Positions 1 through 64,000 of a stretch of 64,000 bases of DNA are shown here, piece by piece; position 1 is the stretch's first letter, and every line of letters begins with the position of its first letter. Origin of the DNA: Filobasidium wieringae (taxonomy: Eukaryota; Basidiomycota; Tremellomycetes; Filobasidiales; Filobasidiaceae); NCBI GenBank assembly GCA_001600055.1, contig BCIV01000019.1, positions 434,001 through 498,000 of the forward strand, given 5' to 3'. A model generated the notes under the pieces. The model saw only the letters and a list, made by a program, of their open reading frames with translations, was not told the DNA's origin and did no database searches. The position numbers and the translations under genes are program-made.

Positions 1-312
1 TTGATCTTGGAAATGGCATTGGGAGGCTAATGACCAAGCTCAGATCTACAAGGTCGTGATCATATTGTTGGTCATGTAAAGTGGAGGTTCAAAAAGTCGC
101 CGAGTTCGATTGCTCATTCACCGGTTATCATATCCAAAACCCTCCGACGGTCGTGGCGGCGCGGACGCGGTTATCTATGACGTCGATTGCCGTTGATTGC
201 TCATCGACACGTGGTTCCTTGCTAGAAAGATGACAAAGACAACAAACAGAAAATTGGAGAAAAAAGAAATGTTCAGTGTCCACGTCAGACGGAGCTGCAG
301 GCTGCGAGCCAT

Positions 313-318
313 TATAAA
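313..318 (+). promoter_or_regulatory. TATA box of the first alcohol dehydrogenase
   Basis: A TATAAA element lies 81 bases before the ATG at 399, with a short A/C-rich leader between them. Its position is what one expects of a strong RNA polymerase II promoter. The gene behind it uses a narrow, C-ending codon set, which also suggests high expression. Assignment is by position and motif only. Confidence 0.5.
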
Positions 319-398
319 GAGCTGCACCTCGTCCTCTGCTCAGGTTGTTTGCCCCTAAACACAATCTCCCAACAAACAACCAAAGGATTCCATCAAAT

Positions 399-1463
399 AT
401 GCCTTCCATCACCGTATACAAGGGTTCCAAGACCGGAGAGGTCGTCAAGTCTACCACCACCAAGCCTGACGAGCTTTCTGGCGACTTTGTCAGGCTCAAG
501 GTCACTGCCTCTGGTATCTGTGGAACTGATATCCACTACGTGAGTCAACAAGCGTATCAAATGACGACTCCAAATCATCTGACCTAATCTTGTTGGCATG
601 CACAGTTGAAGGCCGACATGGTTCTCGGACACGAGGGAGTCGGAATCGTCGAGGAGACCGGACCCGATGTCAAGTACCTCAAGAAGGGCGACCGTGTCGG
701 ATGGGGATACGAGACCGACTCTTGCGGCCACTGTCTTGAGTGTCTCAAGGGACAAGAGATCTTCTGTCCCGAGCGTGCCATGTATGGTATGGCCAACCCT
801 GACCAGGGATCTTTCGCCGAGGGAGCCATCTGGAGGGAAGCCTTCTTGCACCCCATCCCCGAGGGTATGAGCGATACCGACGCCGCCCCCCTTCAGTGTG
901 GAGGTGCTACCGTCTTTACCGCTCTTCAGGACGCCAAGCCCAACGAGGTCATCGGAATCATGGGAATGGGTGGACTTGGTCATTTGGCCGTCCAGTTCGC
1001 CGCCAAGATGGGTTGCCGAGTTGTCGTCCTCTCTGGATCTGACAGCAAGAAGGAGGAGGGAATGAGGCTCGGTGCCAAGGATTTCATCGCTATGAAGGAC
1101 AAGACCGCCGACGACTTGAAGGACGCCCCCAAGCTCGACCGATTGCTCGTGACCACCTCCGCTCAACCTCAGTGGTCTTTGTTGCTCCCCATGATGGCCA
1201 TGCGAGCGCGCATCTACCCTCTCTCGGTCAGCGAGGGCGACTTTGTGATCCCCTACATGCCCCTTATCGCCCAAGGAATCACCGTTCAAGGTTCCTTGGT
1301 AGCCACTAGATCTGTGCACAGGGAGATGCTCGAGTTCGCCGCCCTTCACGGAATCAAGCCCGTCACTGAAATCTTCCCCATGAACGAGGAGGGAATCAAG
1401 GAGGCCATCGCCAAGTTGCAGGACGGAAAGATCCACTTCAGGGCCGTCTTGGTTCCTCAGTGA
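399..1463 (+). CDS. Zinc-dependent alcohol dehydrogenase (Adh6/cinnamyl-alcohol type)
   Basis: Medium-chain NAD(P)-dependent alcohol dehydrogenase that interconverts alcohols and aldehydes in the cytosol. Two exons, 399-539 and 606-1463, give 332 residues. Catalytic-zinc ligands are seen in GICGTD (Cys41) and GHEGVG. Four closely spaced cysteines in DSCGHCLECLKGQEIFC form the structural zinc site. The nucleotide-binding fold is GMGGLGHLAVQF. The start at 399 is the first ATG in frame and follows a CAAAT leader. Adh6/Adh7 enzymes of this family reduce aromatic and aliphatic aldehydes with NADPH; the substrate here is not known. Codon use is strongly biased, so I infer high expression. A second member of the family follows 341 bases downstream on the same strand. 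Confidence 0.92.
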
Positions 1464-1803
1464 TTCAAGTCGACCAATCGTAAATAAAATGTAACAAAGT
1501 ACGAAATAGATGTGCAAATGCATTGATGATCACATGAACCCGTTATCTGTTTCAAACGCTTGTGTATGGAGAAAACTGCCTGCCTGCCTGATATGGAGAG
1601 AGTACTGTTCCGGGTGGAGGGTGAAGGTATTAACGGAAGCGAATGAATCCGTCGGAGTGGAGGGTATGGAGGATGTGGAGGCCGTGGAGGTCGTGGAGGT
1701 AGGTTATGTTATAAAGATCGACTGAAGACTTCAACCTCATACCTCAGTCCATGATCATGACTAAAATAACTTAGATTCTCACCGCATTGTTACCTTCATC
1801 ACG

Positions 1804-3194
1804 ATGTCGACCGATTACAAATTCCAAGGATGGGCAGGGCACGATGCAGACGCGTGTAACGGCAAGCTAAAGTTTGAGGAATTCGAGCCTAAGAAGTGGG
1901 ATGAGGACGATGTCGATGGTGAATCCCATCCGAACAATCTTCACCTTCTTAATATAAGCTGAAGTCGATCACCCTTACAGTCAAGATTCAATACTGCGGT
2001 ATCTGTGGATCAGACGCATCTTTCCTGTCCAGCGAATTCGGGCCGGTCGAGAACTACGCCCCTCAGATTTGTGGACACGAACTCGTTGGTGAAGTTGTGC
2101 GAGTCGGATCTCGAGCAGAGAACGGCCTGAAAGTCGGATCCGTTGTTGGGGTTGGAGCTCAATCGGATAGTTGTCGGGAATGCGAATACTGCTTGGCTGG
2201 TAAGTCGCGCGTCTGTCTTGTAATTGCTGTCCGTGAATTCAGGTCGTTGATTTTTCACTTCGTACCGCACTAAGGGGACGAGAACTTTTGTCAAAAGCAG
2301 ACCATCACTTTCAACTTCCCTTTTCACCGAGGAGAAGGTGCGGGATCCAAATCTAAAGGTGGATTTGCCAAGTACTGGCGTGGTCCTTCAAAATTCGCCA
2401 TTCCCGTTCCTTCCGAACTAGACCCGTCCCTAGTTGGACCCATGTTTTGTGGAGGTATCACCGTCTTCTCTCCCTTGGACCAATATGGAGCAGGTACCAA
2501 GGCCAAGAACGTGGGAGTGATCGGGGTAGGGGGATTGGGACATTTCGCTATCCTCTTCGCCAACGCTATGGGCGCCAAAGTCACGGCCATGTCTCGAGGA
2601 GATAGTAAGAAGGAGGACGCGATGAAGCTCGGTGCTAGTGATTATTTCGCTACCGGAGGTGATTTGAAGGAGGCCGTCAAGGGTCGTGAAAAGACGCTCG
2701 ATTTGATCATCTGTACCATCAGTAAGTCGTTCGTCCCCCATTATCGCGAAAGGGATCGGTGATTGATCCGTGGAAGTCCCGTACGATAGACCCCAAGGAA
2801 CTTCCCGTTGGTGATTACCTACCTTTGCTCAAGCCCAGAGGTACCTTTGTGATCGTTGGGATCGTCCCTACCCCCTTGTCAGTCCCCACAGGTGGTTTGA
2901 TCATGGGTGAGTAGTTTACGCTCGGTTCCTATTCGTTTCGAGATGCAAAGCCAGTTCAGCTATCCTGACTGTTCCCCTTTCCGTATGACAGGCGGAGTTG
3001 GTGTCGCAGGATCGAACATCGGCTCTCCCGCAACGATCAAGAAGATGCTGGACTTTGCTGTGGAGAAGGATATCAAGCCCTGGGTCCAGAAATGGGACAT
3101 GGACGATATCAACAAGGCCATGCCGGCGTTCAAGGAAGGCAAGCCTAGGTATCGATTCGTACTGGTAAACACCGACAACGGGGGAAAGCTATGA
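1804..3194 (+). CDS. Second zinc-dependent alcohol dehydrogenase, tandem paralogue
   Basis: Five exons (1804-1918, 1981-2199, 2275-2721, 2790-2906, 2992-3194) join in frame to 366 residues. The protein has YCGICGSDAS for the catalytic zinc, cysteines in CRECEYCLAGDENFC for the structural zinc, and GVGGLGHFAILFA as the nucleotide-binding motif. The downstream part (NIGSPATIKKMLDFA, then RYRFVL at the end) follows the Adh6/cinnamyl-alcohol dehydrogenase pattern of its neighbour. It has four introns where the first copy has one, and weaker codon bias, so the two are old paralogues and probably differ in expression. The exact substrate cannot be read from sequence. Confidence 0.9.
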
Positions 3195-3876
3195 AGGGTG
3201 CCCGGTGTACCGGTTGCGTTGAAAAGTAGAACAAAGTGTAGCACGGGCTGGCAATGAATTGCACCTATTTGTGAGGTTGTCTGAAGAAGATCGAAAGGAC
3301 CTGAACCTGAATCGCGTTGAAACGACTGAGCCGTGCACCTAGTCTCATTTATTTGCATCTATACCTTGCAACGGCAACCAGATCCTGTGCAAAGGTTTCG
3401 CTCGAGCTTTGAATGGTGCGCAAAGGACAGAGAAAGGCAGTCAATCACGAGATGAACTGTCGAAGGATGAACCGCGCTTACGTAAAAGAGGCGTTTCAAC
3501 TAGATGAGACGCGCGTGGACGATGTGAAACGTGATGAAACGTGCGTGTCGGTGAGACATTTTACCCTTGATGAGCGAAAATGATGACGATCCTTTGTCCG
3601 CGTCATCTCGTTCTTTTGTTTTGTTTGGAGGAGAACAACAAGAAACAAGGAGATTTAGGTCATCTTCAGCGCTCGATCCGTCGTCTTCTACCTTTCCTCC
3701 ATCCCTCGCCCTTCCTTATAATACAGACACATTCTCTCCCTCCCTCTCACATACCTCGCACAAGCTGGTCTTGTAGTGATAATCCGCTCGTTCTCACATC
3801 AAACGAACACCTCACGATACCGTAGCGATACATTCTCATTCTTGTCTACTCTCAACGAAGCGATACCTTTTATCCG

Positions 3877-5871
3877 ATGTTCATCCTGAACATCCACCAC
3901 CTCTTCTTGATCTTCTCTCTCCTATCCTCTATCTCTAGTGCTACTCTTCTCGGACATGCGGTCGGACGTCACCACAAACGAAGCGGTCTGAATCGCGCTC
4001 GTCACCCGGATATCACCGCTCGGAACGGTAAGCCATCCTGTCCAGTATCGACCATGTTTGGAACCATACTTACCCCTTTGCATCGAAAGTACAAGCGACA
4101 GGTGATGATGCTCTATCGTTGGCTTTGAATGCGCTACAGGGACTGAGCAACAAACAGAACGTGCCCGGCTCATCTAACGTCGAGTCGACTTCAACGGGAA
4201 TTCCAGCTCCCTCTCAGACCTCGGCAGGACCTCTCACTACTTCTAGTCAGAGCAGTAGTTCTATTCTTATCGCCTCAACTACGTCAACCACTACTACTAC
4301 CACTTCTATAGCGGTTCAACAACCTAGTTCGAGCGATGCCACCCCGCTCGTATCTTCCTCGACGACAGCGACAAGCACTCTCTCCTCCTCTCCTCCCCCT
4401 CCGACATCATCTGGGAGTACAGCGGGGAACGCCACCGACCGCCTAGTATTCGCTCATTTCATGGTAGGTATCGTTTCCCAGTATAACTCATCTTCCTGGG
4501 AAAGAGATATGAACGCAGCCAAGTCGTACGGAATCGACGGGTTCGCCTTGAACATCGGACAGGATGCCTACACGAACACACAGTTAGGGCTGGCTTATGC
4601 TGCAGCGGAGAAGGTTGGGTTCAAAGTCTTTATCAGTTTCGATGTGAGTACATTTAGGACGGGGGAAGAAGGAGGAAATCACGCGGACTGACCGATCAAT
4701 GAGATACCCCCATGATAGTTTCATTATTTCTCGACAAGCGATCCGGCTCCTGTAAAAGCGATAGTGGACCAATACACCTCTCTTCCCGCCCAATTCCGTC
4801 TCCCCTCTACCAACGCCGCCTATATCTCCTCCTTCGTGGGGGACATGTTCGACTGGCAATCCATCCGCTCGGGTAAAAACCTCTATATCGTTCCCAACGT
4901 GCAAGTCGAGGCTATTACCAATGCTGTAGACGGAGCGTTCAGTTGGCGGGCTTGGCCCAGCGAGGCGAACAAACCTATCGATAGGAAGATGACGGTCGAT
5001 GTTGATCGCCAGTATTTGGGGAAAGTCGGAGGAGAGGGGAAGAGTTATATGGCTCCTGTTTCTCCTTGGTGTGAGTTTCTCCGCTCCTCCTGTTGAATGT
5101 GAGGACGAGATGGCTGATCAGTATTTGGCCATGATTTTCAGTCTTTACCCATTTCCCACCAGAAAAACCTTATGCGAAGAACTGGCTGTTCAAGTCCGAG
5201 ACTCTTTGGTACGATCGTTGGGAACAGATCCTCTCCCTCTCCACTTCTGCCCCCGATCTCAAATACGTCGAGATCGTCACCTGGAACGATTACGGGGAAT
5301 CGCATTACGTCGGTCCGATCGCTCCGGATGTTTCAGACGATGGGGCTTCGGTATGGACCAAAGATATGCCGCATACTGCCCTTATGGATTTCGCTGGACC
5401 TTATATCAAAGCGTTTAAAGCGGGCCTCAGTGAACCGGTGATCGATCGGGAGATGTTGGTATATTGGTACCGACCTATGATGAAGGACATCGACTGTGAT
5501 GGGACCGACGCCTGTCATACTAGACCGGATGGATGGCAGTTCGTCAAGGATACCGTCTTTGTTGCTTCTTTCAGTAAGACTGGAGGAAGTGTCAAGGTGA
5601 CCAGCGGAGGGAAGGTCGTGGAGAAGGATATCGGGGCGGGGGTTACGATGATGGAGTTCGATATGGCCGTGGGCGACCAGACGTTCGAGATGACTACCAG
5701 TACGGCAAAGTTATCGGGAAAGAGTGCACAGCCGGTTTTGGGGAGCTGTTGGGTGAGTGATCTGCGGGTGTTTGGTTGTTATTTGTCCCCCGAAGCTGAT
5801 AAAGATGAATTCTTTTGTGACAGAACGGAGCCTCTTATAACTTTAATATCTACTCCGGCATGCTCGCCTGA
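3877..5871 (+). CDS. Secreted GH71 alpha-1,3-glucanase (mutanase)
   Basis: Glycoside hydrolase family 71 enzyme that cleaves alpha-1,3-glucan, a major polymer of fungal walls. Exons 3877-4027, 4102-4643, 4719-5070, 5142-5752 and 5824-5871 give 567 residues. Residues 1-21 form a signal peptide with a hydrophobic core (HLFLIFSLL). A Ser/Thr-rich linker, probably O-glycosylated, fills about 75-165. The catalytic module starts near VFAHFMVG and includes FDWQSIRSG and EIVTWNDYGESHYVGP, a block typical of GH71. Placing the linker before the catalytic domain is less usual than a C-terminal mucin tail. Likely role is remodelling or degradation of alpha-1,3-glucan at the wall. Confidence 0.9.
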
Positions 5872-6278
5872 ACAAGAACGGTTGATAACCACGTTGTACA
5901 CTCAATCTACAAGCTTTACTTGACTCTAGTTGTATCCTACCCTGTTCGCCTCATTCGACATGACATGTATCCTTCTCCTCCGAATGCGCCAAGCGTGAAA
6001 CATGAAACGCTTGAGTCCGTCAATGACACGTGAAATCGAGATTGGGAAATGGGGTCATGACGTCAGCGTGTGATCGCCAGCGTGAGAGCGGGCCATTCCG
6101 CTGTTCTCCATCTCAAAGGCGGTTGCTACTACTTAGTATTCCTTGTCATCAATTCCTGCCTTACATACACTTATCACACATCCTCATCTACCTAAGAACA
6201 AACTAGTAAGAATATCGAACTCTTCTGCTTCCCACGCTTCCGCTGATACCCAATTTGAACCGTCTGACAGCAATCAAA

Positions 6279-7276
6279 ATGGAGAACTTTATCAACATCG
6301 CCAAGCAGTTTGCCGGAAACAACAACGGCGAGCAGCAGCAGCAAGGGCAGCAGCAGCAGTATGGCCAGCAACAACAGCAGTATGGTCAGCAAGGAGGAGC
6401 TCAGTACAACACTCCTCATGGTCAGGGCGGATCTAATGGAGGTTTCGGGGATATCATGTCCATGTGTAAGTAGCTCGATCGAGAGGGGTTCGTTCAGGTC
6501 TCGTTACTAAGACGGCTTCTAGTTCACAGTCAACCAGGGATCAGCTAACCACGTTGCTCAGCAAGAACTCGGTGGGAACCAGGACCAAGGAATCCAGAGC
6601 ATGATCTCTCAGGGATTCGCGCAGTCCCAAGCTTACGGACAGAACAAGGTTCAGAACGGACAGCCCGTGGACTTGAACGAGGATGGTGTTATCGATGACT
6701 ACGAGCGAGCTTACTCCAGGGGAGAGGCTCAGAGTGGAAACATGAGCAGTGAGAGTATGGGTAGTGCTGCTGCTATGGCCGTGAGTTATTGTAAATTCGT
6801 ACTCCCAAAAGCACTGGCACTGACTGCGACTACGTGACAGGCTTTCAAGAAGGTCATGGGCGGAGGAGGAGCTCAGCAAGCTCAGTCTTCCGGTGGAGGA
6901 GACATGCAGTCCAAGTTGATGGGTATGGCCATGGCCGAGGCTATGAAGGTAAGCTCAATCATCTTGTTCCTCAGCGTGCGGCAGTGACTGACGGTATGTT
7001 TTCATTCCGTTCTGTACAGCTTTTCTCCAGCTCTGGCGGTGCTACCTCTAACGGTGGTTCCCAGCAAGATGTCGTCAACTCTGCTGGAAAGACCATCATG
7101 TGAGTCCTTGTCCAACCTACATTTTCTTCGACTGTACGTGATTATCTGATACCGAGTCGTTCTTGCTTTGTAGGAAGATGATGTTGAAGAGTCAAATGAG
7201 TGGTGCCATGGGAACCGGAGGTGGAGCCAGCGGAGGTATGGGCGGACTGATGTCGATGGCCTCCAAGTTCCTCTAG
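6279..7276 (+). CDS. Gln/Gly-rich DUF7721-like protein of unknown function
   Basis: Five exons (6279-6465, 6530-6780, 6841-6948, 7020-7099, 7174-7276) give 242 residues. It opens with MENFINIAKQFAG, an amphipathic helix, followed by a polyglutamine/glycine tract (about 17-45), a central acidic stretch DLNEDGVIDDYERAYSRG, and a Met/Gly/Ser-rich C-terminus (SGAMGTGGGASGGMGG). Short helical segments rich in Met-Ala-Lys recur. I relate it to the basidiomycete family annotated DUF7721 or beta-flanking protein; this rests on overall pattern, not on an alignment. No catalytic motif is visible. The DLNEDGVIDDYE segment resembles an EF-hand-like acidic loop, so calcium binding is possible but unproved. 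Confidence 0.75.
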
Positions 7277-7664
7277 AAGATGAACGAGACTCGACACGAG
7301 CCATGACTTGACGCTAGCGAAATGAACCGGAAACGAGAAACAGGCAATGAGATATGTAGCAAGACTTATATGATACACGATACGGAATGCTTTTCCCCTT
7401 GTCTGTGTTCCTGATGCATGTCCTGTGAGCTCTTGATACCAGCTGTCGACGAGCAGAATCGTTCCGGCGGCCGCGGTCGACTTTGTAAACAAACCGGATA
7501 ATGTGGGGAACTTGGGGGAATCTAACCCCTTGATCTTGACAATCAAGTTCCCCAAGTATACATTCTTCACTCCTACCTCCACTGAGACTACGACCTGGGA
7601 GTCATCTTCATCCTCTCTTTTCTCGTCACCTTGGGCACTACATGATCTTGGAAGCCGGCTCAAA

Positions 7665-9485
7665 ATGATGTCATATCTGCTCTCCCGGCTGCTGGGGTTG
7701 TCTACCTTCACTCAGGTCCTCTATCAACTACCTCTTACTCTAGACTGGTTAGGCCCACCTTCCTTCCTCTTCCTCTCCTTACTACTCTTCGTCTATCAAT
7801 GCACATATGCAACTTTCAGACTCCTGACGAAGAACACTCCGTTAGCAAGCTTGATGGGGTTGTGGAACATGGTCAACCCTTTCGTACCTACGCTCTGTGC
7901 TCTGGCGACTTGCTGGATGTACCTTTATCCTGCCGACGGGGAAAAGTTGTGGGCTTCAGGAAAGGGCGTTTGGGGAGTGGACTGGAAACGATTGGTCGGT
8001 GTCGTACTGCCAGGCTTTTACGCTCAAACGTTACGATTCGTCAGTCCCGTGTTTAGTTTACTCGAAGGGTTTGCGACGCTCTTGGTATGTTTTTGCTCGG
8101 ATCAAGGACTGTCGGAGCTTTTAAACTCATGGTTTTACCTCTGTAGATTGCTCAATTGGCTGGAAGGATGACAAAAGGCTTTATCGAGGAGTCCCCGATC
8201 GCATACGAAAAAGAAGAATTCGAATGGAGACGGTTATCTTTTCTGGTCATTTCATCCATCATCTACTGCTCAGGTGCCACTTGGATCGTCATCGTAGGTT
8301 ACCGATATACCACGGTTCATATCTTAAACTGATTAATTCTTGACAGTCTCACCCGCTGTCTCCACCGTTCTCCCAAACCCAACTGCCCCCGATTTTCCTT
8401 GGAGCGGCTTTAGCGGCCGTGTTCTTCTTGACGATGATCGCCTTTTCCCGCAGAAGCGCGACTTCTATAGAGACGTCTCTGATCTTCCTCTATATTATTT
8501 ACGGAGCTTGGATGAGTGGGAAGGAGGAGTTGATGGAGTGGGTCATATGGGGTATGATCAAGAAGCAGGACAATACTGATGATCTGTTCTGTTTGTCCTG
8601 TGTAGGCGTCGGGACTTCGGTTCAGGATGGTTGACCACGGGTTGGGGACAAGCCAAAACCCTCTCTTCTCAACCTACTTTCTCTTCTATCCCAATCTCGT
8701 CGGTCAACCTGGATGCAACTTCTCCTAAATCTATCTTCGCTGCCTTCCTCTCTACTGTCGGGTTCGCAACCGCCGTTCTCGCTCGATTGACTGGACTGAA
8801 TCTAGGGTTCTTATCCAACTTCGGACTCTCGATGGGACTCGGAGAGTTAGGGAGATACATCGGTTTAGGCCCTATGGAATCCTTCATCAAACCCGGTCAC
8901 GATCTCGACGTCGTCGGACTAGCGATGAACATCCTCAACCACGCATCAGAAACCATGTTCAAGATCGCCAAATCCCTACCTCCAACGCTATTGATCTCGC
9001 TATGCTATCGTTTACTTGTCCTGCACACTGCTGCTAGATTCATTCCTGCGATCAAGAGGGCTGCGAGTGGATGGGATGAGCCTGTTGAGGCTGTTGCGGA
9101 GGAATCGGAGAAGAGCGGGTTTTGGAGTGATGGAAGGAGGTTTAGCGAGGAACGAGCGGTGAGTGCGATATAAGTCTCTTATCCATGATGGTGTGTGAGC
9201 TGACAATTGTTGCAGAGTTCGCGAGTGACAACGATACTGCTCTCATACCGAAGAGCGATACTGATAGCGGTGTATACGCATCTACTCCGTGAGTCTCTGC
9301 GATACACGTTGAGATCCGCGCGCACTGACAGATAAACGAAATCAGTCCTAGATAATGGATCTCAGGTATGGTGGCGATGGGTCAACGTCTTCATCACCCT
9401 CGGTGTCTGGGCTCTCGAGCTCACAGTGGATCGAGATGACTTTGACGATGATGCAGAGAGTATCAAATCGTGGAACATGGACTGA
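7665..9485 (+). CDS. ICE2: ICE2-like endoplasmic reticulum membrane protein
   Basis: Six exons (7665-8084, 8147-8293, 8347-8551, 8626-9158, 9216-9288, 9346-9485) give 505 residues, close to the 491 of yeast Ice2. About eight to ten hydrophobic segments are spread along the chain. The block VSPVFSLLEGFATLL and the loop WGWLTTGWGQAK are the parts I match to the ICE2 family. Ice2 acts in cortical ER inheritance and in supplying diacylglycerol for membrane growth. The third intron uses the acceptor at 8625, because the nearer AG at 8605 would shift the frame. The start is taken at 7665 (CAAAATG); an in-frame ATG at 7503 would add 54 residues. The gene ends 65 bases from the converging small gene. 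Confidence 0.7.
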
Positions 9486-9549
9486 TGGATGTAATAGCGT
9501 TTCACAAGAGGATAAATATGTTTCCGCAACGGGAGACCGGTGAACCTGG

Positions 9550-9957
9550 TCATTTGTCCTTTCGCCGCGATAGTAGCCTAAAGGTGCTGAAGCTGTACCG
9601 CGATTGAACCGGTTTGGGCCGAGGTCGAGCCCGTTCCTCTCGTGGATTTGACTTGACGTCTTCCGTTATCTTTTTATCAAGTGCCATCTTTGCTTGTTTC
9701 ATCTCCGGTCTCAGTCCCTCCAATCTTGCTCCCACCTTACGCTTGACAACCGGGTCGATCGAAATATCTTTCGTTTGATGATCATTCCATAGCGAGATGA
9801 GTAGGGTGTGATGATTCCATAGCGACTCATAGGTCTGATAAGCGGAGGGGATACTAGAAGTGGGCGCGTTTAGGAGGTCAAGAAACGTCGATAAGGCGGC
9901 TGACAGACGTCGCGTCTCCGACCAGATATCGGCGAGATTGATCGTGGGCTCTGACAT
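9550..9957 (-). CDS. Small helical protein of unknown function
   Basis: A single-exon reading frame of 135 residues beginning MSEPTINLADIWSETRRLS. The first 100 residues look alpha-helical with leucine-rich heptads (LSAALSTFLDLLN, LWNHHTLLISLWN). The C-terminal 35 are basic and Pro/Arg-rich (REERARPRPKPVQS). I do not recognise a family; it could be a small subunit of a larger complex. It converges on the ICE2-like gene. Composition looks coding, but with no intron to test the frame, confidence is moderate. Confidence 0.6.
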   Translation of the reverse strand: MSEPTINLADIWSETRRLSAALSTFLDLLNAPTSSIPSAYQTYESLWNHHTLLISLWNDHQTKDISIDPVVKRKVGARLEGLRPEMKQAKMALDKKITEDVKSNPREERARPRPKPVQSRYSFSTFRLLSRRKDK

Positions 9958-10754
9958 CTTTTGGAATCGGTAAAATCAGGAGGTAGTTTATTTCTACCGG
10001 CTTCATAACGAGTGGTAATTTCTTTGGACTTCTGGAGGTATGTTCTGGATAGCGAGTCGAGTACTTGCACAAGAAAGGAAACTGGTAGATGAAAGGGGAA
10101 ACGGAGCAGACTTTGAAACAGTTTGGCGCGGATCCGCGTAACGGCCAACGGGATCAAGGTCGGTAATACTCAAGCATTTCGCAGCATGCCCTTGGATAGC
10201 ATAGGATTAGAATTTTACAGAAACGGTCAGCACAGTCATGTTTCGTACGCCATAAAGATCACGTGGATGCCAACCTCTTCATTGGAGTCGTCGCTTGCCC
10301 TTAACTGACATGGTACCGACTCTGCTGCGCGAAGCCAAAACAGACTTCTGTAGCCATTCGACTGGCTAAAGGCATTTCAGAGTATCACTCATCACTATGC
10401 TGCACACATCAGATAACTACTTAGGTTGATTAGGTATTAAGGGTAACCATATCGGCGATGTGATAAATTTCCTTCCGGTATGACAAATCAAGCAAGCCCA
10501 GCCTTGCCTTGTTCGGTGCGAGTAACAGATTTTCTCTGGCCGGTTTAGAGCTCGGACACTGAGAAGGACAAGCGAGTGTTCGCTGGAAACAAGAATGGTA
10601 TGATAAAAATTCCACGCAGTACATTACGCGTTTCCGCGTCTCAAAAGTTAGACAACATATAGATCCCACAATCCCGGATGAAAATCATCATTACGCCAAA
10701 TCCCGGAGATTCAATATCATCAGCAAATCTCCGTCGTATATGTATCGAGGCCCG
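9958..10754. other. Intergenic region, no gene seen
   Basis: About 800 bases between the small minus-strand gene, whose promoter must lie here, and the 3' end of the hybrid histidine kinase. Short open frames on both strands lack any recognisable pattern. I see no RNA gene. Confidence 0.5.
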
Positions 10755-13700
10755 TCATGCTGCTGCGGCCCGATCGGCACGGTCCGCTGCTAAAGAAGCG
10801 ACAGTGATACCTGCTCGTAACACTTTGGCGATGGTAGACAGTAAGTCTGTCCGTCTCACGGGTTTAGAGACAAAGTCGTCCTGTAGGACCGAAGCGGGTC
10901 AGCGATCAAATTATGGAGTCAGTGGTACCAAAGACACCTACCATTCCAGCTGCCAAACATCTCTCCTTATCGCCCAGCATAGCGTGTGCCGTCAGAGCAA
11001 TGATCGGTACCCTCTTGTACCCTTCCTGCTCTTCCAACACCCTTATCATACTGGTAGACTCTAATCCTCCAACGACGGGCATCGAGACATCCATGAGAAT
11101 GACAGCAAACGGTCGCTTCTCCTTCATAGCATCTCTGTATTTCTCGAATGCTACTTGACCGTTGTCTGCGACATCGACTCGGTGACCACCCCCTTCGAGA
11201 AGCTTGACGGCGAGCTTTTGGTTGACAAAGTTGTCCTCTGCTAGGAGGATGTCCAGAGATTTGTTCTTGCCCTGATCGGTGGGCTGTAATTGATGGCTTT
11301 CCAGGGCAGGGAGCAACGCACTAGAAAGGTCGGCCATATTGAGAGGGGTTGTGAAGTAAGAAGTAATCCCGACATCCAAGCAGGTCTTGACAGGTACGGG
11401 AGAAAGGAGTTCGTCTTCCTCGGAAGGCAAAGCTAGTAATCGCCTTCTCGATTCGGACAAGTGTAGGTATCGAGGGTTATCAGGTCCAGGGGGTACGTTT
11501 GTTGGGGAAAGTAAAACGATCGGAATGAAACGCAGGTGTTCAACCTCCCTGAGTTTCTCTGCGGCGAGGATGGAGTCCACGATCACAGCGTGATACAGTG
11601 GGACTCCATCTCTACTGCTCAGACTCAAGCCCCAGACCTCTTGTACGGAACGAATGACAACGGGTCGCAAGTTCAGTTCCTTGAGTTTATCAGCGACACC
11701 TGTCGTATCTCCGAGAGTGTCGATGAAGAGGATATGTCTTCGAGCCCATGGAGCCAGTCGATCCAGCACCTGAGCGGGAGTCCGGGTGGTCTTCTTCGCC
11801 ATCATGGTGAAACAGAATCGACTTCCTTTCCCATAGACACTCTCAACCCAGAGTTTTCCTCCCATCAAGCTGACAAGTCGTTTGGAGATCGACAGACCTA
11901 ACCCGGTTCCTCCATACTTTCGAGTTGTCGATCCATCCGCCTGAGCGAAAGTGTCGAAGATCAAGTCCAACTTGTCCTGTTTGATACCGATACCGCTATC
12001 GGCCACGCAGAACTCTAGCTCGACAGCATCCTCGTAGTCCCTGACGAATCGACAGCTCAAGGCGACCTGTCCTTTGGTCGTGAACTTGACCGCATTACCG
12101 ATCAGATTGGTGATGATCTGTCTCAATCTCAACGTGTCACCGATAACATGATCCGGTAGTGCGGGATCTACGTTGACGATCAAATCCAGACTGTTTTGAG
12201 CTGCTTTCACGCATAGGGTCTTGAGGACGCCGAACAAGGTGATCCGTAGCGAGAAAGGAATCTCTTCCATGGTCATTCGACCGGCCTCGACTGCGGATAG
12301 ACAATCAGTCAGTAGAGATACTGAATGAGATAGAATCGAAGCTTACTCTTGGAAATATCCAAGATATCGTCGATGATGGTGAGTAGGGATCCAGCCAATT
12401 GCGAGACGATCATCAAGTTTTCCCTGTATGAGAGCGGTCAGCGCTGATCAACAGTTATGAAATACTCAATATCTACCTCTGCTGCCTGTTGAGCTCGGTC
12501 TCGAGTGTAAGAACGGTCATCCCAATGATACCGTTCATAGGCGTTCGGATCTCGTGCGACATGTTTGCCAAGAATTCACTCTTCGATCGGTTGGCAAGTT
12601 CGGCAGCCTGACGAGCTTGAGTGTTTTTAGAGATGGATTCTCTCAACGCTCCGACCATCTGATTGATCTTGGTCTTTAAGGAATCCATCTCTCCGCTCGC
12701 TTCGACCGTGATGAACTTGGTGAAATCGCCATCCGTAGCTGCCGCAGAGATCTGTGCGAAAGCTCGCACTTGACTCGTCAAGTTGGCGGCTGTAAGAGTA
12801 GGCCAAGAAGATCAGCCACATCGTCCATAATACACGGTCGAACGGAACTTGCCCATAGCGTTGACATTGGTCCTGACAGATCAACATCACATGAGCGAAA
12901 CCCAGTACCGACAACCACCTTTACAACTCACGTGATCTCCTTCCAAACCCCCTCAACGTTTTCGACCTGAGCTTGAATACCCAACTTTCCTTCAAGTCCG
13001 ACCTGCTGAGCGACCCTGACGACCTCGGAGGAGAAAGATCGCAAGCTATCTACCATGCCGTTGACGTCGATCTTGAGGAGCTGGATCTCTCCGTGGGCGG
13101 AGACGTCGATCCTGTGGTCCGGTTTGATCAGTATAGAGATGTCATCGAGACCAGGTGACAACTTACTTTTGCGAGAGATCACCCCTAGCGATGGCTCGGG
13201 TGACCATAGCGATCCCCCTAACCTGAGTAGTCAAGTTCTATCACGCCGTATAAACGATCAGCGGTCGTTCCCTGAGCATCTGTGTGCTCCCCAAACCCAC
13301 CCCGGCCATCAGATTGACGTTATCCAAAAGATCCTTCCATTCACCCTTGGCATCCGGTACGACGGCCTGACCACCCAACCGTCCTTCCGTTCCTACGGCG
13401 ATAGCGACTTTCGTCACTTCCGCAGTGAAGACACGTAATTGCGATACCTGTCGCAAAGGCGGGATTCAGCGACAAGGAATCGACGGGAAAGAGAGAGACG
13501 TAAAAGGGGCGGACCATTCCGTTGACGGTCAATTTGAGACCCAATATCTCACCCGCGCTGTCCTGGGTGGTCAACAGCTCTGTCAAATCGCCTGCAGCTA
13601 CCGCACTGGTGACCTGAGCGATCTCTCGAACTCTATCGAGCTTTGTACATCAGGGACCACTCCATCTCTATCCCACGAGCATGACGATGACTCACTGTTC

Positions 13701-15349
13701 AGTCAAGTTCTGTGCCATCCTGAACACCCCCACGGACAGGTGATCAATACCTTTCGAGAAACACCGCTACCCTGTGACAAACGCATTGCGACTCACTGAT
13801 TGACGTTGGTAGTCAATTCCAACCAGACCCCACCGACGCCTTCGACCTTTGCCGATCCTCCCAAGATCCCTTTGGTCCCTACCTCGAGGGCCACCCTGGA
13901 TACTTCTCGAGCAAAGACGGTCAGTTGAGCTACCATATTATTGACCTAGATCGGGGAAGAATTAGAAATCGCTCTACACCATCACGGGTAAAGGTAGTGA
14001 AAAGAAGACGACATGGGGACGTACGGTATCTTTCAAAATGGCAATCTCCCCATCGGCCTCGATCTCGACTTTTTGGGATAAATCCCCATTGGCGATGGCC
14101 GTAGCGACGTACCCGATACTCCTCACTTGATCCGTCAAGCTCGAGCACATTCCTATCGCGACCCGGGTCCGTCCGTATGTAAAGAACATCAGCGACTGCG
14201 TGTGACCCATCTCCCGGTTGAAGATGAATCGAGGGAAACGAGACCGGGGTACTGACGATTGACGTTCAAGACCAACTGGCTCCATACCCCCTGTACGTCC
14301 GGAACATCCGCCGTCCTCCCCAACTTGCCCTGACTTCCCACTTCGAGACTGACAATACTGACCTCCCTAGCCAAGACCCTCAACATCTTGACCATCTTGT
14401 TGATCGTCAATTTCAGATCCAACAACTCGCCCTCCGCGGGGACTTCGATCGTACGTGACAAGTCGCCTTTGCTGATGGCGGTGGTGACTTCGGAAATGGC
14501 TCGGACTTGGGAGGTCAGGTTTCCTGCCAGTTTGTTCACGACCGAGGTGAGGTCTAGCCAGGTCCCTTGGACGCCTTGGACGATCGCTTGGCCTCCTAAT
14601 CTACCTTCCGTCCCGACTGATCGAATCAAGTCAAACATTCATGCACGTAGATCAGCTCCCCCATTCCCCACTCCTTTTTAAAACCAAACCCCATAACCCC
14701 CACCCCCCCCTCCGGACTGACCTTCCGTAGCAACCCTCTCGACCTCCTCGGCAAACGTTTTCAACTGATCCACCATCCCGTTGATCACGTCCTTGAGTTC
14801 CCCCATGATGGGTCCTTCTACGGGGACGGTGATCTTGGCTTGGAGGTCTCCTTTGGCGACGGCCCGGCAGACACGGGCGATATCCTTGACTTGGGCTTTG
14901 AGGAGTACGAGTTCTTTTTCCGGCGAGAGGGTTGTCAGGGATGTCGAGGTCGAGGTCGTGGTCGTGGTCGAGGTTGTGTTTGAGGTCGAGGTCGAGGTCG
15001 GGGTCGGGGAGACCGAATCCAAACCGAGGGTGGAGTTGGGGGAAAAAGCAGAACGCTCATTCACCGACCCAGGGACCAAAGGATGTCCAACCCGATCACC
15101 CCCCTCCCCCTCCCCCCGTTCAAGTCCAGGTTCTAGTTCAAGTTCGAGTTCAAGCCGAATCAACGACCTGATCCTCTCCTCGATCTTCCCCTTCCATTCT
15201 TCCGACGTAAAGTCATTCGAATTTGGGCCGGTATTTGTCGGGCTCCCTGTCAGCTCTGTTACAGGGGGGGCGTGGGAGAAGGAGGAGGAGGAGGTGGAAG
15301 GGAATAAGAGGTTCCCGATCCGATTTTCAAAAGCCGAGGACGTCGACAT
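10755..15349 (-). CDS. NIK1: Group III hybrid histidine kinase with six HAMP repeats (Nik1/Os-1 type)
   Basis: Cytosolic osmosensing hybrid kinase feeding the HOG pathway; members of this group are the target of fludioxonil-type fungicides. Fourteen exons run from 14722-15349 (first) to 10755-10880 (last) and give 1,229 residues. After a Ser/Thr-rich N-terminus come six HAMP repeats, each with a core like [10 protein letters not shown] and the linker NVNxMAxNLTxQVR. Then come the HisKA box [15 protein letters not shown] with the phospho-His, the ATPase motifs [16 protein letters not shown] and [13 protein letters not shown], and a receiver domain with phosphoacceptor LMDVSMP and the conserved Lys in FVSKPV. 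Exons of 20 nt (12853-12872) and 24 nt (13696-13719) are present. The intron after the 20-nt exon begins with GC. The ATG at 15349 is the only sensible start. Confidence 0.95.
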
Positions 15350-15985
15350 GCTGGTGATCCTGGTGAATTGATGTGGGGGGGGGTCGAACACGTTTCCTCT
15401 CCCTCTAAAGCTCAAGACCTCCGAATAGAGAGAATGAGAGAAAAGACGAGTCGTCTAGATTTCCCACGAACAATTCGAACAAGCGGTGCGAGTGACAAGT
15501 GGTCGTTGCGTCGTTGCGTATCAGGAAGAGAAGAGGAGAGACGTGTTTAGCGCTGATCAACGGCGTGTCTCACACTTGAACCACAAAAGCCCAGCGGGGG
15601 GGAATGATCGATGGCTCAATGGGTATTGCTGGAAAGAGGAAGGTCGGGGTCGCGGGGGTGTAGAGGATAGGGTGGTAGAGAGGGAGGTATTGCTTGTGAT
15701 GAGAGGGAGTGAGGATGGATTGGAGGTGCTATGTGCGAGAGTGAGATGTGGACAGGGAGGACGATGAGACATGAGACAGGAGACAGAGAGGATACAGAGT
15801 GTGGATGTGATGGTCGTGCTCGACCGCGTTACGTAATCAGACGGACAATCGGATTCTTTTCATTGTCCGGAACTCGGGTTACCATTTACTTCCTGCATTT
15901 GGATTTCATCTCGACGTTCCTATCCTCGGTCTGGATCGTAACGATCCTGGCAATCCGTTTGGTTGGACCCCTTGCTCGCGTTGGT

Positions 15986-16016
15986 CCTGGTCGCCTGGTC
16001 GCCTGGTCGCCTGGTG
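15986..16016. repeat. Tandem 8-bp repeat (TGGTCGCC, about three to four copies)
   Basis: The unit TGGTCGCC is repeated head to tail in the region upstream of the kinase. It sits in no gene I can support. Confidence 0.6.
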
Positions 16017-16410
16017 GATACTTTCACAGGTCATCCTCTAAATAACTGACCCCCCCACGCTCGACTGTCTCGGTCGGATGATCGGCACAATGAATACCCG
16101 TAGCCTTACCTACCCTGGACCCTGTACCTCGCTTTCGCTCACTCGTCATTCGAAACTCCGAAAGACAATGCCTGGGACAGTCGAGTGAGCGAGTGACCCC
16201 AGCGATCCTAGTGAACTAGAGCCGCAAAGACTACAACCCTACAACCCTACAGCTCGTCCTAACAGCTCTCAACCCATGGTCCATCATCCATCGTGTGAGG
16301 CGTGACGTGACCCCCGGGTAAACTCAAACCGATAATAATGATCAACGCGATCCGACCCTTAGCGCGGGGTCGATCCGGTCTTCTCCTCGTTCTTCACTTC
16401 CTTCGCCCAA

Positions 16411-16450
16411 CGTGCGACGCGCGACGTGCGACGTGCGACGTGCGACGTGC
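16411..16450. repeat. Tandem 7-bp repeat (CGTGCGA, about six units)
   Basis: The heptamer CGTGCGA, with one CGCGCGA variant, repeats about six times. GC-rich and CpG-dense. It may be a protein-binding array or a simple expansion. Confidence 0.65.
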
Positions 16451-18582
16451 CACGACCTTGGACCTTGGATCCTTAGATCTTCGAGTCCTGAGCTTTGAGA
16501 TTGAAACGATCTTGACCCCAGACATACCCCGTCCTCGAAGCTCACCCATCCGCCCATCCATGACGTTCGATCAAGACATCCCACCGCGAACGTACCCGTC
16601 GACCGGGCCGGATCTAACCGGTCGACCGATCGACGACCGGGTGGAATTCGAACGGTGTTTCACCGTGGAACGGTTTCAGGACGTTCGTGAACGTTTCCGA
16701 GCGATTCAGGCTGTCCACACTGTTACCTCCAGGGCCTCTAACATCTCGCCCCTATCATTGTATCGAGCTCGACCAGTTCAAGCCTCGATTCTCGAGCATA
16801 CCCCTGTCCCATCCATCCCATCGACCGTCCACTACCTCGTCTCGTCTCGTTCGCGTCGATCTCAATCACATGCCATTATTGCGAGGACAACAAGGATCGC
16901 AAGGATCCAACCGAATCGGACGTGGAGTGGACCTGAGGGACTTTTCCCAGGATGCTGGTGACTGTGTATCACGCCAGCCTGGAAGCCGAACACGACAGGC
17001 TTGCAGGGAACAACGATCGGATTAGAGCTACGAATGCGATGTTGACAATTCCAGCCGGTCAACGGGTCGCCCAATCCAAGTTCACCTTATTGGTCCTCCA
17101 ACTCCGTTCCCGCAGACTTCTCCCTTCCATCACAAGGTCTTGAGTCGGAAAGGTCCGTACCCGGACGTCCATGGATCGAGCTACCCTCCGGAAAATATAG
17201 GGGACTCGTCAGTCGAGCTCTGCGTGACCTCATGAGGTGTAGAACGTGGTCGCTTAGAACGGTGCGAAGAGATCATGAGTATAGTGATCAGGGAGCATAC
17301 GGATTCGGTCCGAACGGAGATGAGCAAGTTACAGCCTTATAAGCCGGGATGAGAAGTGGTTGGAGGACTCGGGCGCTGCAGCGATAAAAGCCACGCGATC
17401 GGGGTCCTCCGTACCAGTGACGGTGACTTCGGAACTCCCGGTTGGAGATCTCATTCCAGTTGGAACAGCTGGGATGAACGATGCTACAGCTACAGCTCCA
17501 CATACTACGACGGAATCGATCTGTAGATCTGTATAGAAAAGCGAGCGTATTTTTCTGGATCTCGCGATGATTCGGACGGAACGGGGGAAAGTCTGTCAGT
17601 CACTCAGTCGTGTTCTGATGACCCAACTATCACCCAATCCCCGTTACAACGATATGAACGGGCACGACCTTTCGTCCATTCACTGGCGTGAACGCGGATC
17701 GTGGAGGCATCTGTTCTAGATCAGAGGTACGATCGTAAATATCCTCCAGCGTCCATCGGGGTCGACATGTCAGGCATAGCCGGTCCTGGATCTGCTTTGG
17801 CACCGAGCTTTCCTTGGTGCAATTATTTACTCGACAGGAACAAGAACCATTTTCCTCGGACACGTCTATAAGGAGCACCTCGATCGTGTGGATCCTCGTT
17901 ATCGCGGATTCAACGGGGGGGTTCCCGCACCTCAAGGATGACCCTGTCATTGCGACCGATGAATGGGAGTACTACTGCTCGTAATCTGAATCATCTCTTC
18001 CCGTCTCTTCCTGCCACGGGCATCGCAGTTACCCTCGGCAACGAATCGACGTTATCACGAGCAATGATGATGGGAGAGCCGTACCGGACGGCAATCGCTG
18101 AACATCCTAAACCCGATCAATCGTACTATACACCATAAGGACCGTTCTCAAATCCCCGATCGAAGTATATCGTGCGTCACATGATCGGATAAAAAGTTCC
18201 GTGCAGGATGAAAAATAGGAGATCTCATACGTCCTCCAGGTTGTCCCTTCCCAGTCCCCCTGTACCCCACGGTACTCAATCCCATAAGAGAGAGGCGATC
18301 AGACCCGTCCATTCCCCCAGGTCAAGACGACCACCGTCCACGCGATGACCGAAATAGTGGATGGATCTCCCGTACGGCCATCCGATGACAAGCATGACAA
18401 GCTGGATGGGTGAGGTCGAGATCGAGATCGATATCGAGTGTACGTGTACGGTGGGGCGGAGCGCTGATCCTCCCGCTAGTCGAGCTTTTCAGAGGGCCCA
18501 TCATTGGGCGTTGTGGCGGAGGCGGGGAGACTTTTGGGTCAAGAGCAGGAATAGCAGCGGGAGTAGGAGGTGGGGGGTTCGT

Positions 18583-19514
18583 TTAGTTTTCTTTTTTTAT
18601 TCTCGTCGAGTTTCTGGACTGGTTTATGTAGGTCCGGGTTTGTCGGGTTGGATGGGGAGGTGCGGAGGGGATGTGGGGTTTGATCTCCTCCTCCTCTTCG
18701 TCTTCCCGCTCCTCCTCCTCCTCCTTCTCCTCCACCTCCTCTCTCTTCACCTCCTCTCTCTTCACCTCCTCTCTCTTCACCTCCCCCTTCCCGCCCTTCC
18801 CGACCCTGCCCCACCCCCCCCTCATCGCACGATAAACCTCATCCCCCTCGACCCTCTTCCAAGCGTCCCAAAACACCTGCGCACCTCGGTATTTCTCTTG
18901 GTCGTAGATCTGGCCCGTTCTTGGCATCGCGGTTCGTTGATCGCCTTGCGACCCTTCGGGCCCTGCGGGATACTTACGTCCGGATGGACGGAGGGCGTAC
19001 CGTGTGGACCGGGTGTAACCCATTTGCAGGAATTTACGGGAGACGTCCATCCTATATTGATTTTGATCGTTTCATTCATATCAATCGGATGATAAGGGGA
19101 TGGAACTAGGAGTTCAGAAAGGGAAAGGGAACGGGGTACTGACCCTACGAAATCTTTTTCTTTCCTGTTTGGTCATAAGGGAAGGGAAGGTCCGGTTCTT
19201 TCAATACGATACACCTGGACGAGCCCAAGCCCAACGAGCCGCACGCACCTAAACTCCTCAAACTTGCCCCATATCTCCCTCACGCTCTCCCTAGCGATGG
19301 CCTCATCCTTGAACCTCCACAGCCCCTTTATCTCGGCGGAATAAGGGTTCGTCTTGAAGACGTTCATCTCCCCCCTCAAGATCTTGTAGAGGTGGGGGTT
19401 CGCTCGGTAGTCTATCGAGAGGGGGTCGGCGGAGGGGGAGGGAACGGGGGGGAGGGTTTCTTTCTGACGTTTGTTGAGAGAGAGGGGGGGAGGGGATGAG
19501 GGACGTTTGGGCAT
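18583..19514 (-). CDS. DUF4385 family protein with Lys/Glu repeat tail
   Basis: Two exons, 19249-19514 and 18583-19051, give 244 residues. The DUF4385 domain covers about 30-170: RANPHLYKILRGEMNVF, LWRFKDEAIARESV and RKFLQMGYTRSTRYA, with GRKY and the helix FWDAWKRVE after it. Its function is unknown. The C-terminus carries three to four perfect KREEV repeats, encoded by a 15-bp tandem repeat, then a Glu-rich run, suggesting an intrinsically disordered tail. The gene is divergent from the DNA glycosylase across 216 bases, so the two may share a promoter. Confidence 0.85.
18735..18781 (-). repeat. 15-bp tandem repeat encoding KREEV
   Basis: The unit CACCTCCTCTCTCTT on the plus strand is repeated three times nearly perfectly within the DUF4385 coding exon, giving KREEV repeats in the protein. 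Confidence 0.7.
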
Positions 19515-19730
19515 TTTGGCGTGGAGGGCCGAGGTCGAGGTTGGGTTTTTGGGAAGAAAGAGGGGAAAAGGGGATTCGAGGTTGAGATTGATGAGGTCGA
19601 GATCGTTGAACCGGAAGTAAATCTGATTCCGCAGAGAATGACGTCCGATCGACTTTGACTTGAGATCGCGATTCCATTCGATTGCTGAGCCAATCAGATC
19701 GTCCGCAATCCACTCGAATCCACCGTCGAC

Positions 19731-21535
19731 ATGCCCGCTCGCGCCACTCGATCGACGAAACCGTCTTCTGCCAAGAGAGAACCCCCTGTTGCCGAAAAAA
19801 CGGGCGGAAATGGGCTCGATACGGGGTTCAAACTGTCCGATTTGAGTTTCTGGTATGTCGGGGATAGCAACGTGAAATGGTCCATCAAGGGGAAAGACGC
19901 TCTCTTCATCTGTTCCAATGACGATCATGGGGTTCGTCTGGACGTGATCGAGGAGCAGATGGGGGAGTGGTACACCCCCGAGGCGGCACGGGAGGCAGCG
20001 CTGAAGATCGCTAGGAAGATCGATAGGGAGCAGGGCACGGATTCCACCGGGGAAGGGTTGGAGAGGAAGAGGAAGAGGGCGAAAAGGGAGAAGGTGAAAC
20101 GGGAGGAAGAGATGGATGTGGGGTCCCCGAATGGCGAGGAGGAGGTCAAGGAGGAGGACATGGAGGATGAAACGGAGGAACAGGTGGAACGACAGGTCAA
20201 AGAGGAACCCACCGAAGAGTCGGAAATCACACCACGTCCCTCCCGATCCAGATCGACCAAAAAGCAGCCCGTCCCCGAACCCATCACCAAACTCGAGCCC
20301 ACCAAACTCGAACCCGACCCTGAACTCGATCCAACCAGCTCCACCCCCACCTCCGCATCCAAGAAGAAACCCAGCAACAAATACAACCTGACACCCGGCG
20401 AGACCCCGTTCCCCTCCCACCCCCATCCGACCCGTGAAGAATGTCAAAACGTCATCGACCTCCTCAGTACGGTCCACGAGCGTCCGGAACGTACCAAGAT
20501 CCCGAGCGTCACCATGCCCGGTTGTGGCGAAGTCCCTGCGGTCTTGGACTCGCTGATGAGGACCATGTTGAGCGCCGCCACGACCAGTGCCAATTCTAGC
20601 CGAGCGTTTCAAGGGATCGTTGAGAAGTATGGACTGCTGGAGACGGGCGAGGGGAAGGGGAGTGTGGATTGGAATAAAGTCAGGTTGGGAACGAGGGAAG
20701 AGCTCTTCAAGACGATCCAATGCGGTGGACTGGCACAGAATAAGAGCAAGAATATGAAAGCCATCCTCGACATGGTTTACGAAGAGAACCAAACCCGACT
20801 CGCTCAATTCACATCCCCCTCCCTCCCCGACCCTGCCGGCGCCGCTAACGAATCCTCCACGGAAAAACGAACCGAAATCACCACCGCCCAATCGGAAATC
20901 CTCTCCCTCAACCACCTCCACAGCCTCTCCACCTCGGCCGCTATGGAAAAACTAACCTCATACCCCGGGATCGGGGTCAAGACCGCCTCCTGCGTCCTCC
21001 TCTTCAACTTCGAACGCGGTTCTTTCGCCGTGGACACGCACGTGTGGAGACTTTGTAGATGGCTCAATTGGGTGCCACAGGGGGCGACGAGGAATCAGAC
21101 GTTTAGTCATTGTGATACGAGGATCCCGGATGAGATGAAGTATGATTTACACGGGTTGTTTTGGAAACATGGGAAATATTGGTCAGTCCGGCGTTCGCGT
21201 TCACTCGACCTTCCCCCCCNNCCCCCCCCCCCCCCCCCGTCGTCGTTTTTACTTTTCACTCATCCGATCTTTTTCGATTCGCCTCGATCAGCCCGAAATG
21301 CCGCATGATGCCCGTCAAGGGAAGACCGGATTTGGATAACATGGTTTGTCCCATTGATGATCTCATCAAAGCTGCGGGGGGACGAAGGGCTCCTATGGAG
21401 AAGAAACGAGCGGCTGGGTCTGGGACGGGTGTCAAGGGGAAGGCCAAGGCCAAGGCCAGGGGGAAGGGGAAGAGGAAGAGGGAGGAGAGTGAGGAGAGTG
21501 AGTTGTCGGATTTGACTGACAGTGAGGATGAGTGA
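19731..21535 (+). CDS. HhH-GPD DNA glycosylase / endonuclease III-like protein
   Basis: Base-excision repair glycosylase of the helix-hairpin-helix-GPD superfamily, presumably nuclear. Exons 19731-21181 and 21292-21535 give 564 residues. Residues 120-240 are a charged, disordered insert. The glycosylase core spans about 245-490 and ends in the hairpin LTSYPGIGVKTASCVLLF, with the catalytic Lys, and VDTHVWRLCRW, with the catalytic Asp. The iron-sulfur cysteines of endonuclease III are only partly kept: after HGKY there is CPKC and one more Cys 16 residues on. The tail is Lys/Arg-rich, a likely nuclear signal, then acidic. The intron contains a C-run and two undetermined bases, which do not touch coding sequence. 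Specificity cannot be read. Confidence 0.88.
21218..21238. repeat. Poly-C tract with two undetermined bases in an intron
   Basis: A run of C broken by NN lies in the single intron of the glycosylase gene. It is a typical sequencing or assembly weak point; the true length of the run is unknown. Confidence 0.9.
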
Positions 21536-22919
21536 AGGTGGGACGAGCGGGGTGGGGAATTTGTAGCGATTTGAAAGTGGATTCGTATTTCAAGAACAAC
21601 TCGCTGTGATTGTGTTCCGTCTGTTTGTGCCTGTTCAGTAGCATCAGGAGAGCCGGGAAATGATGTTCTGGCAAAGATCAGACAAGGTGGTAGTAACGAT
21701 TAAACTAATTTTATGTTAGACAATGTGAATCTCAAGGCTCACTTTGGGAGGCAAGTCGTACCTAACTCAATTCCTGACGCAAATTCAAACGGATGGTACC
21801 ATTGGAAAGCTCTTGAAATGGGGTGAAAGAGAGACTATAAGCGATTAAGATTCGAGTGAGTATAAAGTATGGTACATCAGGTTAAATGTACATACTGCTG
21901 GTATTCTTCTGAATCACGGCTGATGTTCAGTTCATCAGCTCTAGAAGAAATACCTCCTCCGGTTCGTTCTCCATGACCTGTTTAGTCTATCGATTATAAC
22001 TTTGGGCCAGGTCGGTCCCTAGTCTTGGCAAACTCTTCGATAAGCTCTCGAGTCAGTACTTCCTGGATGGTAGCGGCTGTCTGTTTGTGCACACTATGGG
22101 CTATACCGTACGGGAGCCGACTTTCAACCTTATATCTCGCGTTTGATTTGCTATATACCTCTCTCTACCCTACCCATAAAGCCATGTTCGAAGGTGCTAG
22201 GATTACTACTGGAGTCGTGGTACAAATGACTGTAACCGGTGTGGGGATATTGTTCCCGGTAGCAAGTTACCTTGGGATACATAGGGCTGAACATTTCTAG
22301 TACAAAGCACATAGCATTCGATTTCTCGACTCCCAGGGGATGGGTCAGACGCCTAGGAGGTAGTTCGCTCATTGACATTCCACGCTCGAATTAGGCCGAC
22401 AATGACGCGCGCCTATTTTAGGGGTTTCGACTGCTTCTAACGCTGCCCTGAATTCATTCTGCTGGTTTCTTATCGACTGTTCCAGTCGCAAACATAATCT
22501 TAGCATAGTGAGACGGGCCTTTTGGTAACACTTAACCGCAAGATCCTAGACGGTGTCCGCAACGTTTGCGATTAGCGGGCGGATTCTGATTCCAGGAGAG
22601 TAGATGCTAGGACCGGTTTGAGGCAGGTCATCAAGCTCTTCCCCACCACATGCGCATTTACTGATCGCGGAAACCTACAGCTGTCTTGACAGAAGATAGA
22701 CACCTGGACGACGTTCCCTTCAACAGCTCGTTCGGATTATCTAGAAGCAGATGAAGCAGAGTCTGCATGCGGAGATTGTGAACCAACTTTATCGTCGCAG
22801 AGCATGCATCATATTTTTTGTTCCATAATCAGACATTTATAAAGTAAAGACAGGTCCTCTCCATAGTGTGAGCTCGACTACGTTTGAGAAACTCCCATCC
22901 ATTAGGGATGTCACAAGGT
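21536..22919. other. Intergenic region, no supported gene
   Basis: About 1.4 kb between the converging glycosylase and SDR genes. A 91-residue frame at 22025-22300 has hydrophobic stretches but no homology I recognise and no promoter-like context. It may be a relic, as this is the border of the accessory cluster. Confidence 0.4.
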
Positions 22920-24033
22920 TCACTCCAGAGCAGGTGCGTTCGCTCGAGGATCCTTATCCCCTCCCCAATTGGAGATGGTTCTCCAAGCACCATCGGGTCG
23001 AATCTGTAATCGAGAACGCACGATAGTAAGCACAAAATCGGTGGTTGAAGGAGCTCGTCTTTTGTGTCGAACTTACGTCACATGCGTTCATCATGGAGTT
23101 TTCGATCAAGAACATGACGGCGTGAACGACTTCCTCGGGTTCACAAGCACGACGGGGGAAGATGGCAGCGGCATCGAGTTCGGACACCATGTAAGGCAAT
23201 CGATCGCCCATCATCTTGGAGGCTACCGCAGAGGGCGAGACCGAGACCACCCTGATACCGAATGGACCGAGGAAGTCTGCAGCTCCGGTAGTTATGCCCA
23301 ACACAGCAGCTAGATATTCAAATTGAGCGATCAGACGATTTGCGTGAGACATCAGACGATATGGGTCTGCACAAACTCTTGGTAGGACCGTATGTCAAAC
23401 ATCTCGCTGGGACAGGGTTGGCGACCGCAGAGGCAAAGTTGACGATGACCCCTCGCTCTTCGGATACACGAGGAGGGAAGGCATCACCTTCCGTTGAGGA
23501 ATACTGGGAATTGATAGCATCGGCGACGCAGGCATCGACGACCTGTTTGTAACGATCATGATCAACAACGATGCAACAGGTGAGCGGCACTTTGCACTCA
23601 CGAAAGTACCGTAAATGTTGGTTTTAGAAATCTCCAAGAAGTCTTTACAGGAATCGGCCATCTTTGCAGACCACTTCCTAGATCGAGAAATGGCAGCACA
23701 GTGGACCGCACCGAAAAGAGATCCTTTGGGGATGACCTTGAGAGCCTCTTCACAATTGCGGGAAACGACATCGACATCAGAGATATCAGTTTTGTAATAG
23801 AAAGCCTTGTCCTTTGAGTAACCCTCGACGATCTGCTTTCCCTTCTCTTCAGGAAGAACATCGAAGATGACGACGATTCCGCCTCGGGAGAGAATCTCAC
23901 GCGCCACTCCGCCTCCCAGAGCACCGCATCCTCCGGTGATAATGAAAGCTGCGATGAACATGACGTCAAGATGATGTCTGAAGGGACACATCGCTGCAAG
24001 GTTGTGTTACTCACCTCGTCCTTGGACCTTCAT
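22920..24033 (-). CDS. Short-chain dehydrogenase/reductase
   Basis: NAD(P)-dependent oxidoreductase of the classical SDR type. Five exons (24015-24033, 23602-23948, 23377-23542, 23077-23309, 22920-23003) give 282 residues; the first exon is only 19 nt. The cofactor loop is TGGCGALGGGVA. The catalytic Ser is in VNFASAVA, and the Tyr and Lys are in YGPTK. The segment GPFGIRVVSVSPSAV is standard for the fold, and the end DGAWR fits the usual C-terminus. It is divergent from the MFS transporter; two copies of the TCCG-N4-CGGA motif lie between them. I infer a sugar or polyol oxidation step in the cluster. Substrate unknown. Confidence 0.88.
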
Positions 24034-24274
24034 GATTGATCAATGTGCGTTTGTGCCGATGGATAGTGACTTGAGGATGAGAGGGTAGGGGGGCGATCGG
24101 CTTTGAATGAAAGGTGATGTGAATCATAGTTTGCTGGCACCATGTTGTTTCCAAGTCAAGATAGAGCATATATATATATGGGGACCACTAACGATACAGT
24201 AACGGATTTCCTTGATTCTTGATTCTCGACCAGGACGGACTAGGGCTATCTCGGTCGTCATGTGTCCAAGTACT

Positions 24275-24293
24275 CCGGTCCGTGAACGGAGAT
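24275..24293. promoter_or_regulatory. Inverted-repeat site TCCG-N4-CGGAGAT plus CCGGTCCG, SDR/MFS promoter
   Basis: TCCG-tgaa-CGGAGAT at 24279-24293 overlaps the octamer CCGGTCCG at 24275-24282. Inverted CCG/CGG triplets with a fixed spacer are the known binding pattern of Zn2Cys6 dimers. The same site recurs in the other promoters of this cluster. Confidence 0.7.
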
Positions 24294-24311
24294 CACGATT
24301 GTGACCAGTTG

Positions 24312-24327
24312 TCCGTTGGCGGAGAAA
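24312..24327. promoter_or_regulatory. Second TCCG-N4-CGGAGA site in the SDR/MFS promoter
   Basis: TCCG-ttgg-CGGAGAAA lies 33 bases from the first copy, about three helical turns. Two sites at this spacing suggest cooperative binding by the cluster's zinc-cluster protein (inference). Confidence 0.7.
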
Positions 24328-24582
24328 GCTTTCGGTCGCGCATCGGGCACGCGGAATCCGGACCTGGGGCCCAGGTCAAACCCGAAGGCCGCTCAGACAT
24401 CGCCTATATGAAGCGCGCTGAGATCGACGTTTCAGAACGCGCTGATCACTCTCCTTCAGTACACTATAAACTTCTTATCAACCTTCTAAACCTAAACCTT
24501 GTTCCAACAGACTTGCAAGGTGTCACCGACACAACCATATATCCCCACAGATAACGAATCACAGGATACAGAGTCTCTCGAG

Positions 24583-26892
24583 ATGAACAAGATCGACCGC
24601 GCTACTGGTGCGTCGACGTCAGACGAGGTGGACACCCACGATCAAAAGTCGAAGAAGTATATCTCGGACCCCGCTTTCGATACGAAATTCGAGACCGATC
24701 ACGTAGAACATCTTGATTCGGCCCAGCGATTGGACGACAATGAACTCCTATTTGTAAGTTTCATACCGAAGTATACACATGGTGGACCCAAGGGCGCTTA
24801 CCTAGATTCCATCTTGTTTCAGAACGAGAACTTGGTACGCGCGGAAGCCGAGGATAAAATGACCCCCTTCTTGGCCTTCTTGATCCTTACCGTGAGTCGT
24901 CACTTTGCTATCATAGATCAAAAGTCCTTCTGATCAAAAGCAAATGCAGGCGGCGCTCGCTGGCTTTCTCTGGGGATACGATACCGGGATCGTTGGGTCG
25001 GCCCTGCCCATGGTTGGAACAGATTTAGGACACGTCCTGTCTGATGGTGAATCTGAGATAATCACCGCGGCCACTACCATTGGAGCCATCTTTGGCGCTC
25101 TAATCCTTGGTACCCTTTCGGATAAGATCGGACGGAAGCTTTCGATGGTTGTTGCCGATATTGCGTGAGTTGATCCAACAACAAGTTGCAAATATGACGC
25201 GACCTTGATGACAACATTCCGCCCATTGATAATTGAAGCTTCACTATCGGAGCCGTAATCATTGCCGCCAGTTACTGGGTCCCTATGATAATCATCGGTC
25301 GTTTGATTCTCGGTGTTGGGGTAGGATCCGCTGCTGTTATCGCTCCGCTTTAGTAGGTGGTCTTAAACATCTGGATACCCAAGGCCGCCGCTGATCCCGA
25401 CGTTCTACCCTCAAAGCATCTCCGAGTTAGCCCCTACTGCCATGCGAGGTCGGTGCGTTGGTGTCAATGCATTTTTCATCCCATTCGGTCAGGTTTGCGC
25501 CAGCGCTATTTCTATCCCCTTCAAAAATGTGAAGCATAACTGGCGGATTCTATGTAAGCGGTCCTCATACGTGGAATCCCTTGGCCCAATTATCTTCACC
25601 CGCTGACCACACTATCGATTAACACAGTCGCTTTGGGTGTCGTACCGTCTCTCCTTCAACTAATTCTCATGCATTTCCTTCCCGAATCCCCTCGTATCAT
25701 GGCCGCACGTGGAGAGAGGGAGCGGGCGAAAGCTATCTTGCGCAAGGTATACGGCAGCGCAACCGACGAGGTAATCGAGCTCAAGCTCCGTGTTATCGAC
25801 GTTACCATCAGGGAAATGTCCAAGCTCAACACTCAATACACTTTCCGTCAAAGAGTCAAGGTATTGTGGACTCATAAACCATACCGAAGGGCTATCATCG
25901 CCGTTTCCGGCATGCAAGCATTCGGGCAACTTACCGGTTACAACTCCTTGCTGTATTATTCCGGAACTCTGTTCGGCCTTTTAGGATTCTCTAATGCTGC
26001 AATCGCTGGACTTATTCCCTCTGGTGGTAACGCGCTCTGTGTGGTAAGTGGACCTACGGATTCGGTCTTGGATCTGCAGCTTGAACTAAGAGCTCGGTAA
26101 CCACAGTTCATCGGAAGTTCCATCGTCGATAAAGTGGGTCGTAGGAGACTGGTCTTGGTTGCTGTCCCATTCTTGATTGCTGGACAAATCTGGGCGGCCA
26201 TCGCCTTCCATTGTAAGTCTACACATATGGCTTGCTAACACTAAGCAAAATTCCTAACAAAATGTGCCATACAGTCATGACAAAGGATACCAACAGCCGT
26301 CTAGACGCTTCCTATCAGTACAGCACTGCATCGGTCGGAAGCGTCATCGGTGCGATCTGTCTCGTCGTAGTCGCTTTCGGGTTCTCTCTCTCCCACGTGA
26401 TCTGGCATCAGTCGGAATTTCTTGCTCTGGAGATCCGAGCTGCTGGTTCTGCGATCGCCACCACTTCTTGTTGGCTTGCTAATTTAGTCATCTCCGTCAG
26501 CTATCTTTCTCTCATGAAGTAAGTTGCTCTGGTAGAGGTGCTTCTGAGACGGCCGAATCACATCCGCGTTGCTGACTCTTTTTTGCTGACTCTTTTTTTT
26601 ACAGTAAGCTTACCCCTACCGGAACGTACGGTCTATACGCGGGATTCTGTGTGGCCGGCTTTGTGTTCACCATATTCTGTTATCCTGAAACGAGTAAGGG
26701 GTCTCATCCGCTTTGTCCACTGCTACATTTTTTGACGCCCATCAACTTATTCCAGAGGGCCTGTCTGTCGATCAAACTTCAACGTTGTTCCAGGATGATT
26801 ACGGTATCAAGAAGTCAAGAGTATTGCGTGACGACAAGGCTCTATTGGTCAGTCAATATAAGCAAAGGAACCTTGAGGGGGGCTTCGCCTAG
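24583..26892 (+). CDS. MFS sugar porter, probably polyol/myo-inositol type
   Basis: Twelve-helix plasma-membrane transporter of the sugar porter family. Ten exons (24583-24753, 24823-24891, 24950-25164, 25239-25352, 25417-25553, 25628-26043, 26107-26212, 26275-26518, 26605-26693, 26756-26892) give 565 residues. Family signatures are GYDTGIVGSALP, DKIGRK, PESPRIMAARGE, QAFGQLTGYNSLLYYS, DKVGRRRL and PETKGLS. The N-terminus is acidic and cytosolic, about 80 residues. The pattern GYDTGIVGSALPMVGTDLG resembles tremellomycete inositol-transporter-like porters, but the substrate is an inference. It is divergent from the SDR and probably co-regulated through the two inverted-repeat sites. Confidence 0.9.
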
Positions 26893-27194
26893 AAAGCGGG
26901 CATGTTGCCGCGCTGCCTGACCTGACACGGTTCATCCTCGGCATTGCCTGATATGCCTCGATCTGAATGTACGGAAAAAAAGTCCCAAAGCGAAATCGAA
27001 CTCAGACTTTCATGTATCTGACACTCTATGTGTATGCACTTATTATATTCTTCTGATTGAAGATCCTGTTGTTCTTCGAAGCCAAATCTTGCGTTTCAAG
27101 TTCGAACTTGCGTCTCTTCTGAGGCACGCTGTATCAGGCCGCCGGCGCGCGTGAGTCAACGACTGCTCGGCTCCCGACATGTGCCCGCAGATCT

Positions 27195-27224
27195 CCGGTC
27201 CGAAACTTGTCCGTTATCGGAGAT
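27195..27224. promoter_or_regulatory. TCCG-N4-CGGAGAT site and CCGGTCCG octamer, lactonase promoter
   Basis: CCGGTCCG at 27195-27202 is followed by TCCG-ttat-CGGAGAT at 27210-27224, and a further half site CGGAGAT at 27243-27249. The layout repeats that of the SDR/MFS promoter, about 130 bases before the lactonase start. Confidence 0.7.
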
Positions 27225-27351
27225 TTGACTTGTCGCGCGCGTCGGAGATCGAGGATCGTGAGGTTTGGAATGTAAATGTACAACGATCAGATCTTTAGCG
27301 TTCGTTTCGCTGGCCATTCGAGCACTGGAACCGGTCAATCAGAACATCGTT

Positions 27352-28631
27352 ATGCGGACCATCACCGTCAAAGAATCTCTCCTTCCACTTGGACTGTCTC
27401 TTGGCGAAGGCAAGTGGGCTAGAGATCAGAGACCTTTGCCTGTTTCATTTCCAAGCTGACGCGGCGTACGAGTACTATAGGCTGCATATGGGTCAGCCAT
27501 AGATGTGAACGTTTTGGCATGACGAGTGATGCTTATCAGACACTGAACCAATAGGATACGAGAGCCCAGAGACTTTACTTCGTCGATATTGATGGCAAAA
27601 AGATTTATACGTACGAGCCTTCCACCGGCATTTATGGGTACCAAACGTTCGCGCGCAAGATTTCAGCACTCGCTCTGAGGGAATCGGAGCCTGGTGTAAC
27701 GATAAAGCCCTCTTTCGCCGACCATAAGAACACTGAACTGAATGATGTGTCCTTTACATTTACAGCTCGTCGGAACGGATGAAAACGGATATATAATTAT
27801 ACCTCCCGAGTGCATTCCTTTCCCTCCCACAAATACAGCCACGCCAGTACAACCGATAAAGATGTTTTCCGCCAACGAGCTCCCTATAAGGCAAGGCACG
27901 AACCGTTTCAACGAGGCTGCCGTCGATCCTCGGGGACGTTTCCTCGCAGGGACGATGGGCCATGCGGTTGGCGAGTTCGTGGGCACCTTGTATACTTGCG
28001 AGAGAACTGGAAACGGATATTGCAATAAAGTAATTCTGAAGGACGTCACTTGCACGAACGGCATGGACTGGACCCCTGATCATAAGACAATGTGCGTGAC
28101 AATGAATTACATGGAGAAGGCCCGCTTAACAACACTTGATCCTCTTAGGTATTTCACTGATAGCTGGACCAAGGAGATAGTAACGTTTGACTATGATATA
28201 GTGAGTGAGACCCGAGCACTACGGATGCGGCAACAGAGATCACAAGCGTTGACTACTCTTTTCCGGTCAAACAGGATACCGGGGAAATATCTGGCCGTGA
28301 AATTTTCTCCCAGTTAGACGAGAGCAAATACGGATGGCCAGATGGTCTCTGTATTGACGATCAAGGTGGTATCTGGTCGTCTCGTTGGCAAGGTGGCAAG
28401 TTGATTCGCTTGACTTCCGACGGTCAGATCGATGTCATCATTGAATTCCCTAAAGCATGTAACATCACTTGTTCAATCTTCGGAGGCCCAAATCTCGACG
28501 AGTTGTACGTTACCTCGGCGAGTGCAACTTGCAGCGGCGATTCCGTCGATGAGAATCCGCAAGGGGGAGATCTTTTTGTCATCAAGAACCTTGGGTTCAA
28601 AGGACAAGAGCGCAATAGATTCGTTGGTTGA
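27352..28631 (+). CDS. SMP-30/gluconolactonase family lactone hydrolase
   Basis: Six-bladed beta-propeller lactonase that hydrolyses sugar lactones using a divalent metal. Exons 27352-27417, 27555-27695, 27766-28091, 28149-28200 and 28275-28631 give 313 residues, the normal length. Signatures are LGEG, with the metal-binding Glu, RLYFVDIDGKK, RFNEAAVDPRGRFLAGTM, the YFTDS block, and YGWPDGLCIDDQGGIW with the metal-binding Asp. The first intron (27418-27554) needs a GC donor to give LGEGKWDTRAQRLYF; another junction is possible there. A lactonase next to a dehydrogenase and a sugar porter fits oxidation of an aldose to a lactone, then opening of the ring. The cluster motif lies in its promoter. 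Confidence 0.87.
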
Positions 28632-28964
28632 CGGTGACGGTTTATGATAGATACACAAAGATGTTGACCGTGTAAAGCTCGTCGAAATGGCACATCCACA
28701 AAATGAGTGGCAACGCCTGACCAACATGACCGATACTACTGCCTACTTCACTACAATCGCAGACCACAGATCATATATACTTCCGTTGATGCTTACGTAA
28801 CGGGTTGTGAATGTCTGGTGGACTGCCGAACTCTTCCCGGAAATGTAACTTGCTGCTTGCTGTTGACATTGAATCTCCTAGGGCTATTAGTATACAATTG
28901 CTGTTGAGGACTACAAATATCAATGCAACGTACAAAAGCCAGCCAAGATTACCTTTCGTGACCG

Positions 28965-31900
28965 ATGTCTGCGAACAGTATGGAGGGTTCCCTTCTAGGT
29001 AAACGCAAAGAAACTGCCGAATTATCGTCCCTCGACCAGCCAGTCCGACCTAGCACAAGAAAGCAAAGGGTCACCACGAGCTGTGCGGGTACGTTTTAGC
29101 GGACAGATTCAGAACGAAAGAAAGATTGACTTGTCCGTGGGAGACTATGAGAGCGTTGACCTGTTTGCCTTTCCGTCATTAATAGAATGCCGGCGACTTA
29201 AATTGAAGTGTGATCGACAAGGTAAGAGCCCAAGAAACGGCTTCTCAAACTTGAGCGTATCGAATTGATCAGACTAAGTCTATCATTTTCATAGTGCCTT
29301 GCTCAAATTGCATACGGAAGTCATGTGCCAACCTTTGTCCGGAAAAAACAAGACAGAGAGTGATGCTACGGTAAGTCACTCCCACTCGCGGATCTCAACG
29401 AGAATACAACCGCCAGCCGCAGGATTATATCGGACTGTATAGATAACATAACGTCTCTTTTCTATTCCACAGCATTGGTTCAAAGGAAGAAGCAGCGTTG
29501 CCTCCTGACAATTCAAATGTCGTTCCACATGAGCGAGCTCGGGCTGATCCGGACCGAACGCGGCCCTTACTTCCTTCTGAGGACGATACCGACATAGGCT
29601 CGATACCTGACCAACAGAGTGTACCCGGTCAAGACGCTTCCAGAGACCCAGATAGGGTTACCGGCTATGACATGACTATAAACCCAGAATGGTCGTTGCC
29701 TTCTCAGCTGCTCCCAACCTCTCGCGAACAAGATCGGGCACTAATATCGGATCTGAGTCACTCAGATTTACCGCTCACGCAAAGACTTCAGCAAGTCCAT
29801 CAGAATCGACAACATCTCGAACAGAACGACGAAAGGCTATCAATGCATTTGAATACCGTCGGATCCATGGCGGAAGGATCTGACGCCTTGGGACTGTGGC
29901 AAGGCTCGCAAAGGGATGATCTTCCTAATTTGGAAACCAACACGCCAGCAAGACAAGAATTCCTTGAAACGGGATTTGACATCCAGACATATGACAATCG
30001 AGGCCAAACCAATGGCGACAAACCCGTACCTTTCCAACCGACAGATTGTTCAGTGTTGGGGTCTGGTACTTTGGTGATTAGTCATTCTGGTCGCTCCAAG
30101 TTCTTAGGTCCAACCGCTGGAAGCGAGTGGTTAAATGACGTGAGTGCACTAAACCTCGGCTTTAATACTTTCACTTCGTGTTGACCACGTATCTTTACGG
30201 AATATGATCTCGCTACAGCAAGAGGCTGGTGACGAATACGGTCCATCTGCAATGCCATCTCCTGTTCTGAATGCAAATATAGATGAGAGATCCACTGCTG
30301 GCAACGGCAAGGGTGTTCCACATACTATGCCACAAGATCTGGACAATCATCTCAATACGTTCCCGTTCCACGGTGCAAGGCAAACAATGAGCACCAGAGG
30401 TCTCTTTGGCAATCTTCCCGCTAAAGACGAAGCGAAGACCTTGGCGGACTGTTATTACCGGCATTTTGCGTGGCAGTGAGTATCCCCGTTGAGGTTTAAC
30501 AGGGTGGAGCTAGAATAAGAACGAATTCAAGCTGACAAGTATTGCGCTCAGCTACAACGTCTGCCCGCGATATGTGTTCGATCCGCTCTTTGAATCTATA
30601 TACGCGCAATGTCGAACCGACGCAGAACCACAAGTCAACTCACAACAACTTGCCCTCCTGTTCATCGTATTGGCTATTGGAACCGTTTTCAATCTCGAGC
30701 TTCTACCTAATGACCCGGCTGCGGAAATTTATTGCACAGCTGCACAACAATGTTTGTCCAAGGGAGACTTCCTGAGCCGAAATACTATCGATGGAATCAG
30801 AACAGTGGTAGGTTCGAATGCTCCATATACCTAGTGACCTTATCGCTCACTCGAGAGCCGATTCTTTCGATTCTTGCTTCCAGCATATCATGGCGCACTA
30901 CTTGCTGTAGGCCCGCCAATACCTGTGTATAATTGGAGGAGAGGACTTATCAACAAATTGTAGGCTTACCAAACGAGGTAGTAGTGGAGATTCTGCTTGG
31001 CCATTATGGGGAATCAACGTTAGACTCATGCATGCGGTAAGTCTGAGCGCGCAGTCCAGCACAATGTAGATCATCCCTTACACAGTACATCGTAGATGGG
31101 TCTCCACCGAGATGGCTCACGCTGGAACTTGTCCGCAGATATCGTGGATGATAGAAGGTAACGCGACATTTGAGTTGAATTTCTGCCTTGAACCTCATAT
31201 AACCAACCTTACTTGTTGGCAAACAGACGGATCTTTTGGGAGACTTATACGGCTGATGTTTTTCAAGTGAACCATAACTGCCGAGACTTGCGCTACGCAG
31301 CCTGTGCTGACGCGATTGTATCACAATACGACAGGCGAACTGCTTCTCACGACCGTAATTATCGTTATGGCTGTCTCACTTGCAGTTCGATCTGACTTTT
31401 CTACAAGCACAGGAGCGCCATATCCGCGGGTCAGTTCGATACCATGTTTCCGAAGGAGATTGCTGCCGAACAAGCCCGCCGCGGTTCCAATGAGGGGTCT
31501 GGGTTTTATCTCGCGAAGTTTCGGCTAGTCGAATTGTCCAAGTGGTGAGTAGTAACGCTTTCGCTTGGATATCAAGCGATATATCATTTGAGCAACCAGA
31601 TTTTTGCGCGCAAAGTGTACTGGACGAAGCCTCACGTATTCGACCATCAGCCATAACAGTGATTGACGATCTCTGGAGCCGGATGTCAGTCAAAAAGTCT
31701 CGTCTATGTCCCTGAACAGATAACTGATACGAGGGTCGCGGCAGACGTCAATTCGAAATCGATGTCCCTTATGAATTAAGATGTCGACCTGCTCTTCTTG
31801 CTCTACCTTCGGCTTATCCAGACCCTCAAGCTGCTATTTACGCTAGTCCGGAAGTTGCTCGAGGACAGTTACAGCTTACTTTCCAGCAACACACTCTGGC

Positions 31901-32805
31901 GCTGAACATCTGCGAAGCTGTACTATTCCTGCAACGCCCATACTTTATGAGAGCGCTACATGATCGTCCGTCTGATCCGTCGCGTTCAGCATATGGACCG
32001 TCGTTCCTGGCGGTAGTCGAAAGATGCCATGTCAGTCCAGTACCCTGCTGCACTATTTGATGGCACGAATCCCGCTGATGTAGCATTCTGATCAAAGGTA
32101 GTCATCGCCATAGTTACAAGTATAACTGAACTATACCCGAGCGCCTGCTTTCGGCACTGGTATCTCTGGGTCAGTTGTGATCCCGACTGAGACGCATTCA
32201 TACTATACACACTGATACCCAGAATACCCACATGGTTCTTCACATAGTACCATGTCTTCACGGCGGCCATCTGTATGGGGTCTTTAGTCTTATTATCTCC
32301 AAGCAATGAGTTGACGCAGTTCGCGCTCTCTTTGATCGATACAAGCATCGTAATGTATAGCAGCGCGGTTCAAAGTCGAGCTTCCCAAAGGGTTGTTCGC
32401 AACTTGCAAACGCTGATGCAGCTGAGGCAAAGAGCCTGGACCGCGAGTAGCAGCTGCAAGAAAGATGGCACAGCACAACAAGCGCCAGAAACACTGTTAG
32501 ATGCAGATAATGGGCCGGCTGGCACTCCTGATGCAGAAACGGTGCTTCTAGGATGGCGGACAAGGTTGATTGCGCGTGCCAAACTAGGCAACCAAGTCGC
32601 AACAACTATTAACCAGGAGAATCATCCAGACACTTACGGGAATATCTCCTCAACGACGTTCGAGCAATTTTCTGAAGCGATCACAATGGCATTTCAATCC
32701 AACTCGGAGACTTTTGACCCTCCAATAGGCAACGCTTCTCCGACCGACCTTCTGGATGTGCCGACCAACGAATTCGCAAGTTTTTTCGAATTCATATGTC
32801 CGTAA
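28965..32805 (+). CDS. Zn2Cys6 fungal transcription factor, cluster regulator
   Basis: Nuclear zinc-cluster activator. The DNA-binding domain is pieced from exons 28965-29088, 29186-29221 and 29295-29370: CAECRRLKLKC, then CSNC and two further Cys, the C-x2-C-x6-C-x5-C-x2-C-x8-C pattern. Further exons are 29473-30139, 30219-30475, 30552-30807, 30884-30906 (23 nt), 30964-31036, 31096-31157 and 31227-31266. They carry the middle homology region (FDPLFESIYAQC, MGLHRDGSRWNLS, RRIFWETYTADVF). Later coding blocks, near 31434-31550 and 31730-32805, continue it (FDTMFPKEIAAEQARRGS; LALNICEAVLFLQRPYF), but I could not fix every splice site between 31267 and 32250. A broken copy cannot be fully excluded. 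Its place in the cluster suggests it binds the shared inverted repeats. Confidence 0.85.
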
Positions 32806-33199
32806 ATCTTGTACTGACACAACACAGTAGCTTCAGCAACTTTGGGGTGAAAGCACAGGTACTGATCTTAGGGATTCATACGCTACACCATGACACGATG
32901 TTCCTGTGCATTATTCCCTCCTGTGCATACCCTTACGGAGTTAATCGAATATCATGCAGTGGCGGGTTGGTTGTGTTCACCTGAAGATGAAGAGTTCAAT
33001 AGAATATAGCTTCTGTACGGTGTATTACTCAAATCACTTGCTGCCGTTGAACGGCTGGGCCGAATGCACGGCCGATAGGGGCTAGATAGGTGTTATCAAG
33101 CCTTAACGTAGGATGCTATATCAATAAGTATTTGGATATTTCTCACAGCAAATGACAGGAAGGACAAGTCGTTCATCGACGCTCTTATATATATACATC
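32806..33199. other. Short intergenic gap between converging genes
   Basis: About 390 bases between the end of the zinc-cluster gene and the end of the flavin monooxygenase. I see no gene; it must hold both 3' ends. Confidence 0.5.
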
Positions 33200-35508
33200 T
33201 CAAGCTTCGTAAGGCTTTTTGGCGACACCTTCCAACATGGCTTTGATCCTCAAGGCTACCCTCTTGGAGTGGTAGCGTCCGTGCTGAAGGGTCCCGACCA
33301 TGATCCATAGATTGGGAACCCCACAGTTTCGCCATGCAGAGTTGAGCTCCCCCTCTGCATCCATCCCCCATATCGGCTTGCAGCGATCAGCTATGTCTTG
33401 CCCTAGTGTTCTGCGAACCGAGTCGATAGTGTTAGAGAAACCGGTGGCCATCACAACCAAGTCATAATGTTGGTCGCGGTTTCCGTTCAGAATAACTTTG
33501 TCTTCGGCGAAGCTATCCCATGCAACGAGGTGTCAGTTATCTATCATTCCCAAGCGCAATTATAATCCTCACCGATCGATGGAACCCTGCTCGACTCTGA
33601 TTTTTCCGTTCATGACTTGTTCGCACGCGCCAGCATCGAAGTAAAACCCTCCATTTCGAGTGTATCCCAAGGTCTGGGTACCGGTTCCGCGTTGACCTCT
33701 GTATGTCTTGAATCCAGCGCTTTCCATTCCATCGATCAAGTCTTTGTCCAATGTTGCAAGATCTTCGGCTAGTCGACGTCCAAGTTCTTCGCCGGGACCA
33801 ACAGGCATACTGTAGGCAATTCGATCTGCGATATCGAGACTCGGTCGGCTTCCGTCCTTGGGCTCATAAATCCCGATAATCTAGGGTTTCGCGAAGACGC
33901 GTCAGATCGAGTTTCATTTCGGTTCATATCCTCCTCATGTGCTGACCTTTGGCACCGAATGAGTCAGACTCATCAAATATGTCGGTGAGCGTTGCAAGAT
34001 TGTAACATCGATTCCCCTTCGGGCGAAATCGTAGGCAGTGTCGAATCCGGAAGAAGATGTTCCGACGACCATTACCTTCTTGCCGATCCAATCGCGCGAA
34101 CTGTCGTGGGCGGTAGAGTGACGAATCGTACCCTTGAAAGTGTCCATACCAGGAATCTTGGGTAGCATAGGTACGCCAGCAAGGGACGTAGCCATGACCT
34201 GATCACTCGCGAAGTGTTGTCAACTTCCGATATCATCGCGTCTATGTAAGTCAGTGACATGCTTACCACGTGCTTGGGATGAAGGGTCCGGTTCTCCTTG
34301 CCACCTCTATCGATCCCCAGGGTCCATTCTCCAGTGGTCTCGTTTTGAGAACAGGAGGTGACGTTGGAATCGGTCCAGGTGTACAGCTCCATAGCCGAAG
34401 CGTACCACTCCAACCAGTCTCCGAGCTTCGCGGCGGGGGTATACACGGGCCAGTGATCTGGATAAGGCATGTAAGGCAAGTGGTCTATAGTGATCGCGGC
34501 CCATGTCAATATGCGTTGTCGTGGTCTCTGAGCGATTCGTCCAAACTCACCGGCCCAGTGAGGGAAATGGAGGGATAAAGCTTCGTATCTTTTCCTCCAG
34601 TTATCTCCGATCCTCTCATTTCGCTCGATGACCAGTGCAGGAACGCCCAACGCCTTTAGTCGCGCGGCCATCATCAAACCGCTATTTTAAGCAAGGGAAA
34701 ATTAATGGACTGTGATTACTGCTACGATCGAGAGAACTCCTACTTGTGGCCGCCACCAACAATGACCACCTGAGGGTCAGAATCATCGAACCGAGTGTCA
34801 ATCTCCCTCTGAGCCAGCCAAGAAAGAGGTCCGACCATATGCCCGTCCCGGTTTGGTAATTCGGGGAACTCGTGTAAAGACTCGATCACCGTATGAAGCG
34901 TCCAGACCTTGACTCCATCGGCAGTGTTGACCAAGTTTACGACGGCACTGGCTCCGACCACATCAGTCTCGAATGAAACATGCAGCTGTAGATAGTTGAG
35001 GTCTGGATACGGATCCTGGATTGAAGGCGTCGGCTCGAGAAGACGGAACTTTTTGGAGGGGGAGCGAGGGAAGAGGTCCTCGGCCGCTTGAGCGATACTG
35101 GCTTGACCATTGAAAGTCCTATATTCCCAAGAATAAACGATCTTGTCCCTCCAAACACCTAGAAAACAGTGTCCCGCAATCGGTCAGTGGTGTGGAATAG
35201 GGTGTGTTGTCTACATACAGAGAGAATAACATACCACCTGGTAGGAATAATCCCGTAAACGCCTCGGCGTCATTATTGGCCATAGCGGCTTGCCAGTCGT
35301 CCACGAATGTTTGAGCGACTTTGACGGTATCCGTCTTGATATCAAATTTGTAACCTCCAAGACGCTCAATTGTAGGCAAATCGACGGGATATTTGAACTC
35401 GTACATGAAGTCGTCTGGTACGACCTTTGCAGGGTGACCGTCTTTGACCATGGAGTTCTTCAGGTCGGCCAAGGTGGGCTTGGGATAGGTCTCTACGGCG
35501 GTCGGCAT
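33200..35508 (-). CDS. Flavin-containing monooxygenase with N-terminal NTF2-like domain
   Basis: FAD- and NADPH-dependent monooxygenase. Seven exons (35235-35508, 34744-35158, 34551-34681, 34267-34484, 33947-34198, 33573-33880, 33200-33512) give 636 residues. Residues about 45-170 look like an NTF2/SnoaL-type cone (TFVDDWQAAMANNDAEAF, VWRDKIVYSWEYRTF). The FAD motif is VVIVGGGHNGLMMAARL, the monooxygenase block is FKGTIRHSTAHDS, the NADPH motif is VMVVGTSSSGFDTAYD and the C-terminal motif is VVMATGF. The fusion is known from uncharacterised fungal FMOs. Substrate unknown. It is divergent from the TIM-barrel gene, and three copies of the cluster motif lie between them. Confidence 0.88.
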
Positions 35509-35683
35509 GGCGTAGCGTTGTAAGTGTGGGTATGGGTTTAAGTGTATAGTCGTATAGACCGTCTAGGTGTATAGGGTCTAGGATGTAGTGGTGTATAGAT
35601 GTATATACGCCGTGAATCTGGCATGGGATATCAGCTTATCAGACCGCTGGTCTAAATATCGAACGGCTTTCAGAAATGACGGA

Positions 35684-35698
35684 AATCCGCCACCGGAT
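35684..35698. promoter_or_regulatory. CCG-N4-CGG site (ATCCG-ccac-CGGAT) in the FMO/TIM-barrel promoter
   Basis: A perfect five-base inverted repeat around the same four-base spacer, differing from the other copies only at the last base (CGGATC, not CGGAGA). Confidence 0.6.
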
Positions 35699-35720
35699 CT
35701 AGTTTCGAAGGTGCTTGAAT

Positions 35721-35738
35721 ATCTCCGGCAGCGGAGAT
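35721..35738. promoter_or_regulatory. Perfect palindromic site ATCTCCG-N4-CGGAGAT
   Basis: Seven-base arms match perfectly around gcag. It is the best copy of the motif in the window and defines the full consensus. Confidence 0.75.
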
Positions 35739-35904
35739 AACTCTCACGGGCATGTGTCACAAGTGCTTCAAGCCGCAGCAGGTGGCGAAACACGAGTTTC
35801 ACTACAGTGAGCTAGACGCTGCAGTTGCTGACGGCCTGATCGACCATCTTGCAAGATTCCAAATCGAAGGTGTTTCCAAGACGCTCGGATGATGGCAACG
35901 CGGT

Positions 35905-35941
35905 CGGACCGGAAACGCCTATTTGGTCCGCGACCGGAGAT
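35905..35941. promoter_or_regulatory. TCCG-N4-CGGAGAT site and inverted CCGGTCCG octamer
   Basis: TCCG-cgac-CGGAGAT at 35927-35941 follows CGGACCGG (octamer in reverse) at 35905-35912. It lies about 200 bases before the TIM-barrel start. Confidence 0.7.
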
Positions 35942-36145
35942 GATTCGATAGTCAAGGTCCCTCAGACTCGGCGTGTTGCCCTAGTCGCGCTAATCGCTAT
36001 GCTTCATAGAGATAGATATAATAGCTTTACTGACAATGTTCACAGGTCGTGATCCTAGCACATGCGTGTACACACACCAACGTTCATCTTCGTCTTCTTC
36101 TCTTCTGCACTTACACGCCACCCCGCTTAATCTCACCAACCAACC

Positions 36146-37585
36146 ATGTCGGCCTCCACCTCCTTAACCCGAGCCGACCTCGAAGCCCTGCCAATTTCAT
36201 TCGCAACCCCTTCTCTAGGCATGCACCCGTCTCATACCCTTGAGAGCAAACTCGACGCAATGAGAAGTGCGGGTTATAAACTCGTCACGCTCGGATTCGG
36301 TAACTTCATGGCTTGGGTCAGAACCCGTCAACCCGACCTGTGAGTGAGGTGTTAGCCTGACGACGGGAAGCTCCGACGCTACTGGTGCTGACATTGGGCA
36401 TCTCTCCGGATCTCTTCAGCCCGGCATCTACGTGTCCTCCCGAGTGGATAAGGGACGACGAGCCTGCTCCGTCAGATGACAAGATCTGGGAGGCCATGTA
36501 CTCTGAAGCCGAGTTCCTCGAGAACCACGTCAAGTCTCTTGGCATGCAACTGGTCGTCTTCCAGCCGATCAGCCAATTCGAAGGATGGCACAAGGGCTCA
36601 AAGAGATACGAATTTGTCAGGGCCAAAGCGGAAAAATGGTTACGTTTGTGTGCAATTCTAGGTGTGCAATATCTCCAGGTGAGATATTCTCTCTATTCCC
36701 TGGGCATCGCAAATCGACTCGGATGCTGAAATGAAACGAACGTTCAGCTGGGTTCAAACGATCAAAAGGATGCTGATGCGCCATACGAGTCACTCTGTGA
36801 AGATATGGAATGGATCGCACAACTCGGTTCTCGGCAATCTCCTCCTATCAAGATATCCTATGAACCTTGGTGCTTCTCCCATCGAATTCCCTCATGGGAA
36901 GGATGTTGGGATGTCGTCAAGAAGGTCGACCATCCGTATCTCGGTTTGTGTATCGATGTCGCACATGTAAGTGTCATTCCAGGAAAGGACAGATCGAGGG
37001 CGGAGCAGGACTTGATATGCTGATCGCACTCAATCGAAAGATCGCCCTATCCCCTGACTATGGTGGCTATGACCCTCTGACTGGAGGAGGCTATACCGAC
37101 TCCGAGTTTGAGGACGAGTTGTCCCGCATCCGCGCGGTTCCGGGCGACAAGATTCACTTCTTCGAGATTTCGGACGTCATCAAACCCGAACCTCCCCTTC
37201 TCAAGGGTAGCAGTTTCGATGAGTATCACAAATCGGACCCGGAGGCTAGAGTGCTGTTCACCTGGAGCATTTGCGGGAGGTGTCTTCCTCTGGTCGGTAA
37301 GAATGCTGGAAAGGACGTCAAGAGCGAGCTCGATCTGGGAGGCGCGAGAGCTGTCGACATCATGAAAGCCGTTCTAGACACTGGGTTTCGAGGTGAGTCA
37401 CCACTCTCGAATTGACGTGCGTCATGTATTGATGCTCTCCTGGCAATGCTTCGTCAGGACCATGCTCTTTCGAGGTCTTCGAACAGCAGTACATGAACAC
37501 AAGCGACTCTTCAGTCACAAGACGGTACGCAGAGGCCGGTCAACTATCAAAAGAAAGGATGTTCAAGGCCTTGTTGGAGATGTGA
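36146..37585 (+). CDS. Sugar phosphate isomerase/epimerase-like TIM-barrel enzyme
   Basis: Xylose-isomerase-like TIM barrel (AP endonuclease 2 superfamily), which includes sugar isomerases, inosose and 3-dehydroshikimate dehydratases. Exons 36146-36339, 36420-36678, 36748-36966, 36993-37392 and 37458-37585 give 399 residues. Metal-ligand blocks visible are KISYEPWC (Glu), YLGLCIDVAH (Asp, His), KIHFFEISD (Glu) and CSFEVFEQQY (Glu). The intron between 36966 and 36993 is only 26 nt, yet it is the only join that keeps the frame and the conserved IDVAH block. The end is fixed by the TGA at 37583. It fits a downstream step on an oxidised or keto sugar (inference). Confidence 0.85.
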
Positions 37586-38601
37586 AATGTAATGCACACA
37601 AGAAGCGCCCACGACAATGTAACAAACCGCACGCACGACGAGATATCAGGAATGACCAATCGTTTTCAATGTTTCCCGCATACCATGAAGATGGGAATAT
37701 AGTATCGGTGCGCGGTCACGCAGACCCTGGCAGATAGTCAGATACTGTAGTGCCTAGTCATCTACTCTAGAGTCAATTGGCACCCGACCGAAGCGATCTC
37801 TCTCGTTTCCCAGCAGTGCCAACAGGCTGAGGATTTCGCCACTAGTTTACCAATGTCAGGGAAGCTCGTGTCATTATCATCATCATCATCGTCTTGACTA
37901 CTGATTTTGAACCTTGTTTGCCGAATGTTGTATCCTCGTCTGATTCGTAATCCCAGTTCATTTTGAGGAATTCCAAGCAGTATGCTTAAGGATCAGTGCT
38001 GTAAGTATCTATGTCCGATATTAATGTCACCTCTCTCTGTACTGCTGACGATCATTATTATCATTGTTACCCCTATTCAGAAGAACAGACCCGGTGAGAA
38101 GATCAGGGTTGCTGAAGGAGCTGACATCGTAGTAGTTGAAGCTGCTGTGATTACCTTTGTGCCATGTTGATACTACCTCTCTCCGTCGTACCTGACTCTT
38201 CTCCATCACTTGCAATGTAGACCAGCTGAGTTTGTTCGCAGACCATCCGTTAGGAGCAGGGAGAATTTATGGATGCCCATCAATTTAGATATCATCATAA
38301 GTCTGCTGAATGGCAGCCAATCCGTAATCCTATTGGAGCATCTAGCAATATCAAAGGTATCGAAATCACGCACTCAGACAACAAGGATAATTCACATGCA
38401 GCTGATGATATGATCACCAGGGAACCACTGGACATTGGGCTGGAACGAACGACAAGCGGTGACACCTGCTCTTGATAGACAAGAAGACGTGACAGCGAGT
38501 TAGGTTAAGACATATCATCGAAAAGACATAACGGACGGTCGTAAGATCAAGAACGATAGGTGCTAAAGAAACAGAAACTCATTATAAAGGGTGTCAGACG
38601 A
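37586..38601. other. Intergenic region at the right edge of the cluster
   Basis: About 1 kb between the TIM-barrel gene and the spindle-pole gene. It contains an ATC trinucleotide run near 37878-37895 and short frames with no recognisable pattern. Confidence 0.4.
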
Positions 38602-41600
38602 TCAGACGGAAAGTGGGTTGCGTCTAGCGCGGGGTCGGTTGTTGATTCTCGCAGGCGTCTGAACGGCCATAGGACCGAGATCCTTTCGGATAGCTCGAAC
38701 GGTATCGGGTACGCTCATCCTGGCTTTCGAAGCTCGAGCAGCCTTGATGACAGGCGCCATATAAGGCTTGTCACGAACCACCAAGACTTCAGTAAGGCAC
38801 GCGACCTGATTTGCCTATCGCCAAGTAATGATATCAGTACGAGCAGGACGCGAGACAGTAGCGAACATCTTACCTTTTGCTCCATGGTATCGATGACTTC
38901 TTTGAGGTGTTCAGCGAGGACGTGGCGCTTGCTAGACAGAGGGCCCATTCGACGGTACTGCTCGGCAAGGTCAGAATAAATACTGTAGCAAGACAGCGGT
39001 CAGATATCGTTCACTCAGAAGAGTCTCTCCCGACTCACCTCAAATAATGCTTGTAATCGTCTTCCAACTCTCGCAACACCTTCATGATGTTGGTCTGAGG
39101 AGGAACACGCCCAGCGTCCAACTCGTGCTCGATCTCCACGACAGATACATTTCCGCTTTGCACTCTTGGTTTCGATACGGATTGCTGGGCCTGTTGAACT
39201 ACGGGCTCTTCTCCCCCGTATCCCTCATCAACCTCGTCCTCCACGCGAGCCTTTAAGTGACTGTTCTGTTTGTTTTGCATACTGCTAGCGGTAGGTTTAG
39301 GCGCAGGCGAAAAGAACTCGCGTTCAAGTCTGTCCCCTCTGATGGCTGGGAACGGTGACGCAGCTGGATCTTCTTGAACGGCATCATGTTTGTATTCATT
39401 GATGCTCCTTCTGGACTTGCGTCGACTAGAATTCTCATCGCCTTCCGAGCTTCGCATAGACAGAGAACGCGATTCGCCTTGAATACGCGACCGAGGTGAA
39501 GGGGAAGAGTCGCCATCTTCTTGAGTGAGCTGAGCGAACATGGCTTTTCGGGAAGAACTGAGCTTGCGTTCTCCGGATGGAATGTTCTTCTTGAGAGCAG
39601 AGACAGGCATCGGAGGATCGGCACTCTCATAAGCTGCCGCTTGAGTCCCTTCTTCGACTTGGGTCTTGCGTGCAGAATTGGGTCGTTTGGGCTGTTGGGG
39701 CGAAACCATGTCAACAACAACGCCATATTGTTACTCGACTCGAACTCACCTCATCTACCGGCTTCAACGTAATCTCCCCAATAGTCCTCTCGTAAGCGCC
39801 TTCGACGACATCCTTCAACCTGTTGACCTCCGACTCCAACCCATCAACTTTCTTGAGCAAGTGATTGACGAGTGGTACTAAATCCGCCAAGGAAGCGGAC
39901 TGGACGGTCAAAGGGGATCTAGGACGAGCAGGAGATCGATTGATCATTTCTTGCTGAACCATCTGAACTCGGCCCATTTCCTTCTGCAAGTTGGCTTCGA
40001 GCGCTGCCATCTTTTCATTCAAATTCTGAACAATCGCTTCGAGATCTGTTATAATGCGCAGACATAATCAGTACCGTTTGAGAGAAACGAGTATCGTGGT
40101 GACGTACCATCCCTCTCATCCCTCAATCCCTCAACCTTATCCTCCACCTCGACCCTCCTCTCCCTCTCCTCATCCGCCTCCCTCTCGGCCTTATGTGCCA
40201 TGATCCTAGCTCGTTCTAGCTCAGCTTCCAATTCCTGAATCCTCCTACGAGACCGCTCCGTTTCCTGTTTAAGCAATTTCATATCTGTCTCCATTTTCCG
40301 TAAAGCGCCTTCAATATCGACTGTCAATAGAGAGAAAAAACTCGCTATCAGTCGAGAGAGACCAAAAAAACGAGATGAAGCACTGACCACCCGCCGTCTT
40401 CCTCTCTCCGTCATCTCCTACTCTCCTATACAAAAGCCCTTTAGCGGGAGTAGCCAGCATCCCCGTCAACCCTGTCAGGTCTCCTCTTCCTGCTCCAGTC
40501 CCCGCAACAGAAACTCCGGTCCCGACGCTCTGATCGGCCCATCTGGAAGAAGCCTTCCACTCGCCCTCATCCTGAGTCTGAGTTCGGCTTGTGATACGAG
40601 CAGAAGAGTGTTTGGAGATGTTCGATCGATCCCTCATCTGCTCGCCGCCAGTAGAGCGAGCGTTATCGACCCCATCGATCTCCGCCAAGACCTTCCTTCC
40701 GCTTCGAGAATGTATTTGACTAGCTGAGGTATTCCTGAGGGACTGTCCCTGGGATTGAGAATGCCCATGAGAACCTCTCGAGTCCAGCTTGTCCGAATAG
40801 GCCAATTTAGCGCTCTGAGATAGAGACCTGGACCCGATAGTGGTTGTGCTAGTCAAAGGAGAATTTGCCTGAGCTCGAAGGGGGGAAGGTTGTATGGGTC
40901 GGTGTAGGTGTCGTAACGGTTTACTCGAGTTGGTCGTGAAGATTGAGGATTGAGGGGGATTATTGCTGAGATTGGTTTAAGAGAAGCGATAGACGATCAG
41001 TCGATTGACCTTGAAGCAAGGAAATCCGCTCAATTGATAAACTCACCTCTCGTTCACTCCAAAGGTATTCTCCTTTCCACCCTTTCCTCTTGCGACCTCA
41101 ATCAATCCCTCGACGCTTCTATCCGGATCGTACTCGCCCTCTTCTCCATCGCCATAGTTTCCGAAAGCACCTTTGGTACGAGGAGCAAAGATGCCTGCTC
41201 CGAGGGTGATGGCACTGGCATGATGACCTAGAGTAGAACCGGGTGATTGGCCGACGAATATCGATTTCTCGTCTTCGAATTGATCAAAAGTCTGACCGAG
41301 GTGTGGGGAGCTTTGCATGGCTGGAGCAGTTCGGGGAAATTCTAGAGTATGAGTCGAGATGGAAGAAGAAGAGGGGGATGTCGATTCTTCTTGATCAACG
41401 TTTCGGGGTCTAAAGGGAGTAGGAGGTTGAGCGATCAACCCCGATCGACGAGCATGGGCGTCAAAGCTAGAATCAACACCCTGAGTGAGGTTCATGGCGT
41501 CATCAAAACTACTCTCGCTTTCCCATCCATCCTCCCTTAGATTCGCGTTCAAGTTGGAGTTTCTCGATTGTTGACGTATAGATTCTTTCCCGAATCCCCC

Positions 41601-41879
41601 AAGTCGACTAAACGTATGATCGCTGTTGAATGCATCGTCGCTGAGACTGTCTAGGGAATGATCTAGATCCGACTGTAATCTCTGACGGTCGACATCTTGT
41701 CGTGAGATAGGAATGGGTGAGGGCATAGTCGGTAACAACTGTACGGTAGATTTCGATTCTTCCTTCCTGTTACCGTAATAGTTTTGTTGTTGTTGTTGTC
41801 TGGAAGGACCAGGTGTCGCTTGTTTCTGCAAGAAAGGATTGTCGTGATCGTCATTCCTAAGTCTAGAATGAGAGCTCAT
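38602..41879 (-). CDS. Spindle pole body protein, Ppc89/Cep57-like
   Basis: Coiled-coil structural protein of the spindle pole body. Exons 41047-41879, 40918-40966, 40388-40868, 40108-40320, 39750-40045, 39039-39691, 38874-38982 and 38602-38805 give 945 residues. The first 470 residues are Ser/Gln-rich and disordered. A coiled coil follows (ALRKMETDMKLLKQETERS through EVEDKVEGLRDERD, then LLKKVDGLESEVNRLKDVV). After a basic linker comes a Cep57-type microtubule-binding segment: IMKVLRELEDDYKHYL, IYSDLAEQYRRM and AEHLKEVIDTMEQK. The intron at 40869-40917 is needed because reading through meets a stop. The Ppc89/Cep57 match rests on the C-terminal segment. Confidence 0.83.
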
Positions 41880-42235
41880 CGTAGTTGATAGCAGGGTTGC
41901 TGAAATTGCTAATGAAGATAGTCAAGGATGGTTGCGAAGTTCGTTTGTTGATGTGATGGCGTTTGTTCTCGTTATTGCGCGATGAGATTTCGACGAGATG
42001 ACATGCGGTTTTCAAGACCAGGTAGGTGAGTAGGAGAAGGCTGTAGTGTAGCAGGTATGAAGAACAGATCGATTGAAGTGACAACCTTTAGACGCAGAGA
42101 CGATGTTGGGATTGGATTGAAAGAGAATTGAACGAAGGATACCAATTCAAGTTGTTTGTTGTTTGTTGACATCATTCGCTCAAACTCGCTCGTCACGTGA
42201 CACGAACATCTACTCTCTCACAAACAGCGCTAGTC

Positions 42236-44143
42236 TCACGACGCCCTCAACCTAGCCAATGCCTCTCCAGACTCCCTGACCCCCTCTCTAAACCCAAGAG
42301 CACGAGAATGACCCTGGCTTTGACTTATGTACTTGATCGCATTGGACTTATCACCTTCCATCTAAATGCATCCCAGACTCTCCTCAGCTATTCCCGTCTA
42401 AAGCCATACGTCACAAAATGACTCACCTCGGATAAGATCCCCATGTTAAATTCCGCTACGATCCTAGCCTGTTCACATATATTCCTTACTCCCGGTCCGG
42501 CTGTCCCCGTTACACTAGTCACCTCCTCTAGAGCTTTATCGACCAGCTGTAGTGATCGGAGTGACCATGCTTTGGAGCTTGTTATGTTTTTCGTCGTAGG
42601 GGGATTCAGCAGGGAGGAAGACAGGGTGTTTATTAGCTATTGACCAGACGAGGAAGAGACGATTCGATCAGTTTTCCCTTTCGTTGTAGCTTCTCGAATG
42701 AGTAAAGACTTACTACCGCAGCTATTGCCCGCCAACACGCGTAATTTGATGAATCAATAAGCCTGCTCCTTTCTACTGTGTTCCTACCAGATCAAACTCA
42801 CCTTGACACCTCTCTCCAACAGTAGCATTCCCCTTCCCATCCTCCCCAACGGGCAAAAGCGTACTAATCGCTTGAACATAAAGCGGATTCGCTCGTCTGC
42901 CACGATCGATTGCAAATACATCAACAACAGTTCAAACATTTACATTTCAGATTAGATGAGACTCACTCGTAATCCCCCCTTCGAGCATAAAGATCACCCA
43001 ATCCCTGCATGACCAACCCCATACTCTTCCTTGTCACTTTCGCAATGGAATGTCCGCTCACTTCCCTATCCCCTTTATCTTCCTCCGCTTGTTTCTCTTT
43101 CGCGCTACCAGTCTCACTTGAAGGGCGTTCGTCAGGGAAGATGAAGTCTCGACCTACGACCCTGGTCTGTGCGGGCTCCCCGGCAGGGAGAGCGGTGGGT
43201 TTGGGAAGATGAGAAGTACCCAATCCGATCATCCCCTCTAAAGCCCTTAACAAGTACTTCTCAGCCAACCCATCCCATTCCGGTTCCCCAGGGTTCCTTT
43301 GATCCGATAATGAGAGAGCCAAAGAACCGATTTTCTGGCTCAAAGCGATCGCTCGATTTTTATCTTTCTCCGTCAGTTGATACTGTTCCCCTCCTGCCTC
43401 CAAGGGAGGAGGAGAATCTAGGAGATCCAGACCTGATCGGAGGGTTCGAAAGGATTTTCGGTGAAGATGTGATGTCTCTTGCATTGCCGCTAGGGTTATG
43501 TAGAGTCCGGTTATCTTGAGGAGTGGGTCGGGGGAGAGAAGGGAGAGGGGGAGGGACAGGGAGGTTTCGATCGCTCTGATCGTTTGAAATTTGGGGAAGA
43601 CCAGTGGTTTTAAAAGAAGAATAAGGGAGACAAGAGAAGTTGTGAATACTTAGAGAGGAGATTATGAAGAAGATAAAGAATGCACACTGACCGTTCGAAA
43701 GCTTTCTCGCTACCGACGATATCCCCCCTATTCCTGGCTCTTATTGCCTTTTTGAGATCTTCCCGTATCTCGGGTGGCCATGTGGAAAATGCAAAGTACC
43801 ATTCTAGCCTATCGCCCGGCCACAATCAAATAGCCTAGTCAGCTTGTTCGATCCCTTCTGCCCGAAATTGCTCTTTACGGGAAGATTCTCACAGTCCATA
43901 AGTCGTGACGAATATCCCCAAGACCGCCAATCCTCCGAAAAGATGGACGATCCTAGGACCTCTGAATCTTTTCTTTTCTAGCGCTTCATCCAGAATTGGA
44001 GTGCTGTAGGATCGATACGATTGGATGGTTGGGGTTGAAGTTATAGGTAGACGGCGGTTGAATTGAGGGAAGGTCGATCTGCACGGGGATTGGGGTTTGG
44101 GAATCAATCGGGTCAGGGGGGGAAGATGCCTGGAACCTTGCAT
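42236..44143 (-). CDS. MGR3: Mgr3-like mitochondrial inner-membrane TPR protein
   Basis: Probable adaptor of the i-AAA protease in the inner membrane. Seven exons (43893-44143, 43692-43808, 42967-43575, 42802-42896, 42714-42721, 42427-42636, 42236-42361) give 471 residues, near the 501 of yeast Mgr3. Residues 1-50 are Arg/Ser-rich and free of acids, a presequence. A membrane span lies in LFGGLAVLGIFVTTYGLL. TPR-like helices follow (REDLKKAIRARNRGD, EKYLLRALEGMIGL, LVMQGLGDLYARRGDYE, EQARIVAEFNMGILSE). One exon is only 8 nt and supplies three codons of GAAVLINTL. The gene is divergent from a methyltransferase across 193 bases. Confidence 0.85.
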
Positions 44144-44336
44144 ATTGATGAGCTATAACAGTGTTTACAAGTTGGCGTTGGACTAATGAAAAGGACTGGT
44201 TCAAGGAAATGCGGTCGATGAGTATTAGGTCGAGCACATCCTCGATCGATTTGGAGATGACGAATATTTCATATCTCAACTTTTCATTCAACCCAAAAGT
44301 CCATCCACCTCAAACAATCGCTTCCTGTTCTTCCCG

Positions 44337-45221
44337 ATGCCACCCTCATTCTCGGACTTGGAATACTGGGAATCTCGCTTCCTATCGACCCAAGACCCAT
44401 TCGATTGGCTCCTCCCCGCAACCGCACTGGACGATCTGATCCTTAAAACCATTCAATCCTCCCCTGATCCTGAATCTGGCAAAATCTTGCATATCGGATG
44501 TGGGAGTTCGGAACTCAGTTACAGATTAGGGGAATTAATACAAGACAGAAAGAGAGTAGTGAACTCTGATTACTCCAAGACGGCTGTGGACCTAGGGAGG
44601 AAGATGGAGCAAGAAAGATCTTCACATGGGCCGAGAGGTAGTGGTGAGCCTTCTGTGAAGAATGCGGTTTCTTCATCAACGATAGGCACCATAAAACAAG
44701 AAGACGCCAGAAGAGATGGAGGATGGATGAACTGGAAAGTTCTGGATCTTTTAGATCCTCTCTCTATCGGAACGATGCGGGCAAACAAATTCGATATCAT
44801 AATCGATAAATCCACAAGCGATGCGATCTCCTGCGGTTCCGACATCCCCATTCCTACCCCCTACAGTCTCTCTTTATCCCCAGAACCTCAATCAACGCCT
44901 TCCATCCACCCCATCCACCCGCTACATCTCCTAGCCCTGAATCTCGCACACCTGACCAATCCAAATGGAAGATGGTTATGCATCTCCTACTCCTCTGACC
45001 GATTCCCTTTCCTCCCACCACACCCCGCTCAAGGGGAAGAAGAACACTTCGACCCAGAGATTTTCGGAACATTACATCCCTCTGAATTATGGACATTAGA
45101 GAGGAAATGGGAAGTTCATACCCCCTCGGCTTCGGACGAGGAAGAAGAAGGGAGGAAGGTCTTCAGACCTAAAGATGGGTTTTGGGTTTATGAGCTCGTT
45201 AGGACCGAGGCGCCATTCTGA
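44337..45221 (+). CDS. SAM-dependent methyltransferase, EEF1AKMT4-like
   Basis: A single-exon protein of 294 residues. The N-terminus SDLEYWESRFLSTQDPFDWLL is typical of class I methyltransferases of this group. SAM motif I is ILHIGCGSSELSYRL, and motif II with the acidic residue is VVNSDYSKTAVDLG. The later block FDIIIDKSTSDAISCG matches the IDK-T-DA pattern of elongation-factor lysine methyltransferases of the METTL13/EEF1AKMT4 group. About 60 residues near 105-150 and a Pro/Ser insert near 195-215 are extra. Target protein unknown. Confidence 0.82.
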   Translation: MPPSFSDLEYWESRFLSTQDPFDWLLPATALDDLILKTIQSSPDPESGKILHIGCGSSELSYRLGELIQDRKRVVNSDYSKTAVDLGRKMEQERSSHGPRGSGEPSVKNAVSSSTIGTIKQEDARRDGGWMNWKVLDLLDPLSIGTMRANKFDIIIDKSTSDAISCGSDIPIPTPYSLSLSPEPQSTPSIHPIHPLHLLALNLAHLTNPNGRWLCISYSSDRFPFLPPHPAQGEEEHFDPEIFGTLHPSELWTLERKWEVHTPSASDEEEEGRKVFRPKDGFWVYELVRTEAPF

Positions 45222-45675
45222 TTGGGTCTGAGAGGAGACTTAGAGGTCGTCTTTTTGGGTTGTATCGGTTTCGGTGTTGGAGAGGCGGTTGGTATCTGGA
45301 AACAACGATTGGATTTGCGTGATCGGTCATCGTTCAGACCTGTGCTTTCTTAACGAATGGCGAACCAATATGACTATCAACAGTCCAGCGCATTGAAGTG
45401 GGATTGGGATCAATACATTGAGCCACATTCATCTTGTCCTGTATTTGATCAGGCTCCTCCTGGCGTCCATGTAAATTGCATCGGATCGGGCCAACGTTAA
45501 ATGGTTTGCTTCACAAAAACATAACAGACCATTATCTCCCCCGCTATAAGATCGATCCCATAGTGTTACTGCGATGCCAAGGTCCAGGCTGATGTTTGAG
45601 ATCGATGCGATTATGAAACACCCAGGATCTGAAATTTCCAGAACCGCTTCACTCTGACAGCGGCTCAAAAAAAGA

Positions 45676-45759
45676 AAACCACTATGGGATTCGAACCCAT
45701 GACACCCAGATTACACCAAACGATCGAAGTCTGATGGACTACCACTGTCCCAAGCGGTC
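45676..45759 (-). tRNA. tRNA-Arg (anticodon TCG) with a 12-nt intron
   Basis: On the minus strand the acceptor stem GACCGCT pairs with AGTGGTT (two G-U pairs). The D stem is GGAC/GTCC. The anticodon stem TCAGA/TCTGG encloses a 19-base loop. The T arm is ATGGG-TTCGAAT-CCCAT. Removing 12 bases after position 37 leaves the loop CTTCGAA with anticodon TCG, reading CGA. A run of seven T follows as terminator. Identity depends on where the intron is placed. Confidence 0.78.
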
Positions 45760-45942
45760 GTAGATTAGACCTTTGGCTTGCATGTATAATATATTAATCT
45801 TATCCAGAAGAAACCCTTCATGCTCAAAAGTTCGCATCTCTGATTTTATCGGTGTCTCATGTGAACTAGATCCTTCGAACCTTGCGAAAGAAATACCTCA
45901 CATAAGCAATATCAGCAAGCATTGTCCCTTGGACAACTCAAC

Positions 45943-47174
45943 ATGAGTGCCGAATCCGATACAGAAGATTACCTAGGCCAAGGCTCCCTCAACCTCTTTG
46001 GCGATCAAGGTCATTTCATTGAAATAGATGAAGTTGGGTATGGACCTATTAGATCCCGGATAGTGAGTCCCTTCTCGTCTTCTCTCTCATATACGAAATC
46101 ATGAAAGGAAAAAGAAGGGGGTAGACTGATTCTGAGCGTCTTGCGGGTGCCGGGGGAACTAGTAGCCGGAAGCTCAAGGGAAAGCTTTCACTAGATTGGC
46201 TTCACAGGTATTCAATAGTGGATTGGTCAGTCGAGGTGGTAATCTCTACGGTCGTAAGATGGGAGAGCCTGATGAATCGTCTTTGATGAGATAGGTTATG
46301 GCGGAGATGGTTGAATTAGGGAGAATACCTTTTGCGGGAAAACGAAGTGAGTCTGATGTCCTGTCTCATGTCTCAATCAGACCGTTCGTCCGAATTTCTT
46401 ATACCTTCACGTCATATCCCTTCTAGTACTGGAAATTGGAGCTTCAACCTCTTTCCCGTCCCTCTTGGCATCCACTTCTGAACACCCTCCCGCATCGATT
46501 CTCACAACCGATTACCCGGACGAGGCTCTGATCAAGTGAGTTGAGCTTTCTCTTGTGAAAGAGCTTTTGTTTTCTGGAGTATCTTGACTAGCCGAGGGTG
46601 GATAGGAACTTGCAGGGGAACTTGGACCGGAATATGGACTTGATCCGGTGTCCCGTGAGATTACGGTTAGGAAGATTGATCAGGTGTGAACGATATTGAT
46701 TGAGATTCTCCTTGGTTCAGATTCGATGTGCCCCCTACAAATGGGGAGACGACGTGGAACCTCTCTTGTGAGTCATAAGAATCTCTTTCCTTGTAGAATC
46801 TTCCGCCAACTCAGTCCGATCAATCAATTACGATGTCTAGACAAAGTCTTTCGAAACCAGAAGAACGTTTCAATCTCCTGATCGCTGCGGATTGTCTATG
46901 GTTACACGACGAGCATACAAACCTCCTCAACACTCTAACCTCCTCCCTATCACAAGACGGTCAAGCCTTTTTCACCACTGGTCATTATGCAAAACGACCC
47001 TACGTCGACGAGTTCTTTAGACGCGTTGAAAAGCTGGGGTTCTCGGTAGAAGAGCTGGGTATCGTTCCTCGATGGGAAGGAACGATGGAAGTGGATCTAG
47101 GTCCGGGAAGACTGAAAGAGGATCTGGATCTGAAGAAAGCGGCTGTGTGGGCATTCAGAGTACGCAGGGAATGA
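45943..47174 (+). CDS. EFM7: EEF1A N-terminal methyltransferase, Efm7/Nnt1-like
   Basis: Class I methyltransferase of the fungal Nnt1/Efm7 family, which methylates the N-terminus and Lys2 of elongation factor 1A. Seven exons (45943-46062, 46166-46225, 46295-46346, 46427-46535, 46606-46654, 46721-46767, 46841-47174) give 256 residues, against 261 in yeast. Seen are the cosubstrate loop ILEIGASTSFPSLLA, TTDYPDEALI, the family-specific APYKWGDDVEPLL, and FNLLIAADCLWLHDEH. The last acceptor is at 46840; the nearer AG at 46796 breaks the frame. Spc24 starts 185 bases downstream. Confidence 0.86.
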
Positions 47175-47358
47175 TGTACACGTCATGGGATGGTTGTTTT
47201 GTTTTCGACGGTTGTTTATAATTTGATAAGCATTCGACCTAGATTGTAAACAAATGATGTTCTTCCGTTCATCTTCTAGCGGGGATTCTCCCTTTCTCTG
47301 ATGCTCGACCATCGTTGTTGATACATACTATACTCATATACAGATATTACAGTCCGCC

Positions 47359-48289
47359 ATGTCAGAATACGAAGACGATGAGCAAGACTACCAAGTGCAA
47401 GAAGTTGGAACGGAAGGCGCCTTGACTTTGGCGGATGTGATGGCCGATACAAAGAAAGATTTTGGCGAGCTATTGTAAGTATCACTTCCAGTCTCCTTTG
47501 CTTGCTTGCTGGCGATCACTGATGTACGATTCTCCTACTTTAGAGAGAGTTTCGATAGATTGAAACCCTTGATCGCGCCAGAAGGAGATTTCAAGATCAT
47601 CCAACAAGCAGAGGATACGCTTAATGAACAGCATAAAAGAAGACAGAGGGAACAGGAACGTGCGGTAGCTGAGCTCGATTGTGAGACATATTTACCATTC
47701 TTGACCGTTCAAGATCACTAAACGTCCTGACCTTCAAACAACTAGCTCTTTCGAAGACGCTTAGCGAGGCCAGAAGAGCGGCCTTACGGCCTCCCACCGC
47801 TCCAACGGAGGAAGAACACGATGCGAATGTCGCTCATCTGGAAGCAGACCAATTGACCAAAGGAAAACAACTCAACGATCAGCAGCATACAACGACAAAG
47901 AAGGTGGAACAGCTCGATCAATTGAAGAAAGAGCACGAGGAGGCAAGGGCGAGGGATGTTGAGCGGGAAGTCAACCCGAACACGAAAGCTGCGTAAGTCC
48001 ATCACGCGTAGCTTACGAACAGGAATGACATTTCTGACAGCTCGTATGTCAACAGCACGCAGATCAAGTTCTACGCCGATATGGGGATCAAACTTGTTAG
48101 CAAACCAGAAGGCGAATCCATCCTGTTCTGTAAGTTCTCTCCTATTATGGACGAAACAATTCAGCTAATTAAAAACTTGAACTCATAGATGCCGAGAACG
48201 ACGTGGATCAAGTCAATATCGACAAAGATGGCTCAGCCTTCTTCCAAACAAATACGCTGTGGAACAAGGCTAACAGCGTGTTCCCTTGA
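47359..48289 (+). CDS. SPC24: Kinetochore protein Spc24
   Basis: Subunit of the Ndc80 complex at the outer kinetochore. Exons 47359-47474, 47544-47680, 47746-47992, 48056-48129 and 48189-48289 give 224 residues. After an acidic N-terminus there is a long coiled coil (about 50-155, e.g. QLDQLKKEHEEARARDVE) and then the small globular C-terminal domain: TQIKFYADMGIKLV, VDQVNID, SAFFQTNTLWNKANS. This order and the end with a FF-W pattern are those of Spc24. Both features agree with the partner Spc25-binding architecture. Confidence 0.87.
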
Positions 48290-48555
48290 GAATCTGGAAC
48301 TGCAGGCGATTCGTGATCTGTATAATATCGTTGTATGCTTGTATGGGAATAGACCGTCTCAAAATACATATCTCTGTACAACATCATCTTCAAGTGAGAC
48401 GTCTTCGATCAGGATTTAAATCGTCTGCTCATTATCAAGCGCAAGGTTTCTCATACTGATCAAACTCCGAACTGTTGGGAACAGAGATGCCAAGAAATCA
48501 CTGAATCCTGTACGTCATGGCTGGCAATCGAATTCATTGAACACCGTAACATGTC

Positions 48556-50594
48556 TCACTTCGATGAGAGACCTTCTTTCACGTAACTCCCCAGCTCGAC
48601 CTCCCTATTCCTCGGCTCGACAGCACCAAGATCCGTCAACTCATACACGTTCTGCTCAGCAGGCTCGTTCTCATGACAACTCCTCGGTAAACCCCCACAC
48701 ATAATTTTAAACGTCTTGAGCATCTGCGGACCTCTCGCGAAAAGGATCCCGATAGCTGCACTGCAGGCCAAACTCGCCCCGACCAGAGCGACTAGACCGG
48801 GAGAACCTGCCGATCCCCATGAAGTCGAATGGGATGGAGCTTGGTATAACACTGATCCCAGCGTAGGACCTACGACCGCTCCAAGCGCCCGAGCGATGGA
48901 CCATCCTATAAGATCGAAGTTTCACTCAGAACGCTGTTCGAACTTCCTCCCGGGCTAACACTCGCTACTGACCTGAAATGAGCATTGTCTGTTTCTCCTT
49001 ATCCGGTCCGGCGATTGCATGAGCGCTCTAGGACCACATGGAAGAGAACCCTCCCGCGGCCAATCCAAAGGCGATGGCAAACGGTGCGAACACCGGTAAA
49101 CCAATGCCGCCACCGAAACCCCAGAGGGTTAGGACTAGGATGGAACCCGTTATGGAACTGATGGACATGGCCGTCACTGGACTCATACGCTGTAGATAAA
49201 GTGAGATCAGTATGTCATCTGGTTCTCAGAAATGGAGGGGTGAAGCTCACATCTGTCAAGTAACCCCATAACATCTGAGCGGCGACTTGACTGACGTTGA
49301 AGGCGGACAATAGACCTGCACTTTCCGTCGTACTTAGTGTATCTGAAAACCGAGGGAGGAATAGTCCAACATTACTGCGCCCTTGTCAAGCGATTAGCTC
49401 CATTCTCGATGGTAAACAGAAGGTCGGGTGAACTTACAAGTATCCGAATCCTTGTAATAGAGTCGTAAAGAATACCCCAAAGAACCCGACGGACCAGAAA
49501 GTACCGATGAATGGTTGCATGGGTGATCGTGCTACGTTCCTGGACATTGAAATCGGGACTCGAGGATTGACGAAGATCACGGCTGTTCCCTGTTTAGTCA
49601 AACCGAGGGTAGGATTAGGCTATCAGCTCAACGTAACTTCGTTCAGATTGAGGGTCGAACGCACGGCGATAAGTCCAGTAGAGATCGCTGAGATTCTTAG
49701 CGTCCATCCTAATCCCACCCGATCGATCAAGAATTGATAAAGAACCGGCATAAACTAGGTTCATCCGAAATGTAAGCATACATCGGACTAGCATTTGTCG
49801 AGTTGAAGTTGACTTACCGCTCCTCCTACTCCTCCACCGGAGAATATGATACCGATCGCAGTCCCTTTTTTCTTATCGAACCATCTGCGTGAAGAAATTG
49901 GTTAGGTGAGCGGATAGCGAGATGTGTACCGGGGACTTGCTCTGGGACCCAGCGGATTATGGGGAATGCACAGAGGGCAGCGGCGATTCCTGAATCGAGA
50001 ACAGGCTGAGTCGATATTAAAAACCAGGTTGTTATTTTAACCAATTTACTGACTCACCTGGTCCGATTCCTTGTAATACTATAAGAAGATCCACCGACTT
50101 GACGAAACTCGCTCCGAGCATCGAGCATACGTAGAGTCCCAACCCGAACCATAGGGACGGTTTGATATATCTTGGGAACCGGTTGTAAAAGTAGATCAAG
50201 GGAAGCCCCACGGAATCTGACGACACCACCGAGATCAGTCGTGATGATTTCGTAGATATATGGGAGGTATCGACTGACACCCGAAAAAGAGGGATAATGT
50301 TCCGATAAGCGATATTTTCGTCTCAGAGGACGAAGAGAACGGCTGGTAAAGTAACACCGATCGTTAGCCTCGCAGGATAGATCCACTCTTCTTCTACGTC
50401 ATTCGACTTACCGCCTGAGCGGCGTAATACTTCAGGAAGACTCCAGAGGAAAAGACCGGTCCCCACAACAGTGTCTCGACTGCGAAAGCGGCTGCTACGA
50501 AGAACCAAGCTCTCGAGCCTGTATCCACTGGAGGGAGTGACGAGATTTGCCTCGTAGGTGTGAGACCTCTTTCTGGTGCTAAGGCGTTGTGCAT
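48556..50594 (-). pseudogene. MCT-type MFS transporter interrupted by one in-frame TAG
   Basis: Monocarboxylate-transporter-like permease. Ten exons (50412-50594, 50279-50342, 50058-50216, 49941-49989, 49818-49884, 49665-49754, 49438-49589, 49251-49374, 48973-49189, 48556-48905) join in frame to 484 codons. The start RAWFFVAAAFAVETLLWGP and VPEWFDKKKGTAIGIIFSGGG fit the MCT pattern. Codon 350 (49028-49030) is TAG, after SSMWS, and the frame continues intact for 134 codons to the true end. It would lose the last two to three membrane spans. All else is clean, so it is a recent loss, a sequence error, or readthrough. The intron after exon 4 begins GCAAGT and is required to give WVPEWF. Confidence 0.8.
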
Positions 50595-50838
50595 GGTTGA
50601 ATGAAGGCTGGTTGGTACGGGCTCACTAGGTGAGCGTGAATGTCGAATGTTGGCTATCTTATCTTCGGTTACATCGACATCGCGCTTACCGGCCGATCAT
50701 CACTATCAGCCAAGTCACAACGACCATAAGCCCTCGATGACCGTACAAACACAGTCCTAGCTCGACACAAGAACAAGCCTGACCATGCGCATGATGCATA
50801 TAGCGATACAACTCGTCCAAATCCCGTACGGTCTCCGC

Positions 50839-53166
50839 TCAACCGAATCGAGCCAAAGCGCCAGTCTCCACCTTGATTTCCCCCGAAGCGATCTTCTTCT
50901 CCCGATCCGCCTTTGCCTTTTGTCTCTCTACCTTTTCCTTGGCCGCCGCCTGAGTTGATGAGACGATCGAAATCAGCGCTATACCATGTGGACAAACAAG
51001 GAAGGAGCCGACTCACGTAAGCGGGATCCATCACGTTCTTCCTCTTCTTTCTCAAAAACTTCTTGACTCCCTTATCCCTTCCTCTCATCTTGTGCTTGAT
51101 CTGTTCCACCTTCAACTTCTTGCCCACCCCTTGTCTCTCATCCCCACTCTCGTCCTCGCTCTTCACATCAGCCTCGATGGGGGAATCCACGTCCTCCCCG
51201 CTCTTCCCCAAGATCTGTAACCGCTCCACCCGGGTCTTCTTGTAGAATGGTGTTTCCCGCTCACTATAGGCTTCTTTCTTGGGAGCACCCATCTTGCCCA
51301 AAAAGTCCGCGTCCATGGTGATAAGATCGGGTCTGATCTTCTCCAATACCCCTCTGACCTCCTTCTCTCGTTTCCTCGTTTTGCTCTCAAACACGTCGGC
51401 CTCGTTACTATCGAACTGAGCCAATCCGGATCCAGGTACGATGAGGGAAGAGAACCCCGCATCGTGTCCCACCCCGAGTATATCCTCGAACGGACAAAAC
51501 CTGATGGACCTAGGTGTCCGACCGGGTAGATCCAACTTCATATAAAGCTTGGGAGCTCTATCGGAAGACGTCTGGCAATCCGTATAAACGTTGACGGCTC
51601 CTTTTCCAGAGACAGCCAACATTCCTTTCATGCTCCAATCGAGTTCGTGGACACCATGACTCCTCTCGGTCCATTCCCTGACCGTCTGACCCCAATTCCT
51701 ACAGTCCCAGACTTTGACGGTCCCGTCCGCTCCCGAAGTGGCCATGTATCGACCACAGGATGAGGAAGAAGGATCGACGGCGATCGATTGGATAGGACCC
51801 ATATGTGCTAGAAGCTTTACATGGGGGGTCGACATGCTAGGGGACCATAGCGTCACTTGACCTGTCGAAAGGGAACCGAGCATCAATATCATTCTCTCCC
51901 TGCCTCTCGCCTTTCCAACCAAACGAAAGGGACGAACCATTCTGATGCCCCAATTGTACGATCGCATTATGTTTATTCTGGCTCATCGACTGAACCGCAC
52001 CCATCCGACTCTTATGTTCCGCAATCATCGTTCCGGTAGAAGTATCATGGTACCTCAAGATCCCTTGGTTCCCCTATATCCGCAGACAGCGGGTGAGGAT
52101 GGGAAAGAAGATGGAAGCAGATACGAAAGAAGACTTACGACGGTAGCTAATAGATAATGATAAGGCAAGAATTCCATCCTAGTCACATCTATATGTTGTT
52201 TCATCTTACTACCCATCCGTATCAACGCCATTAGCCCTGGCATGCTTCTCCACCTCGATCCGAAGATACAAGAAGGGGAGAGGGAGAGGATACTTACTGC
52301 ACTTCAGTCCCGAATTGATCGTACACGAAAACATACTTCTTCTGCGCTACCGCGTAGAACGCTTCGGAATGTAAAAACCTATCGATTAGGGGGTGCAGGG
52401 TTAGTGCTTATGTCTTATTCCTTGTGCCTCGTTCCTCAAGAAAAGAACGGGGGAGAGAGGTGGATGTAGTGCCACTCACTTGATATCCCTGACGGTCTCT
52501 CCTAATTGAACCTCGGAGTGGAGTTTACCGGCTTGCCAGTCGAATGTGGAGATATGTCCGTGAGGAGCTGCGAGTGCTAGATGTCTGAGGAAAGAAAGGA
52601 GGAAGAGGTTGATTGATGAGTGGTCGGATTACGATGAATAAGCAAGAAAGAGCTCCTACGCACCGACCGTTCCGAGTGTAATCCATTCGGTAGCCTCCTC
52701 CACCTACAACAGGTAATTTCAAATCGAATTTCTTCCCTGCCACGGCGACGCCGACGCTCTCGACGATCTCCTTTTGTCCTACCCTCCATGTCCTCTCCCC
52801 TTCTCCCTCTTCCACTTCAATTCCTCCATCTTGTCCGGTATTATGCAGGTATTCTTGAGCTTCTAATCGTTCCAACCTCGAACGTTTCTGAGCGACTTGT
52901 TCGGAAGCGACCTTTGCTCGGAGTTTCTTGTCCCCGATCTTATGCACCGAGGCGGTAGGTTTTATATCGGCATGGGATGAATGGAGGGAAGCTGAGATCC
53001 GGGTGTTGGGGAGGATGGAATGGAGGGAAGGATCGATCTGTTCTTTATTTTCACCACGGTTTACTGTTTGGTGTGCTAGGGGTTTCCGCTTCTTGAACGG
53101 TTTTGAGGATGAGGAGGCGATGGAGGCTTGTGGGATTGGTCCTGCAGAGGAAAGTAGAGCGTCCAT
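50839..53166 (-). CDS. UTP7: U3 snoRNA-associated protein Utp7 (WDR46)
   Basis: Nucleolar WD40 protein of the small-subunit processome, acting in 18S rRNA maturation. Seven exons (52664-53166, 52480-52584, 52298-52378, 52139-52208, 51938-52073, 51017-51861, 50839-50949) give 616 residues. WD repeats include TLWSPSMSTPHVKLLAHMG and TSGADGTVKVWDCRNW. The BING4 C-terminal domain is clear: EDILGVGHDAGFSSLIVPGSG, then FDSNEADVFESKTRKREKEV. A basic tail KGVKKFLRKKRKNV follows, usual in this protein. N-terminus basic and disordered. Confidence 0.92.
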
Positions 53167-53514
53167 GGTTGTGGATGCGTTGAGGGAAGGAAGGTTGCGA
53201 GGATATCGTTTTTATGGGAGGTCGAATTGAAATCTTGACGAAAGGTTGAGTAAACAGGTAAAGAGAGACGGACATGCCTATATTTGTTGTGAATATGTCT
53301 CGATGTCCGTGAACTGGCCAGTATCGGTAAACCCCTAATTCATCATCATAGCGTATCGACATCCACTTTGATTCAATCATACACACACACAAATCTCCAC
53401 ATCGACTACTCGCCATTCAGAAGCAGACCATGATATAGCCATAATCCCCGGTCTCCAAAAAAAAAACGAAACTCCTAACCCCCTCCCGACCAACATAATC
53501 AACAACAGAACAGA

Positions 53515-55945
53515 ATGACCTCCCTCCCTCCACCTACAGCTCATAATGCCGCAACGAACCCCTTGATGCAGTTCATGCAGGATGGGAAATCCAGAAACTT
53601 CTTCGACAAGCTGTATGAGAGCGAAGCCGTTTGTTTGGGACTATTCCGGTAAGTCGGGACAGCTTGGAACTACCACTGGAGGATCCGTAGACTAACTCGA
53701 TTTCCTCGTATGATCATTGCATTATTGGGTCATTGGATCATCGGGGAGCATAGCCTACTACCGCCTATGTCTAGACAAATCATCTTGAACCTCTTGTGGC
53801 TATCAAACGAGATGAAAGCAAAGGATTTAAAGTTGTTCTTAGGTCTTAAACCTGATGCTCCGCATGATCAGTCCGTACCCCGCATCCATTCTCTTCACAA
53901 TTCTTCCTTAGCTGATTATCATCTTTGTCCTTCTTCCTGAATTCACTCCCATTCCCTGCCTTGCTCCGACCAACCCGGTACACAGAATTACAACACCTAA
54001 CCCACTCTTAACCTCCCTCCTAATCCTTCATCCAGTGAAACATAAAGGTCTCCTCTATTACACCCTACACGAGGGGTTCAAAGCGGGATTCAGGGGGAGT
54101 TTGACGGGAGGGTGAGCTCTTTTTTCTCTTGATCGAGTTTAGGTTAGCGGGTTGTTGACGTTGCGATTTCGTGATTTGGGATCCTGTTAGGGGAAAGACG
54201 GGATCGTTTGGGACTACATATCAGGCAAGGGATGGGGAAGTTGGGATGGAGGTGGAGGTGGAGGAGTTGGTCAGGCATGGGGATACCAATTGGGAGGTCA
54301 GTCGTTCTATTCTCTCTTATAGACATGGGATCTTGAACTGATGTTTCATCATTGTTCTTGATCTTCACTTCCGATTCTCGTCCCATTCCGATCCGGTTCA
54401 TTTCGCTTTACTCTGCTATACGGTACGACACAGGCATTATTAAAATACATGGTCTCTTCCCAACAACGAATATCCAGCACCTATTCCCCTTCCCCTAAAG
54501 TCCTCGATCTTCTCATCCGATGTGGTCTGATGGGTTACCTGTTCGTCCTGCTTGTCTCGCCTTTACCAACTTTCCCGAAAGGCTGATTCAAGCTCGATTC
54601 ATTCTTTGTCTGTTGGAATGCGGCGGGGTTTTCATACAGGAAAGACGATCATGAGTGGACCATGAACGTGCTCAAGATCACTTCAAAGGGATTTCAGTTT
54701 TTGTTGGAAGATAGGGCTGCGCAGGTTTGGCAGGTCTTGATGTACTATATCGAGCAGGGGATGGTCAGTCTTTTCTCGTCTTTAATCCGAGCGTTTGGAA
54801 GTGGATGTAGTGCTGACTTATGGCGATTCGAATTTTTAGAAAGACGGAGTGGGGTATATTGGCGATGGAGTGGATGTTTTGAAATTGTTATTCTCCTTGA
54901 GTAATATGCAACTAGGTCGAGTAAGTCTTGTCTTTCCACTTGGAATACGAAACATATCGAACCTGTTTTTCTACAGGCATACGATGCTTCCAAACTCCCT
55001 CCAGCTCAACGTCAAATCCTCAGCGATCTAGAACCATTCGGGCTCATTTATCCGCGCGCTTCGACCGCTCAGGATAAATTCTATCCCACCCGGTTGGCCA
55101 CTACTTTATGTTCTGGAACTAACGAGGGGGACGATGGGGTACTTACCAACGCCTCCGAGGGGAGGAAAGGGTTTTTGGTTTTAGAGACGAATTACAAGGT
55201 TTACGCTTATACTTGTGAGTCGAGATCGCGCTTGATCGGTTTCCTGCGATATCTGGGTTGAAACGCTTGGTTCTTCGTTTTGTGATGCAGCGAATGAATT
55301 GGAAATCGCCATTCTGAATCTCTTTATTGATATACGGACGAGATACCCGAACTTGATTGTCGGGAGGTTGGAGAGGGATACGGTCAAGGAGGCTATGAAG
55401 AATGGGATCACCGCGAATCAGGTAGGCAGATTGGGCTTTCAATGATAAGACCTGGGCTGATCGTTATTTGGATGTAGATTATCAGTTATTTGACGACACA
55501 TGCTCATCCTCAGATGTACAAGAATGTGGGTGCCTCGTTCTTGAATATCGATACCAGTCTAACGGGTTGTCTCTTTCTGTAGACACCGTTACTGCCGATC
55601 ACTGTAGTGGATCAACTGCATCTTTGGGATCGCGAACGAAATAGACTCGAGAAGAATACAGGTACGATCCTCACTCTCCCGCTTTCAATCAGCTGAAGCC
55701 AACTGAGCCTCTTCATCTCGGTCACAGCTGCAATGTTCAAATTCTGGCGGAAAGATTTCTACGAAGACTGCTTGGAATATTCCAAAACCATCGCCGCCTT
55801 ACTGTGGACGACGACGAGACTCGAACCGAACGGAGCGGATAGGATGTTTTCCGGTCTGATCATCGTGCATGAGTCGCTGAGCAAACCATTCAGAGATTAT
55901 GTAGATGCAAGAAGAAACGAGTTGAGCAGTGTGGTACCGAGTTGA
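53515..55945 (+). CDS. TFB2: TFIIH core subunit Tfb2 (p52)
   Basis: Subunit of transcription/repair factor TFIIH that anchors the Ssl2/XPB helicase. Exons: 53515-53648, one from 53754, one ending 54111, then 54191-54296, 54434-54540, 54640-54763, 54840-54920, 54977-55214, 55291-55421, 55478-55525, 55583-55661 and 55728-55945. Conserved blocks are LLPPMSRQIILNLLWL, LHEGFKAGFRGSLTG, LKITSKGFQFLLEDRAAQVW, ETNYKVYAYTSNELEIAIL, ISYLTTHAHPQM and VVDQLHLWDRERNRLE. The end FWRKDFYEDCLEYSKTIAALLW is the Tfb2 C-terminal domain. I could not fix the junction between exons 2 and 3 (53850-54000), where no GT donor has the right phase. Length about 500 residues. Confidence 0.9.
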
Positions 55946-56100
55946 CGAATTAGATTGAAGGAACAGGTTGTATATCGGGTCAGACCCTGAATGTATCCAC
56001 ATTTATCATTCGCATAGTAGTGTTCTGCACTACAAGATAGATGGACCGGATTGACCGTCATAGACGGGTACGGAAGCGGATGCGTTTCAGCTTGCTTCCG

Positions 56101-56135
56101 ATGATACGCGGATGACGCAAAAGAAAGGAGGCGAG
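56101..56135 (+). promoter_or_regulatory. Promoter block repeated upstream of the orphan genes, copy 1
   Basis: The block containing CGCGGATGACGCAAAAG and then AAAGGAGGCGAGG lies about 300 bases before the first orphan gene and recurs at 58688-58714 before the third. GATGACGC resembles a CRE/ATF-type half site. Confidence 0.55.
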
Positions 56136-56405
56136 GAATTGCGTTCTCGACTACAAGTTCGCCAGACTATACTGCAATTGATACGCTTACAGTTAGCCTT
56201 CCTGTGATTTCCTTTGTTGTTGCTCCCACTTGCACGACGCGGGATCAGAGCCGATGTCGAAATTCAACCCAACGCGGCTCGTCTTGCCTCGCGAAGGGCG
56301 ATGGAAAAGATATAAGTACGTCGGCCGATGCAATGGATTTCAGCAAGAACGGTTGTCGATTTCATTAACTTATACTCGTTGGCCGCTGCACTACAGTCTG
56401 CAAGA

Positions 56406-56903
56406 ATGAGTACAGACATGATCGACAGCGTAATGTCGGACGCACCATGGCACTGTGAGAGTACAGACGCGAGCGTACTTGACGACATCATGTCCAATCT
56501 CGGTTTATCAGACGTCAGCGGAGGAGAGACCACGACGGACTATGGCTCGTTCGAAGGACACAGGCAAATAGACCTCCCTACGGCAGCTACATACTTCACC
56601 GATTTTCAGTACTGTTTGGAGGATGTTGTATCTATGGCTTCGTGCAAAGATCTGCATCCCTGTCATAAGGAGTTCTGGGCGATGACGATGGAGCTTTGCG
56701 GGTATCGCTATGAAATAGACAAAATCAAAAGAAACCAAACGTTTCAAGTTCATGAATGTGAAGACGTCGAATCTTGGTTGGAAAAAGGTTTACCACACCA
56801 TGAATCGCAGCAATTCAGCGATCTGTGCGACAAACTGGATGAAAAGATCGAAGAAGAGAAGCTGAAGCTATCGGAAGCTATGAACAAGCTTGGACGCCTG
56901 TGA
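56406..56903 (+). CDS. Orphan acidic protein, first of the tandem set
   Basis: Intronless frame of 165 residues from the ATG at 56406 (an in-frame ATG at 56328 would add 26). The N-terminus is acidic and Ser/Asp-rich (SVLDDIMSNLGLSD, TTTDYGSF). The rest is helical with Cys residues (CHKEFWAMTMELCGYRYE) and ends in a charged coiled coil (DKLDEKIEEEKLKLSEAM). No family recognised. It shares layout, size and promoter block with the two genes downstream, but sequence similarity is weak, so paralogy is only possible. Confidence 0.6.
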   Translation: MSTDMIDSVMSDAPWHCESTDASVLDDIMSNLGLSDVSGGETTTDYGSFEGHRQIDLPTAATYFTDFQYCLEDVVSMASCKDLHPCHKEFWAMTMELCGYRYEIDKIKRNQTFQVHECEDVESWLEKGLPHHESQQFSDLCDKLDEKIEEEKLKLSEAMNKLGRL

Positions 56904-57729
56904 CAGACGTTGCTTCTATGTCGTTCTTTGGTCATTCCGTATAGAGATCCGTGATTGTAGCATGTCTCGAAGCACAGCGATAGCTCCGGCTTAAATCAAA
57001 TGTTCGTTCTCCTCCGTCACGGAATAAGAGGGACATCCTCTTCAGGTACGCGTACATCAGATCTCGTGTGACCAGACCAGATGTCGAAGAAAGGCAAGTA
57101 ACTGCAATAAGTTGTCACTGCCAATGCTGACCAGCTCAGATATACTACTTCAAAAGCGCTGGGAAATGGGGTTCATATTGAGATCTAGGTGTAAACATGT
57201 GTGAGTGTGAACCTGAATCTTGCTCTACGTTTTCCTTTATACGGGACAACCATTCTTGCCATGTATTTGCGTAACACTGAGCTGTTAAACGAATAAGAAT
57301 CAGATCATCCCTTCTCGGCGGTTCGCAAGACAGATTCCACGCTTGTGCTTTGGTCTTCTACATTTAGGACGAACTATAGACAGCTTAGCTTAGCTATATC
57401 AATCCTTACCCAATGTGATTGTTGAGGTCAGGTGACGAAAAGAATGTATGTGGTCCTCGAAAGCACCAGATACTGCCTGAAAAAGGAGCCAAATGAATGC
57501 TGGCTCCTCCTCAGATTTTGCAGCGCAGTAGCTGATGGTCCGCGTGATCAATGGTCGCCCTGCTTCTTCCCGCAGTGCAGGCGAAGACCTAGACATATGT
57601 ATATTATAAGGCCAATTCAGAGGAATGACACTAAACAGCATCCTCCACCCTGTTTACTGAAAAGTCTTGACTGGACTATCACGCTCGATTGACTTAACTG
57701 AAAATTTACTTCAATTCGGTTTCCAAGCT
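56904..57729. other. Spacer between orphan genes
   Basis: About 830 bases with AT-rich elements (ATATTATAAGG near 57600) that could serve the second orphan gene as promoter. No gene seen. Confidence 0.4.
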
Positions 57730-58428
57730 ATGCCGAGCCTCTCTTGTGAAGATCTCTCGACGGATCCTACGTTAAGGGATGTCTCGAGTACAGACTCAAT
57801 TCTTACTTCCGAGGCGAGCGACCGTAGCGTTATGATACTGTCGACTGGGACTCATAGCTCAGCAGAGAATCAAGAGACGATCTCAAGTCAGGCCACGGCA
57901 TCCAATATGGCGGATGGACCGTCTGCTCCTCCTCGTCATGTGCCTTACGTGAGAGATGAGGTGATCAAAGACCGGACCTCACCGACGCTGGATGACATCC
58001 TCAGGAAAGCCAGCAACGGAAAATACAATGGAACATGTTTGTCGCAGGCCCAAATAGTCACATGCGAACTTGCTGAGAGATTGTGCACGCTCGCTATCTC
58101 TTTATTCGAAAATAGGACACCCAAACGTATGACGCGACTTGTGGCACTACGAGAGGAAATATGGGGATGGTTTGCGGAAGGCTTCGACGAGTGGGAACAC
58201 TTCGATGAAGATACCATCGACGATCTGAACATCTGGTTGGCTAAAACAATCGAAACTTTGCAGGAAGAGCACAAGGAGATCGAAACTGCACTCGCAGCGA
58301 ACCAAAGCGCCGGAAGGATCTCACACGAACGCCGCAGGCTTCAGCGAGCAAGTTGGCGAGAAAGGCAAAGCATTGAGCGGAGAGAACAGACCAGTTCAAC
58401 CGAACGTGTAGATCGAGTAGATCGTTGA
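57730..58428 (+). CDS. Orphan protein of the tandem family, second copy
   Basis: Intronless, 232 residues from the ATG at 57730. A Ser/Thr/Asp-rich N-terminus (1-70) leads to a conserved core: PPRHVPYVRDEVIKD, TLDDILRKASNGK, CELAERLCTLAISLFE, and RLVALREEIWGWFAEGFDEW. A charged helix with Arg/Glu ends it. The core matches the third gene motif by motif, so these two are paralogues. No catalytic pattern is visible; a helical protein-binding role is possible. Unknown to me. Confidence 0.72.
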   Translation: MPSLSCEDLSTDPTLRDVSSTDSILTSEASDRSVMILSTGTHSSAENQETISSQATASNMADGPSAPPRHVPYVRDEVIKDRTSPTLDDILRKASNGKYNGTCLSQAQIVTCELAERLCTLAISLFENRTPKRMTRLVALREEIWGWFAEGFDEWEHFDEDTIDDLNIWLAKTIETLQEEHKEIETALAANQSAGRISHERRRLQRASWRERQSIERREQTSSTERVDRVDR

Positions 58429-58687
58429 TTGGTCTCAAGCTGAATCCACCCTTACTTGCTTTCGGATGAAAGAATGTCTAGGTCAAGCTGGGGCGGGATA
58501 TGTCACTAGGTTGAGCTTCATTGTTGTACGTTTCAACTGTCTTGTACACGTGTATGGCCGTTTCCATGATACACGAGAATCATTGACATCGTCCCGATCT
58601 CGCTACATCGCATCATAGCATGGCCTGTCTACCATGTCAGTCGGGCTGCGGGCCACAGCCTCCTGCTCTACAAGTCGGCTTCACGAC

Positions 58688-58714
58688 GCGCGGATGACGC
58701 GAAACAAAGGAGGG
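58688..58714 (+). promoter_or_regulatory. Promoter block repeated upstream of the orphan genes, copy 2
   Basis: GCGCGGATGACGCGAAAC followed by AAAGGAGGGCGG repeats the block at 56107-56135 with few changes, about 260 bases before the third gene's ATG. A shared regulator or a duplication that carried its promoter would explain it. Confidence 0.55.
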
Positions 58715-58956
58715 CGGTCTTCAAGATGTCATCATAGGACTCGTGTCTTCGAGCTACCTTTCTTTCTACTTCCATTGTGAGTTCGCCTTCTTGGTTTACG
58801 GGCAAACCAGACAGATATATAGAAGAGGAAGAACGGCAAGGGGTCTCTGTTTGCCACAGTGGTTCGAATATACATCCTTATCGACAGATCCTCAGCTTCG
58901 TCGCTTCCTACGTCTGATTTAGCTGCTTAGATCTACTGAGCTTTTACTACACACCA

Positions 58957-59478
58957 ATGCGCCGTGATCCAACGACGAGCTGCAACTCAAGCCAAAGTCC
59001 CAAATCGGAGACTGGCAGCGTCATGACCCCACCCGACTATGATAGCTTCACTCTTGATCAATCTAAAGCCCCAACAGAAACATTGGAAGAGAAATCAACT
59101 GCTCCCCCTCAGCACATACCATGCGTCAGGGACGAGAACGTGAAGGATGAGGAGGAACACACACTGGATGACTTGATGCAGAAGGCCATAATCGGGCCAG
59201 ACAGATATCCGCCTCTATCAGCCCAAGGAGTGGAGATTTGTGAGCTCACATGGAAACTATGTGTCTCAGCCAAATGTATGTACGAGGGAAACCTTGGAAA
59301 ACGGTCTGGAATACGCAAGATACGCAAGATACGCAAGAAGCTGTGGGGATGGTTCGCCGAGGATTTCTCGCAGTGGGATCTTCATGATACGAGAGATTTC
59401 ATAGAGTTGGGGAGGTGGTTGGAACAGGAATATCCTCCATTGTGGAAAGCTTATCTTGGTCATGTTTGTAGGCAGTGA
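58957..59478 (+). CDS. Orphan protein of the tandem family, third copy
   Basis: Intronless, 173 residues. It has PPQHIPCVRDENVKD, TLDDLMQKAIIG, CELTWKLCVSAKCMYE and KIRKKLWGWFAEDFSQW, aligned without large gaps to the second copy. It is shorter at both ends. RKI is repeated three times by a 9-bp tandem (ATACGCAAG) near 59310-59336, just before the WGWFAE block. Function unknown; the strong retention of WGWFAEDF suggests a buried core. Confidence 0.72.
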   Translation: MRRDPTTSCNSSQSPKSETGSVMTPPDYDSFTLDQSKAPTETLEEKSTAPPQHIPCVRDENVKDEEEHTLDDLMQKAIIGPDRYPPLSAQGVEICELTWKLCVSAKCMYEGNLGKRSGIRKIRKIRKKLWGWFAEDFSQWDLHDTRDFIELGRWLEQEYPPLWKAYLGHVCRQ

Positions 59479-59716
59479 GCCATGTAGAAAGGGTCTTTGC
59501 ACGCAGATGTAGTGCGGTCTCGCCGATCATATCGCATGAAACTATGCGTTCTCGTTACAGATTCATCATCGTCGCGTCGCGTCGATCAATCTCGGTATCT
59601 AGGTCTCGATAATTCCAGCTTGGTTTCGCTATGTCCAACGTTGCAAGTCCCCTTCACTCTGATCCATCTAGCATAGCTATCATTACACATAACCAACAGC
59701 ACGGATAGGAGAAGAA

Positions 59717-60565
59717 ATGGCACCCACCGAACCCGTATCCACTACCGCTTCGAATGCAAAGGGAGGGAAGGCCAAGTCCGGAGAGGACAGGAAGGTCATG
59801 CAGACCAGGAGTGCGAAGGCTGGGTTATGTGTAAGTCTCTCCGTTCCAATTATTCTTGTTCCAATTGTTCTTGATTGTCGAGGAAGCATTTGGAGACTTC
59901 CCCTCAATGAAATCGAACCGAGACTGATCTCGCTACGACTCCTTTGTCGCCGTATTTCCCACCTCGCAGTTCCCAGTCGGACGTATCCACCGTTTCCTGA
60001 AGAAATCAACCAACAACCAAATCAGGATCGGAGCTAAATCAGCCGTCTATGTGGCCGCTATTTTGGAATACCTCACTGCGGAGGTTTTGGAACTGGCCGG
60101 TTCGTAGCGTATTGACCTGCTGTCGGGAAACGTTCAGATCTGATTCGCTATGCCCTTTTCCTCCCTTCTCCGATGTTCGTTTCTTTTCCTCCTTCTATGC
60201 TTCTCCTCATCTTTTCCCCGCCAATATAGGAAACGCCGCCAAAGATCTCCGGGTCAAACGTATCACTCCTCGACACTTGCAATTAGCTATCAGGGGTGAT
60301 GAAGAGTTGGACGCGATGATCCAAGCGACTATCGCTGGGGGAGGAGTTTTACCTCATATTCACAAGGTACGTTTCGCTTCCCGCTTCGGTCGCTTTGGGA
60401 GATCAAATAAATGGAGGAGGTCGAATGGGTGCTAGAATTGAAAGGGGTAGGATATGGGACTGATCATTTCCCTTCGTCTTACCTTACGGTTTATAGGCTC
60501 TTGTGGTGAAAGGAGCGAACAACAAAGGCCCAGGAAAGAAAGGCGTAGCTTCCCAACCCGTCTAA
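59717..60565 (+). CDS. HTZ1: Histone variant H2A.Z
   Basis: Chromatin histone that replaces H2A near promoters. Exons 59717-59830, 59970-60099, 60230-60366 and 60497-60565 give 149 residues. The histone fold is complete: [56 protein letters not shown] and [16 protein letters not shown]. The block [14 protein letters not shown] and the region around [10 protein letters not shown] mark H2A.Z rather than canonical H2A. The N-terminus carries lysines for acetylation. Cys38 stands where most H2A.Z have Gln (KAGLCFPVGR). Confidence 0.97.
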
Positions 60566-61814
60566 ACATCCCCTTCCTTCGGTTCTTTTCAAAATCGTAC
60601 GTCCCCCTCTCTCTCTAGATCTTATCACACCCCAAATGTCACCCATTGACCAACACCTCATTCACCCCGTGCACAGTCCTTCGTTCGTTCGCACTTCGTT
60701 TCGCTCAGTTTCGTTTTCACCCCGGTCAGATCAAGATGATGGACCGGTGGGTTTTGTAGAAGAACAGTGGATGGTCATGCATTTTTCTCCCTTGTTGTGG
60801 TTCATTGGAAGACGTCCGTTCAGCCGATAACTCTCGAGCTACGATCCTATTTGTCTCTTTGGTTGTTTCTTCTTATTGGCTCTATACGTCCTAGACGAGG
60901 GACACTTGCCCTCTTTTTCTGTACACACATGTGAACTAAAAGCCTCAGCACTACAGAATCGGGCAAAAACAAGAGATCTACGGGCGAATCGAACTGGTGA
61001 TGCGCCATTGTTATGGAATCTTTTATTTCGGTAGGCCGGACCAGGTTACTAGCTAGGCTAAAAGGCCACTGAAGCTGAAGCGGCGAAAAATATAAATCGA
61101 TACCATCACCGCTGCCTACGTTTGATAATCACGCAGCCGGCTTCTATCTAGAATTTGCTGATCCTCGATATCCAGGCCTCCCTTTTACCAATGGGTTAGG
61201 AACCATGTAATCAGCTGACTCTGACGGTTGACGTTTTAGACAGAGAACAAAAGGGTACGAACGTAAGCGCGTGATCGGATGAACGATGAAACGTTTCAGG
61301 GTGAGACACGGGTATAGAAGCGATTCGTTCATGTCCGGATCGACGGATTTGAGATCGATCAGCAATCAGCAAGTTGAATCGTCAGATCTCATCATTCAGA
61401 GGTAGAAACTGGTCTGAATCGTTAAAGTGCAAGTGGACAACTCGGATCGCTCAACGTGATTGGCTGAGAGGATCAGACTGCTCGCTCATCTCGTTCGTCG
61501 ATCTTTGATGGACATCGCTGTTACTTCAGAATTTGATCTCATGTGTTGATCTGTCCGTAGCTATCATATCGCACCTGGTACCTGGACAAACCTTTCGACA
61601 ACTGTCACACATACAACTAGCAAATAGTCTACCGACATCACTCGCAGCGCATAGAGTCGATCAGGCTGGATACCCGTCCACAAAGAGATCAGAAAGAGTC
61701 ATCTTTGTCCTCCAGGTAGCTAAGGGGGATCAGATACCGTAAAGTACGATCCGAACGCTTAGTCTGATCATATGTTCTCACAGACGTCTCCACTTGAAGA
61801 GAACACCATACACG
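60566..61814. other. Intergenic region with a possible Pol III-type element
   Basis: About 1.25 kb between H2A.Z and the next gene. On the minus strand there are an A-box-like TAGCCTAGCTAG (61049-61060), a B-box core GTTCGATTC (60986-60994) and a T5 run (60965-60969), but the arms do not fold as a tRNA. No protein gene seen. Confidence 0.35.
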
Positions 61815-62878
61815 ATGATCCGCTCGACCCCTATTCCCAGTCGACAGCCATTCGACGCTCAACCTTCTTTCGTACTCCGGACTGAGGGATACTTGGTTCA
61901 ACCGGATACCCGGGGGGTTAGGAACTGGAGTTCCGATATCAACTGGTCGTCTGCCGTACCGAACGATAGGGTTGGGGCACCCAGAGCGATGAAAGATCGA
62001 ATGGATCAAACGAGTTCGAATTCCAAACAAATCGATCCGATCCCTTTCCCCCAATTTTACCGACCTTTCGAATCTCATTCGACTCTCCTTCTTACCCCCC
62101 GCTCGACCTTTCAAACCGATCCTGGATCTGAACCATCTCACGTCCTACCTCAAGGACCATCTCATCTCCCTCCCTATCATCCCCAAGCTCATGGATATCC
62201 TTCAACCTCTATCGCCCCGAAATCTATAAGTCAACCTCTTGAGGAACCTGTACAGCTTGATCAGGCGGATTACGAGACGGCTGTGATCCTATGTAACCTG
62301 TCGGGGAGGAACGGTCTCTCGCATAATTCTACGCATCAAGGATGGGGGGGACGAGGGGGGAATTCGAGGGACGGTTATTCGGAGGATGAAGAGGTGAGCT
62401 CAGACGTCTGATTAGTAGGGTATGGATTGTTTATTATCGGGTTTGTCACAGAGATTCGGACATCGATCAAACGGACAGATTTATATGCCTGATAGGACCC
62501 CTAAAGTGCGTTCCTATGCTATTCCTAATAACCGGCGATCTGAAAGTCAACTGACCTTACGTTTCAATGATCATATAGTATACCAACCCTCAACTCGCTG
62601 ATAAAACCTCGACAGCTGCCCCACGCCCGACTCATCATCCCTACTCTACAACCCCCAAGTACCCGACGGAACAACCCGAATCGTACAAAGAGGAACGATT
62701 CTCAACTCAAGAAATCACCGCTCGAACCCGTACCCGTACACGTACCCGCACGCGTACTCGTACCGGTAGTTCAGGATCGAAGGAGAACGAATGGGAGTGG
62801 AAGGAGGTTTTTGTTTTTCCTGATAAGAAGGGGGTGAGGAGGGAGTATCGAGCTGGCGTGAGGGGGTTGAAGGAGTAG
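61815..62878 (+). CDS. Low-complexity protein of unknown function with an Arg-Thr repeat
   Basis: Exons 61815-62393, 62452-62505 and 62579-62878 give 310 residues. The chain is Pro/Ser/Gln-rich and mostly disordered. A short ordered helix may lie in LDQADYETAVILCNLSG. Near the end there is an alternating Arg-Thr tract (seven to eight units) followed by WEWKEVFVFPDKKGVRREY, an aromatic and basic segment that could fold. No family recognised. Splice joins preserve the frame, which supports a real gene. The start at 61815 is the first ATG in frame. Confidence 0.65.
62729..62765 (+). repeat. CGTACC hexanucleotide tract encoding (Arg-Thr)n
   Basis: Near-perfect repeats of CGNACN within the last exon of the low-complexity protein, giving alternating Arg and Thr. 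Confidence 0.75.
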
Positions 62879-63064
62879 GGTTGGATGTTGGATATCGGTT
62901 GGGTTGGGAAGATCATTGGGGGTTTGTTTTAGTTTCTTTTGGGAGTTGTGTTCGTATACGTATATATTGGATCGGAGTGTATGTATGTGGTGTATGATCT
63001 TTCGCATGTCCTTAAGTGTATATCTGGCTAGTCCTGTGATCCGTCTCAATCCTCCGTCCATTGA

Positions 63065-64000
63065 TCAATATCTAACTCGCGTCGGTACCGTCCTGTAAGC
63101 TCCCATCTGTTGTTTAGGAGGTGGCATCCGGCGGCTCTGATTACCATACCCCGGACGAGGTGTCGTATCCGCTGTCACTGCGGCCCCATAAGTAGGCTCT
63201 AGTTGTTCCTTCGTCCCTTCCGTCATCTTACGCTTGTCCCGATGTCGGACGCATACTAGGAGGACGAACATGATGAGGAACATCGCGCTTGCTGCTGTCC
63301 CTACCACGATCACTGCGGCGGCGCTATAAGCACAGGTCTCACTTGATGTGAAGGGATGGTATCGCTTACCGGTGGTCTGAGGACTGCTCCGATGTGCGGA
63401 ATGTTTGGCTATGGTGGTCTCCTCAAGTGAACCGGGGAATGCGGAAGGTACTTGGTTCGCGTCTGACGAACTTGAGCACGGTCAGGATTTGCTTACACAC
63501 GGTATAGAGGATCACTCACAAAATGCCTTGGAATCGTATGAAGCGAAGAGAGTGCTAGCGGGTGCAATTGAGGTTGATGAGGCGGTCGATGGTGCCGAGG
63601 TTGAAGAATTGCTGAGACTCTGTGTCATACTGGATGTTCGGACAGAACTCGCGACGCTTTCTGAAGGCGATGTTGCGCTGCTTGATTTCGAAGTAGGGGC
63701 CGACTCGACTGAACGGGTTCTGTCAGTCGGAGAGGACACCGATACTGATACGTCTCTCTGAGTTGTGTGGACTTCTATATCAGTCCTCGATGGTATTGTA
63801 GTAGATGAGCTCGATGCTAGGGGCAAGGCTCTGGTAGTCTCCGCTGCGGACAGATCTGAAGTTGACCGAACGTTTGCAGTGGTCGCCTCTCGGTCGATAG
63901 GTAAGGTTGATGTCACATGTCGGAGAGTAGACGAAATGTCAATATCGTCTGTATTCGATCCTTCCGTTTCGTCTCCGTATCCCAGCAAATCCGTGTCCGT
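63065..64000 (-). CDS. Mucin-like single-pass membrane protein (partial)
   Basis: The 3' part of a gene that starts beyond the window. Exons are 63520 to beyond 64000, 63370-63462 and 63065-63312. The visible N-terminal part is Ser/Thr-rich (over 40 percent), a probable O-glycosylated ectodomain. A single transmembrane helix follows (VIVVGTAASAMFLIMFVLLVCV), then a short basic cytosolic tail (RHRDKRKM) ending in GAYRTVPTRVRY. The layout is that of fungal wall-stress sensors or other surface mucins, but no WSC or other sensor domain is in view. The acceptor at 63313 is used, because the nearer AG gives a stop. Confidence 0.7.

Follow-up and report, generated by a model that had tools for sequence, protein, structure and literature searches.

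A candidate regulon marked by everted CCG-N4-CGG sites in a six-gene Zn2Cys6 cluster of Filobasidium wieringae

The gene cluster and its promoter sites

The window, a 64,000-nucleotide stretch of a Filobasidium wieringae contig, contains a cluster of six genes, encoding a Zn2Cys6 transcription factor (TF) together with a short-chain dehydrogenase (SDR), a sugar-type transporter, a gluconolactonase-like protein (lactonase), a flavin-dependent monooxygenase (FMO) and a TIM-barrel protein. The N-terminal exon boundaries of the transporter model and the TF exon joins near 31267-31407 are uncertain, and the lactonase, modelled by hand, has five exons, one of which is 11 nt long, and a GC-AG intron. 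The enzymes appear catabolic, and no close paralogue of the FMO or the lactonase was found elsewhere in the genome.

Table 1 Gene models of the cluster and TCCG-N4-CGGA copies in the window (window coordinates)
Feature	Position	Strand	Remarks
SDR, 282 aa	22920..24033	-	gene model; PF13561/PF00106
Sugar-type MFS transporter, 588 aa	24583..26892	+	gene model; PF00083 3.9e-95
SMP-30/gluconolactonase-like protein, 333 aa	27352..28631	+	hand-made model; PF08450 5.2e-59
Zn2Cys6 + fungal_trans TF, 911 aa	28965..32805	+	15-exon model; PF00172, PF04082
FMO, 616 aa	33200..35508	-	gene model; PDB 8acs match 7.4e-86
AP_endonuc_2/xylose isomerase-like TIM barrel, 383 aa	36146..37585	+	gene model; PF01261 2.7e-19
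Site 1, TCCGTGAACGGAGA	24279..24292	+	shared SDR/transporter promoter; 246 bp to SDR ATG, 293 bp to transporter ATG
Site 2, TCCGTTGGCGGAGA	24312..24325	+	SDR/transporter promoter; 21 bases beyond 12-base core of site 1
Site 3, TCCGTTATCGGAGA	27210..27223	+	lactonase promoter; 131 bp to predicted ATG
Site 4, relaxed, TCCGCCACCGGA(TC), i.e. TCCGCCACCGGATC	35686..35697	+	shared FMO/TIM-barrel promoter
Site 5, perfect palindrome ATCTCCG-GCAG-CGGAGAT	35721..35738	+	FMO/TIM-barrel promoter; core from 35724
Site 6, TCCGCGACCGGAGA	35927..35940	+	FMO/TIM-barrel promoter; 208 bp to TIM-barrel ATG
Perfect TCTCCGTGGGCGGAGA	13090		outside cluster, exon-like frame
TCCGTACCCGGA	17154		outside cluster, little coding signal

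A sequence-only reading had reported five copies of TCCGN4CGGAGA, the best of them a perfect palindrome, and one relaxed copy in three intergenic promoters, and all six are present as described. They fall between gene models, where coding signal is low (no frame scores above 3.0), and lie 131-449 bp from the predicted ATGs of the five non-regulator genes, with two sites in the divergent SDR/transporter region and three in the divergent FMO/TIM-barrel region, each region serving two genes. The half-sites are not inverted (CGG-Nx-CCG), as that reading had called them, but everted with four bases between (CCG-N4-CGG, the Leu3/LeuB geometry). The TF gene's own 333-bp upstream intergenic DNA contained no CCG-N4-CGG.

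Within the three promoters (1645 bp), all six CCG-N4-CGG copies carry the flanking T and A. The motif has a density of 3.65 per kb there, compared with 0.31 per kb across a 292-kb background, a conservative contrast because most of the background DNA was picked for holding a site. An everted spacing of four gives six copies and every other spacing from 0 to 20 at most three, and a post hoc Poisson calculation for six sites in 1645 bp gives P = 5e-13. The sole 9-mer common to the three promoters is TCCGGTCCG (24274..24282 and 27194-27202 on the forward strand, 35905-35913 on the reverse); as a further signal it is suggestive only, with 218 places genome-wide versus 104 for its reversed control and P about 0.1 after correction. 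CGG-N20-CCG, with five copies in the promoters, was dropped for want of common flanks.

Distribution of the motif in the window and the genome

In the whole window, TCCGN4CGGA occurs eight times versus 1.67 expected, a count reached by none of 100 shuffles, and among spacings of 0 to 24 each other than N4 gives zero to three copies. The two copies outside the cluster correct the earlier statement that the window holds none elsewhere. Genome-wide, the strict form TCCGN4CGGAGA is found at 49 distinct sites across 19.76 Mb (53 strand hits minus four perfect palindromes hit twice), and the resulting rate (49 x 64 kb / 19.76 Mb = 0.16) is close to the earlier chance estimate of about 0.1 per 64 kb. 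Five of these sites lie in the cluster's 11.7 kb, 44 outside the cluster and 43 outside the window. Outside the cluster, any 11.7 kb holds at most two strict sites, and random uniform placement put five in any 11.7 kb in 0 of 20,000 trials. Pairs of TCCGN4CGGA 0-30 bases apart occur at exactly two places in the genome, both in the cluster, and at none for the reversed control.

Despite this concentration, the motif is also in excess elsewhere. Strict N4 strand hits number 53 versus 23 for the reversed control, and relaxed sites 322 versus 165, an excess of about twofold, while the N5 control TCCGN5CGGAGA has 25 strand hits (its reversed control 19) and none in the cluster. With 44 of the 49 strict sites outside the cluster, another reader of N4 sites may therefore exist. 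Many copies scattered in unrelated promoters had been named in advance as evidence against a cluster regulon. The 43 strict copies outside the window do not clearly provide it: strict sites elsewhere are single, the closest pair being 8.9 kb apart, and 9 of the 23 inspected sit in open frames that are 100 codons or longer and have a codon score above 10. No second strict site was found in any of the stretches (8-9.9 kb) around those 23. Pfam searches of ten frames at five loci with weakly coding sites matched six and left four unmatched, with no common theme (nucleoside hydrolase twice, proteasome activator, lipoxygenase, ubinuclein domain and peptidase dimerisation domain; three of these matches fell short of the cut-off).

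Relaxed clusters were inspected among the first 100 of the 322 sites, the rest being covered by the tandem-pair search. A candidate second regulon at C2:118692-119908, with three TCCGN4CGGA in 1.2 kb, was not adopted: one copy lies in a 370-codon open frame with coding signal, one only in weakly scoring frames and one in DNA with little such signal, and the adjoining open reading frames, judged by eye, are unlike the cluster genes.

The regulator, the monooxygenase and their relatives

The TF matches PF00172 with 22.5 bits (cut-off 21) and PF04082 with 45.7 bits (cut-off 23). Its DNA-binding domain (CAECRRLKLKCDRQVPCSNC...) spans exons 1-3, and the cysteine pattern is present in relatives. A profile of 12 such domains, compared with PDB chains, ranked Cep3, Hap1, Lac9, RSC30 and RSC3 before Leu3 (CBF3B/Cep3 7.3e-7, Hap1 about 9e-5, Leu3 0.54), which by sequence comparison places the TF outside the Leu3 lineage. 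Given a domain that is not Leu3-like, its site preference is predicted from the neighbourhood. To our knowledge, the DNA targets of zinc-cluster regulators have seldom been recorded for basidiomycetes.

The TF family is linked to the FMO family in other fungi. Among the best 120 homologues of each protein, TF and FMO relatives share a contig, as judged by equal contig size, in 20 of 29 hand-matched strains or species, spanning Basidiomycota and Ascomycota. The chance expectation, which rests on assumed genome sizes, is 4.1, and none of 200,000 draws reached 20. By gene number the two lie 1-6 from each other in Aspergillus multicolor, A. ambiguus, Kwoniella sp. DSM 27419, K. botswanensis and Lipomyces doorenjongii; in three of the 20 the distance is 929-2119, leaving 17 without those three. 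The other nine strains or species have no common contig; in one of them, Diaporthe amygdali, the comparison is between separate assemblies, and it should not be counted.

The FMO matches JsFMO (PDB 8acs), a type II FMO with a SnoaL-like N-terminal domain, in two parts (query 69-414 and 452-610), its N-terminal stretch aligning with the same end of JsFMO. The Baeyer-Villiger residues of JsFMO are His-216, Asp-217 and Tyr-458, according to the available part of its description (PMC10028610). In the cluster FMO, the presumed His-216 equivalent is kept, Asp-217 is replaced by Phe, and Tyr-458 falls at a Phe adjoining a Tyr, in a register that assumes a 16-residue tag in the chain and reads Phe or Tyr at the last position accordingly. 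On this comparison, Baeyer-Villiger activity cannot be assumed, and an otherwise attractive pathway of SDR, Baeyer-Villiger monooxygenase and lactonase was set aside on this residue check. The TIM barrel matches a PDB chain named 4-hydroxyphenylpyruvate dioxygenase (1.9e-13, residues 103-226); its reading as a 3-dehydroshikimate dehydratase, based on this match and one source name, was not adopted.

Interpretation and comparison with known systems

Taking these observations together, we favour, with a probability of roughly 0.7, the reading that the six TCCG-N4-CGGA copies are sites of a homodimer of the cluster's own Zn2Cys6 protein, through which the five genes would be switched together. 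The predicted operator or UAS sites would each be bound by a TF homodimer, with each outward-facing CGG taken by one zinc cluster and four base pairs between them, and the flanking A/T bases of the CGGAGAT half are most likely contacted as well. We infer that the SDR, transporter, lactonase, FMO and TIM-barrel genes would be switched jointly, most likely activated, in a putative pathway whose inducer presumably derives from the imported substrate. The single regulon proposed by the sequence-only reading gains support from the motif at the promoters of all five genes, its unique concentration there, the TF domains and the shared TF-FMO contigs, but leaves the genome-wide N4 excess over the reversed control unexplained. 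The TF gene, lacking a site, is probably under other control; its site-free upstream DNA agrees with the earlier suggestion that it is probably not autoregulated, although a missing site is no proof against autoregulation.

The main competing explanation, which we consider unlikely, is that another Zn2Cys6 protein, such as a Leu3/LeuB-type global regulator, reads the sites, while the cluster TF works through other DNA or has no role. It draws on the genome-wide excess of the motif, on the poor match of the TF's DNA-binding family profile to Leu3, and on at least 41 Zn_clus matches in the genome (a list that omits the cluster TF's own split domain and includes some neighbouring matches). Moreover, in the available part of the LeuB paper, the Aspergillus fumigatus Zn2Cys6 factor LeuB binds CCG-N4-CGG and controls genes beyond amino-acid synthesis too (PMC6221358). 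Against such a reader, clustered and tandem sites are confined to this cluster and the TF and FMO relatives share contigs. Possibly in line with this, the 3.3 kb around an ILV5-type match, a gene type with a conserved site in Aspergillus, contained no CCG-N4-CGG (one gene of several, with partial promoter coverage). The Leu3 site has the core CCGGNNCCGG, which the cluster sites lack.

The same TF and sites could instead serve repression, the cluster staying off until a ligand frees the protein. Sequence does not separate an activator from a repressor, with sites 131-449 bp from the ATGs, but most cluster regulators with Zn2Cys6 and fungal_trans domains are activators, and we regard repression as improbable. 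Least credible of all is that the sites arose by chance or reflect some sequence property of these promoters with no regulatory role: single TCCGN4CGGA copies are indeed common and over a third of the inspected strict sites look coding, but neither the random placements nor the post hoc Poisson value accommodates such a concentration, and both tandem pairs of the genome are in the cluster.

Beyond the TF homodimer as reader of these sites, we propose more tentatively, at somewhat less than even odds, that a Zn2Cys6 lineage unrelated to Leu3 reads everted CCG-N4-CGG with its own flanks (TCCG-N4-CGGAGAT) and forms with the FMO an undescribed module linked across Basidiomycota and Ascomycota. If so, one DNA code would be predictable for uncharacterised clusters in many fungi. 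Regulator, putative targets and motif are visible together at this locus. A ready test set exists in the TF-FMO pairs that share a contig in Aspergillus, Lipomyces, Kwoniella and Naematelia; if the same everted sites occur there, a single assay would assign to a regulator family so far uncharacterised both its DNA code and its pathway.

Among the papers listed in searches by motif spelling, most of which concern papillomaviruses by title, TCCGNNNNCGGA, CTCCGNNNNCGGAG and TCCGN4CGGA had no occurrences; the spelling CCGN4CGG is the LeuB paper's own term, and among the papers listed the only other match to the motif was a second branched-chain amino-acid paper, as far as its available text goes (PMC8262921). 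Uga3 was dropped as a parallel on the basis of its differing site, SGCGGNWTT in the accessible part of the source (PMC4589623). Judging by titles, no published description was found of a cluster combining FMO, Zn2Cys6, gluconolactonase and SDR. A cluster with its own Zn2Cys6 regulator is a well-known arrangement in fungi, but a description of this TF-FMO pair or of its motif was not found in these searches.

Cluster-specific Zn2Cys6 regulators such as DcGliZ and TerR are encoded inside their clusters and have a short motif in the cluster promoters. The present cluster differs from these in its motif and, it appears, in its basidiomycete-related genome and catabolic-looking enzymes. With the Leu3/LeuB regulons of Saccharomyces and Aspergillus, as presented in the available part of the LeuB paper (PMC6221358), it has in common everted CGG half-sites four bases apart, a Zn2Cys6 factor and several promoters. 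Unlike in those regulons, the sites here favour TCCG...CGGAGAT and concentrate at one cluster, and the five targets are, by their Pfam domains, not branched-chain amino-acid genes.

Everted CGG sites in the window

The motif TCCG-N4-CGGA occurs eight times in the window (13090, 17154, 24279, 24312, 27210, 35686, 35724 and 35927) against 1.67 expected, and none of 100 shuffles reached 8. The sequence-only reading was essentially right in placing the last six of these in cluster promoters, with small errors: it had noticed none elsewhere in the window, where two further copies stand at 13090 and 17154, and its term, inverted CGG, denotes CGG-Nx-CCG, whereas the observed CCG-N4-CGG is an everted CGG-triplet pair. 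Any other spacer of 0–24 bases gave 0–3 copies in the window, and within the three promoters the remaining everted spacings of 0–20 occurred at most three times each, against six for N4. A flanking T and A accompany 6/6 promoter copies, joined by GA on 5/6, and with both strands counted there are 7 copies of CGGAGAT in these promoters versus 44 in 292 kb of background.

The copy at 13090 is a perfect TCTCCG-N4-CGGAGA (13088-13103) within an exon-like open frame, upstream of minus-strand HATPase_c and response-regulator domains; a Pfam search of the piece carrying this site gave no match, and the surrounding gene looks like a hybrid histidine-kinase type. The DNA around 17154 has little coding signal. 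TCCGGTCCG, the sole 9-mer common to all three cluster promoters (24274-24282, 27194-27202 and 35905-35913), overlaps or adjoins an N4 site in each, possibly as a second contact or half-site variant.

The gene cluster and its putative regulator

Genes of the cluster (our exon models)
Gene	Position in window	Strand	Basis
SDR	within 22.9-37.6 kb	-	exon model + Pfam
Sugar-type transporter	within 22.9-37.6 kb	+	exon model + Pfam
SMP-30/gluconolactonase-like	within 22.9-37.6 kb	+	exon model + Pfam
Zn2Cys6 regulator	within 22.9-37.6 kb	+	exon model + Pfam
Flavin monooxygenase (FMO)	within 22.9-37.6 kb	-	exon model + Pfam
AP_endonuc_2 TIM barrel	within 22.9-37.6 kb	+	exon model + Pfam

Three intergenic regions of 549, 459 and 637 bp, two of them divergent promoters, serve the five non-regulator genes. 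The regulator matches PF00172 (22.5 bits, cut-off 21) and PF04082, and its DNA-binding domain, CAECRRLKLKCDRQVPCSNC, is strongly conserved among relatives. Its nearest homologues and those of the FMO are in Tremellomycetes (Saitozyma, Kwoniella, Apiotrichum, Naematelia), and that of the TIM barrel is in Pseudohyphozyma, which points to a basidiomycete source for the window. In our hand model, GEGCIW-DTRAQ of the lactonase reads in frame only with a GC-AG intron plus an 11-nt exon at 27410-27554. Outside the cluster, two N within a long C run (21220-21221) mark a short gap in the assembly, within or next to the 3′ part of an HhH-GPD DNA-repair gene.

Comparing the best 120 of 181 regulator hits with the best 120 of 986 FMO hits, we matched 29 strains or species by hand across both lists. 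Relatives of the two share a contig, identity being inferred from equal length, in 20 of the 29, against 4.1 expected under assumed genome sizes (0/200,000 draws); these counts take regulator relatives as such, orthologues and paralogues together. Among the nine non-sharing strains, one, Diaporthe amygdali, pairs two different assemblies. Gene-number distances, taken from nine of the 20, are 1–6 in A. multicolor, A. ambiguus, Kwoniella sp. DSM 27419, K. botswanensis and L. doorenjongii, 21 in K. dejecticola, and 929–2119, not counted as close, in K. bestiolae, Kwoniella sp. CBS 6097 and Cryptococcus sp. DSM 104549. In Pseudohyphozyma bogoriensis, TIM-barrel and FMO relatives share an 85-kb contig, again judged from equal length. 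In Basidiomycota and Ascomycota alike, the regulator family thus tends to lie near the FMO family, and this would make the cluster regulator the natural reader of the FMO-promoter sites.

Most likely, a regulator homodimer would bind all six predicted sites and jointly activate the five non-regulator genes. The earlier observation that the regulator's own promoter has no site was borne out: CCG-N4-CGG was not found in its 333-bp upstream intergenic DNA, making direct autoregulation through the motif unlikely. For the FMO and lactonase, no close paralogue turned up in the genome, the best matches reaching 31% over 72 residues and 36% over 74; this is consistent with a dedicated pathway. The best solved relative of the FMO is the type II enzyme JsFMO (8acs, 7.4e-86), whose His is kept in the cluster FMO but whose Asp, by our count, is not, so that a Baeyer-Villiger reaction supplying the lactonase is speculative.

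Genome-wide distribution and alternative readers

Across the 19.76-Mb genome (window, G000:C19:434001-498000), strict TCCGN4CGGAGA gave 53 strand hits, or 49 distinct sites, five of them within the 11.7 kb that the cluster's sites span; 49 sites placed uniformly 20,000 times never exceeded 4 in any 11.7 kb. Away from the cluster, the nearest pair lies 8.9 kb apart, on contig C2, and tandem relaxed sites (TCCGN4CGGA, 0–30 bases between) occur at two places, both in the cluster, against 0 for the reversed control. Although P values were computed post hoc, the genome-wide scan statistic and tandem-pair count are independent of promoter choice, and a chance origin of the cluster sites is very unlikely.

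The reader of these sites could instead be a different zinc-cluster protein, of Leu3/LeuB type or otherwise, as the genome holds at least 41 Zn_clus matches and N4 exceeds its reversed control genome-wide: 53 versus 23 strand hits for the strict motif, and 322 versus 165 sites for the relaxed one (~301 under uniform bases, by our arithmetic). At 49 distinct sites, strict N4 is roughly twice as common as its reversed control and as TCCGN5CGGAGA, for which 25 strand hits came down to 24 distinct sites (control, 19), none in the cluster; the cluster accounts for only five of the N4 sites. Single N4 copies may therefore be enriched genome-wide, perhaps from coding bias or another reader, and these counts weigh against a purely local story. 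Perfect TCTCCG-N4-CGGAGA occurs at four sites in the genome, one of them in the cluster, so that single perfect copies do exist outside it. Against another factor stand the absence of motif clustering elsewhere in the genome, the lack of CCG-N4-CGG in the stretch around an ILV5-type gene, and the contigs shared by regulator and FMO relatives. Among 23 examined of the 43 strict sites beyond the window, none has a second strict site within the 8–9.9 kb examined around it, and nine fall inside open frames that span 100 codons or more and have a codon score >10. The DNA is equally compatible with the cluster regulator being a repressor rather than an activator.

Two of the examined stretches carry TCCGAAAGCGGAGA (L007:2867 and L008:3888) in identical 22-base surroundings, 2.9 and 3.9 kb from the starts of contigs C18 and C33. 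Their ORF layout is the same, shifted 1,021 bp, and they look like a duplicated contig-end segment; on C33, a lipoxygenase-type frame lies 3.7 kb from the site.

Comparison with known zinc-cluster systems

The regulon interpretation of the sequence-only reading is partly supported, strengthened by contig sharing and by clustering confined to this locus, and tempered by the genome-wide N4 excess. Well-studied Zn2Cys6 proteins are described as typically binding inverted, direct or everted CGG-triplet pairs, typically as homodimers (PMC5559640), so the geometry of the cluster sites fits a Zn2Cys6 dimer. The everted N4 spacing is the same as in the LeuB site of Aspergillus fumigatus, demonstrated by EMSA and SPR (PMC6221358), whereas the DNA-binding family profile of the cluster regulator matches Leu3 at E 0.54 and lies closer to Cep3, Hap1 and Lac9. 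The system is probably a cluster-specific Zn2Cys6 regulon with everted CGG sites, a type of system already known.
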